A DNA stretch of 64,000 bases from Acarospora socialis (taxonomy: Eukaryota > Ascomycota > Lecanoromycetes > Acarosporales > Acarosporaceae), in the NCBI GenBank assembly GCA_025617375.2, contig JAMYGW020000001.1:2232001-2296000 (forward strand). Direction: 5' to 3'. Made by a program: the position numbers and the translations under genes. This document shows, in pieces, positions 1 to 64,000 of this stretch; position 1 is the first letter of the stretch; the number at the start of each line of letters is the position of its first letter. Under the pieces are notes generated by a model. The model was given only the letters and a program-made list of their open reading frames with translations, did no database searches and had not been told where the DNA came from.

Positions 1-463
1 TTCCTATCAGTCTTTTCTCTTTGTGTCACGACACTAAGCTCTGGCTTGCATGACTCTACTTGTCATCTCTCACACCGTACGATCAAGCATCGGCCTATAT
101 TCTCCTTCGTTACCTTTATATTCATATATCATCATTGATACAAACTTTCCGATTTGTACAGCAGCCCCACTGGCGCTCTCACTCACTTGCTCCGAGTTCC
201 TACGTCCAACGTCAGCTGTCGACGGGTCAGACACTCGCTGCGCGTGCGAGGCTCAGCGGAACCTTCAGCTGAGCAGAGGAAGCGTAAGCATTATAACGCC
301 CAACAACACTAATATATAGCCTTGTTGGTATACACATCAGCTCCCATTAGATATCTATGGCATTGCAATGGGATGTACGTGCATAGGGGATACCTGAGGT
401 ATAGATAGGGACCAGTGCAGCAGCGTTGGGCTTTGTACGACACAGCCCAGGAAGACTCTCAGA
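1..463. other. intergenic / upstream region, no gene seen
   Basis: No open frame here has recognisable protein features. It is probably the upstream region and 5' leader of the PQ-loop gene that begins at 464, and possibly the tail of a gene lying outside the window. Confidence 0.5.
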
Positions 464-1774
464 ATGTTTTACGATGGATTTGACTCTCTTCCGGATCGCT
501 GCATTCCTACGACCAGCTTTCTTGTTGGGGTCTCTTCCACCTTTCACACCTGTATCCCTACGCCACTCGCATTCATTTCGACCGCTCTCGGCACTCTCAG
601 CATCATCTCCTGGCTCTTCGCACAGGCCCCGCAGATCGTCAAGAACCATTCAATAAAGTCGACATCGGGGTTAAGTTTATGGTTCTTGCTGGAGTGGGCT
701 GCTGGAGATACAACAAACTTGCTTGGTGCAATCTTGACGAGGCAGGCGGGATGGCAGGTTATAGTTGCTGGATATTACGTCTCCGTTGACGTCGTACTGG
801 TATGGCAGTGGATGTGGTATACACATTACAAACCATGGCGAGAAGCGAGGCTGAACTCATCGTGCCTTATGGTCGAAGGAGACGGAGACGATGATGGAAG
901 GCTGGGGCAGGTCGTTCAGGGGTTTCCTCCCGTCGAACATACTTCCGAGTCTCGATTGACCAGAGACGCCAAACGCGGACCAGAAGAATACAAGAACTCC
1001 GCGAAGCCAATACCGACGCCTGTCTCCAACCTTCAAGACCTCACATGTTCCTCCACCCCGCGAGAGAAGGCAACCCCCCAATCCTCGCCCCGCTCACTAA
1101 CCCGTACGCATGCACCGACATTCTCTCCATATCCATCCCCAAAGACTCTCCTCTTCATCTCCACCCTCTGCGCCATCCTCGCAAACGCCTCTCCACTCAC
1201 CACAACTCCCCTCGCCGCCGACACCCCCACACCCCACCCATCCACCGGCAACATCGCCGAACTCGCCGGCCGCATCTTCAGCTGGACCAGCACCCTCCTC
1301 TACATCGGCTCGCGCCTCCCCCAACTCTACAAAAACCACTCCCGCCGCTCCACCGCCGGCCTCAGCCCCAGCCTCTTCATCGCCGCCTTCTTCGGCAACC
1401 TCTTTTACAGCACCTCCATCCTCACCAATCCCTGCGCCTGGGCCGACCTTCCAGCCTACGGCGGCGGAGGCTGGGTCGGTCGTGAAGGGAGCGATCGCCG
1501 CGAATGGGTCACGCTCGCGGCGCCGTTCTGGCTCGGTGCGGCGGGGGTGTTGGGGCTGGACGCGACGGTTGGCCTGCAGTTTTGGATGTTTGGGGAAGAG
1601 AAGGAGAAGGTCGTGAAGGTGAGGGATGAGAGGGGAACGAGTAGGTGGAGGAAGGTGAGTGGGTGGATGAGGGGCTGGGTGCCGAGTGTGAGTCCGAGTA
1701 GGGTTGTTGATCGCGGAGAGGAGAGGGGATTGCTTAGGGGTGGTCAGGAGGGTGGTCGGTATGGTGCGGCTTGA
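464..1774 (+). CDS. PQ-loop repeat membrane protein (vacuolar/lysosomal cationic amino-acid transporter type)
   Basis: Single-exon gene of 436 residues. Two PQ-loop repeats are visible: the first around residues 50-90 (QAPQIVKNHS followed by a GLSLWFLLEW helix and GDTTNLLGA), the second around 280-320 (SRLPQLYKNHSRRSTAGLS). Hydrophobic helices surround both. This is the layout of the Ypq1/PQLC2 (SLC66A1) family, which exports basic amino acids from the vacuole or lysosome. The loop between the repeats, about residues 130-260, is long, hydrophilic and Ser/Pro/Thr-rich, as in fungal members. The C-terminal ~70 residues are basic and cytosolic-looking. The start at 464 gives a hydrophobic stretch ahead of the first PQ motif; a slightly different start cannot be excluded. 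Coding-strand composition switches from C-rich (about 1010-1440) to G-rich (about 1480-1770). The family call is firm, the substrate is inferred. Confidence 0.85.
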   Translation: MFYDGFDSLPDRCIPTTSFLVGVSSTFHTCIPTPLAFISTALGTLSIISWLFAQAPQIVKNHSIKSTSGLSLWFLLEWAAGDTTNLLGAILTRQAGWQVIVAGYYVSVDVVLVWQWMWYTHYKPWREARLNSSCLMVEGDGDDDGRLGQVVQGFPPVEHTSESRLTRDAKRGPEEYKNSAKPIPTPVSNLQDLTCSSTPREKATPQSSPRSLTRTHAPTFSPYPSPKTLLFISTLCAILANASPLTTTPLAADTPTPHPSTGNIAELAGRIFSWTSTLLYIGSRLPQLYKNHSRRSTAGLSPSLFIAAFFGNLFYSTSILTNPCAWADLPAYGGGGWVGREGSDRREWVTLAAPFWLGAAGVLGLDATVGLQFWMFGEEKEKVVKVRDERGTSRWRKVSGWMRGWVPSVSPSRVVDRGEERGLLRGGQEGGRYGAA

Positions 1775-2084
1775 GGGGCGCTCATGCCAGGTTATCGTAT
1801 AGTTCGGGTGGGCGTTTGGCAGGGTTCTGGGCCTGGGTTGTCAGGAGGTAGGTGTTGCTTGTAGTAATGTCTTAGACCGGCGGTTGGGCATGGCCAGGAC
1901 TCCACAACAGTGGCATACATAGATGGCGCATCGTGTTTAGATCAGTAGCAATTTTACCTTCTCAGCATTAATATTCTTATCCAAGAAACTTTTATTACGT
2001 GCGGTAGCTCACGCTCCCCCAGCCCCTCCAGCCCTCACTTTTAGTAGACTGCTGATCAGGGGTTGATAACTGATGGAGGCTCTG

Positions 2085-2760
2085 TAGGGTTTTCGAAGCC
2101 ATGATTGTTGAACGTCGCACTGCGCACAAAGCCAGCACGCTCTGGTGATGAACAAGCGGTTTTATAGATTGTTGTCGAACGTCTCATTGCACCGAGAGTC
2201 AGTGTGGTGTTGTTGAACGTCTCATTGAGCAGAAAGTCAGCACCAGCTCATGACGGGGTGAGACTGGGGTTTTGGAGATTCATGTCGAACGTCTCATCGC
2301 GCAGGAAGTCAGCATGGGCTGATGATGGTTTGTAAGTAGGAAGATTTTCAGCGGTTGGCGACGGTTTCTTGAGACCATCATCAAACATCTCAAGGAATGA
2401 AAGAAGTGAGCCTGATCTGATGATGAATCAGGGCAGATACACCTTAGGAAGGTAGAGATGGTTTTGGAGGTTTGTTGTTGAACGTCTCATCAACCCAGAA
2501 GTCACCATGAGGCGATGATGGTTCAAGAAAGGTGGCTACTGCTTGAAGATGGTTCCGAAAGATTGTTATCAATCGTCTCACTGCATAGGACGCCGGCAGT
2601 CTCATGACGAGTTGAGAACAAAGTTTCTGAGGTCGTCATTGAACGTCTCTGTGGGCCGTCTTGTAGTACCTTTGAGGTTATACGTATACTGCACTCATCA
2701 GCAGCAAAGAGTCTATAATGGTACAAATGCCTCTGCCATTGAACGTCTCGTCAGTAAGCC
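2085..2760. repeat. degenerate array of nine copies of a TTGAACGTCTCAT-type unit
   Basis: The motif TTGAACGTCTCAT (or TCGAACGTCTCAT) recurs with copies starting near 2108, 2175, 2213, 2285, 2381, 2478, 2569, 2639 and 2739. Most copies continue with a weaker shared tail resembling AGAAGTCAGCA and then TGATGATGG, and several are preceded by GGTTTTGGAGATTGTTG-like sequence. Unit length runs from about 38 to 100 nt, commonly 70-100. All copies have the same orientation. No long frame runs through the array. It looks like an old tandem array that has drifted; its function is unknown. The flanks (1775-2084 and 2761-2939) hold nothing I recognise. Confidence 0.7.
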
Positions 2761-2939
2761 CTAAGCAGACAGTTCGATATGAAATCACACAAACACAACT
2801 AAGCAGCCCACAGAGGTGATACTATAACCACGGGACCAAATCTTGAGCACTCATGAGATCAATATCGTTATGCATTGCATCGTTTGAACCAAAGGGTTCC
2901 CATGTCAGAGGAAGTCTACCGAGTCCCTTTCCAGCTCCC

Positions 2940-3464
2940 CTACGCTTCCAGTAGTCTTTCTACCAACCTCTTGTGTAGCTCCTTATGGCTCTTGCCCATT
3001 GTTGCCCGCACATATGGCATCAACAGCACATTACAGCTCACCGCCGTCGTCTCCCGTAACATCGAACCTCCACCGCCTCCCTCTCCTTTCCCGTCAGGAC
3101 CGTTTTCAGCATTGATCCCGTTGTACACTTCCCACTCCCCACTAATCTCGAGCCCCATAGGCGCATGGACCTTTGTCCTCAGCCCGGAGATGGTGTTCTC
3201 GAACGAGGCGGTATAGGAAACGGTCGTTGGCCAGAAGGGAATGGGAAGCTTGTCTGTTATCAGGTACGTTGGGGCTGGTCCACTCGATGCTCTGTTGTCA
3301 TCAGATGGCATGGAGGAGCTGAGAGGATGATGCGAGACTACAAGCGGGTTCAACTCAATCATCAAGCTGTGGTTATGGAGGGCGGCGAGGGCGGTGCGTG
3401 GGGTTATGGGCGGTGGCAGTGGGGTTGTGGTCATGGTTGTGAAGCTGGAGTCGAGATCTGGCAT
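2940..3464 (-). CDS. small conserved fungal protein, DUF7053-like
   Basis: An open frame of 174 residues reading leftwards from 3464. The segment TTTPLPPPITPRTALAALHNH followed by MIELNPLVVSHHP near the N-terminus resembles the opening of fungal DUF7053 proteins, and a beta-rich stretch follows (YLITDKLPIPFWPTTVSYTASFEN). A Gly-rich low-complexity run interrupts the C-terminal third. There is no signal peptide or membrane segment. The start could be the ATG at 3464 or the next Met ten codons in. The family is functionally uncharacterised; the call comes from remembered sequence resemblance only. Confidence 0.6.
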   Translation of the reverse strand: MPDLDSSFTTMTTTPLPPPITPRTALAALHNHSLMIELNPLVVSHHPLSSSMPSDDNRASSGPAPTYLITDKLPIPFWPTTVSYTASFENTISGLRTKVHAPMGLEISGEWEVYNGINAENGPDGKGEGGGGGSMLRETTAVSCNVLLMPYVRATMGKSHKELHKRLVERLLEA

Positions 3465-4080
3465 TGAAAGGTGTCAGTATTGTTCGTGAACTTTGGTTGA
3501 GAGCGAAAATGGGTTTGGGCCTTACAGGAAGTCATCGCTGTCAGAGTCCAGCTACTTACCGGTGCTATGAGTATTATTAAGGTAGGTACTTCGTAGCGGA
3601 AGCGGCTGTCAACACGCTAGGCCTTTCTAGGTGCCGTTATTAATCTCCTAATTACCTTACTTGTACGAGTATTGCACGACGCCTCTGCTAGGTACCTCGA
3701 TTATCCCTTGTTTCTTTGATTATTGATAGTCGTGTCTTCCGTGCCCTTGTTTGTGTTGCCTGCTATATTTCTCTATCCTCCGTCCTCCCTTGTTGTCGTT
3801 TCTTTATTTGCTTGCAGTGCGCCCAACTTTTCAAAGGCTGCCTTTATCTTCGCAACCTGTCCCAATCCTTCTTAGGGCAGCCTCACTTTGTTGTGCTATA
3901 TTTGTGACACAATACAAGATGTCAATACAGTTCTTTCAGTTGGCCTCTCGAGGCATAGAGAATCTCTCGAGTATAAGGATAATGTCTCTGCCATCGGTCG
4001 TAACTCTTAGGAATCTCTGCATAGACTACTCTATGGGACTGAGAATATAGTTACTACTATCGAGAAATCCATTCATCACC
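3465..4080. other. intergenic region
   Basis: Lies between the divergent DUF7053-like and kinase genes, so it probably holds both promoters. It is AT-richer than its neighbours with pyrimidine runs near 3750-3830, and no coding signal was recognised. Confidence 0.5.
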
Positions 4081-5529
4081 ATGGGCGAAAATCCTTATAT
4101 CATCGACCAGATTCGTCATATTGCTTACCGACCTGCACATGATCTTCATCAGTACATCAACTTCGACGACGGACCACCCACGCATCTTTTCCAATGTCCT
4201 GATCCTCTTGCTTTGCCGACAAGTAGGTACTGGAGAAGCAGGCAGAGAAGGGGCACTAATTGGCTTGGGGGAAAGTTCCTGCGAGAGGAATGTCCACGCC
4301 TGGCCGAGGAGTTTATAATATATGGGCGGATAGGCCGTGGAAGTAAGTAGCTCTGAAATATGGCGCGGTGTACAGTCGCTGATACGGGTTCCAGCGTTCG
4401 GTACTGTTTATGCCGCCCGCAGCAGGCACGAAGTCGATGGTAGGATCCGGCATTACGCCATCAAAGTACAGCTTTACGTCGGATACGGTGACGGCAGACA
4501 CATTGGGTACCTCGATCAAGGTCCGCAAAATGCCACTTGGGTGACGCACAGAGAAGCCGCTGTACTCAATTGCCTTCGAGGCAATGACCGAGTTTCACAG
4601 ATTCATTCAGCCTATCTGCATCGCTCCCTGGCGTATATTGTTATGGATCAGTTTAGTGTGGATTACGATCCAGGGATGGATACTCTGCCGCAGATTCGGA
4701 GCATGGCTGAGGCTGACGAGTACCCCGGGTTCCAAGGAACGGGGCTTCTCAACGACTCTGAGAAGTCTGGTCACCTTGGAGAGCCGCAGGTACGCAAGGT
4801 TGTTTCACACCTTCTAGAAGCGCTGATGTTTCTCAATGACAGAAGAATGACGCATCAGGACTTGAGTAACAGGAATTACTTGGTCGATGAAGATCTCAAT
4901 GTAAGTGCTGATGATTCACTTTCCTCAAATCCTCCCCGCCTCTGTCAAGTCGCAGGCCGGTTTTCTGACAATGCGGACTCTAGGTCCAATTGATCGATTT
5001 CGACGTCGATCTCATACTGGATCCCGAACGATACAAAGACGGGTATGACACAGCCTATATTGCAGCACTCGAAGATAGAATTACCCCCGAGTTGTGTGCG
5101 TGGCTGTTAGATGAGGATCCAGACGCAGGAACCAATGGCCAGGTGGACTTCCGCGTGCGAGACGTCCGTGACGAACCACTCTGGAGACTTGGTGTGATCA
5201 TGTTCCAGCTGCTGCACGGATACCCGCCATGGGACAGCCCCCGTTTCAGCGTACCTCCACTCGTCGTCAAAGGGCGCTTGAGTCCAGCTCAGCTGACAAG
5301 ACACAGAGAGTATCGGGATGACAGGCGACGACGAATGATAAATGAGCCCGTACAAATTTCAGACAAACTCCCGTTGACTCAAGATTGTATTGATGTTCTG
5401 AAGGCGATGCTCGCGAATGACGTTGAGGACCGACCTAGCATCGAGGAGCTGGTAGCCTTTCCATGGTTCCAAGGCTCCTATCTTGATGGTGGCGATGACT
5501 TCATAAGACCTGAAAGAGATTCGGATTAG
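4081..5529 (+). CDS. atypical serine/threonine-type protein kinase
   Basis: Three exons: 4081-4342, 4395-4900 and 4984-5529, with introns of 52 and 83 nt in phases 1 and 0. They give 437 residues. The first junction restores a perfect glycine-rich loop, GRGTFGTVYA (about residue 85), which strongly supports the model. The following elements are a VAIK-like HYAIKV (Lys near 110), a catalytic loop HQDLSNRN (about 240) and LIDFDVDL (about 260) where DFG is expected. The C-lobe helix DEPLWRLGVIMFQLLHGYPPWD and the closing RPSIEELVAFPWF are typical of Ser/Thr kinases. HRD is HQD and the DFG glycine is Asp, so the catalytic Lys, Asp, Asn and metal-binding Asp remain but the activation-loop hinge is altered. 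No close family is recognised. The N-terminal 80 residues match nothing I know. Confidence 0.85.
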
Positions 5530-6939
5530 TCTGGTCGAATGATCTACTAGGTTACTGGAGAGTGTGTATAAATATTGATTCTGTGTACTGCTTCAACCCG
5601 TTTTTTATCACACATCTGTGTTCTCGCTTTTTTGTATCTTGGTCTAGCTCTTTACCACTGCGAGTTCAAGTTATTACACTTATATATTACTCGAGAAAGA
5701 TGTCATTTCACATGTTCGTTTCTACAACTGTTTCTTCCCCGAATGGCATTGACTCGCTCTAGGCTTTGTTGAGCGACATAGTGAACGCTCTACCTACTTC
5801 GTCCATATCTATCGGACCCAACTGCTGGTAAAGCGTCGATGTTGTTGCTTCCATCCCCATTAACCTCCACTCCAGTAAAGCCAAATCTCAATACATCATC
5901 CGTCAGAAGCCACTCACATAACAAGACAGATCCTAACTCAATTTCCGAGTCATTACTTGGTATACCAGTCGTCCTCTTCTCATAGCCAACATCTTCCGTT
6001 CGCACTTGCTCGTCACCGACAAGGGCTTCAACTACTTACAATTACCAACGGCGATAAGACGGCGCTATGACGCAGACTTGGCGTTTAGCATCCAACCTTT
6101 CATACAAAATTCGTACCATACCAACGTTTTCAAGCATCACTTTGCGCTACTCTACAGGTGGCCGCCAAGGAACAGCCCGACCCGAGTCTAAGCCATTACT
6201 CCCTGATTTCTGAGGAACCTACATCCACACCCACAGTAGTGAGAGCTTGGAGAATTCGTATGTCTGACGTATACGTTGAAGATGTGGGTGTCAGGAGCAG
6301 CAAGCCAACATTAATCACCGATAGTAAGACGATGCATGGACTCGTGGACTGAGAGGGATGAAGAAGAGGAAGCAGTTCCTGCATCTAAGAAGGTGGGACG
6401 AGTCAAGTGAAGATTGACAGGGCTGACAGAATGCTGGCTGAGGCCCCAGATGTTCTCAATTCGTGCATACCTAGGTGACGAAGCGCCAGAGCTTGTTTAT
6501 GATATTCTCTTTGGCGTGATTCTCGCTTCAGTCATTATCTTCTTTGTCTAGTTGATATTTCTACACAAGTAGGTAGGGCAAGTCGACCTGTGTGCGGCGA
6601 TCCCCACTACCAGAATGATCTCACCTCAGCTGCATCATCTCACCCAAATATTATATGGTTTCTGACGATGGAGCCACAGCTAAGTGAATACACACACAGC
6701 CACAACACTATTTCTTCGACCAAACTCTTACGTATGATACTCTACGTAACTTGAGTTCATAACCACATGCACTCCTCTGATATCACTCGCCTCACTCTTG
6801 CTTGATCGAACAAGTACTATGCTGTCGTCGGTCCGCCCAAACCGTCCCCTCTAATCACATCTCGAGTTCTCCCATCCTCAAAAGCGCAACAACCTCACAC
6901 CCACAACACCCTTCACCCAAGAACTCGCCAGTGCTCACA
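5530..6939. other. intergenic region of about 1.4 kb
   Basis: Short frames occur on both strands (for example 5790-6005 minus, 71 codons) but none shows a domain, signal peptide or convincing splice structure. The last 150 bases before 6940 are C-rich and probably the leader of the next gene. Confidence 0.5.
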
Positions 6940-7645
6940 ATGCCTCGGCGCAAATACACCATCTCCGCCCCCTCCCACCGCTACCCGCACCCGCACCCTC
7001 CCGCCCTCACTTCATACCTCTCCACCGGCGGCACCCTCTCCGCCCTCGCCCGCCACCTCATGGCCCGGCCCCTCCTCACCAGCGTCGCCGTCCTCCAACA
7101 AGAATACGAAGCCGGCATGGACGCCCACTCGCAGACCCCGCCGGGCCGCAAGGTAACCACCGACACCTCCCTCTCCGGCATCGGCGGCTTCCTACACCCG
7201 TCCTACTCGCGCGCCGTCCTGATCCCTTCCGAGGCACGCTTCGATCGCGTCGTGCGCTGTGCGGGACTCTTGGACTCGCCGGAGTGGTTGGCGTGTCGGC
7301 CGCTCCCGGCGGAGTTGTCGACCGAGGAGGCGTATGCGCTGGGAAAGTATTTCGAGCGGGTTGTTGAGGTGTTTGAGGAGGTGGTGGAGGAGGCGGAGGA
7401 GGAGGAGGAGGAGGGGAGGTGGGCGTGGGTGGAGAAGCTGGATCAGAAGTGGGTGGAGGCTGTGAGAGCGAAAGCTACCGGGCCTGGTGAGTTTCTGTTT
7501 TCAGGAAACATAAGTTATTCGGAACATGTACTGATAGTGTTGCGTAGGGGTTGCAGAGGTTGCCGAGCGTGTGGGTTTTTGGGACGACACGAGAAGAGTG
7601 GGGGAGGAGCTGCTAAGACGAGGGATGAACAGCGGAAGGATCTAA
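6940..7645 (+). CDS. hypothetical protein with an acidic helix
   Basis: Two exons, 6940-7486 and 7548-7645, separated by a 61-nt GTGAGT...TAG intron in phase 1, giving 214 residues. The ATG at 6940 begins MPRRKYTIS. An earlier in-frame ATG at 6802 is possible, but the sequence between looks like a non-coding leader. The N-terminal half is Pro/His/Ser-rich. A segment EAYALGKYFERVVEVFEEVVEEAEEEEEEGRW (about 140-170) is predicted helical and strongly acidic, and the C-terminus after the splice (GVAEVAERVGFWDDTRRVGEELLRR) is also helical. I do not recognise the family. Coding-strand composition switches from C-rich to G-rich near 7260. Confidence 0.65.
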
Positions 7646-8939
7646 GCATGAGGCTGTTGGAAGGATGTGATGGGGATACGGGTTGATAATGCGGCTGAAG
7701 TTGGGATGAATAGCAGCTGTCGAAGAGATGCCGTCGCACGCATTCAGGGTCTTGGAAATATGCCAGGAAAGGTTAGCAAGGATAGCAGCAATCAAACGGT
7801 GATTTCAAGTCAAGGTTTGATCAGGATGTCATGTCAGTAGAAGTAGTGCAAGACAATGAAACACGAGCTGTGTCAATGAAAACAAGGTACTGAATGTGGG
7901 AAATGTTGTGGATGCTTGAACTCGGGGCGAGTCCTATACCGGAGCTTTTGTTACCGTTGCTGTTGGGCCTGCGATCTCGCTGCATCGGGTGCTTGATGAG
8001 ACATGTGGAAACGATGTTCATTATTTGCGCAATGAGATTTCTGAAATGGGAGAGACTGCAAAATCTTGTCATTGTTGCCTCATATGTACGAAGGCGATAG
8101 ACAAAATTCTTCGCCAGTCCCAAGACATTACGATTGACAACAAAGTAGTCAAAAAAAGTCCCATACTTAGCTGAGACTAGGTTTAACAGCTGCTTCTGGG
8201 GTACTTCAGCTTTAGCAGTTCTCAATCTGCAACAGTTGAAGGTATATGCTGCAAGATTATGTTGTTCTTCTTGTGATTCTATGTAAATAGGTCAAGGTGG
8301 GAGATGGTGAAGAATCTTGTCAATCGTCTTCGTACTTCGTACAGCTGAGCCAGCGGCGAGTTACCGATCTCTGGTATGAATAAGGTTAAATGAATGGAAA
8401 GGTCAACGCTATCAGACTGATGCACTAGGTGCAGTCGACATCGTATATGGACTACACGATGCTCTATTGTTTGGAATCATGATTTTGATTCATCATAATC
8501 TGTGGTCTATGGGGATAGTTGCTTCTATTCACCACGTCGAGATTGTATCTCCCAGTCACTGTATGGCAGAAATAGGAAAACCTTCGAATGCCTTAACCAT
8601 GATCTTTTTCCTACCTCATCAACTCGACTCTATTCAAAATCTGTCCCTTATCATACCGCCAGACGGTAGTGCTGTTCAATGACCGAGATCGTCTCCGCGT
8701 AACACATTTTCAGCTTCGCCACATCCTCAAATATTCCCAAATAACACCATCATTCACTGCGGAGCCAAACGAGTCAGTTTCCAACTCCACACTACACTCA
8801 CAAATCTCCTCTCCTCACTCATTCCAAGGAATCTGACGTGAAGTCCAGAGAACGACACGGGAACAAACCACGGCACAAGGCCAGTCCAGCTTTGCTTGAT
8901 TTCATCTCCGACGCTATCCTGAGCAATCACCGAGCGAAC
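7646..8939. other. intergenic region of about 1.3 kb
   Basis: AT-richer spacer. The frame at 7821-8225 (minus, 134 codons) has no protein-like features. Nothing else was recognised. Confidence 0.5.
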
Positions 8940-9718
8940 ATGCCTGTCAGACGTCGACGTACCACTCGACCGAATGTCACCACTCGAGCCGCAGCTATCA
9001 TCGCTCGCAAAGCCTTCCCGCTCTTTAAATTGCCGGCTGAGATCCGCAACATGATCTACGAATACGCACTCGGGTGGAGTTACGCCATGGATTGTATTGC
9101 CAACGATCACTTTCCAGAGCGCTGGACACCACGCGGTTGGGAGGTTCGCTGGACGCCAGGTATCTTGCTTGGTAATCGACAATTTTACGCCGAAGCTGTA
9201 CGTATCGCCTATAACAAACCTCTTCAAATAGAGCATCCGCGTTCAAACAATATCTTCTCATGGTGCTTCAGCGCGTCCACCTTGAGGCGTCTCCGCTTTG
9301 TGAACTTCGAAATCGATGTTGACAGAGATGCCAGATTAGCATGGAGTAGGAAAGGGTTCGATAGTGGTTGGTGTAGGATCACAAGATATCTGGCATCCGT
9401 CTGGCATTCGGAGCACGACCTGCAACTATTGAAGATAACAATAAGCGACAAAAGGAGACACCGTGGTTGCGAGGTAGTCATTGGCGAATGTGGAATTCTG
9501 ACGGACTCGATGGATATCTAAGAGATATCTGCAGCCCCTTGAGAGCAGTCGGCCGAGTGAAGGAGGTGGTCATCGAAGGGGACATTCCAACCTGGTATGC
9601 CAACGAGCTGAAAGTCCACATGGAGGCCGGCCCAGGACCAGAACATATACGTATGTTCACTATCACAAACCGCGAGAACCGCGAGCGTCTAGCGCTGGAG
9701 CAGCAGAGAACTCGGTAG
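8940..9718 (+). CDS. F-box-like protein, reading frame broken once
   Basis: The first part begins at the ATG at 8940 (MPVRRRRTTRPN), in an open frame that stops at 9521. An F-box-like start, FPLFKLPAEIRNMIYEYAL, lies near residue 25, followed by a segment on old-name and observed-site lines (PGILLGNRQFYAEAVRIAY), the usual build of the many fungal proteins that report on a landmark LPxEIRxxIY. The natural continuation (DGLDGYLRDICSPLRAVGRVKEVVIEGDIP) lies in a different frame, open from about 9467 to 9718. The two overlap by about 50 nt, and I see no acceptable GT-AG intron joining them. So this is a recent frameshift, an assembly indel, or a very unusual splice. If broken, it would be a young pseudogene. 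Confidence 0.6.
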
Positions 9719-9938
9719 GGAAGCACGACTGGATTAGCCTGAACAAGAATCGCCTCAGTAGTAGAACCTATTAGAGGAGGCTGGGTTCCCAACGTTGCTG
9801 GCGTACGTTCAAGGTGGAGTGGTTTTGTTTCGTAACGGCATGTTCGGGGTCAGGAGCTGGCAAGTAACTCTCTGTAGCCTTGAAAAGATTACTAGCTATC
9901 ATGCGGTTCTATTCAGACCCTAGTCGGCTTGACGTTGC

Positions 9939-11360
9939 TCAAGTGCCATCAGTCTTAAACCAACTTTCATCAAAGTCTCCAAGTTCTCCAAAGTCGTCGT
10001 CAACATTTCCTCCTCCGTTACCTTCCTCCATAGGGAAGTCTACTGAACCGAAGAACATGTCATCGAAGTTAGATCCTGGGGGCAGAAGATCTGGTGGTGC
10101 ATCTGCACTCTTTGCAGCCGTTCTTGAGGTCGGCACGGTGTTCACTACACTTTCCGCCGAGGCTGAAGTTGTTCCAATGTTCACCATTGCAAAGTCATCG
10201 GTCGCATTGGCAAAGCTTTCCAATCCCGGGAGCAGCGAGTCGATATCCTCGATTGGGCCTGCGGGTAGGGCAGACGCCTTCCCGGTAATTGCGTTGGCCG
10301 CGAAGGGGTCGTCGATGAGAAGAGCGTCAGAATTACCCGCATGGGTAGAGAAATCCATGTCGAAGTTCATTTCATCATTACCTCCACCACCAACGGTATC
10401 GTCAAACATAGAGTCAAAGTCTAGATCCTTGATATTTCCGCTAGCTTGCGTTTCGTCGGGCACGTGCACTTCTATGCTCGTAGTGTTTTCGTGTTCTGCT
10501 TCCATGGCAGATTGGATTTCGGCGGCCTTGTCGTCACTCGTTGTCACCGGGTCTTTGATTGGCACTGCTGGCTTTGCTTCAGGTGGGGGATCTGGATTGT
10601 GATTCTCTCTGGCAGTGGGAGATTCTGCCTTTGGTGGTAAATCCAAGGTCATCTTGCTTTCCTGATCCAAACCCGGTGCCTCGACCTTAATGAAAGGATC
10701 TGCGGTGATGGCGTCGGCAGCTTTTTCGTCTTCGCCCGCCGGTTCATCTGCGGTGACCGTATCTGTTCCAATATGCTGCGATTGCTGTAATAATGTCTTA
10801 CTAGGCGCAGCACTGGCTGCAGCTCTCCCTATGGAGGCCTCTTGCTCGCGCATTGCTCGATGATTTTGCGAAGTAGCGAGGTCGCTCTCCATTACAGCCA
10901 TTGCTCGTAGCTGAAGCCAAGAGACTGTTAGCCCGAGTCAAAGATCGTTGTCTTGACGGAGAAGTCTCTTGGACTAAGCCTGGACAATCATGTCCTTGCT
11001 GATCATGTCCTTGCTGGCGAATAGCTTGAGTCTTGATGGGGAAACAAGGCTTCCTTAACATCGACAAACAGTGAAAGAAATTGAGGGCTTACAATCTCAA
11101 TCTCGAGCTCATCTAACGCATCGTGAAATCCGAGCTGAGCTGCAGATATGATTCGTTTCGTTTGCTCATTTGTATGTATGATGCTCTTAGGGCTATGCAG
11201 TGACGGATCTCGGAAGACTCTGGCTACCTGTAAGAGCTGCGATGCAGATCAGTAAGGCATGTTTTCGTCAAACCAGGGACCAAGTTGAAGATCATACCAC
11301 TCGATCAACCATTGTCGGCAGGACCTCTAAAGCATGCTGGGTGCCTTCGGGGTTGGCCAT
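9939..11360 (-). CDS. MED2: Mediator complex subunit 2-like protein
   Basis: Three exons on the minus strand: 11298-11360, 11093-11236 and 9939-10910, with introns of 61 and 182 nt, both phase 0, giving 392 residues. The spliced N-terminus reads MANPEGTQHALEVLPTMVDR, then LLQVARVFRDPSLHSPKSII and QTKRIISAAQLGFHDALDEL. This is the compact helical region conserved in filamentous-fungal Mediator subunit 2, a tail-module component of the RNA polymerase II coactivator. The rest is acidic and low in complexity, rich in FD/DF patches (DLDFDSMFDD, MNFDMDFS, NFDDMFFG, DFDESWF), typical of an activation-like disordered tail. Both introns have good donor sites (GTATGA, GTAAGC). The call rests on remembered family resemblance. 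Confidence 0.65.
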
Positions 11361-12488
11361 GATGAGAGACGTCAAAGGAGTCAGTCAATTCCTCAGGCCT
11401 ACTAGAATAATGATACTGTTAAATGCACCTAGACAGCTGCTCCTTGACTTGTTAAAAGATTAAGCTTCATAAGATGTTGTTCAAGATGATGTCTAGATAA
11501 ATATGGTGAGTAATGTAAGGTGAGCTGGTAACTTGGAGCTTCGGGGCCTTGCCAGCCTCTCGTTCCTGAAAAGGACTGGTCATCTTCACTAAGTTACTTA
11601 ACGTTAAGTTAGCGAGTGGGCAGGTGAGCTTCCAATTGGGATGCCCGTTGGCGCTAACCAGGAAGGGTAAAGTGTTCTGTTCATCCGTATTTATTTCCTT
11701 GACACGGAGGACTCCATACCTTCATTGTCGCCGATAATTGTACTGGCTCCAGAGAAAGCCCTGTTATTTCGAACGTTAAGAAAAGGGATGACCGATTTGT
11801 TAGCATAAGCCAATATACGTAGTATGAATATCTTGAGTTGATACATGTCTTGTAACTCATTATTGCACAAGTACTTGCCGTCGTTGTACACAAGACACAC
11901 CCACTCTTAGAAAGGTGCTGGATGGCGGCGGCTCTTCTCTGTCAAATCACGTTGCTCGCTTGTCTGAGGGAGTACCATTTTCCTCCCACTTCGAACCACC
12001 ACCCCGTCTTCTTTCTTTCCACCACCCATTAACACATACAACTCATCGGTGAACATTGGGGCGTTTGGACTCGAGTGGTTTCCCTCTCCTTCCTCTCGTC
12101 TTCTGCGTATCTCCTTGTGTCTCTTTTTATCGTACATCTTTCCTCTCGACTTGCAACTTGGCCGTTCCGTCTGGGCCATTCGCTTTGGATAGCCCGCCGT
12201 CTCCCCTTCATCTAAGCAACGGTCGAACATCGCTTTCTCCTCGTCATCTTTACTCAACCGCCATCCTGCGCAGGATTTGTCTGTCTTGCTCATTGACGCT
12301 GTGCGGACGAGTTTGCCGATACTTGTCTTGGTCCATCCTCCCTACTGGTACTTTTCCGGACCAATAATCACATCTCAGCTTCCCATCTCCTCCGATTTCG
12401 ATTAACCATCATACTGCGTTCGGCCTTGTCCAATTCTTTATACCACGCTTCTTGATTCCAGCTTGCGCAACCCATCGAACGTATCGCC
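11361..12488. other. intergenic region / pyrimidine-rich leader of PUB1
   Basis: Divergent spacer between MED2-like and PUB1. From about 11950 to 12480 the plus strand is markedly pyrimidine-rich (long C/T tracts), typical of the promoter and long 5' UTR of a highly expressed fungal RNA-binding-protein gene. The minus-strand frame at 11907-12293 is its antisense shadow. Confidence 0.5.
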
Positions 12489-14344
12489 ATGGCTGAGAAC
12501 GCACCTCCGCCGTCTTCGCTGCCTCCACCTCCGCAACCATCCGTTGGAGCACCGGGTCAGCATCAATATGATAATGGCCAGGGAGGCGGTCAAGGCAATC
12601 CAGCCCACATGCCTCCTCCACCCCTGCCGCCCGTCGTCATACCGCAGAACACAAACCCGATCCCTACTGCCATCACATCGCCAATGTCTGGTGGAATGAT
12701 GTCGCCAGGCAGCGCTGGCGGCTTCGTGCGTCGCGCTGCACCAGAGCCGAACAAGCGCGCGTTGTATGTTGGGGGTCTTGATCCACGGGTTACAGAGGAT
12801 GTGCTTAGGCAGATCTTCGAGACTACCGGCCATGTCCAAAATGTCAAAATCATTCCTGACAAGAATGTAGGTGCTGTCAGTATCAACTTTACCTCTGTCA
12901 GATGTTCTGCTTCGAGTCCGCTTCTGCCAACCTCGCGCACGGACCTTGTTTACCTCCCGCCCTGAAAGGATTTGGTGGGTTTACGGTCGCTATCTGCATC
13001 ACTGCTAGCGATTCTGCCACAACCTTCCTGTTTCTGCTAGCTACTTAGACCTTCGCTGCATTGTACTAATTCGTCTGAAGTTCCAGAGTAAAGGCTTTAA
13101 CTACGGCTTTATTGAGTACGACGACCCGGGTGCGGCGGAACGCGCCATGCAGACTCTTAACGGTCGGAGAGTCCACCAGGCTGTACGACTTGTCTTGACC
13201 GCAGACGAGAGCTTGCCGTGTTGCTGACTGTTCGCACGCAGGAAATTCGCGTGAACTGGGCTTATCAGTCGAATACTTCGAACAAAGAGGATACGTCGAA
13301 TCACTTTCACATCTTTGTCGGAGATCTAAGCAACGAAGTCAATGATGAGGTCCTTCTGCAAGCTTTTTCTGCCTTTGGCTCCGTTTCTGAAGCACGCGTC
13401 ATGTGGGACATGAAAACTGGTCGCTCTCGTGGCTATGGTTTTGTTGCGTTCCGCGACCGCGGCGACGCTGAGAAAGCATTAAGCTCCATGGACGGCGAGT
13501 GGTTGGGATCTCGTGCTATACGCTGCAACTGGGCCAACCAGAAAGGTCAACCTTCCATCTCCCAGCAGCAAGCAATGGCCGCTATGGGAATGACCCCAAC
13601 TACGCCGTACGGTCATCACCACTTTCCCACCCATGGCGTTCAGAGCTATGATATGATCGTACAACAGACTCCGCAGTGGCAGACCACGTGCTATGTCGGT
13701 AACCTTACGCCATACACTACACAAAACGATCTTGTTCCGCTCTTCCAGAACTTCGGTTACGTGGTCGAGACGAGGTTCCAGTCCGACCGCGGCTTCGCTT
13801 TTGTCAAGATGGATACCCATGAGAACGCTGCCATGGCGATCTGTCAGCTGAGCGGCTACAACGTTAATGGACGGCCGTTGAAATGCAGTGTAAGACTAAG
13901 TCGCAAGATCAAGTGAGGTTGTGCTGACTGATATCTTTACAGTGGGGCAAAGATCGCCCACCAACCGGCCAGTTTGATGGCTACTCTCCCCAACAAGCTC
14001 AAACTCCGGGCTATCCTCAGACTCCATCGCCCTACTTTCCACAGTATGGTGGACCTGGTGGTCCGATGACACCTCAAGGTGGACCGCATTCATCAGGGCC
14101 ATCTATGCCAGGCTACCCGAACAATCACCAGTCCCCTCTTGGACCGAGTCCCGGCGGTCGCGGCTGGGGTCAAGACCAGGGTGGTTTTGCCGGTCCGGGC
14201 ATGGCTGCTCAAGGGTACGGCCAGATGCCAGGCAGTGCTGGTGGCTACGGCCGTGGCAGCCAGACTCCAGGCTCCCAGTGGGGTCAACCTAGCGCAGGTG
14301 GCTTCGGAAATGTTGGCAACGGCTTTGGAGGCTATCAAGGATAA
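12489..14344 (+). CDS. PUB1: PUB1/TIA-1-type RNA-binding protein with three RRMs
   Basis: Four exons (12489-12866, 13087-13182, 13242-13889, 13943-14344), all junctions in phase 0, giving 507 residues. RRM1 (about 88-165) opens with RALYVGGLD and is completed across the first intron by SKGFNYGFIEYDD. RRM2 (about 179-255) starts HFHIFVGDLS and has SRGYGFVAF as RNP1. RRM3 (about 305-375) starts TTCYVGNLT with DRGFAFVKM. The N-terminus is Pro-rich and the C-terminus Gly/Pro/Gln-rich and disordered, as expected for poly(U)/AU-rich binding stress-granule proteins of the Pub1/TIA-1 family, which affect mRNA stability and translation. A GC-rich pyrimidine leader precedes the gene. The 220-nt first intron is the longest in the window and a likely site of alternative splicing. 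Confidence 0.9.
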
Positions 14345-15265
14345 GATAGTCCGGTTGATTTTCCGTGACGGGATGTGCTTCGCTGGAGCATGCATCTGCC
14401 GTTTGGCTCGCAGCATCAACAACCAGGACAGGGTTCTCGTGGAAAAGCATGCGCCAGCCTGTGGTGTCAGACCAGGGACCTGACACTTTTCAATTTCTCA
14501 TGTACTGCGCCGTTTCGCCAGCATCATCTGGTCGGATTTTTTGTACTCGAGTTTCAAAGTTCACCCGTAATACCTTTCTTGACGATTGCTTAGCTGGACT
14601 ATTCATGTCCCACCGTCTTTCATTGTCGCGGTCGCCGTAAAAAAGTCCTCAGAGTATCGTACTGTGTATGCATCTCCTACAAGTCAGCAGTTGGGCTTTG
14701 CATAGGCTCCGCCAGGCCTTTCCTTGCAGGGCCTTTCTCACGAGTTACGAGTTTCGTCAATCTTCACTCTTCTTGCCTCCATAAGACTTTGGAGTTGGAC
14801 TCGTAATTCTAGCGTATTCCCCCTCGGCGCAGATTCGAAATCTACTTGCTGTAACCGCTAGCAATGTTGTCAACCATGTAGCACCTGAGTCTTCTGTAGT
14901 GCATAGTTGGCAATTGACTGGATCCCTCCAAGAACCGTTTCAGCCATCGATTGACTGTAGATCCCTAGAGCATCGCCTATGCCCTTGACCATCATGCGTG
15001 ACCGTTTCCCGATGTGATTTCGTTAGATCACCGTTTAGGACTTTCCTGCCATAAAAGCATTACCTTATGTTTTAAGGTTAAGGTTAAGGCTTATCGGCTG
15101 TCACGTGCTTTACGGCTGCTTTCGCGATAAGTCGATCAATCCGCGAGGCGGAACCTAACTAAAACGACGTGTTGCATATCCCCTTGCTGTATGTTGGAAT
15201 GGTGAATCGTCCCTCGACTACGAAGACATCTCGATTTGGCTTCTCTTAAAACTCAAGCCAAGCGC
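14345..15265. other. intergenic region with E-box-like site
   Basis: Contains the 3' UTR of PUB1 and the promoter of PIF1. A direct triplet AAGGTT AAGGTT AAGGC lies near 15076-15092 and a CACGTG palindrome near 15102. No gene was recognised. Confidence 0.45.
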
Positions 15266-18216
15266 ATGCTGGCTAGTTTACGTCGATTCTCGCCGTTCTC
15301 TAGTCAGGTCCGAATAACTGGCTCAGCACCTTGGGACGCGTTCCTCTCAACCCCCACTGGCTATTCCACCACGTCTCAAGCACGGCTGTTTAGTTCCACA
15401 CGTGTCTTCCAGGAGCAGGTCATGCTCAGCAAAGCCATACAACAACATCAGCCCGCTCCAGCTGCAAAGCAACACTCTTTTTCGCAGACTCTGCTTCCCT
15501 CCAGTAGCCCATTATCGCGGCCAGACCTGCACGGTAACGGATCCCGCCACAAACAACCACAATCGGACCGATCGGCAATACCAAAAGTCAATTCTGTCTT
15601 GAAACCCTCGGCTTCCTCGGTGCTCAATGGGTCTGGCATAGCTCGAACAGTCGGTGCAAACGATCTAATGAAACGATGTCTATCACAAACGAAGGACTCG
15701 GAGAGCGCATTCAGCAGCTACAGCTCGTTCCATGATCTCAGTCAGCCCGATCCTTTCTCGAAATCACAGTCTCAAGTCTCTGCGTCAGGACAGGTGGCAA
15801 GCCTTCACGATGCGGTATACTTCGACGAAAACGACTTTGACGACGATGCGGACCTGGATTTGGAAGCGGAAGACCCGATAAATAAGGGACACTTATCAGG
15901 TCCTGAGCCAGACGTCAATTTGTCAGTGGAACAGAAGACGCCGTTATCAAACAATAGGGGGATTAATACGAGTAGCGCACCGTTAGCTTGGTCATCCTCT
16001 CCGCTCCAACACAAAGCAACGTCCCCTTACGCAGCGCTGCTCCGTCGAACAAACGATGTGTATGCTGCTGACATTGAGGAGTCAAGAGCAGCCGTGAATA
16101 TTGACGGAGAATCAGAGCTGAGACCAACTAAACGACGAACACTACCATGGAGTGCAGGAGGTGACAATATTGTCACCCACGATGCCAAACCTGGCCCCCC
16201 CGAACACGTGCAAAAGATTATTGATCGCCACCTAGCAAATAGGGCACAACATCAGCAACGCAAGGGTGACTCCACGCCCCTGCCCAAGGATGAACAGCAG
16301 TCTCAATATCTCTGGAACAAGACAGCCAGTGCGATGAAGGAGGAGCAAAAGAAGCTACGGCAAGCAAACAAAAGGCTCGTCAAGTCTAATGACGCTAGTA
16401 ACGAGGAAATGCAGCAGGCCGTTAGGGCCAAGAAGAGACAGAAGCTTGAGTCTGTTTTCCTGAGTCAGGAACAGCAGCGAGTTCTCAAGCTTGTGGTGGA
16501 GAGTGGAAAGAGCGTCTTCTTCACAGGGTCTGCCGGTGCGTCCTTGTGCTATCATATGGAACCTCAGTGTGTGCAACCACTTACAAAGCAATAGGTACCG
16601 GAAAGTCGGTTCTCATGCGAGAGATCATTACCGGTCTAAGGAAAAAGTATGCTAAAGAGCCTGATCGTGTGGCAGTCACAGCATCAACCGGTCTTGCTGC
16701 GTGTAACGTGGGAGGAGTAACACTTCATAGCTTCGGAGGCATCGGCCTTGGCAAGGAAGCCGTGCCAGAACTTGTCAAGAAGGTTAGGCGAAACCAAAAA
16801 GCCAAGAACCGCTGGCTGCGGACCAGGGTCCTCGTCGTTGACGAAATATCTATGGTTGATGGGGATTTGTTCGATAAGTTAGAAGGCATAGCACGAGCTA
16901 TAAGGAACAACGGAAGGCCTTTCGGTGGGATCCAACTGGTAATCACGGGGGACTTCTTCCAGCTACCTCCAGTGCCAGATTATGGTAAGGTCGCCAAGTT
17001 CGCATTCGATGCAGCAACCTGGGATACCTCCATCGAGCATACCATTGGTCTTACACAAATCTTCAGACAAAAGGATCCAGGTAAGTTGCACTTCGAAACT
17101 CGTCACTTGTTCGGAGCTGAGTCCTTCCACAGTATTTGCCAATATGCTGAACGAGATGAGGCTTGGGAGGCTTTCGCAAAGCTCTATCAACACGTTCAGA
17201 TCTCTGAGTCGTCCGCTGAGTTTCACGGACGAATTGCACGAAACTGAGTTGTAAGTGGATCATCTACCCGAATAAAGAGTTTGCGGTTGATCAGTTCTAG
17301 ATTTCCAACGCGTGGAGAGGTCGACAAGGCAAACACCATGCGGATGAACAACCTTGTAGGTACAAGTAGATGCTTCACAGCCGAGGACCACGGGTCAATC
17401 CAAGACCGCTCACAGCGCGACAAACTTCTCGCAAATTGTATGGCGCCGCCTGTCATTGAGCTCAAGAAGGGTGCTCAAGTGATGCTGATCAAAAACATGG
17501 ACGGGACTCTTGTCAACGGGTCGTTAGGCACTGTAGTTGCATTCATGGACGAGAATGCCTTCGATCACTACGACGCGGATGAAGACGCATTCAAGGCCTC
17601 GGGAAATATGGACGACAATGATGAGAACATATCTCGTGCCAGAAAGAAGCTGAGATCGCTGATGAACAAGGATGGTGTCGCCGACACGGGTAAGAAATGG
17701 CCTCTGGTTGAGTTTATGTTATCAGACGGTACGTCTAGGCAGCTGCTTTGTCAACCCGAGGTTTGGAAGATCGAGCTCCCAAACGGCGAAGTCCAAGCGT
17801 CACGCTCACAAATCCCACTTATCCTTGCATGGGCACTGTCCATCCACAAGGCTCAGGGCCAGACCCTCAACCGCGTCAAGGTTGACCTTGGGAAAATCTT
17901 CGAGAAGGGGCAAGCATATGTGGCACTCAGTCGTGCTACTTGCCAGGAGGGATTACAGGTGCTGAGATTCGATCCGAAGAAAGTGATGGCACACGATAGA
18001 GTCCGAGACTTCTATAACAAGCTGTACAGCGTCGAGCAGGCGGTTGCACAGAAACCCGCAACTGAGGTCCCAAGTTACGGTACAAAGTCAGCAAGGGAGT
18101 ACGAGCAGAGCCTACTCTTAGGCGACATCGGTACAGGATTGGTGGCTCAGAAATCAATCGCAGACGACTGCAGTTTCGAGGACGACGAGGAGCTTTTCAT
18201 GTCGGCACACTACTGA
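15266..18216 (+). CDS. PIF1: PIF1 5'-to-3' DNA helicase
   Basis: Four exons (15266-16535, 16595-17080, 17133-17250, 17301-18216) with introns of 59, 52 and 50 nt. The sum gives 929 residues in a single frame. The first junction restores the Walker A motif GSAGTGKS (about residue 420), followed by [20 protein letters not shown], a Walker B-type VVDEISMVD (about 504), a GDFFQLPPV motif and the C-terminal [10 protein letters not shown] and [11 protein letters not shown] motifs (about 805-835) diagnostic of Pif1. The N-terminal 400 residues are low in complexity; the first ~50 are Arg/Ser-rich with few acidic residues, consistent with a mitochondrial targeting sequence. Pif1 acts in nuclei and mitochondria on telomeres, G-quadruplexes and Okazaki fragments. 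The start at 15266 is the first ATG in frame; a TTG 30 nt earlier is not needed. Confidence 0.92.
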
Positions 18217-18967
18217 GGCCGTCATACAGCGCGGACTATCTCTTATTTCTTTGGTGCCGGCTGGAGCAACGAGTATATTTTGCGGGAGCTTGTATAGCAT
18301 CGCTGCACCGCCTTCTTCTTAGCTTAGGCATAGTCTTCTCGAACCTGAGATTTACTTGTTCGAGAGCTAACTTTGATCACTGGACTTTATATGAGAGAGC
18401 TAAGGTAGTCGCACCACCTGCTTAGTCAGCATCCTCTTTGGTACCTTCATACCTTGCCCTCTTGTTTCTCAACGACATTTGCTTCATCGATCCATATATT
18501 AAGACAATACAATTCAACTTCTATATACTGTGTGAAACCACTTCCCAGATTCATGTATCTGGTTTTCAACTGTCAATCCTTAATAATACGGTCGCCTGAC
18601 GTGGAATGCTCGGTACTAAAAACACTTGTCCCCAATTGTGATATGATGTGCACGCAGTATGTTGCAATGCAGGTGGCAGCTCAAGTTCAGCTAGTTGTTT
18701 TTGAGGCTACGGGTTCTCTGCAACTCATGAAGGTGCTGTGAAAGCTGGTGAGTTCTGGATGATACAAGTCCGCTTTATAACATGCAAGTAAACTAACAGA
18801 TATGATGCAGAGCAGAAGTCGATGAGTTCAACTACAACAAAAGAATGCAAATTGCAAAAACAGTTTCCCGGTCCTCTGCAAATGTATCCTTTCCCTGCCA
18901 ATCTCGTATCCGTATCAACCTCTTCTGACTCGCCTGAAAGGTTGCTGCTAGCTTGGACGCGGTAAGA
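18217..18967. other. convergent intergenic region
   Basis: Lies between the 3' ends of PIF1 and the nuclease gene. It is AT-rich with no recognisable gene; it probably contains both 3' UTRs and polyadenylation sites. Confidence 0.5.
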
Positions 18968-20074
18968 TCACCCAATGCGCTCCACGATGGTGTCCTCTTC
19001 GAGGACCAGATTCTCGTGCATATAGTCATACTGGGTGTCATACCCATCGACAAGCTTCACCTCATATTCATGAGACTCAGCCTGCTCGGTCCAGAGCTTA
19101 TGATCGACGGCCTTGACTCGCACGACTTTCTGGCCGATCTGTGCCCCGGCTGGCACAACGACCTCAGTTCCCGAGCTGGTCTTGTATGTGGGAGCAGGAG
19201 CACCCATCGTGCTATTGCTGCTGGCGACCGCTCGACCTTGAATGAAACTGCGTCGCTGAGAGCCGCCGGAGCCGAGCTCCTCGTTGCCGTCGTTGTCACA
19301 TCTGCCTGCTTTGCCGGCCCAGGCTGAAGGGAAGATAAACGTGTTAGTGTGACGCGACCCAAGGGAAGAAGGCAAATAGGGACTTACCGTCACAATACTT
19401 AACTTGGCTCGATTTCTCGAATCCAACGGTGAATGAGCAGACCTTGTTGTTGCAGTACGAGCCGGAATAGAACTTGCTTATGGTGCCTCCTTGTTCTATA
19501 TGCGCTCCGTTAGTGCCTCTTTCTCCGTATGCAGGAACCGCATTCCGCGGGGTGATCCTTACTGGAGTTCTGGCCGGTAGGCACACAGCGGTTCACGCGC
19601 GCCGACTTACCCCCGTTGCTGACTGTGCTTGCGAACGGGTACTCATCGCAATTATAGCCCTTCTTGTACCCTTTCTTAGTCGAACAGCGGTTAGGGTTTG
19701 GCGCACATCTGGCGGCCCTGCGACGGGCGGCTTTAGTTTTCTTGTTGGGTTTGTCCCACGTCAGGTCCTGGGAAATGCCCAGGCAAAAGGTACCTTTTGA
19801 ATGTCAACACTTGTGCGGTTTTGGGATGGGGTGGATGTGGGATCTACCGTAGCACATGTTACTGCACACCTCTGTGTGTTGACAACCGTTAGCAGAGCTA
19901 CTTTCGAGAGAGAAGAAGGATGGACACACCTGGGATATCGTTACAGAGGAACATCATGATGTTGCTACGGTTGGTCACAGGAGGTTTTCTCGCCTCTAAC
20001 CCAGACTCGTTCTCGATCCCAGTCATGGCAGTAGCCACTGCTGCCAGTCCTAGAAGAATGGAAGGATATTTCAT
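18968..20074 (-). CDS. secreted NucA/NucB-type deoxyribonuclease-domain protein
   Basis: Five exons on the minus strand: 19930-20074, 19848-19871 (only 24 nt), 19563-19793, 19388-19495 and 18968-19323. All introns are in phase 1, and the product has 287 residues. A signal peptide (MKYPSILLGLAAVATA) is followed by a Cys-rich domain: VCSNMCYGTFCL, then CAPNPNRCS, YNCDEYPFAST (about 104-113), NRCVPTGQNSKQGG and SYCNNKVCSFTVGF. CDEYPFAS followed by RCVP...N...QGG is the signature of the NucA/NucB deoxyribonuclease family, found as secreted DNases in Bacillus and widely in fungi. Each junction restores a family motif, so the model is good. A decoy GTAAGT lies inside exon 3 and is read through. The C-terminal ~115 residues after KYCDAWAGKAGRCDND are an extension I cannot assign. 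It is presumably extracellular. Confidence 0.82.
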
Positions 20075-20215
20075 GATGGCTGATGTTGTTGAAGATCGAA
20101 GTCGAGTAATCAACTGGTGTCTGTTGTTTTTCGAGATATATCATGCTTAGGAAGAGCATACTTATAGGGCTTGTTCTGCTTCCAGCTTCTCATCGTAACG
20201 GTGAGCCTTGGGACT

Positions 20216-20235
20216 GCGGCACGGCGGCGTGCCGC
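20216..20235. promoter_or_regulatory. 8-bp perfect inverted repeat upstream of the nuclease gene
   Basis: GCGGCACG, a 4-nt spacer GCGG, then CGTGCCGC. It lies about 140 nt upstream of the nuclease ATG at 20074 and contains CGG...CCG half-sites of the type bound by Zn2Cys6 regulators as well as CACG/CGTG. A role as a transcription-factor site is inference from form and position only. Confidence 0.35.
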
Positions 20236-20852
20236 CTTCGAGTATGACACGGGGAGGATCATAGCCCTCATGATTGTTCGCAGCCCCCTCACATCAGGGG
20301 ATCTGCGAAGATCCATGATGAAACCTTTTAGTTTCAACTCGCTGAAGAAGCCCCATTGCCGTCTGTGATCCTCACAGGCCAGGCGCTCTGGCTCAGCCGT
20401 ATCGAGACGGCAAAGCGAAACACGTGGCGAACATGTCAGTCAAGAGAGGATGGAGCCCCAGAGTGAGGCACGGTTTGCAAGCCTTTCGAAACGAGGTGGA
20501 AACAAGTGGAGACTGCTCAACTCTGCTCGATATAGAAAGCGTCAGGTGTTCCTGACATCCTCTCAAGGCTCGCGGCTGACGGGGCCCCCATTCCTGGTAA
20601 TCCTCTCAGAATGAGCAATATGTTGGTCGTGTGAAAAAGCGGGTGAGGCTTTCATTGGCGGTTCCTAGATCAGCGCAGACGTTAGAGGATCGTTACATGG
20701 ACCCCAGTGCTGACAAGGCAACCAAGCCCTAAGGAGGCGAAGCAGCAACACCAAATCAATGTCCTACCCGTTCCTGTCAGCCGCCAACACTGTCGTAATG
20801 AGGGACCACACTGACTGTACAAAATCAGGCTGGAACACCCAAGGACACCTAT

Positions 20853-21055
20853 GGTGTGTCATGTGATAGGGCAAGTGTCAGAACTAAACCGGGAACATTG
20901 TCATCTGGGATCGAGACACGGGTGGAGGCTGAACGGCGTTGGAGGTGGGGTTCCCAGTCTCTTACCTGGTGTGTCATGTGTTAGGGACGTATGTCACAAG
21001 TCAATGGCGAAATCATAATCATCATCATTAAGGATCGAAAGACGGGTGGTGGCGG
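20853..21055. repeat. diverged tandem duplication, unit about 120 nt
   Basis: GGTGTGTCATGTGATAGGG near 20853 is matched by GGTGTGTCATGTGTTAGGG near 20968. GGATCGAGACACGGGTGGAGG near 20908 is matched by a similar block near 21031. The two copies have drifted by point changes and small indels. Confidence 0.55.
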
Positions 21056-22203
21056 TATTCCGGGTGAACTCCTTTCTCAAGGTGGGGAACTAGTCGGTCA
21101 AATTCAGGCGCTGTCAGAGACGAATCCTCAATAGCGGATGCTAGTTGGGTGCGGTTGAATCAAGTGGGCTAGCAAAGGGGCTAGAGGATTCTCCAGCAAT
21201 GAACCTCAAGATCCCTCTACGCCAGAGCGTTCTCTCCGTTGTCGTCAGGGACTCAAACAAGTCAGATTATCAGGGTAACATTCAATCCTACCATCGTGGC
21301 GCCACAGCTATATTCGGGCGAGTCATTGTGCCTCGGTCCCATGTCACGCTCCTTTTCTTGTACGTGCGTATCAGGGCTGAAGATCGAAGAAGCTAAGGGA
21401 GAAGAAACACTGAGTGCAAGGCTACACCAACATGGGCTTTTTAAAACACTATGCTACTGCAGCTCGGTGTGGATGCGGAAGTTCTAAGCACGATCCCTCG
21501 CCCAGGCGATTTGCAGAGTGTGGTGAGACATGTGGAAAAAAGAAATCATCACATTCAGCCGTCACGAGTCACAAGTCGTTTCTTAGTGGTCCATTTTCTC
21601 ACTGCTATATTAGATATAGGTATAGCTACTGTATCATACTGTGTATACAACCATGAAGCAAACGGACCAGACAAACCGTGTCGACAAACGAACTAACACA
21701 GCCCTCTCTATCGTCAGCCCCAGGAGCCTCGCAATCGATTGAGATGGGAGATTTTCGTCAGATAACCTTACATGTGTTGGAGCTTTCTCATGTGGTTGTG
21801 CATGGCTTAGTGCCGTTTCAAGCGCAGACCGCACGAAAATCTCCTGGTTATTTTTAAGCTTCCTAGCGAACCACCAGCCCTATCGGAGAGCGTGCCATCG
21901 AGAAGGCTGCAGCGGGGGTTCCGCTTTCGTGGAATTCGCGTAAGAAGAATCCACACATGAGAGTCTCAGCCTGTTGATGTATGGGCGGGAAATGTCTCAC
22001 TCGTGCTGTACAGTTACATGTACTGTACACCGTATGTAGATAAGGCATCTATCTACTCTTAGAAACATGTAAGACGACGTCAGTGGCCAACAGCATCTTT
22101 TGCTTCGCATTTTATTGCTTCCAATCTTCGTTTTGATCACTATTTACGATTGTAACCGTGTTCTTACCTTGCGATCTTCATCATACTCCCACACACTCTC
22201 AAG

Positions 22204-23691
22204 ATGTCAACCCAACCCGACCTCACTTTACCTGCAAAGGCCCCAGGCATGGAGCGCTATCACGACACACCCATGCAACTGCTCCCAGTCGCACTCTACA
22301 CCATTGTCGACCTCACAGACGACGAATTGCGCGAGCTCAGGGAAGCATGCGAGTCTGAGGGCGACCCCGAACCCGAATCCATCGTCCGTCTCGCGCCACG
22401 ATGCAAGTTTGTGGGCGAGCCGTTGAGAGCCATCTTCGATTACCATCTCGAACTGGGCCGGGCAGACGCCTACGACCCGACCTATTTCGTTGCCGCAATA
22501 AGCCGAGAGTGGCGAGAGCAGGGGGTTTTGGTGGTCACGTTGGACACTGATGATGAGCTGGACTGCAATGTTGATTCGTTTCGCATCAAGGCTGAGGAGT
22601 CGGGTTTGTTGATGATGAATTTTCAGGTAGCTAATACGGACTGGGGGGAGGCGAAAGAGAACTACGCACTAGACTCTGATGATCGATCTAATGACAATGA
22701 TGACGGTGATGATGATGGTGGCGAGGACGATGACGATGATCACAAGGATGATGAAGATGACGACGGAGACAACGAGGGCGGCAGTGAACAGCCGAGCGAA
22801 CCCCCTCCAGTCGGGTTCTTTATTGGAGTCTACATCGTGCAAGGGCTGGACGAGAAGACGCTCTTGAAAGCAATCGAACCGGCAGCGGAGGTGAAGACGC
22901 CCGAGGAGTTCTGTTGCCGAATACAAGCTTCCCTTCCACCTGACTCTGACATAATCGCCGAAGCCTGCAAGATCCACCCTCAAAACCTTCTCCAGAACAG
23001 ATTCCTACACAGAAACATGTTTCTCGTCGCCGACAGCAAAAACATCCTGACCGACGGCATAGCTCTCGTCCACATCGACTGGGACGGCAATGTCAACGGT
23101 AAATCTCGCGATGCCCTGCAAGAGATCGGCAAATCCAGCCCGAGGAAGACGCAGCGATGCGAGTGCATGAAAGCCGTACCAACACTCTGCACCATCGCCG
23201 GCGACTTTCGGAAATGGAGCTACAAGCACTGGTGCTTTGGCGCTTACACGATCAACTACCCCGACGCCGATATCAAGCTCGCCGAACTGCTCGACAAACA
23301 GTGGTCGAAGCGCGGACACGGTCAAGATCGCCTTGTCCTCGGTCCAGGTCTTCCGGACCCGAAAACTACAGACGCCGCTGCGTTTTGGACGGACGTCGTG
23401 CGCGCACATGTAACCGTCTGTGAGCGCAAGAGATTCTCGAACAATCTTCACAGACAGCTGTGTTTTGTTTGCGACAACGATGACCCAGGGACCAAAGGTG
23501 TTTGGCTTATTAGGTTTGACTGGGATGGGGAGCTTAAGGCTGACGCGAAGGGAAGGGAAGAGTTGTTGAAGAGGGACTATGATAGTGTGCTTACTGTGCA
23601 ACGATCTTCTGTGGCGGAAGCTTTGAAGACTCTTACTGATGTTGCTGATGGGAAGAGGAATTGGCAGGGTGTGAAACCTACATTAGTGTAG
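22204..23691 (+). CDS. three-repeat fungal protein with a poly-Asp linker
   Basis: Single exon, 495 residues. Three diverged repeats are visible. Each carries a core of the form F-[VL]-[AC]-x...GV/GI-x-LVxxDxDxx: TYFVAAISREWREQGVLVVTLD (about 90-112), MFLVADSKNILTDGIALVHIDWDG (about 270-294) and LCFVCDNDDPGTKGVWLIRFDWDG (about 420-443), each followed about 40 residues on by a short helix ending in W. The linker between repeats 1 and 2 is a run of Asp/Glu (about 158-195). The repeat resembles remembered DUF6924-type fungal proteins, but I am not sure. There is no signal peptide or membrane segment, so it is probably cytosolic. A gene-internal duplication history is inferred from the repeats. 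Confidence 0.72.
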   Translation: MSTQPDLTLPAKAPGMERYHDTPMQLLPVALYTIVDLTDDELRELREACESEGDPEPESIVRLAPRCKFVGEPLRAIFDYHLELGRADAYDPTYFVAAISREWREQGVLVVTLDTDDELDCNVDSFRIKAEESGLLMMNFQVANTDWGEAKENYALDSDDRSNDNDDGDDDGGEDDDDDHKDDEDDDGDNEGGSEQPSEPPPVGFFIGVYIVQGLDEKTLLKAIEPAAEVKTPEEFCCRIQASLPPDSDIIAEACKIHPQNLLQNRFLHRNMFLVADSKNILTDGIALVHIDWDGNVNGKSRDALQEIGKSSPRKTQRCECMKAVPTLCTIAGDFRKWSYKHWCFGAYTINYPDADIKLAELLDKQWSKRGHGQDRLVLGPGLPDPKTTDAAAFWTDVVRAHVTVCERKRFSNNLHRQLCFVCDNDDPGTKGVWLIRFDWDGELKADAKGREELLKRDYDSVLTVQRSSVAEALKTLTDVADGKRNWQGVKPTLV

Positions 23692-24001
23692 AGGTCATTC
23701 AGGATAGTAGAGATACCCTCTATTGAATCCCTCGCCATGTGAATCTTAGCTTCTATATCCCGGTAGATGTTGGCCTTGTGCAGACCTCTCCCATCGAATG
23801 CGAGTCGTGCCTCTCCACACATGAGGAACGTGCAGTTAGCATACATGGTCTCTCTAGGTCACCCTAACAGCGCGATATCACGCAGTTGATCTGATTACTC
23901 ACGTTTCAAGGATTTGTTTCTATAATTCAATCTAGACGAAATCCAAGACGATTGCTCTTTGACGAATCTCTGAAGCCTATGACTGCAATACCATTTCAGT
24001 T

Positions 24002-26526
24002 ATGGCGGCAGAGTTCATCGGCCTCACCGTTCTGGTCACCCTCCACTCACCGCCTAACGCGCAAATTCAGGGTCTTGTAGCAGATGTTATTGGACGGCAA
24101 TTGTTCCTTCGCGATGGTGATACTCTTCTCCATTCTACACAGACACGCGATAATATTGATATATACTAGTTTTATTTCTGACATCTGGTCAACGACTACC
24201 GGAGTACCGTATCGAAGGCTCCAATGTTGCCGATCTGGATGTCCCGGTGAGCCCTGTAACCGTCCAGTCCAGTCAACCATCCTCCCTCCCGCAAGACAGA
24301 CCACATCATGTGTCAGAAAGTCAATCATATAGGGCGGCCCATGCCACACCTGTTCCAGAACGTGCAGCCCCGCTACCCTCGAAGCTACCACCACGCCCCT
24401 TTGCCGATCCGGCAATTGTGAGTTTTGTGAAGCCTCCGGGACCTGTCCAGAACACCGTCTCTTCATGGCGGCCACCTCACCAACCGCCGGCGCCGCAAAC
24501 GAGCTTATCCGAAGTGCTGGGGTCGAATCCTACAACCGTTTCCCCAACACTCCCATCGGAAGGAGCAGTGCCGGAGCCAAAGGCAGTACCGTCAATTACT
24601 GGCTCTGGGAGGGAGAGGACAAACTCGGCCACTACTGCTACCTTGACGGCACCCTTTGATAGTATGAAACTCAATGGTGACCCGAGTCGGCTGGATGAGG
24701 TGGGGAATACTACGAGCAAGACGGTCGCGGTGGATATGGATAGTGTGCCAATCGGTCGGAGGACGGCTCAGCCGTTGGAGACGGCGGTCAAATATACTGG
24801 CAAACGAAGTAGACGAGGTGGAAGGGGAAAAGCGCAAAGGGAGGCAGCGATGCAGATGGAGCCCGTATCCGTCGAGGGTCCAGCAAATATTGATACGTCA
24901 GCTGCCGTAATTCGCAAAAACCAGCAGAATATCAGATCTAAGGGTTGGCGGCAAACTTCACTTATCGAAGAAGCAACCGTTGTAGCTGGAAGTACATCAG
25001 GGCTTACAGTGGGTATCAGTAGTCGCCAAGCTGCGTCCTCATCAAAGAGAAAGACTCAACGTCAGCAATTGGCAAACGGGGAAGACCAGAATGGCTGGGC
25101 AACCGAGGACGCTACTGATATCCAAGACATGGGGGAGTTTGATTTCGAGGGCAATCTATCAAAGTTCGATAAGCGTACCGTTTTCGATCAAATCCGGAAT
25201 GAGGACACCACCGCAGATGAAGAACGCTTAGTAAGCTTCAACAGGAGGCCCGCCAGACCCGGCACCGCCGGTGGGAAGAATCTCCACCATACAGAGAACG
25301 TGCTTGATTCTCCTAGAACTAATGGTCTGGATAAGCGCAATCAGGTTAGTGAGGAGAGTGAGGATGACGATGTTGAAGAAACAAGAATCAGTAGCGGCAG
25401 AAGCTCGCGAAGGACGCTTTCGCGTGCTTCCGCAAGGCGTATGTCGAGAAAAGGCAGTGCGATCGCTCCCACCTATACGAAGACTACGGCTGCGAATAGT
25501 CTTCTGAGCACTCTGAACCGAGGACAGTATTCGCCATCGCATGATACGGGAAGCCCTAGACCTAGCCGACAAACTATATCCACCTCACCCATCACTGGTC
25601 CCCCTGCTTCTTCCAAGCCTTCGCTGCGAACAATACCGAACAACAAACTTTGCCATTGCGTCAGTCCGCTTCAGATGCTCGAGGTCGAAGGAGTGGCCAT
25701 TTCCAAACTAGGCTTGACCGACGACATGATGACGGAGAACGCTGCGAGGGCGATCGCCGAGGTCACGCTATCGGCCATCACTCCAGGCGGGAAGCGGCCG
25801 CATAAGGAACACCACCACTCGTTCCCCGTCATCGTCATCCTGGCCGGCAACCACAAGAGCGGTGCTCGGGCAATCGCCGGAGGGCGACAGCTCTGCAACC
25901 ACGGCGTTCGTGTCGTCATCTGCATGGTCGGTTACGAGCATGAAGAAGAGTTGCTCGAAGGCGTTCGCAAACAACTCGACATCTTCCAGAAGAGTGGCGG
26001 CCGTCTGGTTCGGCACGACGAGCTTTCAAGCACTCTGAAAGCGCTGGACGCGCCGGTGGAGCTCGTCATCGACGCCCTCTTAGGCATGCATGCGGCTTTC
26101 GACGATCTCCGACCCGACGATCAGATCGTCACGTACGAGCTTATGGCTTTGGCCAACAGACTCAAAGCGAGTATCTTGGCAGTCGATGTTCCAACAGGTC
26201 TCGACGCCTCTACGGGTAAGTCAGACATCGACCCTCCCCATCCTTACCACGTCACGCTAATTCGCATAACAGGCAAAATCTCCCTCCTTGACAACCAGTC
26301 CCTCCTCATCAAGGCCAAAACGATCATCGCAATGGGCGCTCCCAAAACCGGTCTGCTGAACGCCCTCATCGCAGGGGAAGCCCACTCCCAATCTTGGCAA
26401 ATCATGGTCGCCGACCTGGGCATCAGCAATACGGCGTGGAGGAAATACGGCACGAGACGACGGCATGGCGTCGAGTTTGGCAGCGAGTGGGTCGTGGGAT
26501 TGCGGTATCAGGGTGGCGTCGAATAA
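24002..26526 (+). CDS. EDC3: enhancer of mRNA-decapping protein 3
   Basis: Three exons (24002-24116, 24170-26215, 26273-26526) with 53- and 57-nt introns, both phase 1; 804 residues. The first exon and its junction restore the N-terminal LSm-like domain (MAAEFIGLTVLVTLHSPPNA...LTSGQRLPEYRIEGSNVADL). A FDF motif with DMGEFDFEGNLSKFDKRTVFDQIR lies near 355-385. The C-terminal YjeF_N domain runs from about 532 to the end (TENAARAIAE, VIVILAGNHKSGARAIAGGRQL, VPTGLDASTGK). This is the exact domain order of Edc3, the P-body scaffold that activates Dcp1/Dcp2 decapping. The second intron is a multiple of three, so the frame stays open through it, but splicing gives the conserved DASTGKISLLD. The middle region is long, Ser-rich and disordered. 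Confidence 0.93.
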
Positions 26527-28306
26527 AGGTTCGGTTTCTTTGTGGGTACGGCGGGGACACTTTTGGCGTTTGGAGCGAGCGGATGGGGCTAGGTGTGGGG
26601 TTTGGTTTCGGTCGAGGGTGGGAGGAACGCAGGTATTTGAGGCATCGTCTAAAAGTGGGGTTCGTGGGCGGGGGCTCGTGGGTGGGAGTTATGGGTGGGA
26701 AACTAGAGTTCATTGTGCGACACCTGACTGTTGCGGTACCTTTATGCCCACCATGGCTACTTTACCTTTGTGTTCCTGGATATACCAACCTAGAGTGAAA
26801 CCGAACAGCAATCCGCTCCTTGCCAGGTCGCGTGACGAGGGGTTGTTGATCCAAATCAATGGAAGTAGGGAAGTATCATCCTCTTCCTTTGCGGGTGGAT
26901 TTCACAGGAGTCAGAGATCTGGATACGCCGAATCTGATTACATAATGCTCTAACCATGCGTTGGAGATCATTGACTCGGGACGGATCGTGGCGGGACGGT
27001 TAGGCTGGATGTGCAGGTCTGGATCGGGGAAAGGTGCGAAGTGGAGGTACCCTTGGGCATACTTGTTCGGTTGGCGATTAGGGGACGACTGAATGGTACC
27101 TGTGGAGGAAGGTCATTGACAGTTGATGGTTTGCAGGAGCAGGAAGGTCTCCTGGCTCTGCTTGACCTTACCTTCCGCTTTGTTCGTCATGATCATTAGT
27201 TACCTTCATATCTCGTCTCATCTGAGATCAAACATGCACAACATCTTGTGACAACAACGCCACGGTCTCATACTGGTTCTTTGGAAAGGGAAGTCGTATT
27301 TCCACATTGTGACAGGGCCACTACAGAGCAAAGCCAGGAAGACAGACTTCAGACATCTGTGCCAACAAGTACAGTATGTTGAGCCACAGCATCAACATCA
27401 GCTTTGACTGATCAATACGATGAAAGCACCAAAGTATAACTGCCCACTGTACAAGACAAGTCCTGTAACCGGAAAGACCATGTACTGTACTGTACCTGGG
27501 TATGACCAGACCCGAGCAAGCGGAAATCCAATATCCAAATCATCATCCGTGAGATTCCTCTGGGATACGGATTTTCTCACATCGCTCCACTGTATATATA
27601 TTGTTGCATATATCCTCCAAAACCCGCAGTAGAAACAAAACAAAGCCAGGACGTACAGCGCCAGCAGGAGATGAGACAAAGCCCGCCTCGATACGGTAAC
27701 TGAAGCATACGCGATGCGACGTGAGATGATGAGCGATGCAGAATCGCTCATGTGAGAGATCTTCGCCGCAACGCAGGAGCTGGCTCCTCCGACCTACATA
27801 AGGACCGTCGAGATCGATTCTACACGAGTCCACTCATGGATACGGCCCCCCTTGCCCCAGACCGAGGGGCCACACCCATCCAGTCAACACTCTCACTATC
27901 GAGACCAACCCCATCGCTGGGCGACTTCAAGCGCGACACAAGCCGGACGTTCGTGATGGGGATGGGAGACTCGTGTCTGTTTGCAGAAGGGTCGTGCGTT
28001 TAGGAGTGTCCTGCCTGGGGTTCGAAGCTCGGATCTACATGCACGATGAGCTGCATTGCAGATCTGGCGCTAACCTTCCATCGGATCTGCGTGCGTTACC
28101 AGCCACGTCGTTACACGGTTAGGGACTCGTGGTGTCATCAAGGGTTGAAGCTTTGGGCGAGCGGGGAGGATGAATGTACGCTCTCGGGAGGGGCGTTTGG
28201 AAAGAGCGTTATGTGTGATATGGGATATGGCTAGAGTGGGTTTGTGTACAACCATAACCTATAGCAGAACGAGTGGAACAAGTACAACATCAGGACACTG
28301 TGGATT

Positions 28307-28416
28307 GAAAGTTGCATATGCTGAAATGACTAAGTCAGCCCTTGAATTCTAGTCATTTTCTTACCGATTTCGTCGGTGTCATCACTGAGTTTAGCGGATC
28401 TTCATATGCAACTTTC
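28307..28416. repeat. foldback element with nested inverted repeats
   Basis: GAAAGTTGCATATG at 28307-28320 is perfectly inverted as CATATGCAACTTTC at 28403-28416. Inside it, GAAATGACTA near 28323 is inverted as TAGTCATTTTC near 28352. The whole could form a stem of 14 bp plus an inner hairpin. No open frame or clear target-site duplication was found. It may be a small foldback or MITE remnant. Confidence 0.55.
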
Positions 28417-28506
28417 CGTCCGGGGGTTCCCGATGCTGTACGTGCTTGCAGCTCCCTCAGCACAGGCCAAGTCAAGGAGTCGGATCAATTGAAACCCATC
28501 TCTATT

Positions 28507-28792
28507 CCTTCTTAGGAAGTGATGAGCTAATCTCTTTGTATGTGGTGGCCAGCCTATTCTGCGAAATGACTGTAGATATCTGCAGAAATGAAAAGGGGGG
28601 ATCTCTGAAGGACCAAGTTTGTGGATCGGGAAAAATGAAGGAATATCAGTTCCTCTCAAGAAGTGATGAGCCAATCCCCTTCCTAGCGGTGGACAGCCGT
28701 TCTGCGAGGTGACCTATGAATCGGGAGGAACGAAAACGAGGGATTCCTAAGGAGGAAGACTCCCTGGGTCAAGGAAGATGAGGAGACATCTG
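28507..28792. repeat. tandem duplication, unit about 144 nt
   Basis: Two adjacent copies, starting near 28507 and 28651, share AAGTGATGAGC, a block TTCTGCGA...TGAC, and GAAAAG/CGAGG..ATT(T)CC..GAAGGA-type ends. They differ by point changes (about 70-75 percent alike by eye). No coding role is seen. Confidence 0.55.
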
Positions 28793-29071
28793 TTCATGCG
28801 AAGAGAATGCTTAGCGGCGACTTCGGTTAGGTTTGATTAGCTGATGAGCAGTGCATGGAAAGGACAGGACAGGACAGGAAAGGCGTGGCCTATTTTGGCG
28901 TGCCCGGGTCCCAATCCAAACGAGTCCATATTGTCGAGCGTTCCGGTGGCGGAAGTATCAGCGTCGGTGTTGATGCTGGACGTTCGTGCTGTGCGTGACG
29001 ATCATGGTGGAAGATCGGGCATTGAGTCTTGGGGCCGTCTTTAGACTTCGATAGTTCGTTGCGGACCAAGA

Positions 29072-29078
29072 TATAAGA
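29072..29078 (+). promoter_or_regulatory. TATA box of first hydrophobin-like gene
   Basis: TATAAGA lies 134 nt upstream of the ATG at 29206 and is followed by a pyrimidine-rich leader. A matching element occurs at the same relative place in the paralogue downstream. Confidence 0.55.
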
Positions 29079-29205
29079 AACACCCTTTCGTTCTCATCAC
29101 TCTATTCTCCTAGCCAGATCGTCTCACCGAATTCTTCTACTCCTTATATCCCTCGTCCATTCTCCCACTCCATTCCGTCACGTGCAAGTCTCCTCGTCCG
29201 CCAAC

Positions 29206-29661
29206 ATGCGCCTGACTCTGCTCGCCGCCGCTTCTGTCCTCGCTTCCACAGCGTACGCGGGGACTTTCAAATGCACAGCTCCGAACGTCCTCGTGTGTTG
29301 TGGAATCTTCATTGGTGGCGGCTTGGGTCTGACCATCGCTGCAGGCGCCGATTGTGAGTCGCTTGAACCGTGTGGTCTCCTACCAGATCGGTGGGGCAGC
29401 CGGAGGGAGAAGGAACGTCGTACTAACAATGACGATAGGTGTAAGTCCCACCGGCGCGACAGCCCTTCAGGGACCGGGCGCGTGTCCGTCCGGGTTTCAA
29501 GCCACGTGCTGTGATATCACGGTAGGTCCCCGACATTCCGTTGACCTATGATCGTGCGTGCTGCACGTTGGCTGAACGTGTTCCCTTTTTAGCTCATCCC
29601 AACAGGTTCGTTATTACCGGGCGAGTTCTTGGGGTGTGCCGACCCGACGGTGGTGGTTTAG
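29206..29661 (+). CDS. hydrophobin-like secreted protein 1
   Basis: Three exons (29206-29353, 29439-29521, 29593-29661); the first intron carries a perfect TACTAAC branch site. The product has 99 residues. A signal peptide (MRLTLLAAASVLASTAYA) precedes eight cysteines in the hydrophobin order: C, CC, C, C, CC, C. The spacing is C-X7-CC-X17-C-X14-C-X7-CC-X17-C, near the class I range but shorter between the third and fourth cysteines than most. The loops are hydrophobic and Gly-rich. Hydrophobins are secreted and self-assemble into amphipathic coats on spores and hyphae. A paralogue with identical first and second exon lengths lies 1.5 kb downstream. The exact class is uncertain. Confidence 0.82.
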
Positions 29662-30329
29662 AGCCCCTGTTTGGCCGATAAGGATGGTGATGGGAACGAA
29701 GTCGTAAAGGCGATTATGGAGCTTTTGTGGTCGTGACTTTTAGCATTGCGTTGAAGGATCGATACGTCGTTGGAATAGCTGGGTTGGATAGTGCAGCTGT
29801 GTCATGACTGAAGAGGTTCTTGCTCAAACCCATCGTCAATCCGTTCCGTGCTACTGTATATCTCACAACTTAATGTGCTCCAACCCACCGAGGGTCCGAG
29901 TGAAGTTCTTTCAGTCTTGCACTCGGATTCCATATATTAGTCCCGAGCGGGTCTCTCCCCTTCAAGGCGCACTTCGGTCTAATATGTTATTTCCACTGTA
30001 CCAACCATTTGTCCCCACTTCTGCTCGAAACTGTGAGGCATCAAGCCTGTCTTGGGTATGGCGTGGGAACAAGAGAATGACGGTGTAGCGTAAGCCTCCT
30101 TGTAGCAGAGCAGGGCGAGTGTTCGCAACTATTCGCTGGGCTTCGATCTCGCGCCTGCACCCGACGGCCGGGGTTTCAAGAATCGGGAATCTTCGAAGCC
30201 ACGATGATCTGCATTGCATCCCCCGTTGTACAGATCCTCGGGCTTGGCGTACGAGTGTACTGGGTCGGCCCTCGGTCTGAGCGGTAGTTTGCACCTACCT
30301 AGAAAGATCGTCATCCTGGCGCCTACTCG

Positions 30330-30539
30330 TTACACGGCATGCATGTGTAGCTCCATATGATCCCATTCAAAAGTTTGAACGCGCAAATGAGAAGAGCCCT
30401 CCCTTTGCACCGTGGGTATCTGGATGACAATTACATTTGGTAAGCTTGTTTCTTCGTCAGACCTGTGGCCAAGAATCACCTTGGACGTGGAGGCAAGAGC
30501 AAAAGCCAGGAAAAGTGTGGTGAGGACCTTTCTCTCCAA
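30330..30539 (-). CDS. possible small secreted protein
   Basis: A 69-codon frame starting MERKVLTTLFLAFALASTSKV, which looks like a signal peptide with a hydrophobic core, followed by about 45 polar residues with no cysteine. There is no homology that I recognise and no further exon was identified. It could be a chance frame; it is listed because it sits in a secreted-protein neighbourhood. Confidence 0.3.
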   Translation of the reverse strand: MERKVLTTLFLAFALASTSKVILGHRSDEETSLPNVIVIQIPTVQREGSSHLRVQTFEWDHMELHMHAV

Positions 30540-30989
30540 TGAACATCTTGTACGGCTCTCACGCCGAAAGGTTACCTGAAGTTAGTGGGTTCCTGTGAGC
30601 CTAGCAATCTGTGTGTGAGAGGGATGTGAGGATGGCGTCAGGCAAGATTTGAAATAATTCCTCCCAAGTGCTTTCTCGGTGGCGCTAGAGCGCTGAAGCC
30701 TTCTCTGATTGTTTTTTTTGGTGTTGTGATTCTTGGTTGTGGTCGAGGCAATTACCTTTCCGCATTGGGTGATGGCATGCCCTATGTTGACGTAGAATCT
30801 GAAACGGAGCGAATGGATTACGGATGATCTGCCTATCGACTGAGTGTTGGTTGAATCGACATAGGAGTGGATACTGTGGACGGTGGGGACCTCGTCTCCT
30901 CGTCTTCATGATGTATGCCACGGGGACTCTATCTAGAATTGCGCCGATGCCTCTTGAACCGCAGGCTCAGTGCATCGCTTGGAGCAACT

Positions 30990-30996
30990 TATAAGA
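30990..30996 (+). promoter_or_regulatory. TATA box of second hydrophobin-like gene
   Basis: TATAAGA lies 149 nt upstream of the ATG at 31139. The same heptamer sits at a similar distance in the upstream paralogue. Confidence 0.55.
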
Positions 30997-31138
30997 CGCC
31001 TTGCCCTCCCTTTCCCTCCCTCACATCCCCTCGATAGCCAACCTAGAACAAAGCAGATCATCATACTATCTGTACTTGAATATTCATCCTCTATCCTTCA
31101 ATCCAGCAACCCCTTCGTCCATCCCCACCGGCGTCAAA

Positions 31139-31604
31139 ATGCAACTCACCATCCTCCTCACCACCCTCGTCGCCTCCACTGCGCTCGCCACGACTCAATA
31201 CCAATGTACATCCCCTGACATCCTCAGGTGCTGTCAGGACTTCGTTGGTGGCGCGTTGGACCTCGGTACTGCGACCGGCGTTGGCTGTAAGTAATACGAA
31301 CACTAGCTGCCCTGATCAGAAAGAGAAAGTGAGGAAGGGAGAGATGTGAGCGTGTGTGATGTTCACAACAACTGCAAATAGGCTCCCAACCTACCGACTC
31401 GAAGTCTCTTCAAGGCCCGGGCTCATGTCCTGCTGGGATTTTGGTGGGGTGCTGTGGAGTCGCCGTAGGTCATAACATTTCTCCTTGTTGTTTCTCCTTA
31501 CAATCTTATATGAGCGGATGCTGAGTGTTATGTGTTTGGAGATTGTCGGGTCATCGTCCCTGCCGAGCGAGTATGGAAACTGTAAATACCCCAATGCGGC
31601 TTAA
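31139..31604 (+). CDS. hydrophobin-like secreted protein 2
   Basis: Three exons (31139-31286, 31382-31464, 31542-31604); 97 residues. A signal peptide (MQLTILLTTLVASTALA) is followed by QYQCTSPDILRCC, then GVGCSQPTDSKSLQGPGSCPAGILVGCC, and after the second intron IVGSSSLPSEYGNCKYPNAA. The eight-cysteine spacing is C-X7-CC-X17-C-X14-C-X7-CC-X16-C, almost the same as in the upstream gene. The first two exons are 148 and 83 nt in both genes and the intron phases match, so they are tandem duplicates. The last acceptor (GGAG) is weak, but it is the only one that restores the eighth cysteine and a sequence alignable with the paralogue. Confidence 0.8.
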
Positions 31605-32572
31605 GTAGGGCCCCGCTGGTGGATCTTTGGGTGAATGATTCGATGTTGTGCTGGAGTATGAGGGACCCAGTCAATGGCTGTTTGCAGTGAAAATTTGTGG
31701 TGAGGCATGCGCAGTGGTTCAATAGTTAGCTACCGCAGAAGAGCCGGACCGTCAATAAAGTCTATCCTTGGAAAGTACCCACTGCCGTGTTTTCCGTGAA
31801 AAGTGTTGCACCTGTAGTGTGTCAACGTGACTGCAAACCTCGCTGAAGCCTCAGTGTGAGCAGCGACTGCTTTCGCTCGTTGAGACTTTATACCCATGCA
31901 GAAGCAGAGTGATTAGTCCGCCAGAGACTCCGTCTTCGCGCAAGAGCTTCCTGTTGAAGATTCTGAGTCAAGCAGCTGGCCAAGGAGAGTGCGACTAGAT
32001 TATTTTTCATCATGTGAAAGCTCGATGTATAGTGCGAAGATGGCAAAAAACTTGAGCGATTTACTCGTAGTATGGCGGACGTTGAGGTTCCTTCAATAAG
32101 CGACTCACACAAAAGACCAGGATGGATAAGGCAACTGACCGCTTCCTGTAACCATCTTCTATCTCTCGAAGGTTTGATTAGGGAAGTGCTGCAGAAAGTA
32201 CCATGCCATCCGATAGAACTCTGCGGTTGAAATCTCATATCATGGGTAAGTGGTGAACTCCATCAAGAGCATAACGGGCCGGAAATAGACTCATCGTGCG
32301 GCATGTACGGCCATGACCATGACGATACATGTGGCTCTGAGAGAGGAAAACTCTCTTCTAGTGAGGTAAGAATAACCAAGCGCCGCTTGATCATCAAGGA
32401 GAGGTTGAACGCCTTTTCCCGCCGGGTAGTATCCCAAGAGAACTCATCGGAGCTGCAAGGAAACGCAAGCTTTACTGACCGGGGAGCGTCTGCTCCCATG
32501 TACATGATAAGATTGTCCTGAACTCCACCTGCCCATTCGAAGTCGCATTCGCGATATACGTCACGAGATTCG
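31605..32572. other. intergenic region of about 1 kb
   Basis: Short frames on the minus strand (31888-32238, 32263-32604) show no protein features. It contains the 3' UTR of the cyclophilin gene and otherwise nothing recognised. Confidence 0.5.
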
Positions 32573-34429
32573 TTACCAATTATCGAAATTACCAAAACCA
32601 CCAAGCTTCACCTTTTTCGTGGCCGGCTCTCCGGTGGTCTCCTGCTCCCACTCCGCGACAGCCTCGTTCTGGCCGGGGTTGTAGGCATACGATGTCTCGT
32701 TCGCCACGGCAGCTTTCAAGTACTTGCCAACCCCACCTGCACCGGCATCATTGACAACCGTGCCATCTCCCCTAATCCTCTTCCCCGTCCAAGTTGTTCG
32801 CTCATCTTCGCGTCCCCCTTGTTTAACAATCTCCTCCTTCTCCTTCTCTTCCTCATCTTTTTCCCGCTTTTGCTTTTGAAACTCTTCGAAAGGGTCCACG
32901 AAAACGACAACGTCCAGTATCCTGATCTCATCTGTCGGCCGATCGGACGAGTCTGTCGGTGCGTTTTCCAGTTTCGCCAACGTTTCCAAGCCGCCAACAA
33001 CGCGGCCGAATATGGTGTGCTTGCGGTCCAAATGCTTCGCTGGACGATAGGTGATGAAGAACTGGCTGGAGTTGGTGTTCTTGCCCTTGTTCGCCATCGA
33101 CAGCATGCCTCTCGAGTCGTGAGTCAGAGGTCCATCGAACTCGTCATTGAAGTTCTTGCCCCATATGCTAGTCCCGCCCTTGCCGGTTCCGGTCGGATCC
33201 CCGCCTTGGATCATAAAATTCTTGATGTTCCGGTGAAAGGCAACATCTTTGTAGTAGCCTTTCTTGGAGAGCTGTACGAAGTTCCACACAGCCTTTGGTG
33301 CATATTCCGTCTGTAGCTCGACGTTGAGATCGCCCAGATTAGTCTGTATTCGCGCGTAGCCCTTGATCTTGACCCGCTTCGGTCTCAACATGTACTCCTC
33401 GTCGGTTAACAGAGCGCGCTCGCCAGACGTATGCGGTGTCAAGCCCGTGCTTGTGAATGACGCCGCTGCCTTGCCGGTGGTATGTTGCGCGGCATTGTAG
33501 GGTAGCGCGCTGCCTGAATGCGGTGATGATCTCTGCACCTGCGTACCATTCGTCGCTGTGTTAACCGATTTACTGCCCTGTACTAGAGAATTTGTGCTCG
33601 AGTCCTTGCTCCTCTGCTCCCGCGCCTTCGCCACGGCTTCTTTCGCCTTCAAAATCTTTGCCGAACTTCCGAGCGCCTCCTTATTTACATTTCTGCCCGG
33701 ATCGTTTCTCTCCTTCTCTTGGTCTTCCGTTAACGTACTGACACCTTCTTGAAGATATCTGAAAGAGCTCAAATCTCTTCCCTCGAGGTGTTGCGGGTCT
33801 TGTAACGTAATGATGTCCTTCCTCCCAAACTCCTCATCACTAACCAGATCCTTCCACATCTTCGCCTTGACATTTAACCTCTCCACCGTGTCCCACGCAA
33901 AGACGTTCCCAGTGTTCCGCAGGGCAACGATATGCGTGTTGTCCGTGAAGACTTTGAACGTAACAGGATCAACCATCTCGCCTTCGTCGTTCTTCGCAAA
34001 GTTCAGCTTGATGAGCTCGGAGCTCTTCATCGGAAGCCCCGTGACAGGATTGGTGCCGTGTTTCTTGAGCCATGGGAGGATATTGGTGAGGTCGAAAATG
34101 GTGCCGTCGGCTGTGCAGACCGGGTGGGCGAATGGCTGGAGGGATACGGCGCAGAAGTTGAAGGGCAGCCGCTTAAAGGATGCGCCAGCGGCTTTGGACT
34201 TGAGGACAGCGGAGCCGGCACTGGCCGAGTAGGCATCTTCGGAGGCCCACTCCGAATGTGTAATCTGTAGTTGTTTGAGCGTATTAGTTATGTTAGTGTT
34301 TCAAAGGGGGGGTAGGGTAATTTGGTCAAAGAAAGTATTACATATAGCTTGTCCGTTCCTATGGAGTAGTTTACGTTAGTGATGATGTGCAATATGAGCG
34401 CGACATTGATTATGCGCACCTTTCCCCAT
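32573..34429 (-). CDS. cyp8: U-box/cyclophilin peptidyl-prolyl isomerase (PPIL2-like)
   Basis: Three exons on the minus strand: a 10-nt exon 34420-34429, a 17-nt exon 34342-34358, and 32573-34264, with introns of 61 and 77 nt. Together they read MGKGTDKLYITHSEWASEDAY, the hallmark opening of this family, and give 572 residues. A U-box-like region follows (about 30-110: FNFCAVSLQPFAHPVCTADGTIFDLTNILPWLKKHG). The cyclophilin domain lies at about 313-480 with GYYKDVAFHRNIKNFMIQGGD, SSQFFIT and TIFGRVVGG. The C-terminal tail is charged and ends near KKVKLGGFGNFDNW. PPIL2-type proteins are nuclear, associate with the spliceosome and may have E3 activity. The two micro-exons would be missed by simple ORF reading. 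Confidence 0.93.
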
Positions 34430-34974
34430 TTTGCGATCACACTTCCACCGTTGTTGATACTCAGGTTGAGGCGACCATCTGAATATGGGCTTGGAGCACT
34501 TCACGCAGACTGATGTTCGCCTGTGTTTAAGCTTACTTTGCCAAGACGGTCTGTGCTCCAGCCCTACGGAGGCATTGACCTACAATGTACGCCGGACATT
34601 TCTGTAACCCGAACCCAAGAATCACCGGGCATTGAGACGACTTCCCCCAACTCAGATTGACAGAGTGACTCTCTGTGTCCGAAGCCCCTGTCACGATCGG
34701 TCCACACTAGAATCTACGTGAGCCAAGGACGGGCAATTTAGGACGAAGGTGAATTGATACCACTGTTGACTGCAACTTCATGAACCTCAGACAAGGTTCT
34801 TCGTTCAGCGATGCTATACAGAAACATTAAATACAGTATCGGCGTAGGACACGAAGACTCGTCCCTTAGATCATCAGAAGAATGGACCAAGTTACGCTAA
34901 TATGACGAAGTACCATCATATCACATCGCCGCCAAGATGGTGCGTGAAGAAGACCAAAACAGCCGTCACCCCAC
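34430..34974. other. intergenic region
   Basis: About 545 nt between the cyclophilin start and the STE50 stop. No gene or element recognised. Confidence 0.5.
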
Positions 34975-36693
34975 TCATAGCACACCTCCCGGAAGCTGGA
35001 TCTGAGGAAGTTGTATTGAGCTCTGATATCCCCTTCCTCCAAGACCCACTCCGTTACTCATTCCGCTGTCCAGTCCGGCGCTTCCTGGTCCGCCAACGCT
35101 AGGTCCTGAGTGTCCCTCGATTGGAGCAGCATGCCGTCGCAACATGAACATCGGTTTCCGTCCCTCCCGATCGAGCTGCTTGAATAAGATCAACGGTCGC
35201 TCGTCCAACGTGAGACATCTTTCCTGATCGCCGTACACAATGTAAAGAGAGTATTGTCGCCAGTCGGCGTTGATGTTATACTTTTTCAGAGCAGCAGGAA
35301 GGACTTTGTAACAGGGATCTTCCAGGCTCACACGGAAGGACTTGAAGATCTCCACGCTGTGCGGCTCGCGCCCCGCAGAGCCTGGTGGATCTTCTTGCTG
35401 GGCACGGCGGAGGCTCGTCGGCGTCGGCGTCGGGTTACTGCGATCGCGGTCACCGTTGATTGTAGTGGCATTAGAAGAGTATGCAAAGTGCGGGAGGGAT
35501 TCTTCGACGTGAGGATACATGGTGCGAGTGGGGTTGGACATGCCTGCATCCCGTACATAGGGTCGTGATGAGAGTGTAGCTGTGTTAGGGTAGGCAGTTG
35601 GCGAGGTTGGTGAGGGAACGTTGACTTGGTTGGGGGAATTGGAAGGTTGAGAGCCGCCGCTCACAGATGCGGCGAGATGTGACGACGCGGCCACCGCGGC
35701 GGCCGAAGGATCAAGATTCGAGTTTTCTGACAGAGCTTTCCCTTCAGGAATTGCCTGAGGTATGTGAGTAGGAGAGTTGTTTTTGGGTGTCGAGCCTGGA
35801 AAGAAAATCTTCTTCGATGGTTTTCTGAAAAGGCCGCTGCTGCCACTTTTTTCTTGTGGTGCGTGAGATATCGGCGGTAAGGTGACATTCGACTGGTCGT
35901 AATTGTGCAGCTCCGGACTATTCCCCGGTGGTTGATACGGCAAGGGCTGCGATTGATTCTTGGCAATGCGAAAAACAGGTAACAACTCTTCCCTTAATCT
36001 CCGGTATTCTTCCGTGATCTTTCGAAGTTCTGATTCAGCAGCGATGATTCGTTCATCGCGGAGTTTTATTGACTGTATAATACGAGCAATATCATCTTGC
36101 GTAGCAGTTTGATCTTGTAGACTCGCTTCAGCGGCTGAACGGACAAAAGATGTCTTGATTAGCATCTGATATACAAATTGAAGTGCTGATCATCTCAACT
36201 TACACAGCGGAAGGTAGTGGTCAGGATCTACAGGCACGTCCTGCTTGACCTTTGTGTCGTAAACGCTCTTGAGGATGGTGAGACGATGCCCAACGCTTGC
36301 TATCCCCATTTCCTTGAGCTCGTCATGCTTAAGTGCAATCAGAGCTTCTCCAACGATTTCATTCTCTAGAGCACCGCATATCGTCAGCATCTATCTTTCA
36401 GTATCAACCGTCCCGCTCCACTCACCTAGAAAATGCTTGCAATACTGCGGCAATCCCAGACTTGAAACGAAGTCTGCACATTCCTCCGTCGTCCAATCTG
36501 TTATGAGTGTTCTTGGAGAACTTCTATCCGCTTCCAGGTTGCCAAAGGTCGTGGGTGTATGCTCAGCTGAAGGTGGCTCCGAGTCAGTAGGCGAGGTCTC
36601 GGAATCGGTCGGCAAGTGTGGAGATGTCATGACGCTGCGCTCGTACTCGTCATCGGCATCAGAGTCTGCGTGATAGGCTGGCGGAAAGACCAT
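34975..36693 (-). CDS. STE50: STE50-type MAPK adaptor with SAM and RA domains
   Basis: Three exons on the minus strand (36426-36693, 36204-36365, 34975-36134), introns of 60 and 69 nt in phase 1; 529 residues. A SAM domain (about 66-135) starts WTTEECADFVSSLGLPQYCKHFLENEI and continues with LKHDELKEMGIASVGHRLTIL across the first intron. A short coiled coil follows (LRDERIIAAESELRKITEEYRRLREEL). A Ras-association domain lies near 404-485 (VEIFKSFRVSLEDPCYKVLPAALKKYNI...LFKQL). Between them lies a Ser/Pro-rich linker. The order SAM - linker - RA is that of Ste50, which links the MAPKKK Ste11 to upstream Cdc42/Ras signals in mating, osmostress and pathogenic development. Confidence 0.9.
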
Positions 36694-37815
36694 AGTGAAT
36701 CGAATCTTGCGAGTCGCTTGCGGAAAGGCCCGCCGAGGAGTGAGGCTGTAGCTCGCCGAACACCGGATGGCGTCTTACGATGAGTACGTCAGAAGGATAT
36801 CGCAGCCCACAAAGCACTCAACATCTCTTGCTTCTTGTGTCTACGAGTGCTTCCTGAGCCAGCGGAGATTTGTTCGGACGTCGACTGAGTCTTGGGCGGG
36901 GATATCTGCAGTCGCCGAAAGAGCGGCCTTAGAGTCGACGTATACACAAGGATTTCGCTGCAAAGGACAATGCTAGCGATTCAGCGATGACCAACAGCTA
37001 ATCAAGTGTACAAAGAGTATGTCGAAGCAAGTTCCAAGCAGTAAGTAGCTGTCGACGGTCACTGCTTGATTCGACAAGGTAATGGGAGGTGAGCTTTGGC
37101 ACAGCCTCTTGGCTTTGGGCTTCCACGCTTGTCCGCCTGAAGCGTCAGACTCGCCAAGTTAGCGCCGTTCCTGGCCATCGACGTCCGAGCGTCTTCGGTG
37201 ACTAAGGTACCGTAAGTTACCTAAGGTAAATAAAGCAACAATCAATAAGAATTCTTCTGATATCAAAACGTCAATACCATCAACAACAGACAGCTTGGAC
37301 AGCTTCTTAGTATCGTTCTGCATAGACAATCTCCCATGAATGCATTAAGAGCTAAACTCCAAGATTGTCCATATTCGCACTTTGCACGCTCCGTATGAAC
37401 TCCCGCCGTACTCGTACTCGGTCCGCCCTATATCTCTGCCGTTCAAGAAAAAGCGGCCGGCTGACACCTTCATCACCCAGAAGGTCCTGCTAGACTATTC
37501 TTAATAAACAATCTACTCTACTCAATACTCATGTCACTTTCCTTTTCGTCTTCGAAATTTGTAAAGGTCGAAGCCTATGATAGTAATAATGAGTAATACA
37601 TCACCCACCAAATGCCTCAGGTAAACGAGCAATTTTGAGCACTATACTGCGCCGTTCAGTGTGAAATTCATGTAGTGTAGTGCACTACTCGAGTAGATGG
37701 GCACAGCTGTCTAGGGTTACTTGAAATAAATAAGGGATCAATCGTTCAACAACTCAGCTAGCAATCTGAACATTTTTATAAATCTAAATAACGGCAAGCC
37801 AAGATCATCGGAATA
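36694..37815. other. AT-rich intergenic region
   Basis: No gene is supported. The composition becomes AT-rich from about 37200. A decayed copy of part of the 38349-38609 gene lies at about 37545-37645 and is listed separately. Confidence 0.5.
37545..37645 (-). pseudogene. relic copy of the small membrane-protein gene at 38349-38609
   Basis: The block beginning GGTCGAAGCCTATGATAGT at 37566 aligns with GGTTGAAGCCCATGATAGT at 38408. The similarity continues for about 77 nt at roughly 70 percent identity by eye. Many differences are C-to-T or G-to-A in the relic and its frame contains stops. This looks like an old duplicate that has decayed toward AT, possibly by RIP-like mutation. Confidence 0.5.
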
Positions 37816-37835
37816 GGACTTATGGTCTAGTGGTA

Positions 37836-37890
37836 GTGAGTTCATCCTTTGACTCGGTATCTATGGGTCATGTGCCTAACCCATCCGCAG
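37836..37890 (+). other. mRNA-type intron in the D-loop of tRNA-Pro
   Basis: 55 nt, GTGAGT...CCTAAC...CGCAG, the same size and motif pattern as the protein-gene introns of this window. Flanked by AGTGA on both sides (37835-37839 and 37889-37893). Removal restores GGTATGATT of the tRNA-Pro D-arm. Confidence 0.75.
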
Positions 37891-37940
37891 TGATTCTCGC
37901 TTAGGGTCCACCCTGATGCACACTTGCGAGAGGCCCCGCG

Positions 37941-37993
37941 GTAAGGCTTGAATGCCCGAAAGAAGCCTGGATATCGCGACTCACATGTTACAG
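37941..37993 (+). other. mRNA-type intron at the T-stem/T-loop junction of tRNA-Pro
   Basis: 53 nt, GTAAGG...ACTCAC...TACAG. Removal joins T-stem CCGCG directly to the loop TTCGAGT. The 9-mer CGCGGTAAG spans its 5' boundary (37937-37945) and recurs at 38001-38009. Confidence 0.75.
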
Positions 37994-38020
37994 TTCGAGT
38001 CGCGGTAAGTCCCCGATTAC

Positions 38021-38038
38021 TTTTTGCATTACTTTTTT
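38021..38038 (+). terminator. RNA polymerase III terminator
   Basis: T5 at 38021-38025, eight bases after the tRNA end, backed by T6 at 38033-38038. There is no run of four or more T between 37816 and 38013. Confidence 0.75.
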
Positions 38039-38348
38039 ATTTTGATTCAGATTTCCACTTTATGTTATTTTATTCGTCTCGTATGTAATAATACGTTCTA
38101 GAGGGTTCGTCTGAGGGATATAATAAGTATTAAGAGTTGACGGCAAATGGGTCCTGAGAAGCCAGCCTTCGATGTGTTCGAATACTATGGATGGTGCTAA
38201 CATAAGAAAACCCTACCCCTCTTTCCTCCACATCCCACGTCTCTGCCCATTTCAGAAGGCAGCCAATAGACACCGTCGCTATCATCCAGCAGTGTAATTG
38301 ATTGCTTAGGTAGTGTCTGTCCTCTCATAGTCCAAAGAAGTGTCTTCT

Positions 38349-38609
38349 TCAGCCATTGCTCCCTTTGTCTTCTTCCTCCCGAACCAAATGTAGCCGACGT
38401 CTCCACTGGTTGAAGCCCATGATAGTGACAACAATCAGTACCCCACCAGTCAAATATCTCAGCCAGACGAGCAGTGTGATCAATAAACTGGTCCCAATCA
38501 CTCCACCAACTAGACCACCGAGAACCAGGTAGAAACTGTCGATTCCCGTTTGCTCGGGCAGCCGCCTTGCGGCTTCGAGTTGTGTGATGACGATATTCAG
38601 GCACTCCAT
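38349..38609 (-). CDS. small putative membrane protein
   Basis: An 86-codon frame. Residues 26-50 (FYLVLGGLVGGVIGTSLLITLLVWL) form a strong transmembrane segment with Gly-x-x-x-Gly spacing, and a second hydrophobic stretch (LTGGVLIVVTIMGF) follows. The tail is charged (RRRLHLVREEEDKGSNG). I do not recognise the family. A decayed partial copy about 840 nt away suggests that this was a duplicated gene. It might also be a chance hydrophobic frame; an upstream exon is possible. Confidence 0.4.
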   Translation of the reverse strand: MECLNIVITQLEAARRLPEQTGIDSFYLVLGGLVGGVIGTSLLITLLVWLRYLTGGVLIVVTIMGFNQWRRRLHLVREEEDKGSNG

Positions 38610-39311
38610 CGAGAAGGATAATCAGAGATCCCGAAGCTCTTGATGGCAAAAGTACAGAGGTTAGGGGAAAAGAGACAGAGACAGAGGAGAGATATATGGC
38701 AGACATCCATAGTTAATGCAGAGTGGTTCGCGGTCCCCAAAAGCATCCATACCAAGGAGCAGTCACTGACGGAGAGGCATCCCTCTTGATAAGAACGTTC
38801 ATTCACCTACACTAGTCACCAGGAAAGCTATCACAGACACAATCCATATAGTTGTGACGAGCAAGGATGAGTTAATACTCTCGAGGATGCCACGGGCCGG
38901 AAAAACGGTTATCCGAAAATTTACAACAATAGCTCCAATCCCTGTCATTGTTTTCGAAGCTTCAATGATACGAAGCGTATGAGAACCTTAAAAACAATAA
39001 GGTAGAGCTCCCACTCCACTACCTTATTGTATCTCTATAATCGTCAATACCCGAAACCAACAACATCCACAGCACCAATTTCGAACCCACCCTTTCCACC
39101 TCCTCTACCAGACAGACACCTTCCTCTCCAAAACCCAAACAACACCACTCACATCGCACCATCTTCCTTTAGAGAACCAGGGAAACACACCATACCCTCG
39201 ACTTCAACATCCAAATCGACTTGCTCTCCACAACCACCGACACTTCAGCTTCTCAACTTCACCACCCAACCCCACATCAAACCAGCACCACCAACAACAC
39301 CAACCCACACA
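38610..39311. other. intergenic region / promoter of the SUS1-like gene
   Basis: AT-rich up to about 39030 (TATTGTATCTCTATAAT near 39025), then C-rich. The in-frame C-rich stretch 39027-39311 could encode an N-terminal extension but looks like leader sequence. Confidence 0.45.
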
Positions 39312-39926
39312 ATGCCCCCGCATTCAACCTCCTCCCACTCCACCCACTCCCCCACCACCACCAAACCACGCATCCAGATCCCTCTTCCCCCCGCCTCCGC
39401 CTCCACCTCCTCCACCACAACCACCCACCGCCCGCTCCCCACCGCCCTCCGCTCCACCATCAACGCCCACCTCCTCACCACCTCCGCCATCACCACCATC
39501 CAATCCGTACTCCTACACCACCTGCAACGCGCCGGCTGGACCGACAACGTCCGCCTCCTCGTCCTCGACCTGCTGCGCAGCGGAGAGTGCAAGACGTTCG
39601 GGGAGTGTATGGGTGTCGTCATTAGAGAAGCGCGAGGGGAAGGGCTTGCGACTGGGATGGGAGATGGGGGCAAAGACGGGCGAAGGGGAGGTGCGGGTGC
39701 GGAGAGCAGGGGAGGCACTGGGCAGGAGCAGGGGCAGGGGAACGGGCGGGAAGAGGAGGGTGGGGTGGGTGGGGTGAATGGGGTGGGGAATGATGCGGAG
39801 AAGGAGAAGGGGGGGCGGAGGAGGAGGGTGAATGTAGATGTGCGGATTCCGGAACGGGTGGTGGATGAGGGGGTGCAGGTGGTGCGGGAGGCGTTGGAGG
39901 AGATTGTGGAGGTTGTGGATGGTTAG
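39312..39926 (+). CDS. SUS1: SUS1/ENY2-like SAGA and TREX-2 subunit with a low-complexity insertion
   Basis: Single exon; from the ATG at 39312 it encodes 204 residues. The core aligns by eye with ENY2/Sus1: LRSTINAHLLTTSAITTIQSVLLHHLQRAGWTDNVRLLVLDLLRSG matches the ENY2 pattern of INxxLxxTG...LxxxLxxxLxxxGWxDxxxxxxxxxxxxxG. The end, RIPERVVDEGVQVVREALEEIVEVV, matches the ENY2 C-terminal helix VPDSVKKELLQRIRTFL. Between them sits a Gly/Glu-rich insertion of about 70 residues not seen in yeast or animal members. Sus1 is about 100 residues; here a Ser/Thr/Pro-rich N-terminal tail also adds length. The role is histone H2B deubiquitination in SAGA and mRNA export in TREX-2. Sense-strand composition flips from C-rich to G-rich in mid-gene. 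Confidence 0.65.
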   Translation: MPPHSTSSHSTHSPTTTKPRIQIPLPPASASTSSTTTTHRPLPTALRSTINAHLLTTSAITTIQSVLLHHLQRAGWTDNVRLLVLDLLRSGECKTFGECMGVVIREARGEGLATGMGDGGKDGRRGGAGAESRGGTGQEQGQGNGREEEGGVGGVNGVGNDAEKEKGGRRRRVNVDVRIPERVVDEGVQVVREALEEIVEVVDG

Positions 39927-40460
39927 GGTAGGGGAAAGGAGGGTTCTGCTGGTTAGGGCCGGACAGGGCTGTGGTTTTCGGTACGCTTGATTGACGGGCG
40001 GCGGGAGTGGCAGGGAAGCTGGTCTTCCTTCTTCACTAACGCACAGCTGCTGTTTGCGATGGTCGAGAGGTTTATGCATAGCGTAGGCGGCATGGGTGGA
40101 TTGCTTTGCTGGGCTCTGGGGCGATTCGGGGTCGATCTGTCGACGTGGTGCAGGTCCAATGCCTACGGTTTATTGAGAGATCTATTGTAGTCTACTGGGG
40201 ACAAATTCTTGACATGAGTCGGACTAGATAATGACAACATGAACAGTCTATTGCATTAACCCATGCCACGGGCCCTATGTAAGCTACAGAAATTGAGTCG
40301 AGGAGAAAGATCAGCGAGCTAGTTCACACGACATAACTCAGATCACATCATGAGAAGAGTGAACCGTGAGCAAGGAGCATAAGAACAGAGACAGAACCGG
40401 TATGGACGCAGAGATACCCTTTGGCTGGATGCAATGCCGAGATAGAGCCTACCAATCCAC
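39927..40460. other. convergent intergenic region
   Basis: Between the stops of SUS1-like and CDC48; 3' UTRs only, no gene seen. Confidence 0.5.
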
Positions 40461-43232
<2,772 letters not shown>

Positions 43233-44226
43233 GTTGAGATTGGGTACCTTCTAGGTATCTGCAGGCGTTGAATGTAGGAGGAATAGACGGAATCTAGAAT
43301 AGCGAGTATTGAAAGTAAGAACAGCGGGTTGCTGTAGAGTATTTGGTGAGAGTGAGGATTGTAGAAGATGGTGTAGTGGTGGAGTTGAGGTTTGGACGTG
43401 TTCTGTGAGTTGGATGAGAGCTCTGGAAGGCTACGAGGTGAATTACGCAGATGGATGCTCTAGCTTAGCGAGTTTTACGTAAGGTGGCCGACTTTCGTCT
43501 AAATTGTTTCGGAGTAAACACGGAGAAGGTGATGGAACTGACCAGATACTTTCCTGCTTGTAAATCTACTCTGATGAATGTAGGACACATGAATCGCGGG
43601 ACTTCAGTCCTGGCTTGTTCGTGAAGTCATGATCTTTGTTCATGTCAAGGAATTGTTTCTCAGAACGAGCAGCAGACGAAATTTCACTGATGATGGAATG
43701 ATCTACCGGCCAACCCTTGTGCATAGGGCTTAGCGCTCTGAACATCTTGAGGAGCCTCCTCTTGTGGACGACTCCAAAGCAAGGATTCATGGAGTATAGT
43801 GTTTCATTCACTGTTGGTCTCGTGTGCTACATTTGTACGAGTACCTAGCTTGACAAGGCAGCATATTCCATACATCTCCAGCAGCCTTTCTGCATGAACC
43901 CGCTGCCGCATTTGAAGGCTTCCATTAAAGTCTTATTATATTCACAAGAAAGAGCAAGGATAACTTTCGCATGCATACTTCTTATGCGAACTCTCTTTTC
44001 CTATGTTTCATTCTCAAACCAGCTCTTAATGACAGAAAGGTGATCCATCACCGGCAACAATGACCCTTCTACCGCAGACTCACCCTCACCCTCACCCTGG
44101 AGCAAGCAACAGAGAACTCCATCACAACCCCCACCAGCATATAAGGAGGTCACCAGCACAGTCGTTCAACAGGCTCAGATGAATATCACATACCAACACC
44201 TCTGATCAACACTTTGCAAGAAAAGA
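43233..44226. other. divergent intergenic region of about 1 kb
   Basis: Promoters of CDC48 (left) and the GGCT-like gene (right). The stretch 44080-44230 is C-rich leader-like. No gene or element recognised. Confidence 0.5.
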
Positions 44227-44772
44227 ATGGCAACCACGAACCCAACCCCCACCAGTACGGAGTCCTCCACCATACCTCTCCCGCAATCCTATCTCTACGC
44301 TCTCGCGAACCGACTTACCTCCAAGCAAGTCGACGACTTCTGCACCTCGTTTATACGTCCAAGCTTCCTCTACGGCTCCCTGCTGTTCCCCAGTCTCATA
44401 TCCGCCGTCACCCAGAACACCGACGTCGACAGTATCATCAAGAACTTGACACCCGCTACTCTGTCCGGTTACCAACGATACGCTATCAAATGGGCGGATT
44501 TCCCAGCCGTACTACCATCCGACAAGCCGAATGATGCTGTTGAGGGTATACTGATGTTCGGACTGAATCAGACGGAGAAAGACCGTCTCTATGCGTACGA
44601 GAGCGGACTCTACACCGTAGAGGTTGCGCTTGTGAGGATTGAGCTTTCCGATGGTAGTATGGTGACCCTACGTGCAGATGTGTATATCTGGAATGGCCCG
44701 CGGGACGACTTGTTTGAGGTGGAGGACAGGGCGTGGAGCGTCGAAGAGTTCTTGCAAGGTCGCTCCTATTAG
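44227..44772 (+). CDS. gamma-glutamylcyclotransferase / AIG2-like protein
   Basis: Single exon, 181 residues. The GGCT-fold opening FLYGSLLFPSLISAV (about 50-65) carries the YGS[LF] motif that lines the substrate pocket. It is followed by a LSGYQRYAIKWADFPAVLPSD segment and VEGILMFGLNQTEKDRLYAYES, where the conserved Glu of the family (E in YAYESGLY) is in place. The beta-rich C-terminal part (YTVEVALVRIELSDGSMVTLRADVYIW) is typical of plant AIG2 and fungal AIG2-like proteins. The biological substrate is unknown; most fungal members are uncharacterised cytosolic proteins. Confidence 0.82.
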   Translation: MATTNPTPTSTESSTIPLPQSYLYALANRLTSKQVDDFCTSFIRPSFLYGSLLFPSLISAVTQNTDVDSIIKNLTPATLSGYQRYAIKWADFPAVLPSDKPNDAVEGILMFGLNQTEKDRLYAYESGLYTVEVALVRIELSDGSMVTLRADVYIWNGPRDDLFEVEDRAWSVEEFLQGRSY

Positions 44773-45107
44773 GATTGCTCTCGTTGAAGGATATTGCAGG
44801 GAATGATACGCCTTTAGTGTTCGCTGTCAAAGTATGTCTTCAAACACGAAGAGCGCAAGCTCCTCTTCTACCCAAACGAGGCTGATGCCTCAATTGAACA
44901 AGCTTATTCAAAGACACTTCTCAAAGCTGTACACGTGCCGTATTCAGACCCGTATGGTCTTCGCTTGATCAACCAATATGTATATGGCCGATATTGCCTC
45001 TCAGCACAATGCCGCCCCCCGAACGCCCCTCCTAAGAAGTGAGTCAGCGGGTCAAACCCAGAATGTCATTGTCACTTCGACGCGGACTCACAGATCCCGT
45101 ATGCCTA
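44773..45107. other. short convergent spacer
   Basis: 335 nt between the GGCT-like and PEX11C stops; no further gene seen. Confidence 0.5.
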
Positions 45108-46051
45108 TCAAGCCGTCTCCGCCCAAAGCTCCTTCAACCCCACCGCGCCCGCCACCATACCCAAAAACCCCACCCACGCCTCACTGACGCACCCTTGCTC
45201 CAAGCTCCAATGCACCGTCAACGGCGCATACGCCGCATTAACATACACCTCCCTCCACCAGCTCTCCTCGTCCCTGCCCCTCTGCACCTTCTCCTCCTTC
45301 CCCTCCCCACCAACCCCCTCCCCATCTTTTCCCCATCCCCTCAACGCCCTCACCCTCACCAACCTCCCCAAATCCAACAACACATGCGCCATCCAAAACC
45401 TCGAACTCCACACCCACCACCTCGCCTGCCTCGCCCGCGACACCCTCACCACCCCATGCTGCCCCAGATACGCCCCGTTCTCCAACACCTGATACCCCAC
45501 ATTGACCGCGACCTGCGCCCACGCCAGCCGTCTCAGCAGCCCGTCCGCCGGCGGCGCCCGCCACACGCGCGCGGCCCACGTCCAGATCCCCAGCAGGCCC
45601 CAGAGGCGCAGGAAGACGCGGACGTCGGCGACGAGGTCGGCGAGGGCGCGGAGGGCGCGGGAGGAGCGGAGGAGGCGGGAGGAAGCGGCGGGGGTGAGGG
45701 TCGCGATGAGCGTTTCGCCGGGGAGGAGCGTGGTGGTGGCTTTGGTGGCGAGGGCGGTAGCGGCGGAGGAGAGGCGCCGCGTCGAGAGGGCGTCGAGTTG
45801 TGCGTAGAGGAGGACGAGGGTGTAGTTGAGGGTTAGGAGCGTGGTGTCGAGGCCGGCGGTTGTGGAGAGGACGCTACGGGAGGGAGTGGAGTTAGATGGT
45901 GATGAGGATGGAGGGAGGGAGGGAAGGAGGGGGCTTGCCGGTTCGCGTGGGCGATTGTGTGGTCCGCGCGGGAGATGTAGTGGGGTAGCCAGTGCTGTTG
46001 TTGCTGTGGCTTGGGTGGATTTTCGCTGGAAGGCGTGATTGCGTCCGCCAT
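45108..46051 (-). CDS. PEX11C: PEX11C-type peroxisomal membrane protein
   Basis: Two exons (45939-46051 and 45108-45873) on the minus strand; 292 residues. The opening HWLPHYISRADHTIAHANRVLSTTAGLDTTLLTLNYTLVLL is characteristic of filamentous-fungal Pex11C, a peroxisome proliferation/division factor of the Pex11 family. Later segments (VRVFLRLWGLLGIWTWA, LAWAQVAVNVGYQVLENGAYLG, and the C-terminal helix) are amphipathic or membrane-associated, as in the family. The 65-nt intron has a GC donor (GCAAGC) rather than GT, with a good CATCTAAC branch site and CGTAG acceptor; read-through would shift the frame. The coding strand is C-rich in its first half and G-rich in its second. Confidence 0.85.
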
Positions 46052-46427
46052 TGTGGTTGAATGTTAGACCTGAATTGAGGAGAATAATGAGGGCCGATTG
46101 GAGTCAATAGTCGGATTTATAGGAAGTGGTAGGTTGATAAGTTTGGGGGTTTCGCTTGCCGAGGCATCTTCTCAACCTCTCTGCACGACAATGCATGAGA
46201 CATGGTTGCTTCGATCTTCTAGTATACAAGTCACAACGATTGAGATCTGTTTCAAACATTGAGTACACATGTCTTGTGATTCCCAAGCTTAACGACAGTA
46301 CTTTTGGCATCGATATATAGCACAATGATCGCGAAATGCCCTACGTGTGGGAACTGTCCACCACAACCGCCTAACCTGTCCTCAGAGCTTTTCAAACTCC
46401 CAGGGACGATGAAATGCACTTCTGCTC
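46052..46427. other. intergenic region
   Basis: 376 nt upstream of PEX11C and downstream of the 46428 gene; nothing else seen. Confidence 0.5.
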
Positions 46428-47612
46428 TCAAACAGAGATGATGATATCTGCCGTTCCCAGATCCACGGCCTCCTCCGTGACAGCGACACCCTCCTCAACC
46501 TCAACCTCACCTTCCTCGAACTCTAGTCCATCCAACCCATCCTCCCCGGGCAACGGCACTTCTGCCGCGTCTCGAAGAAGCTGATTGTTTATCTCGTGCC
46601 ATAAGCTCGCGTCGAACTCCTCCGTCTTTTCCCCGTCTTTTGAAGATGATTTCTTGGACTTCTTGCTGACGCCGCTGGAGTAGGAATGGCGTCGACGACT
46701 CATGAGCATCCCCCGTAACGCACGCTTGACGATTTTGCGAAATCCTACGCCGGACTCGTCTCCCTCTTGCTCTGCGCCCTCCCCGTCTGTTTGCCTGAAG
46801 TGTTTGCCTGGGGAAGCGCGATCGTTCTCGTCCGAGGTCTCGGACTTGAGGTCCTCGAAAGATTCGAAGATCAGACGTGGCTTCCGCAGCCCGAGATTGC
46901 GAGCGACGTTGACGTCTGTTACTCTACGCTCGCCGAATCCGGTACTAATGTCCTCCGTTGTACTGCTGGCGAGTACATCCTCGAGACTCTGCCATGAGCG
47001 ATCGCGGTACGTCGGACGACATGTGTGACAGCAACTCCAACGGCACTCTGGAAACAGGTTTATCCTCGGCCTCGCCAGCTGCTCAGCTACTGAAAGTGTA
47101 GACCTTGTCTCGGCGACGTCGGTGACGGTGTGTAGCGGAGGGCGTGTGTTTGTCTCCACGGACGGCAGGCTTGTCGAAGCTCTTTGCGGCGAATCCAGCG
47201 TGACATGCCCATGCCCAACGCGGAGAGATTGTTCTAGAGCTGCAATGGTTTCATTGACCTTCCGTTTCTGTGCGTCAAGGACCTCGACTTGCTCGACAGT
47301 GTAATGGCCGTCCTTGATGGCTTTGACGATCCAACCACTCATCTGATGCGCTGCTCTGTGTTCTTTCTCCGCGATCGCAGCTGGATACTCTATCTCTGCC
47401 ATTGACTTGCCCACGCCGGTTGTATGGTCAGCTACGCTTTCTTTGTCTTGAGTGCAAGTGTAGATCCAGCCAATATCCGGGATGCAATTACAGATGTAAC
47501 ACCTATAAGCACCGAAAAGGCGCGTCATGGTGAGGTGAGTGCATGCTGCGCGGCGCGTGGTGTCTGAAGGGAAAGCTTGACGTGTTGAGACCGGCGCAAC
47601 TGTCACTGGCAT
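46428..47612 (-). CDS. hypothetical fungal protein with paired cysteines
   Basis: Single exon of 394 residues. An N-terminal Cys pair region (YRCYICNCIPDIGWIYTCTQD, about 36-57) and a second cluster (CRWSCCHTCRPTYRDRSW, about 197-214) could together bind zinc. A helical HQMSGWIVKAIKDGHYTVEQVEVLDAQKRKVNETIAALEQ lies between them. The C-terminal half is basic then acidic, with a run of Ser/Lys and an acidic tail (GLDGLEFEEGEVEVEEG). I recall similar uncharacterised proteins in dothideomycetes and sordariomycetes. Translation could start at Met 29 instead. No function can be named. Confidence 0.72.
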   Translation of the reverse strand: MPVTVAPVSTRQAFPSDTTRRAACTHLTMTRLFGAYRCYICNCIPDIGWIYTCTQDKESVADHTTGVGKSMAEIEYPAAIAEKEHRAAHQMSGWIVKAIKDGHYTVEQVEVLDAQKRKVNETIAALEQSLRVGHGHVTLDSPQRASTSLPSVETNTRPPLHTVTDVAETRSTLSVAEQLARPRINLFPECRWSCCHTCRPTYRDRSWQSLEDVLASSTTEDISTGFGERRVTDVNVARNLGLRKPRLIFESFEDLKSETSDENDRASPGKHFRQTDGEGAEQEGDESGVGFRKIVKRALRGMLMSRRRHSYSSGVSKKSKKSSSKDGEKTEEFDASLWHEINNQLLRDAAEVPLPGEDGLDGLEFEEGEVEVEEGVAVTEEAVDLGTADIIISV

Positions 47613-49877
47613 CTTGCGGACGCGGAGTCTGATGGTAGGCTACTAAGCTTTCGCAAACTGGATTCACCGAGTGAATTTCTCAGAAGAAAGGTGCAGATTG
47701 ATAAGGGCTACTGTGTTGATATTGAGTATGGAAATTTTCGATGCCATTTCTCGCGCGGTAATGGATGACGATCATTTTCTAGCCCTAATGCTAAGCACAA
47801 CATGTACTAAAGATTAGCTTAGGAAATGTCTTCCACTACACTAACGTACATACAGATCTGTCTCTGGCAGCAGATATTCAGCATGGGAGTCACTAGAGCA
47901 CAATGATTTGCTTTGGCAATCACATCTATACGCCGTGACATGCCGGCTCGTTTCGTCTGATACTGGGCGAGAATGCTTTAGAGCATCAGTTCCTGGTCAT
48001 TTACAATCCGCCATTGAGAAGCAATCCGGTTAGTACGTGGGCTCGACAGTGACCAATACAACTGCTCGATGATCAATCTGTGATACAAACAGTCAACCGA
48101 CCCGTAGCAGACCCGGTAAAGTTGAGGATTTGCTAAACAACAACCCCTCAGGTAGGCAAAGAGACCTTACCATGACGTTAGAGCCGGATTGCAGAAGCAG
48201 TGAGTAGCGCGGCATCAGCATAGCACGTGTTTTAAGTGCAGAACAAAACATCCGCCGTTAGATCCTCCGGAGAGCCTTTATGACGCAACCAACCCCTTGT
48301 ATCTGGGATTGGTGGTCACCTTGGCATCATACATCAGCGCCTCTCACTCCATCGTCTCCCCGAGACGGTCAATCCTCAGTCTTGAAAGTCCTTCCATCAT
48401 TGCAAGTCTACCAAAGCTGTACCCCAAAGACCATATCAGGGCTATGAATAGTTATCGCCCATCTCCCAGGTCGTGCACAGAATACCCAGTTAGAGGTTGA
48501 GAAAGGACCCTCGTTGAAGGTCTCCCACAAAACTTGACCAAAGTAGGAAGTCATGAGGTACGATCCGCAAACCTGTGAGACGTCCGCCCTCCGCCTGTTA
48601 CACCATCTCTTTGGACAAGCGCTGAAACCTCGTCCCCTATACCTAAGGTACTCTGGTGATGCCTATGAGGCACAGGCCACTAAACTGTGAGCCGTCGCCA
48701 CAAGGCCGTCTCGACAGAAACTCACACCGCCTATGCCAACATCACAAACAAGCTCTTCGGCTGCCGACCCTTCCTCCGCAGATGGTACGCGCCCGGACAG
48801 GCTGAGCTGCCAAGCAGGTTCTCTAAAGCGGTAGTGTGTGGGTTGCATGAATGCTTCCAAGGCCGCCTCCACATGTCGATGACCTTGAAAGAGTGAGACA
48901 GAATGTCGGTTCGGTTGAAACAGTCGACACCGACACGTTGACCTTTGACATATCTTGCTGCGACGGATGGACGTATTCTGTGGTGGTTGCGACTGGTGAT
49001 TGGTTGGATACACCTCATGCTTCGAGGTCGAGAGCCGGAAAGTCACACCTTCACCAATCAAGAAGTTAGAGGAACTGCACTCGGCGTATGTTTGCTTCGT
49101 AGGTATTCTCATTCCCTTCTGGTTCAGCAACTCTCGGTCAAGCACTACACATTACGATATTGTTAGACGAGATGTGGCAGATCCTCATAAGATAAGAGAA
49201 GATTGGAAGATGGGGTGGCACAGCAAGGTACCCTGTTGTTTCCCAACTTAGTGCCGTCCCATCAATGCAAAGAAAGTAGTAGGAAAGAGTTGCCGGTTGG
49301 AGTCGAAACCCTGGTTTCTAAGGATTAGTATGTGCCCAACGATATATATTCCATCAGATACGATTCCTCGAGTCAAGGTTCTGATGGAAACGTGCAAAGC
49401 AAGCTGCCCCAGGTGTCGATATTGGAGGTACCTTTATCTACTGTGATGGAAAAGGTTGTCAGTACTTGTTCGGATCTGACATGCAGCCGCATCAGGGAGT
49501 TCATTTCGTGCTTCGCGTTTGATGTTACTCTGAGTTCTTAGCATTAGCATAAATGATGAGAATTCTACACATCCTGCTAGTTTGACCCAAGCTGGAACCC
49601 CCATCCACTGAAGTCTTGGAAAGGGAAATGCAGACCCTCGCCTCTGTGACTGGAGATCGTGAAGCCTTGATTTGGCTTGAGACCCTTTCCACATAATATG
49701 TTAATACCAGAACTCGCAACCACTAAATCCAGTAAGAGATATTAACAAGTTAACCACCCGCTTCTCTCTTCTCAGCATTCAGAATTGATCGACAAGAGAC
49801 ACCTGTTCTGTATGTTCTATGCTGGCTTACGAACCGGAGTCGAGCATCGGAACAGCAGGCTCAGGTCATCGAACCGT
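47613..49877. other. gene-poor region of about 2.3 kb
   Basis: No gene can be supported. Between about 48690 and 49240 the plus strand has three overlapping open frames in different phases. They include protein-like pieces (AYANITNKLFGCRPFLRRWY; TLTFDISCCDGWTYSVVVATGD) but cannot be joined by acceptable introns; this could be a decayed gene. Confidence 0.4.
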
Positions 49878-50850
49878 TCAATAATCCCGTCCAGGATAAT
49901 CGGTCCTGCCAGACGCGCTCCTCCCATCGCCGTAGTGCTGTCAAGTACATCGCATCAGCAGCTATCCAAGTCCCGTACATACGAGGCTATCTCCTGTTCC
50001 AGGACAAGGGACACCTACCTTCTTCCTTAAAGCAGCCAACCTCTTCTTCTTAGTGTGCGCATTGATGTAAGTGCCAATGACGAAAGCAATGACATTGAAG
50101 AACGGCACCCAAGTCTGCTCCGGCAAGAACTTCTGCGCGAACGCCAGGGCGATCGGCGAAGTGATCCAGCTTACCCTCATAACGGGCATGAAGCCGGACC
50201 GGACGGTAGCGCGCACTTGATGGAAGGTACGCGCGCCGGCGATGACGGCCATGAAGGCGAGGTAGACTGTGTTCTGGATCGGAGACACCTGTAGTAACGA
50301 AAGTTCCTCAGTACAGCCCGCCGAGACGCCGATGGCAAGTATCACCCGCCGTGAAGCTGGGGGTTCCTTACGACTAAATTGCTAACAAGGATTTGCAAGA
50401 TCTTCGCCTTCAGACTGGTCCTGCCAGCGAACAATCTCTGCAAGATACTGATGAGCAAATGGCCCAACGGCGCGCTGACGAAAGCGCCGTAGGCGGCCAT
50501 CTTCGGCACCCGCGAGCTGATGTAGTGGCCGTGCTTGCTCTTGTCGTGCGCGATCCACGACGCGAGCACTTCTTGCAGCGCGGCGAGACTGCCGGATGTG
50601 AGCATCTTCGTGCGCAGAGGGTTGCTCTGGAGTTGCTGGAGGTAGGCCTGTAGAGTTGGAGGTAGTCAGCATCGCGTCGTCGCCGCTTTGCCGCGCGTCG
50701 GACGTTGGGGGCTGAGCTACGTACTGCGAGGTAGCCCGTCTGGCTCTTGCCTCCCGTGAACTTTTCACCGATCTCGTGCGCGAGGTCATGCCTTCGGCCG
50801 CCGGGGATGTTGGTTTCCCTGACGGTCTCTTTCTCGAATTTGACTGACAT
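49878..50850 (-). CDS. Mpv17/PMP22-family membrane protein
   Basis: Four exons on the minus strand (50725-50850, 50372-50647, 50019-50288, 49878-49937), all in phase 0; 243 residues. The sequence AYLQQLQSNPLRTKMLTSGSLAALQEVLASWIAHD is the conserved opening of the Mpv17/PMP22 family. Then come GAFVSAPLGHLL, a helical stretch SPIQNTVYLAFMAVIAG, and the family block FMPVMRVSWITSPIALAFAQKFLPEQTWVPFFNVIAFVIGTYINAH. The final short exon (HYGDGRSASGRTDYPGRDY) is a typical fungal peroxisomal-member tail. The family has four helices in inner mitochondrial or peroxisomal membranes; with PEX11C nearby a peroxisomal location is plausible but not proven. Confidence 0.88.
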
Positions 50851-51293
50851 GGTGACGGCTTAGCGGAGGATGGTCCCTCGAGTAAGCGTTGGTGAGCCTT
50901 ATGAGAACCAGATTATGGTGAGAAAATTTGTCAACACTACGAGACTGTAAATTTCAGATCAGACCCGTCTCTCACAATCGTTAAGCGCACAGGTGGTTGG
51001 CAGTCAGTAAAAGGTACGGAGTAAGAAGCTCCGCTCGAGGGTGTTTGTTGTCACCGAGGCTGGTTTTAGTGTCGCAAGTGCAGCCGGGGAGGGGAAATGA
51101 TACCCGAGCTGGCTGCACTAAGGTAACATCCACACTCAAGGTTATGTCAGATATGACTAAGTTGCTACAAGCTACATTTTCATCTGTGACTGCGCTGTGA
51201 GCATTCCACGGTACACCGTTTCTAACTAATAGACAGCCCCTATCAATCCGGCGCCAAATTTTGAAACTCCATCATGTCGCTGCTATAAGCACT
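50851..51293. other. intergenic region
   Basis: About 440 nt, no gene or element recognised. Confidence 0.5.
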
Positions 51294-52719
51294 TCAAGTA
51301 CTAGCGACTGTCCCTTTACTTGTCCCTACTTGTATCCGCTCTCCTTCTCGAGCCAGACAGCCGGGAGGACAGATTTCGTCTACTCTCCTCATTAGACCGT
51401 TTGGCCCATGTACACGGCAGCCTTGGGCACGCTTCTTATCCTCAGCGCGCTTCTGCTGCTCAGCGGGTGTCCCATAACTCCAAACGATCTTGCTCTCATC
51501 TCCCTCGGCCCACCATCCTTTCCCTCCAAGCTGCCAGATCCTTGATCTCTCTTTTCTGGACTTCATCAGTCTCTCAGACAGGCTGTTCTCTTCACTGGAC
51601 CGTTTCTGCTCTCTCTCATACGCCCGTCGTGCCGTCCATGGCTTGTTGAACAGTCCCCAAGCTTCCAGCCTGGCCTTGTCCCACAAACAGTAACCCCACT
51701 CGCGGAGATCAGCCTGATCGTTCTCATAGTAGAGGATCTCGGCCCCGTTCGCCCAACACCACGCTTCAATAGGTCCGCTGTCGTCGTTTGCGCTCAAGGC
51801 CAGAACATCGTAGTTGGGTGCTTCTTCTCTCAAGCCTCGCTGAGCGGCAACGTCAACAACATCCTCTCCTTGTGCCCGTAACCCTTCATAGAGGAAGGAA
51901 TTGTCACTAGGCTTCAGAGGATTCAAGACGGCGTATCTATCATCGTAGGTTTCTGCTGTCACAAGTTGGTGTAGGAATCCCAAGCCTTGCGAGAGGTAAC
52001 CTTCCTTAAAGGGATTTTCGCCTATCATATGCTCAGTCGGATCGATACTCAACTCGCCCCAGTCGATGTCATGCTCAGCGACTTCATTGAAGCCCATGGA
52101 CAACCCTTGAAGCAGGTAGTCATGTATACATGCTAACTGCTCATTCTCCCAAGGCCAGAATTTCCTGAAGAACAGCTCCCGTTGCTCGTCCGGGGTAAAA
52201 CGTTCCTTGTTCTTGTATTGAGGTTGACGGATTCGAAAGAGGACGCAGTAGAGCTCGAAGCGATACAAAACGCGCTGAATGCGGCACAGCTTGTTCGAGG
52301 AAGGCGATTCGTACTCCGGATCAGGCTCCCAAGTAATAGGATGCACAGACAAGACAGAAGAACAGAACTCTTGGGCGAAGAACTCAACGTGACTATGGAT
52401 CGTGCTGAACTTGTAAGCTTCCGAGAGCGTCCACGTCGAGCGCAAGGGAGAGGGTCTGGAGTCTCGATAACGCTTCAGGAAATCTTCGATGGCGTGTTTG
52501 CTCCACGGCTCGATAACGCGTAACATCCCATAGTGCAGCCGCGTCAGAAATCACGTCTGGATGGACTTCGTTTGCCAGAACAGCGGCAACGATCAACGAC
52601 TTTGAGTCCGTGAATGCACGATAGAATGATGAGGACGTTCGTAGTAGCGCGTTCAGTGTAGAGATGTCTGGTAGGACGTAGAAAAGAGCGAGCTTGAGCT
52701 CAACTGGAAAACGTTCCAT
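51294..52719 (-). CDS. F-box-like protein, reading frame broken once
   Basis: The gene begins at 52719 with MERFPVELKLALFYVLPDISTLNALLRTSSSFYRAF, an F-box-like N-terminus. The frame stops at 52393. The rest of the protein, WSKHAIEDFLKRYRDSRPSPLRSTWTLSEAYKFSTIHSHVEFFAQEFCSS through to a long C-terminal half, lies in another frame, open from about 52545 to 51294. The two overlap by about 150 nt. Only a 16-nt GT...AG interval separates them at the joining place, too short for an intron. The C-terminal part is well conserved in style (WANGAEILYYENDQADLREWGYCLWDKARLEAWGL), so the break looks recent or is a sequence error. Intact it would have about 475 residues. Confidence 0.6.
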
Positions 52720-53484
52720 TAGGGCTACGTGATGTGGTGGGCTTGTAGGAGCGGTGAAGTGGCTCCTTTGAGTCCTCTTATGGTGCAGTCCTACAGAAGT
52801 GAGTTTGTAGATGACATGGAAAATGAGGTGTTGTGAGTTGGCAGTACGCTTACAAGACTGAGTGATTTGCTCAGCTCAGGCAGTTCATGGTTGTATAACA
52901 CAAGGAACTTCCCTAGCGTAGCAAGTGAGGTCAAGATAAACAATCTCACCTATGCTTGGCATCTATTCACATTACGCCAAAGAGATACAGGTGGAGGTAG
53001 TTATAGATATAGGAAGAGGCGCAATCTCCATTGTTTTCAACTATTGTGATTGCTTTTGATCTTTACAGATTGCTAGTTGAAAAGATAATGCCATGTAACA
53101 GAACTCTGACGCTAAACAGTATCAGCTTCGACTATCAGAGAACCCAGCGCTCAGCTAATGACAGATATCAATGCCCAAATCTATGATTAGATTGAGGGTG
53201 CCCGGAGTGCCTGCACAGCATTCACTGGTGCCCAGTTCCATTCATCTCAACCCCTCCCAACTTGGATCTCCTCTCTCGACGATCCACTGAGAACATATCT
53301 GCTCAGCCTCAGCTCTTGCACTGCTTGCTCCTTCTACCTCTTGAACAATTGACCTACCACATAGTACTCTTATGGCTAGGACCGCTCCCAACTGACTGCC
53401 TGGCGTTGAGCTCCTCATCCTCTCACTTGAACCAATCTCCTATCACATATCAGTCCCCTTCACATCACACCCACATCAACAGCA
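52720..53484. other. divergent intergenic region
   Basis: Promoters of the F-box-like gene and of the small gene starting at 53485; C/T-rich leader from 53380. No further gene. Confidence 0.5.
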
Positions 53485-53933
53485 ATGTCCGACGGCAACC
53501 AGGCCAAAGAAAACCGCTACTCCGCGCCCCCAGCCTACAAACCCCCGAGCGGCCATTTCGCCCTGCTCGATCCGGCCGCGCAGTCGTCACGCTTGGCTTA
53601 CGAGTGAGCAAACACTGAGAGGCCTGCGCCCGCAAAGGTGGTGGTGCTGTCGAGCTAACCGCATTTCAGAACCAATCAGAGTCGGGCCTACTTCGAGGAA
53701 CAGCATGTCGGGCGCGGCTTCAAGAGCCTGGAAGACCACAAGAAGCACCGGCAGCAGAAAAATGATTTGTTCCTAGCACACCACGATTTTGCCGTCCTGG
53801 AAGCAAAACATACCAAGTTTGCCGGTTTCGTAGGTATCCACGGCGATCCCCTGAGAGTGAGATGACAACTAACGGCACGAAGCCGGAGTACAGGCAGCCG
53901 CCTGCCGGAAGCTCCAAGAAGGGTCCGAAATGA
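53485..53933 (+). CDS. small conserved-looking three-exon protein
   Basis: Exons 53485-53603, 53670-53829 and 53883-53933. Introns are 66 and 53 nt, each with a CTAAC branch site (GAGCTAACC, CAACTAACG) and clean acceptors; 109 residues. The protein begins MSDGNQAKENRYSAPPAYKP and continues GHFALLDPAAQSSRLAYETNQSRAYFEEQHVGRGFKSLEDHKKHRQQKNDLFLAHHDFAVLEAKHTKF, ending in a Lys-rich GSSKKGPK. It is polar, helical in the middle, with no signal peptide or cysteine. The splice signals and frame arithmetic are good, so it is very likely real. I do not recognise its family. Because each exon is short it would be missed by ORF length filters. Confidence 0.72.
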
Positions 53934-54071
53934 GCAATGTTCCCGACATGGAATCCTATTTCTCTATGTATGTGTATAGCATGGCTCAATCTAAGATGAT
54001 GCATCAATGAAATCAATCAATACACATATCGCTCATCATCGAGTCCGTAGCATTACATACGTACTGAGAGA

Positions 54072-57000
54072 TCACGACCTCCTCCCCCGCCGCCCCACAT
54101 CCTCACCCCACTGCACCCGCCCCTGACTAACAGCAGGCGTGTCCGCAAACCTAATTCCCGGCGCCCTCCTCTCCCTCTCCCTCTCCCTCCTATCTTCGTC
54201 ATCCGCGCTCGGTTCCGGAACAGGCGCATGTTTCGGCCGTCTCGGCGCGCCATCATCATCACTATCGCTCTCATCCTCGCCCCCCAACGCCGCCAAGCGT
54301 CTGCGGCGTTCCGCTTTTGTTTCGCCCGCCGCAGCCATGTGCGAAACCTGTCTGTCGACCGTCGAAGGCCGCGCGGGATCGTGCTCAGGCGAGCTGGGTT
54401 CGTTGGCGTTTCTGCTGGAGGTGGTGAGGCGGCGGCGACGCTGAGCGGCGCTCTCTGGACCCGTCGAGTACTTGGCGACAGAGTCGGGGACGGAGTGGTA
54501 GGGTATGTCTTCGCCGTGGGAGTCGACGAGAGTGAGCCCTTCCGGGCCGTGCGCTCGGTCCGGGTCGGAGCCGACGCGTTGGAGTTTGGGCATATCGGCG
54601 TCAGTATCTTCCGACGCTGTTTGTTTATCGGCAGGTTTTAGGGGTTGGGTTTGGTGTCGCTGTGGTCGGAATCGTGACTTGGAAGCTTGCTCGGCTTTGC
54701 TGTGCTCTCGAGCGTGGTCTCGAGCTTCTTGCTTGACCTCCTCGGGTACGTCGCTGTTCTGAACGGCTTCGCATCGCGCTGTGGGATCGAGCTGTTGAAT
54801 CTGCCGGATAAAGTCCTCTTTGTTCATACGTCGACCGCCGGTGTTGACTGTGAAGCGAATACGATCGTCGTCATCGTCCACTATGGCCGATTTCTTCCGC
54901 TTCTTGGCTGGCTCTTTCGACCCTGCGTCAGACGGTCCCGCTTCGGTTGCGGCGTCTTTGGCGCCCAGACCCACCCATGTGCCCATGCGGTGTAAGCGTT
55001 GCCGGGTCGCTGCCGGATCAACATAACTGCTGCCTCTCCTTGCCATATCTCCACGCTTCTTCTTTTCCGGTGTCGGAAGCTCATACTTCTTCACAACTTC
55101 TCCGTCCTCATCCTCAACGATGATTGTGTTGCCGAATTGATAGGCATGTGCAGGTCCACGCTTGCGCTCTGGTTGTGGCTTCTCCCTTTCCACGGAAGGA
55201 CCAGCCTCGCTTTGGTTTCGCTTCAGACCATGCCAAGTACCCAGCCTCTTCTTCAGATTTCGGTACGGATGCTGGATGCCATCCTCCACAGCGTGGCGTA
55301 TCTCCTCGCCTTCGTTCTTCTCGTGTGGTTGATGCTTACCCTTAGAGTGCTCACCACTCGTCTCCCGTTTGAGCCTGTCTGCTTGCTCCTGAATGTGCTT
55401 ATTCTTTTCCTCGTCGGTCTCATCGTGAGTGTCTTCCATACTCAGAATATTCCCTTCCGAATCCTCAATCAACATAGTATCACCTTCTTGATACGCTTCA
55501 ACCGGAGGTTCTTCGACATCCATAAACTCTCTCCTTTCTGCACGCTTCCTGTCCCCAGACTCTTGCAGCTCCAGGCCATCAGGTTCGTCATCTCTAGCAC
55601 GACTGTCTGGTGACGACTCGCCTTTCTCGTTGAGCGTATCGGTCGGACTCTCCGCAGGGCTTACAACCTCAGCTCGCCTCTGAGGTGTGATTGCAGATTG
55701 ACTGATCGGACCACCAGGACCCATTCCTGAATCCCACCTCTTTCGCCTTGTTGCCGGCCGTTGGCTGGATGCGCGACTGTTGGGATTGCTAGGGTTGTCT
55801 TCTTCCTTCTGGCGTCGCAGGAAGTTGCCAGGCATACCAATCGGAGGTAGAGTACCCGGTGGGTATTCTGGTAGTTTCTCGTTCAACGACTCTGAATCAA
55901 AGTCGTCCTTCGACTTCGACATGGAATTTTTGGCGACAGATTGGATCCTCGGAAGCCGGTTCATCCACGAAGGGCCGTCCTCATTGACCTGAGTGTAGGA
56001 CATGGTGATTGTCAATGTATTGATACGCTTTCCAAGTGTGAAAACGGCGATAGAGGATCCATGAACCAAAATGGAAGAGATGACGAGGAAGGTTGTGATG
56101 GGCCAGATTAGCTCCACCAGTGCATAATACTCGCTCCCAGGGGGTGGAAGTTCCGCCAAGGGTGTCGTTGATTCGGTTTCCAGCTCAGCCCTGGCAAGGA
56201 TAGCTACAAAGATGGCTCCGACCCCGATGGGACCGAAATGCCCGGCGAACAGAGCCTCTCTCCATGTCTTAATGTCCGGTATGATTGGTTTCAGCGCCAT
56301 CATGATCGGTATTCGCCGGAACAAGATAACGAATATCGAGATGACAACGAGTCTCCATGGAGTGAGACCGATCTCCGGAGCGTTGTACAGCCCCCATGGG
56401 ATGATTGTACCGAGGTAGACGAAGTACGCCAAGTTGATCAAAAGATCGATAACGTTGGATACGTGGGACTCTTCAGTTTTCTGGGTGAACCATCCGTCAT
56501 TACTGAAGCCTACCCCAGCAGCGAAGCCAACAAGAAGGTCATCCATCCCCAGAAGACTTCCAGACCCAGCACAAAACAGTGCCAACACAAAGTAGAACAC
56601 CAGAAAACTCTCCCTGTCGATCAGGGCTTTTTTCTCCGCCCATTTGATCGCATGTCGAGCAAGATAGCCGAGAAGGAAACCGTACACAGCTCCCCAGACA
56701 CATTCATATAAGATGGTAAAGCATATCCAGTGAAAGGCCACTTTGTTTGAATAGGGTCGATAACGTAGAAGATATAGAGCAAGATAAATAAAAGGAAATG
56801 CCATGCCGTCGTTACATCCCGACTCGGCCGATAATAAGTCTCGCAAATGTTTCGGCACTCGTTTCGCGAATTTGCCCTTTCCGACAACAGATGATGCTAG
56901 GACAGGATCAGTTGCCGTCACGCAAGCCGCGACACACAAGCTTTCGAGCCAGTCTAGAGGTGGAACCATCCACCAGATAAAAAGGCTTGTCACCAGCCAT

Positions 57001-57338
57001 CCGAATGTCATGACGGGAAGCAGCAAGAATATGACCGATCTCCAATGCCTTTCCATGTATGATTTCGGCAGCTCGACACCCACAGCGAAACACTGCACGA
57101 CCAGAACGATGCGGGAGAACTCGAGTGTGATCTGATCAGTGTTACCCCAGGTTCCAGGGTCTATCAAGTTTGCCGCATGAGGGCCGAATATGATGCCGCA
57201 TATCGTGGCAACAGTAGCTTCTCCAATGTACAGGCGCTCCTTGACGAAGAGGGAGCATAACATGAACAAGCTGGTGAAACCACCGAGGATGATGTATGCC
57301 AGATGGGGCTTGTTGATTGACAATTGCTCCCACACCAT
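54072..57338 (-). CDS. NHA1: plasma-membrane Na+(K+)/H+ antiporter
   Basis: Single exon of 1088 residues. The first ~430 residues hold about a dozen transmembrane helices with the fungal Nha1/Sod2 signatures: LYIGEATVATICGIIFGPHAANLIDP, ATDPVLASSV and ESGCNDGMAFPF, the last with the ion-binding Asn-Asp pair. The remainder is a long hydrophilic cytosolic tail with acidic clusters and several HRMGTWVGLG/LGTWHGLKR-type repeats, and ends in a basic stretch. Nha1 exports Na+ and K+ in exchange for protons and contributes to pH and salt tolerance. The start at MVWEQLSINKPHLAYIILGG gives the usual short N-terminus. Confidence 0.92.
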   Translation of the reverse strand: MVWEQLSINKPHLAYIILGGFTSLFMLCSLFVKERLYIGEATVATICGIIFGPHAANLIDPGTWGNTDQITLEFSRIVLVVQCFAVGVELPKSYMERHWRSVIFLLLPVMTFGWLVTSLFIWWMVPPLDWLESLCVAACVTATDPVLASSVVGKGKFAKRVPKHLRDLLSAESGCNDGMAFPFIYLALYLLRYRPYSNKVAFHWICFTILYECVWGAVYGFLLGYLARHAIKWAEKKALIDRESFLVFYFVLALFCAGSGSLLGMDDLLVGFAAGVGFSNDGWFTQKTEESHVSNVIDLLINLAYFVYLGTIIPWGLYNAPEIGLTPWRLVVISIFVILFRRIPIMMALKPIIPDIKTWREALFAGHFGPIGVGAIFVAILARAELETESTTPLAELPPPGSEYYALVELIWPITTFLVISSILVHGSSIAVFTLGKRINTLTITMSYTQVNEDGPSWMNRLPRIQSVAKNSMSKSKDDFDSESLNEKLPEYPPGTLPPIGMPGNFLRRQKEEDNPSNPNSRASSQRPATRRKRWDSGMGPGGPISQSAITPQRRAEVVSPAESPTDTLNEKGESSPDSRARDDEPDGLELQESGDRKRAERREFMDVEEPPVEAYQEGDTMLIEDSEGNILSMEDTHDETDEEKNKHIQEQADRLKRETSGEHSKGKHQPHEKNEGEEIRHAVEDGIQHPYRNLKKRLGTWHGLKRNQSEAGPSVEREKPQPERKRGPAHAYQFGNTIIVEDEDGEVVKKYELPTPEKKKRGDMARRGSSYVDPAATRQRLHRMGTWVGLGAKDAATEAGPSDAGSKEPAKKRKKSAIVDDDDDRIRFTVNTGGRRMNKEDFIRQIQQLDPTARCEAVQNSDVPEEVKQEARDHAREHSKAEQASKSRFRPQRHQTQPLKPADKQTASEDTDADMPKLQRVGSDPDRAHGPEGLTLVDSHGEDIPYHSVPDSVAKYSTGPESAAQRRRRLTTSSRNANEPSSPEHDPARPSTVDRQVSHMAAAGETKAERRRRLAALGGEDESDSDDDGAPRRPKHAPVPEPSADDEDRRERERERRAPGIRFADTPAVSQGRVQWGEDVGRRGRRS

Positions 57339-58925
57339 GTTTTCGATTAGTCGTGAAGCAAGCGAACAGGCCTTTGGCAGGATTTGCTTCTGATGCGGAC
57401 TCAGACAGAAAAGACGGTCGTGAGTGTGGTCAAGGCCCTATGCCCCAGTCGTTTGTTTCACGCGCCGTTACCTCGTGAGATGGCCGTCGGGGCATACGGT
57501 TGTTGGTCGCGCCCAGTCGCCGCTCCAACGTGTCTGATATGGTTTGATTTGTTGTGTCTAGAGCTTAGAGAGGCGGTAGCTTGTGCACCCTTTGGAGTGC
57601 GAAGAATTGATCGTAAGAGCAGAGTGGATAGGAAGTGTGACGGTAGGTGGCAGGAGACAGGAGTTCGTAGGGAGAAACTGATATGTTGGCCTTCTCTTGA
57701 AGGAGTAAGTCTATCAGAGGTTAACTTTAGTACGTAAGGTAGTGAAGTTATATGGGGCCATACTAATATCTCTAGTGGGCTCAAACGCGTTGTGAAGCCA
57801 ACTGACGTGAGAGTCAGAGTGATAGGGAGTAAACGAAGGTGAAAGCAATGGGCGAGAAGATGATATGTCTCACATTCTATGTCAATATAAGTTCAGGATT
57901 TCTATGGTCAAGGAAGTAGGATGTTAGATCCGAGGTGTTATCAGGTATTATTATAATAGGGTGAGGACAGCACCGTCTGAATAACTTAACCGGTGAAAGC
58001 AGCCAAGCTTACTCCGTAAACTTTTGGTGTTTAAGGTTGTTGCCAAGAGCCTTGGAAGCCAAGCCAAGACCGGAATTACCCAATCAAAGATGATGTAAAC
58101 GAAAAGGTCCCGTCTCCGGAGCCCTCTGATTGGTTCAGATTTACGCACGCTGCACGCCGCTACGTAATTGGAAGATGGAATACCTCGAGCACGGGGCTGG
58201 ATTTGTTGTTATTACTGTATTGCGGTGATAGTGAAATGATGAATCAATGTTTTCGATCAATCGGCAAAGCAAAGTAATTTTTCCTACCAGGTTGATACAA
58301 ACCCACACTGGAAGTGGAGGATTTAAACAAAACTTACAAGATCATATAGAGAGAAAGAGCAAGCTCCAGACTGCGAGCAGAGCATATCGACTTTCATGGG
58401 CAGGGAGCAGTCATATCATAACCAACCAAGTCCATTTGTGCCATAAAACCCGAGCATCGATAGAATTTGGATAGATGTGCAAAATCCGACACCGCCGCCC
58501 TGACAACGCCGCCGTGACGAGAACAGACCAAAAGATGCGATTGAAATGGTTGGCAACTGATAAGAATGACCGGCGGAGATACCGACGAACCCCGAGCCAA
58601 GAGCAAAAAAGGGCAATTGTACAAAAGGAGGGTGCCTGTATCAATATGTTGTGTGTGGGTATGTAACAAAAGCTATCCAAGCCGAGACATGGTGCTGGGT
58701 AAATGCACATTCCAGCGAAGTCGCACAGTCCAGCGAAGTATGTGATGATTAAAGAATCAAGTCTATGGTTTCGGGTCATAGCTGGTCTTTCGGCGGAGCC
58801 AAAAGCTTTTTTTTTGTCGGCTTGTTGGTGACGGTCTTCCCACTCTCGGCAGAAAGGGTGATAGATGGATCGTAACTTCGTGGAACCCTGGAACTCCTGC
58901 AATGCTGCCAACAAACCAAAGCTGT
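57339..58925. other. intergenic region of about 1.6 kb
   Basis: Contains the NHA1 promoter and the 3' region of the AmdX-like gene. The latter's open frame continues to 58411, but splicing places the stop at 58926, so 58411-58925 is treated as 3' UTR or spacer. Nothing else recognised. Confidence 0.5.
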
Positions 58926-61900
58926 TCATTGACGGCTGGAAACGGAGGTTTCGGCTCTCTCCTTCATGTGTGCGGCTTGCGTCTCGAGGGAGCGGGCCAT
59001 CAGGCGGGTGACTAAACCTCGTCAGTATCGTGACCATCAACCACTTTTCGTGGATATGCTTACCGGGCCAGACCGCCGCTTTCTCAAGCATGTACGCCGT
59101 GACCAACAGAATCTTACTCCCATATCCACAGTCGTGCACGCTAGGCAAGCCGTTCATCGCCGTCAAAGCCGCCATCGCACCCAATCCGCCGATCTCATAG
59201 GTCATCTTGACTTCGGCACTGTTCAACACCTCGTTGATCTTCTCCAGAAGCTTGCAATCTTCATCTTCCAACAGCATGATACCAGGCACTTGGCCGTAAT
59301 CAATGTCATCTTTACCTAAAATACCAAGATACCGTCCCACTCTTTCTTGTAATGTCGAGACCCACTCCGCGAGCACTTGTGCGCAGTCGAAAGCGCACAT
59401 GGCCGACTGGATGGGTAGTTCGCGTGAGGTGAAATCTGCAAAGGTAACACCGAGCTTGTCGGACATTGAGAGCGAGTCCGCGGCATAAAAAGCGGCCTTC
59501 CTCAGGTGACGTTCGCGTTTCGAGGATTGTCCCGATTGCTGTGTTTGAGTTGCAGCATAGCTTGGCAGCGGTTGCATTGGCGTAGGTGTTTCCGTGATAT
59601 GCAGATCCGGTGACGATACATTAGTGTTTGGAGACCCGCCATTGTTGCCATTAGTGGAGGCAGAGGAGTCCGCATGGTCGGAGTTGGAGCTTCCCGAGCT
59701 TGGGGTATGTTCGGCATGCTGAACGATTTCGGCTCCTCTGGCCAGCTCGTCCGCCATCGCATCGTAATCGCGTTGCCAGAATGCTTCCTTTGACCGACCG
59801 AGGTTGACGAATAAGCGAACGTAAGCAAGGTCTAGAAGAGGAATACTGTCCGCGGACAGTGGTCCCATCCCAAACGGATTTGGTCTTTCCAAACTATGCT
59901 GGGGATCACTGGCCCAGGCCGCTTGCCACGCTTTGAGTGCAGGCTCGATGTGCGCATGCATTGCTTCCGTCTCCTGCGTCGTCCATTGCCGGCCGAGATG
60001 CCGTTGCCGCGTCTCCCAGATGTAGTTATGAAGGGCATTGATCAATACCAGGCAGCCGAACGTACTGGGTCTGAGTTCACTCTCGGGGAGGTCGTCTAGC
60101 TTGAAGCCAGATCCGAATGGTTGGTGGTACGATTGAGCCAGTCGGTGCTGTTGTTGCTGCCGTTGGCTCGCCGTCAGAAGCGAAGTCAATGCGGCCGAAA
60201 AAGGGACCGCGTTCTGCTCTGCAGCTGCAGCGCCCCCCCTCGCATACCATTCCTGGGGTGAGTCAGCAGCCCACAAATCCTCTGCGCACGGAAGATCCAG
60301 CCGGATCTCGGAATTCGTCAAAGCTGGTGCGTGATTGTAGGCCGACACCAGAAGACTAGAGAGAATGAAGATTGCAAACAACGTGCGCTTTCGTTCCTCG
60401 ACCAGCTTCCAGTTGTGCCATTCCGTGTAGTCGCTTGTATGAATCTGTTGCGGGTTGATACTCCACGGATCGCCACTCAAGCCTTCGTCGCCCATCTGAA
60501 CATCTTCGCTCGCCGCCCGATTGCTGAACGGTTGGAAAGGTTGGTTCTTGGGCAACGATCCAGGTGGCAAAGGCTTGGCCAATTCCGCAGCCCGAGCTAG
60601 ACTGACAAGGGCAGCACAGTGTGTGATTGCTATATCACCAGAGGTCTTATCGCCGCAGTTGTGGCCATATATGACGTTCAGAAGCATGGCTTGCACCAGC
60701 CATAGAGGTGTGTTTTGTACTGAATTCTCATTCCCGCTGTTGGATCCATTGAGAGCAGCCGACAAATCTGCCTTACGCCTCTCCTCGAGGTAGAGCTGAA
60801 TCATCTTCTTGGCCGACTCAAAAAGGTCTTTTGATGCGGCAGTATCAAACTCATACAGAGCGCCAATCGCGGCCATTGCCAGGATCAAACATCCTCCGCC
60901 GCCGGCTATACCTGATTGGCTGAAGCCAGAATGTCCTCTGGCGGCGCGCAAGTTGGTAGTATAGGCAGGGGAGTCGAAGGTCAAAGACGGTATATGCAAG
61001 AAAGGAAGATGCGGATGAAAATAATGGACATACGCGGCCACATAGCGCTGTAGGTCGTAGGTGCTGGGAAGAGATACAGAGCTAACGCTTCGAGGGCGGG
61101 TTGCGAAAGCCGGCGAAAGAGGTGAGCTCACTGACGGTTGAGAGTATTTTCGAGGATTATGACCGAAAAGAGAGGGTTGGGAGAGAGTTGTGAGGAGAGC
61201 TTGCCGGGTGGCGTCAGTTATCGATTCGGTGGATACGGATGTCACGGAGCTTTGCCGGTTACTACCGCAGAGGGACGCTGACGAGTTGGAAGGCGTGTCC
61301 GCGCTGGATACCATTGGCGGATGAAAGTGGTGACTGCGCATTCCCGGCAACATCGATAAAGGATCCATGCCAAGCATGGGCGGAGGGGTAGAGAAGTATG
61401 TCTCCGAAACGCCAGCCTGGCTCTGCAATGATTTTGGAGAGACCGTGCCAGGAGGCGGGATCATGTCTGGGAAGGTAGACCCATGCAGTTCCAAAGAGTA
61501 GGAGGTTGGTGTGTTCTGAGCTGGGGGCAACATGGGATGTTGCCATAATGAACCGGACGTCTGCGTTGGATCGTTTGAACCGTCCAGCATGACTTCACTG
61601 ATGCCACTTTGACTCGCAGTACTGATGGCTGAAGGTGACGAGCCATCAATAGCATGCTCATTCGTATTACCAAAAGACATCTGATTTTCGAACCCGCTCA
61701 TCCAGTCGAAATTGTTGTCATCGTCCATCATCGCCTGGCTTGCGGACATGCCTGGAAATACTTGGTGATAAGGGGATGTGGGTGTATCCAACGCGAGAGA
61801 CTGTGGGGAGCCGCTAAAGTGCAATTGGGCTGGATTGATGGTCGAACCCGGGCCAAACATGAAGTTTTCGAAGCCAGTGCCAAACCCTCCATACGGCGGA

Positions 61901-62691
61901 GCGGTACGGAGTCCACCGCCCAGGTCGATGTTCAGCCCGTGTGTCTCCAGCTTCGGAAGTCCATGAGCGTTTCCATGATGACCAACAGCCGAGGACATTC
62001 CCTTGTAGTCAAACGCGCCTGGACCTGGAAGAGGATTCAGACTGGCGTGGTGGCCGTGGCCAATTCCCATGTTCCCACCTCTGCCAACCGAGGAGTTGGC
62101 AGCTGCTAGCATCCCTAGGGTTGCGTTGTCGACATGACTGATAGTGTTCGCCCGAGGCCGCATGCCGGCAGCACCCACACCGCCGGAGCCTCCCACGCTG
62201 CTGTTGGCAATCGAGTTTTTCCGCACCCGACCAGGTCCACTGGTTGCCGTGTTGCTCGAGCTTTCTCGCCTTCCACTTCTCGGCCGCGAGGACGGAGTCG
62301 CGGTCATATGCAGTTTCTGCTGATGTCGAAGGAGCAGGTCACGTCTGGCGAAACACCTCGTGCATTCGGGGCATTCGAACGGTTTCTCTTTCGTGTGTGA
62401 ACGTTCATGACGCTTTAGATGCTCGAGTCGAGCAAAAGACCGCGAGCAGGTCCCGCACACATGCGGTCTCGGTTTGTCCGTCTTTGGCGGCGGGAAGGTT
62501 GGCACACCGGTCTGAGGGGTGTTGGCCGTCTTAGAGCCATTTTGGCGGGCTGCAAACGTCGTACTCAGTATCAGGCCCGTTCTCATCTGAAAGTGGACAG
62601 GGGAAGGGAGTTGGGACGAGAACATACCGTTCCCATTGCCGGCAGTCGGTGATTCGTTGGCGGCATTGGTAGTCGCAGTTGTTGGAGTCAT
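58926..62691 (-). CDS. amdX: C2H2 zinc-finger transcription factor, AmdX-like
   Basis: Three exons on the minus strand: 62628-62691, 59064-62549 and 58926-59011. Introns are 78 nt (a multiple of three, so the frame stays open) and 52 nt; 1211 residues. Two adjacent fingers of the Adr1 type, [23 protein letters not shown] and [24 protein letters not shown], lie near residues 50-105. A fungal-specific regulatory domain (Fungal_trans type) follows from about 550 to 950, with [14 protein letters not shown] and [15 protein letters not shown]. After the last intron the protein ends [28 protein letters not shown], a family-like tail. AmdX in Aspergillus controls acetamidase; here the target is unknown. 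The start at 62691 is the best placed Met; an upstream in-frame ATG exists at 62904. Confidence 0.78.
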
Positions 62692-64000
62692 TGCAGGAGC
62701 CTGTAGGATAAGGGTGTCCGGAAGCATGTCACTGTGAGTATGTACTTTGGGTATTGTGGCTTGAGGAAGACAGAGCTTCCATGAAAGACTATCGCCAGGA
62801 GATGCGGGTGCGTAGCGAAATTCGCCGCTGGTATGGCGAGCCGCTTTTAAGGTTTCTTGAGGATATTGATAGACAGCTGTCTCTAAACCAGATGGTTTAT
62901 CCAAGAGACTCTGAATATCAGATTGAAATTCAAGTCAAGTGTGTTGGGTGGTGGGATTGGCAAGAGGCGAGGCTCTCCGATGCCCGCGGGGCAGTTATCA
63001 AGAACGAATTGTTAGAAATGACGCCGTCGCAATGCTCCGTTCCCGTGAGTCTGTGGACCGAGCAATTCAACGAGTCTGCCACAGCGTGTTATGAGAGGCA
63101 GGAAGCCAGCAACTCGAAAGGTCGGGGCTTACCTGGGTAAGATGCTCGATGTTATGCGTGATAGGTCGAGTTATGCAAAAGCGGCCTGTTGCAGGCAACC
63201 GGTGCGAAAGGAAAACGACAGACAGTAAACGACAGATGTGGGATAGCGCAATTGATACTCGAGCGTCAATGCCTTTGTCTTTGTATGACAGCCTCGTCGC
63301 CCAGTTTCTCGGGTGCAGAGCGAGTGTGTTGTAGCAAGGCAGTAGATCTTACACTCCGTCCGGTAGGTTACGGTGGTTGCAGCCGAAGTTGAGCGTCAGA
63401 TGCTGCTAGGTGCTTTTAGACGACCAACCCCAAGAACTGGCCAAAGTATATGGGCGAGCAATGAAGTCTGGAGAAATGGATATAAGCGCTGCTTCGACCC
63501 AGGGTCCCTGAACTAGAGGATATGTGTAGTAGCGGACGGCTATTCCCACTCTAACTGTGAGTAGAGGATTGCTTTGGCCTTTGGGTGGGAGTGGGAGTCT
63601 GATCTCTGCTTTGAGAGCGCGGGCCTGGTTGCTCCAGAGTACTACCAGCTTAACGAGAACGAGAGTTCGCGCGGACAGCGGACACAGACCACCAGTTGAA
63701 GGTCCAACAATCCCTTTCGAAACTTGCAGTGATAATTATTGATATCGAAGTTGGAGCCTGCCTTCTGATTTATTAGGCTGGTGACCAGACACAAGAGGTC
63801 GAGGGCAGAGCAGTGTCTTCGCCGTTGAGCGTTGACGTTACCAGAAAGGCTGGGCTTTGGTTGTCAGACTTGAGCTGCGAGTTTCCGCCGCGGTCGAAGA
63901 TGGTTGGACGCTTGAGCTTTGTCCGACTGAGGGCCGCCTTCAATCGGTAAGGTAAGGTAAGGAAAGGAAAGGATAGTAAGAAGCAACAGCAGGGGAATGG
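62692..64000. other. promoter side of the AmdX-like gene and window end
   Basis: About 1.3 kb with no supported gene. A GGTAA/GGAAA pentamer microsatellite occurs near 63945-63972. The long upstream region is usual for a regulator. Confidence 0.5.

Follow-up and report, generated by a model that had tools for sequence, protein, structure and literature searches.

Candidate spliceosomal introns in the tRNA-Pro(AGG) gene and other nuclear tRNA genes of Acarospora socialis

Can a nuclear tRNA gene be interrupted by introns of the kind found in protein genes and still encode a working tRNA? The question is raised by a locus on contig 1 (C1) of the Acarospora socialis assembly (31.1 Mb, 38 contigs), analysed here within a window, i.e. 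the whole 64,000-nt stretch C1:2232001-2296000; coordinates given without a contig name are positions in this window. The best explanation as a whole, to which we assign a probability of roughly 0.87, is that the locus would be a working single-copy tRNA-Pro(AGG) gene, read by RNA polymerase III (Pol III), with two U2-type spliceosomal introns in addition to an intron at 37/38.

Structure of the tRNA-Pro(AGG) locus

The gene lies on the plus strand in four exons, placed by the joined cloverleaf. Exon 1 (37816..37835) provides the 5' acceptor strand and the D arm as far as the D loop, where it is followed by a 55-nt spliceosomal-type intron (37836..37890; GTGAGT..CTAAC..CAG). Exon 2 (37891..37906) holds the remaining D arm, the 5' anticodon stem, the anticodon AGG and G37, and is separated by an ordinary 18-nt tRNA intron at 37/38 (37907..37924; an ARAGORN intron call) from exon 3 (37925..37940), with the 3' anticodon stem, the variable loop and the 5' T stem. 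The second spliceosomal-type intron, of 53 nt (37941..37993; GTAAGG..CTCAC..CAG), falls at 53/54, and exon 4 (37994..38013) completes the T loop, the 3' T stem, the 3' acceptor strand and the discriminator C73. A T5 run at 38021..38025 (plus strand) is the likely Pol III terminator, and a TATA-like TTTATA at 37775..37780 (plus strand), 41 nt upstream of the gene, is a possible promoter element. Of the two internal boxes only the A box is contiguous; intron 2 interrupts the B box at 53/54.

The sequence and coordinates were as originally predicted, and with all three introns removed the exons form a 72-nt molecule called tRNA-Pro(AGG) by ARAGORN. The full pairing claimed for the acceptor, anticodon and T stems was recovered (7/7, 5/5 and 5/5; T loop TTCGAGT), with 3/4 pairs in the D stem. 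When only the 18-nt intron was kept, ARAGORN again called tRNA-Pro(AGG), with an intron at 37; when all three were kept, it called no tRNA. Unaided scans of the window likewise gave 0 tRNAs (ARAGORN) and 0 Rfam matches at the gathering score. Given the tRNA, intron 1 can be placed in one way only, and intron 2 in two equivalent ways, one of which is GT-AG.

Both introns carry the marks of the U2 type, namely GT/AG ends, a branch motif (fixed in advance of the search), and host-like length and signals. A branch site 11 nt before the end had been claimed for both. The measured distances between the branch A and the 3' end are 11 nt (intron 1) and 10 nt (intron 2), so the figure stands for the first intron and not for the second. 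The predicted likeness to protein-gene introns of the window was borne out, with 55 and 53 nt here versus 56, 55, 61 and 77 nt in two genes and 52-68 nt in an open reading frame (ORF) scan. The two genes, both on the minus strand, are a CDC48-family gene with introns of 56 nt (42601..42656; GTAAGT..CCTAAC..TAG) and 55 nt (41054..41108; GTGAGT..TACTAAT..TAG), and a cyclophilin gene (32573-34300) with introns of 61 and 77 nt. After joining, the start of the cyclophilin reads MGKGTDKLYITHSEW, matching the Pleopsidium protein; its best species-named match is Pleopsidium flavum, of the order Acarosporales, class Lecanoromycetes (84% identity over 98% of the query, with nine higher scorers at 89-94%). 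A strict ORF-joining scan of the window gave 9 introns of 52-68 nt versus 2 in the reversed control; a looser scan (106 versus 70 in the reversed control) was set aside as too noisy. Lengths of 53-55 nt are too little for a group I or group II ribozyme core, and the window has no Rfam match at the gathering score.

Chance was assessed with a blind test, in which all GT..branch..AG segments of 46-65 nt on either strand were excised, one or two at a time, before running ARAGORN. Among 623 splice forms of the window (335 plus, 288 minus), six gave a junction-spanning tRNA and all six lay at the Pro(AGG) locus, three being Pro(AGG) and three inferior forms labelled Ala or Val. None of the 785 forms from the reversed and complemented window gave a tRNA. 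Under the placements that the tRNA allows, dinucleotide-shuffled inserts showed GT..branch..AG in 1.0% (intron 1) and 0.8% (intron 2) of 4000 cases, and in 0.9-5.8% for the six other GT introns described below (Arg intron 1 as initially placed), in a test that is lenient because the shuffle retains the end letters, and whose outcome is modest for some introns.

With respect to copy number, a search for other Pro(AGG) copies had been proposed with the original prediction. In a DNA search of the genome, the 198-nt locus matched only itself, which counts, as far as such a search sees, against a repeat-like intron family. The joined 72-nt sequence as a DNA query had no genome match and missed its own locus as well, which makes that result uninformative. 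No intact Pro(AGG) occurred in the 28 places read out of 39 that fit one conserved-arm pattern. A Pro anticodon-arm pattern fitted 49 places, of which the only two with at most one mismatch were read: the window locus and a Pro(CGG) gene. A custom covariance model, built from 12 nuclear tRNAs and 9 copies with random 24-nt inserts, missed the Pro locus under default filters and scored it at 10.6 bits, with a wrong 3' end, when filters were off. So far as DNA can test it, the spliceosomal reading first proposed for these introns is supported.

Two further features of the locus were recorded. The stretch CGCGGTAAG occurs twice in the window, at the exon 3/intron 2 boundary (37937-37945) and inside exon 4 (38001-38009), and is possibly a trace of intron birth by local duplication or a chance product of T-stem sequence. 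The acceptor strand reads GGTAAGTCC, which resembles a consensus 5' splice site.

Interrupted tRNA genes across the genome

The genome was searched with the Rfam tRNA family, a B-box pattern and arm patterns, and stretches around part of the matches were read. Of 1275 first-look candidates, the Rfam search returned scores for only 63. This limit may explain some of its misses, as it scored one of the eight interrupted genes described here. The B-box pattern had 135 matches versus 115 for the reversed pattern, and 92 of the first 100 were read; for further arm patterns, 2 of 31 (the reversed control had more, 86), 17 of 22 and 8 of 16 places were read. In all loci read, 31 clear nuclear tRNA genes were found, 23 of ordinary layout and eight with spliceosomal-type introns, a biased rate in that some searches targeted such arms. 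The ordinary genes have no intron or a single one near 37/38, and comprise Val (CAC, AAC, TAC), Tyr, Gly (TCC and two GCC), His, initiator Met, Arg (CCG, TCT, CCT), Lys (TTT), Ser (GCT, CGA), Leu (CAG, CAA, TAA, TAG), Ala (TGC, AGC, CGC) and Glu (CTC). Tyr, Lys, Leu and some other isotypes were assigned by hand where ARAGORN misjudged the intron.

The original prediction described one gene; on this survey, Pro(AGG) is one of a genome-wide set of interrupted tRNA genes. Besides the window gene, the set includes Pro(CGG) (L081, one intron in the T loop), two Lys(CTT) genes (L055, one intron in the variable loop; L172, one in the anticodon stem), Arg(ACG) (L111, two introns, in the D loop and at 32/33), two Asp(GTC) genes with one intron each at 53/54 (L099, C1:2104100-2104480, minus strand; L102, C3:2464900-2465200) and Ser(AGA) (L164, one intron in the D stem). 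After joining, T and anticodon stems pair 5/5 in all eight genes, and acceptor stems 7/7 in six and 6/7 in both Asp genes. An additional tRNA-type intron is present in six of the eight, first exons measure 17, 20, 24 and 30 nt in four of them, and both Asp(GTC) and both Lys(CTT) genes found in the loci read are interrupted. With at least seven other tRNA genes built in the same way as Pro(AGG), the gain of spliceosomal-type introns by tRNA genes is, on this evidence, a property of the genome.

The ten introns of these eight genes are 51-56 nt long, all end in AG and eight start with GT. A branch-like motif is found in all ten (CTAAC in five, CTAAT in two, and CTCAC, CTGAC and TTAAC in one each), its A lying 10-12 nt from the 3' end, although the search windows for motif and distance bias the set towards look-alikes. 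Their cloverleaf positions vary and none is at 37/38. The D-loop boundaries of Arg intron 1 and of the Ser intron are fixed less closely when the tRNA alone is considered. An initial placement of Arg intron 1 (GTGCCT, 49 nt) was superseded by GTTAGT, 53 nt, on the basis of the blind scan and an intron-less relative. In appearance the ten introns match U2-type spliceosomal introns, and they should function as such; the class of gene that hosts them is new.

The blind splice-and-scan procedure was extended to the fetched nuclear loci (157,786 bases, overlapping loci counted). With GT donors, 1408 forms gave 20 matches and recovered the tRNA at L055, L081, L111, L164 and L172, the anticodon being mislabelled by ARAGORN at L055, L081 and L172 where the 37/38 intron was misjudged. 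With GA donors, 1454 forms gave six matches, comprising both Asp genes and four inferior forms (L055, L111, L172). With GC donors, 1400 forms gave seven matches, only forms of L083 and L111. The reversed control gave no match in 1978 forms. Several matches were not counted: alternative ends of an intact Gly(TCC) gene (L003, L032 and L040, one gene) and of an intact Leu(CAG) gene (L051), the non-best forms of L055, L111, L164 and L172, the GC-donor forms of L083 and L111, and a Leu-like remnant (L152 and L167, one place).

Paralogue comparisons provide intron boundaries and signs of selection from a different direction. An intron-less Arg(ACG) relative (L091, C13:727350-727560, at C13:727424) matches the joined Arg exons without a break over 36 letters (mature positions 13-48), a stretch that spans the junctions after positions 17 and 31, and the ends of the Arg introns are therefore fixed without appeal to splice signals. 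By manual reading, the acceptor and D stems of this relative pair poorly, and it may be a remnant, a retrocopy made from a spliced tRNA, or a gene that is older and never had the introns. The two Asp(GTC) genes, on contigs 1 and 3, are identical over the mature tRNA (72/72), and their introns agree in 44 of 54 alignment columns; both introns retain the ten initial letters, the stretch around CAACTAACAT and the terminal CAG. Such a pattern is what would be expected to remain under selection on exons and splice signals. Both genes share a C4-A69 mismatch in the acceptor stem. Both introns start with GAAAGT, without GT, and the retention of the GA donor in both paralogues makes a working GA-AG intron possible. 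GA donors are used elsewhere, in FGFR genes. The sequence itself shows the structure of the joined tRNA, the splice signals, the single copy of the Pro(AGG) locus, support from paralogues for the junctions and for selection, and the lack of a full bulge-helix-bulge centre.

Proposed pathway, alternatives and related systems

In the proposed pathway, Pol III would transcribe a Pro(AGG) precursor carrying all three introns, from which the spliceosome would take out the two GT-AG introns first, in the nucleus. The joined RNA would then fold into the body recognised by RNase P, tRNase Z and the tRNA splicing endonuclease; the endonuclease would cut the 18-nt intron last, and the halves would be ligated. 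The spliceosome would act first because a split D or T arm prevents formation of the tRNA body that the endonuclease uses for measuring, and the same order is suggested by Lys(CTT) L172, in which the canonical intron lies 7 nt behind the spliceosomal-type one. We infer that Pro(AGG) would be transcribed, that its RNA would pass through the spliceosome in this order, and that the gene would be essential. The B box is split by introns in both Asp genes as it is in Pro(AGG), where the upstream TATA-like box could compensate; among the motifs tested, a TATA-like upstream motif was found in two of the eight interrupted genes.

Within the lineage of this fungus, spliceosomal introns have probably entered Pol III tRNA genes repeatedly, leaving part of the essential tRNA set dependent on the spliceosome, a broader claim that we hold with good though somewhat lesser confidence than the one for Pro(AGG). 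Its extent, in a genome read incompletely, would so far take in all the genes found for Asp(GTC), Lys(CTT), Ser(AGA) and Pro. If this is correct, maturation would require the spliceosome first, followed by the endonuclease-ligase pathway in genes that have a 37/38 intron, and the decoding of several codons would be tied to the capacity of the spliceosome.

Three other accounts of the data were weighed. Spliceosomes normally act on Pol II transcripts, and the introns could be spliceosomal in genes that are now under Pol II control, the tRNA being processed from a Pol II transcript. The split B box in Pro(AGG) and both Asp genes fits such a change of polymerase. Against it, T runs of 4-9 begin 2-14 nt behind seven of the eight genes (the eighth, L111, is cut off by the fetched stretch), and an ordinary layout is seen in 23 of the 31 sibling tRNA genes. 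No T run in any of the ten introns exceeds three, an observation that is weak on its own given that four of five protein introns also lack T4. We regard control by Pol II as unlikely. Less likely still is that the interruptions are introns or insertions in dead or silent copies, with intact genes elsewhere supplying the tRNAs. The partial reading of the genome leaves room for such genes, and the intron-less Arg(ACG) relative and the Leu-like remnant L167 speak in its favour. The stems are nevertheless intact in all eight genes apart from the Asp C-A mismatch and 3/4 D stems, the two genes found for Asp and the two for Lys(CTT) are all interrupted, and the places read hold no intact Pro(AGG); dead copies are made improbable by the state of the stems and by the absence of intact substitutes from the loci read. 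Moreover, the Asp exons are identical while their introns drift, and a one-step insertion would not bring GT, branch and AG into register.

We give the least credence, and very little of it, to ectopic tRNA introns cut by the tRNA splicing endonuclease at bulge-helix-bulge motifs, with GT-AG ends arising by coincidence. A precedent for the positions exists in Cyanidioschyzon merolae, whose tRNA introns, in excerpts of PMC9602550, lie in the D, anticodon and T arms, one of them at 53/54. When intron nucleotides 2-5 were compared with nucleotides 2-5 of the 3' exon, the central 4-bp helix was complete in none of the ten introns; Arg intron 1 comes closest with 3/4 pairs, the other nine having at most 2/4 (1/4 and 2/4 in the Pro(AGG) introns). 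Nor would cleavage by the endonuclease account for the GT/AG ends or for the fixed distance at which the branch motif lies.

Removal by the spliceosome, the reading preferred here, has counterparts in other stable RNAs. An mRNA-type intron is present in U6 snRNA genes of fungi, e.g. Schizosaccharomyces pombe. As here, a spliceosomal intron of about 50 nt sits in a Pol III transcript, with the difference that U6 is a part of the spliceosome, whereas tRNAs are interrupted at many positions in A. socialis. The closest fit is with the spliceosomal introns in the rDNA of lichen fungi, of which those described here would be the counterpart in tRNA genes. According to excerpts of PMC8527467, nuclear rDNA of lichen-forming fungi holds ectopic spliceosomal introns (Bhattacharya et al. 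2000, cited therein; Cladonia grayi), and yeast is able to splice such an intron put into its own rDNA. In both cases mRNA-type introns occupy a stable non-Pol II RNA gene of lichen fungi, and those of rDNA are described in these excerpts as removed by the host splicing machinery; the rDNA introns interrupt an rRNA made by Pol I, whereas those described here interrupt tRNAs, probably made by Pol III, with a tRNA-type intron as well in six of eight genes.

Multiple introns per tRNA gene, by comparison, are known from C. merolae (up to three, with bulge-helix-bulge motifs, in excerpts of PMC9602550 and PMC3978253) and from archaea. The likeness, as far as those excerpts go, lies in several introns per gene in the D, anticodon and T arms, including one at 53/54; the difference lies in their bulge-helix-bulge motifs and cleavage by the endonuclease, versus GT..branch..AG and no complete centre here. 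Pro(AGG) has the ordinary eukaryotic intron at 37/38 as well, but differs from an ordinary eukaryotic tRNA gene in that up to three introns are present, two of them outside 37/38. The tRNAscan-SE 2.0 paper gives one intron as the limit for eukaryotic tRNA genes (excerpts of PMC8450103), and a review contrasts pre-tRNA introns, the province of the tRNA endonuclease, with pre-mRNA introns (excerpts of PMC4390854). Excerpts of PMC11782384 hold no case of spliceosomal introns in tRNA genes, and in the Cladonia grayi genome paper, as excerpted, the word tRNA occurs once only, in an organelle-genome table (PMC6652019). By title or start of abstract, no report of spliceosomal introns in nuclear tRNA genes was seen among the matches listed in full-text searches of open PubMed Central, which holds few subscription journals.

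If confirmed, single tRNAs that depend on the spliceosome and on the tRNA-splicing enzymes, one after the other in a set order, would contradict the textbook separation of mRNA-type from tRNA-type splicing in eukaryotes. The genes would allow tests of the spliceosome on short, structured Pol III transcripts, of how a tRNA gene is transcribed when its B box is split, and of whether lichen fungi have generally relaxed the restriction of splicing to Pol II RNA. Genes of this construction are overlooked by tRNA finders that permit one intron at 37/38.

Other tRNA-like loci

The survey also yielded loci that stand apart from the eight genes. At L083 (C2:2068180-2068480), Arg-like arms enclose a 79-nt, hairpin-rich insert in the anticodon region without usable GT-AG; it was not counted, and may be another kind of interruption or a remnant. 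Stretches with tRNA-like D-arm motifs were noted at L085 (C10:603100-603360, minus strand), L089 (C2:1905690-1906100) and L101 (C1:287080-287400), with B-box motifs too at L085 and L089. No tRNA could be assembled at these three loci, which are perhaps more interrupted or degraded Pol III genes; together with L157, they were left out of the count of interrupted genes.

A repeat dispersed over C1, C3, C11 and C13 (L092, L093, L094, L096 and L097), at least about 130 nt long, has tRNA-like A-box and B-box stretches and complementary ends, and is probably a SINE-like Pol III element. AT-rich, organelle-like tRNA clusters were found at C1:1-9000 (L039) and C8:1930800-1932263 (L049), each at one end of a long contig, and on contigs C15, C16, C33 and C38. 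Contig C35 is GC-rich (0.625), carries a tRNA-Ser(GGA), and may be foreign.
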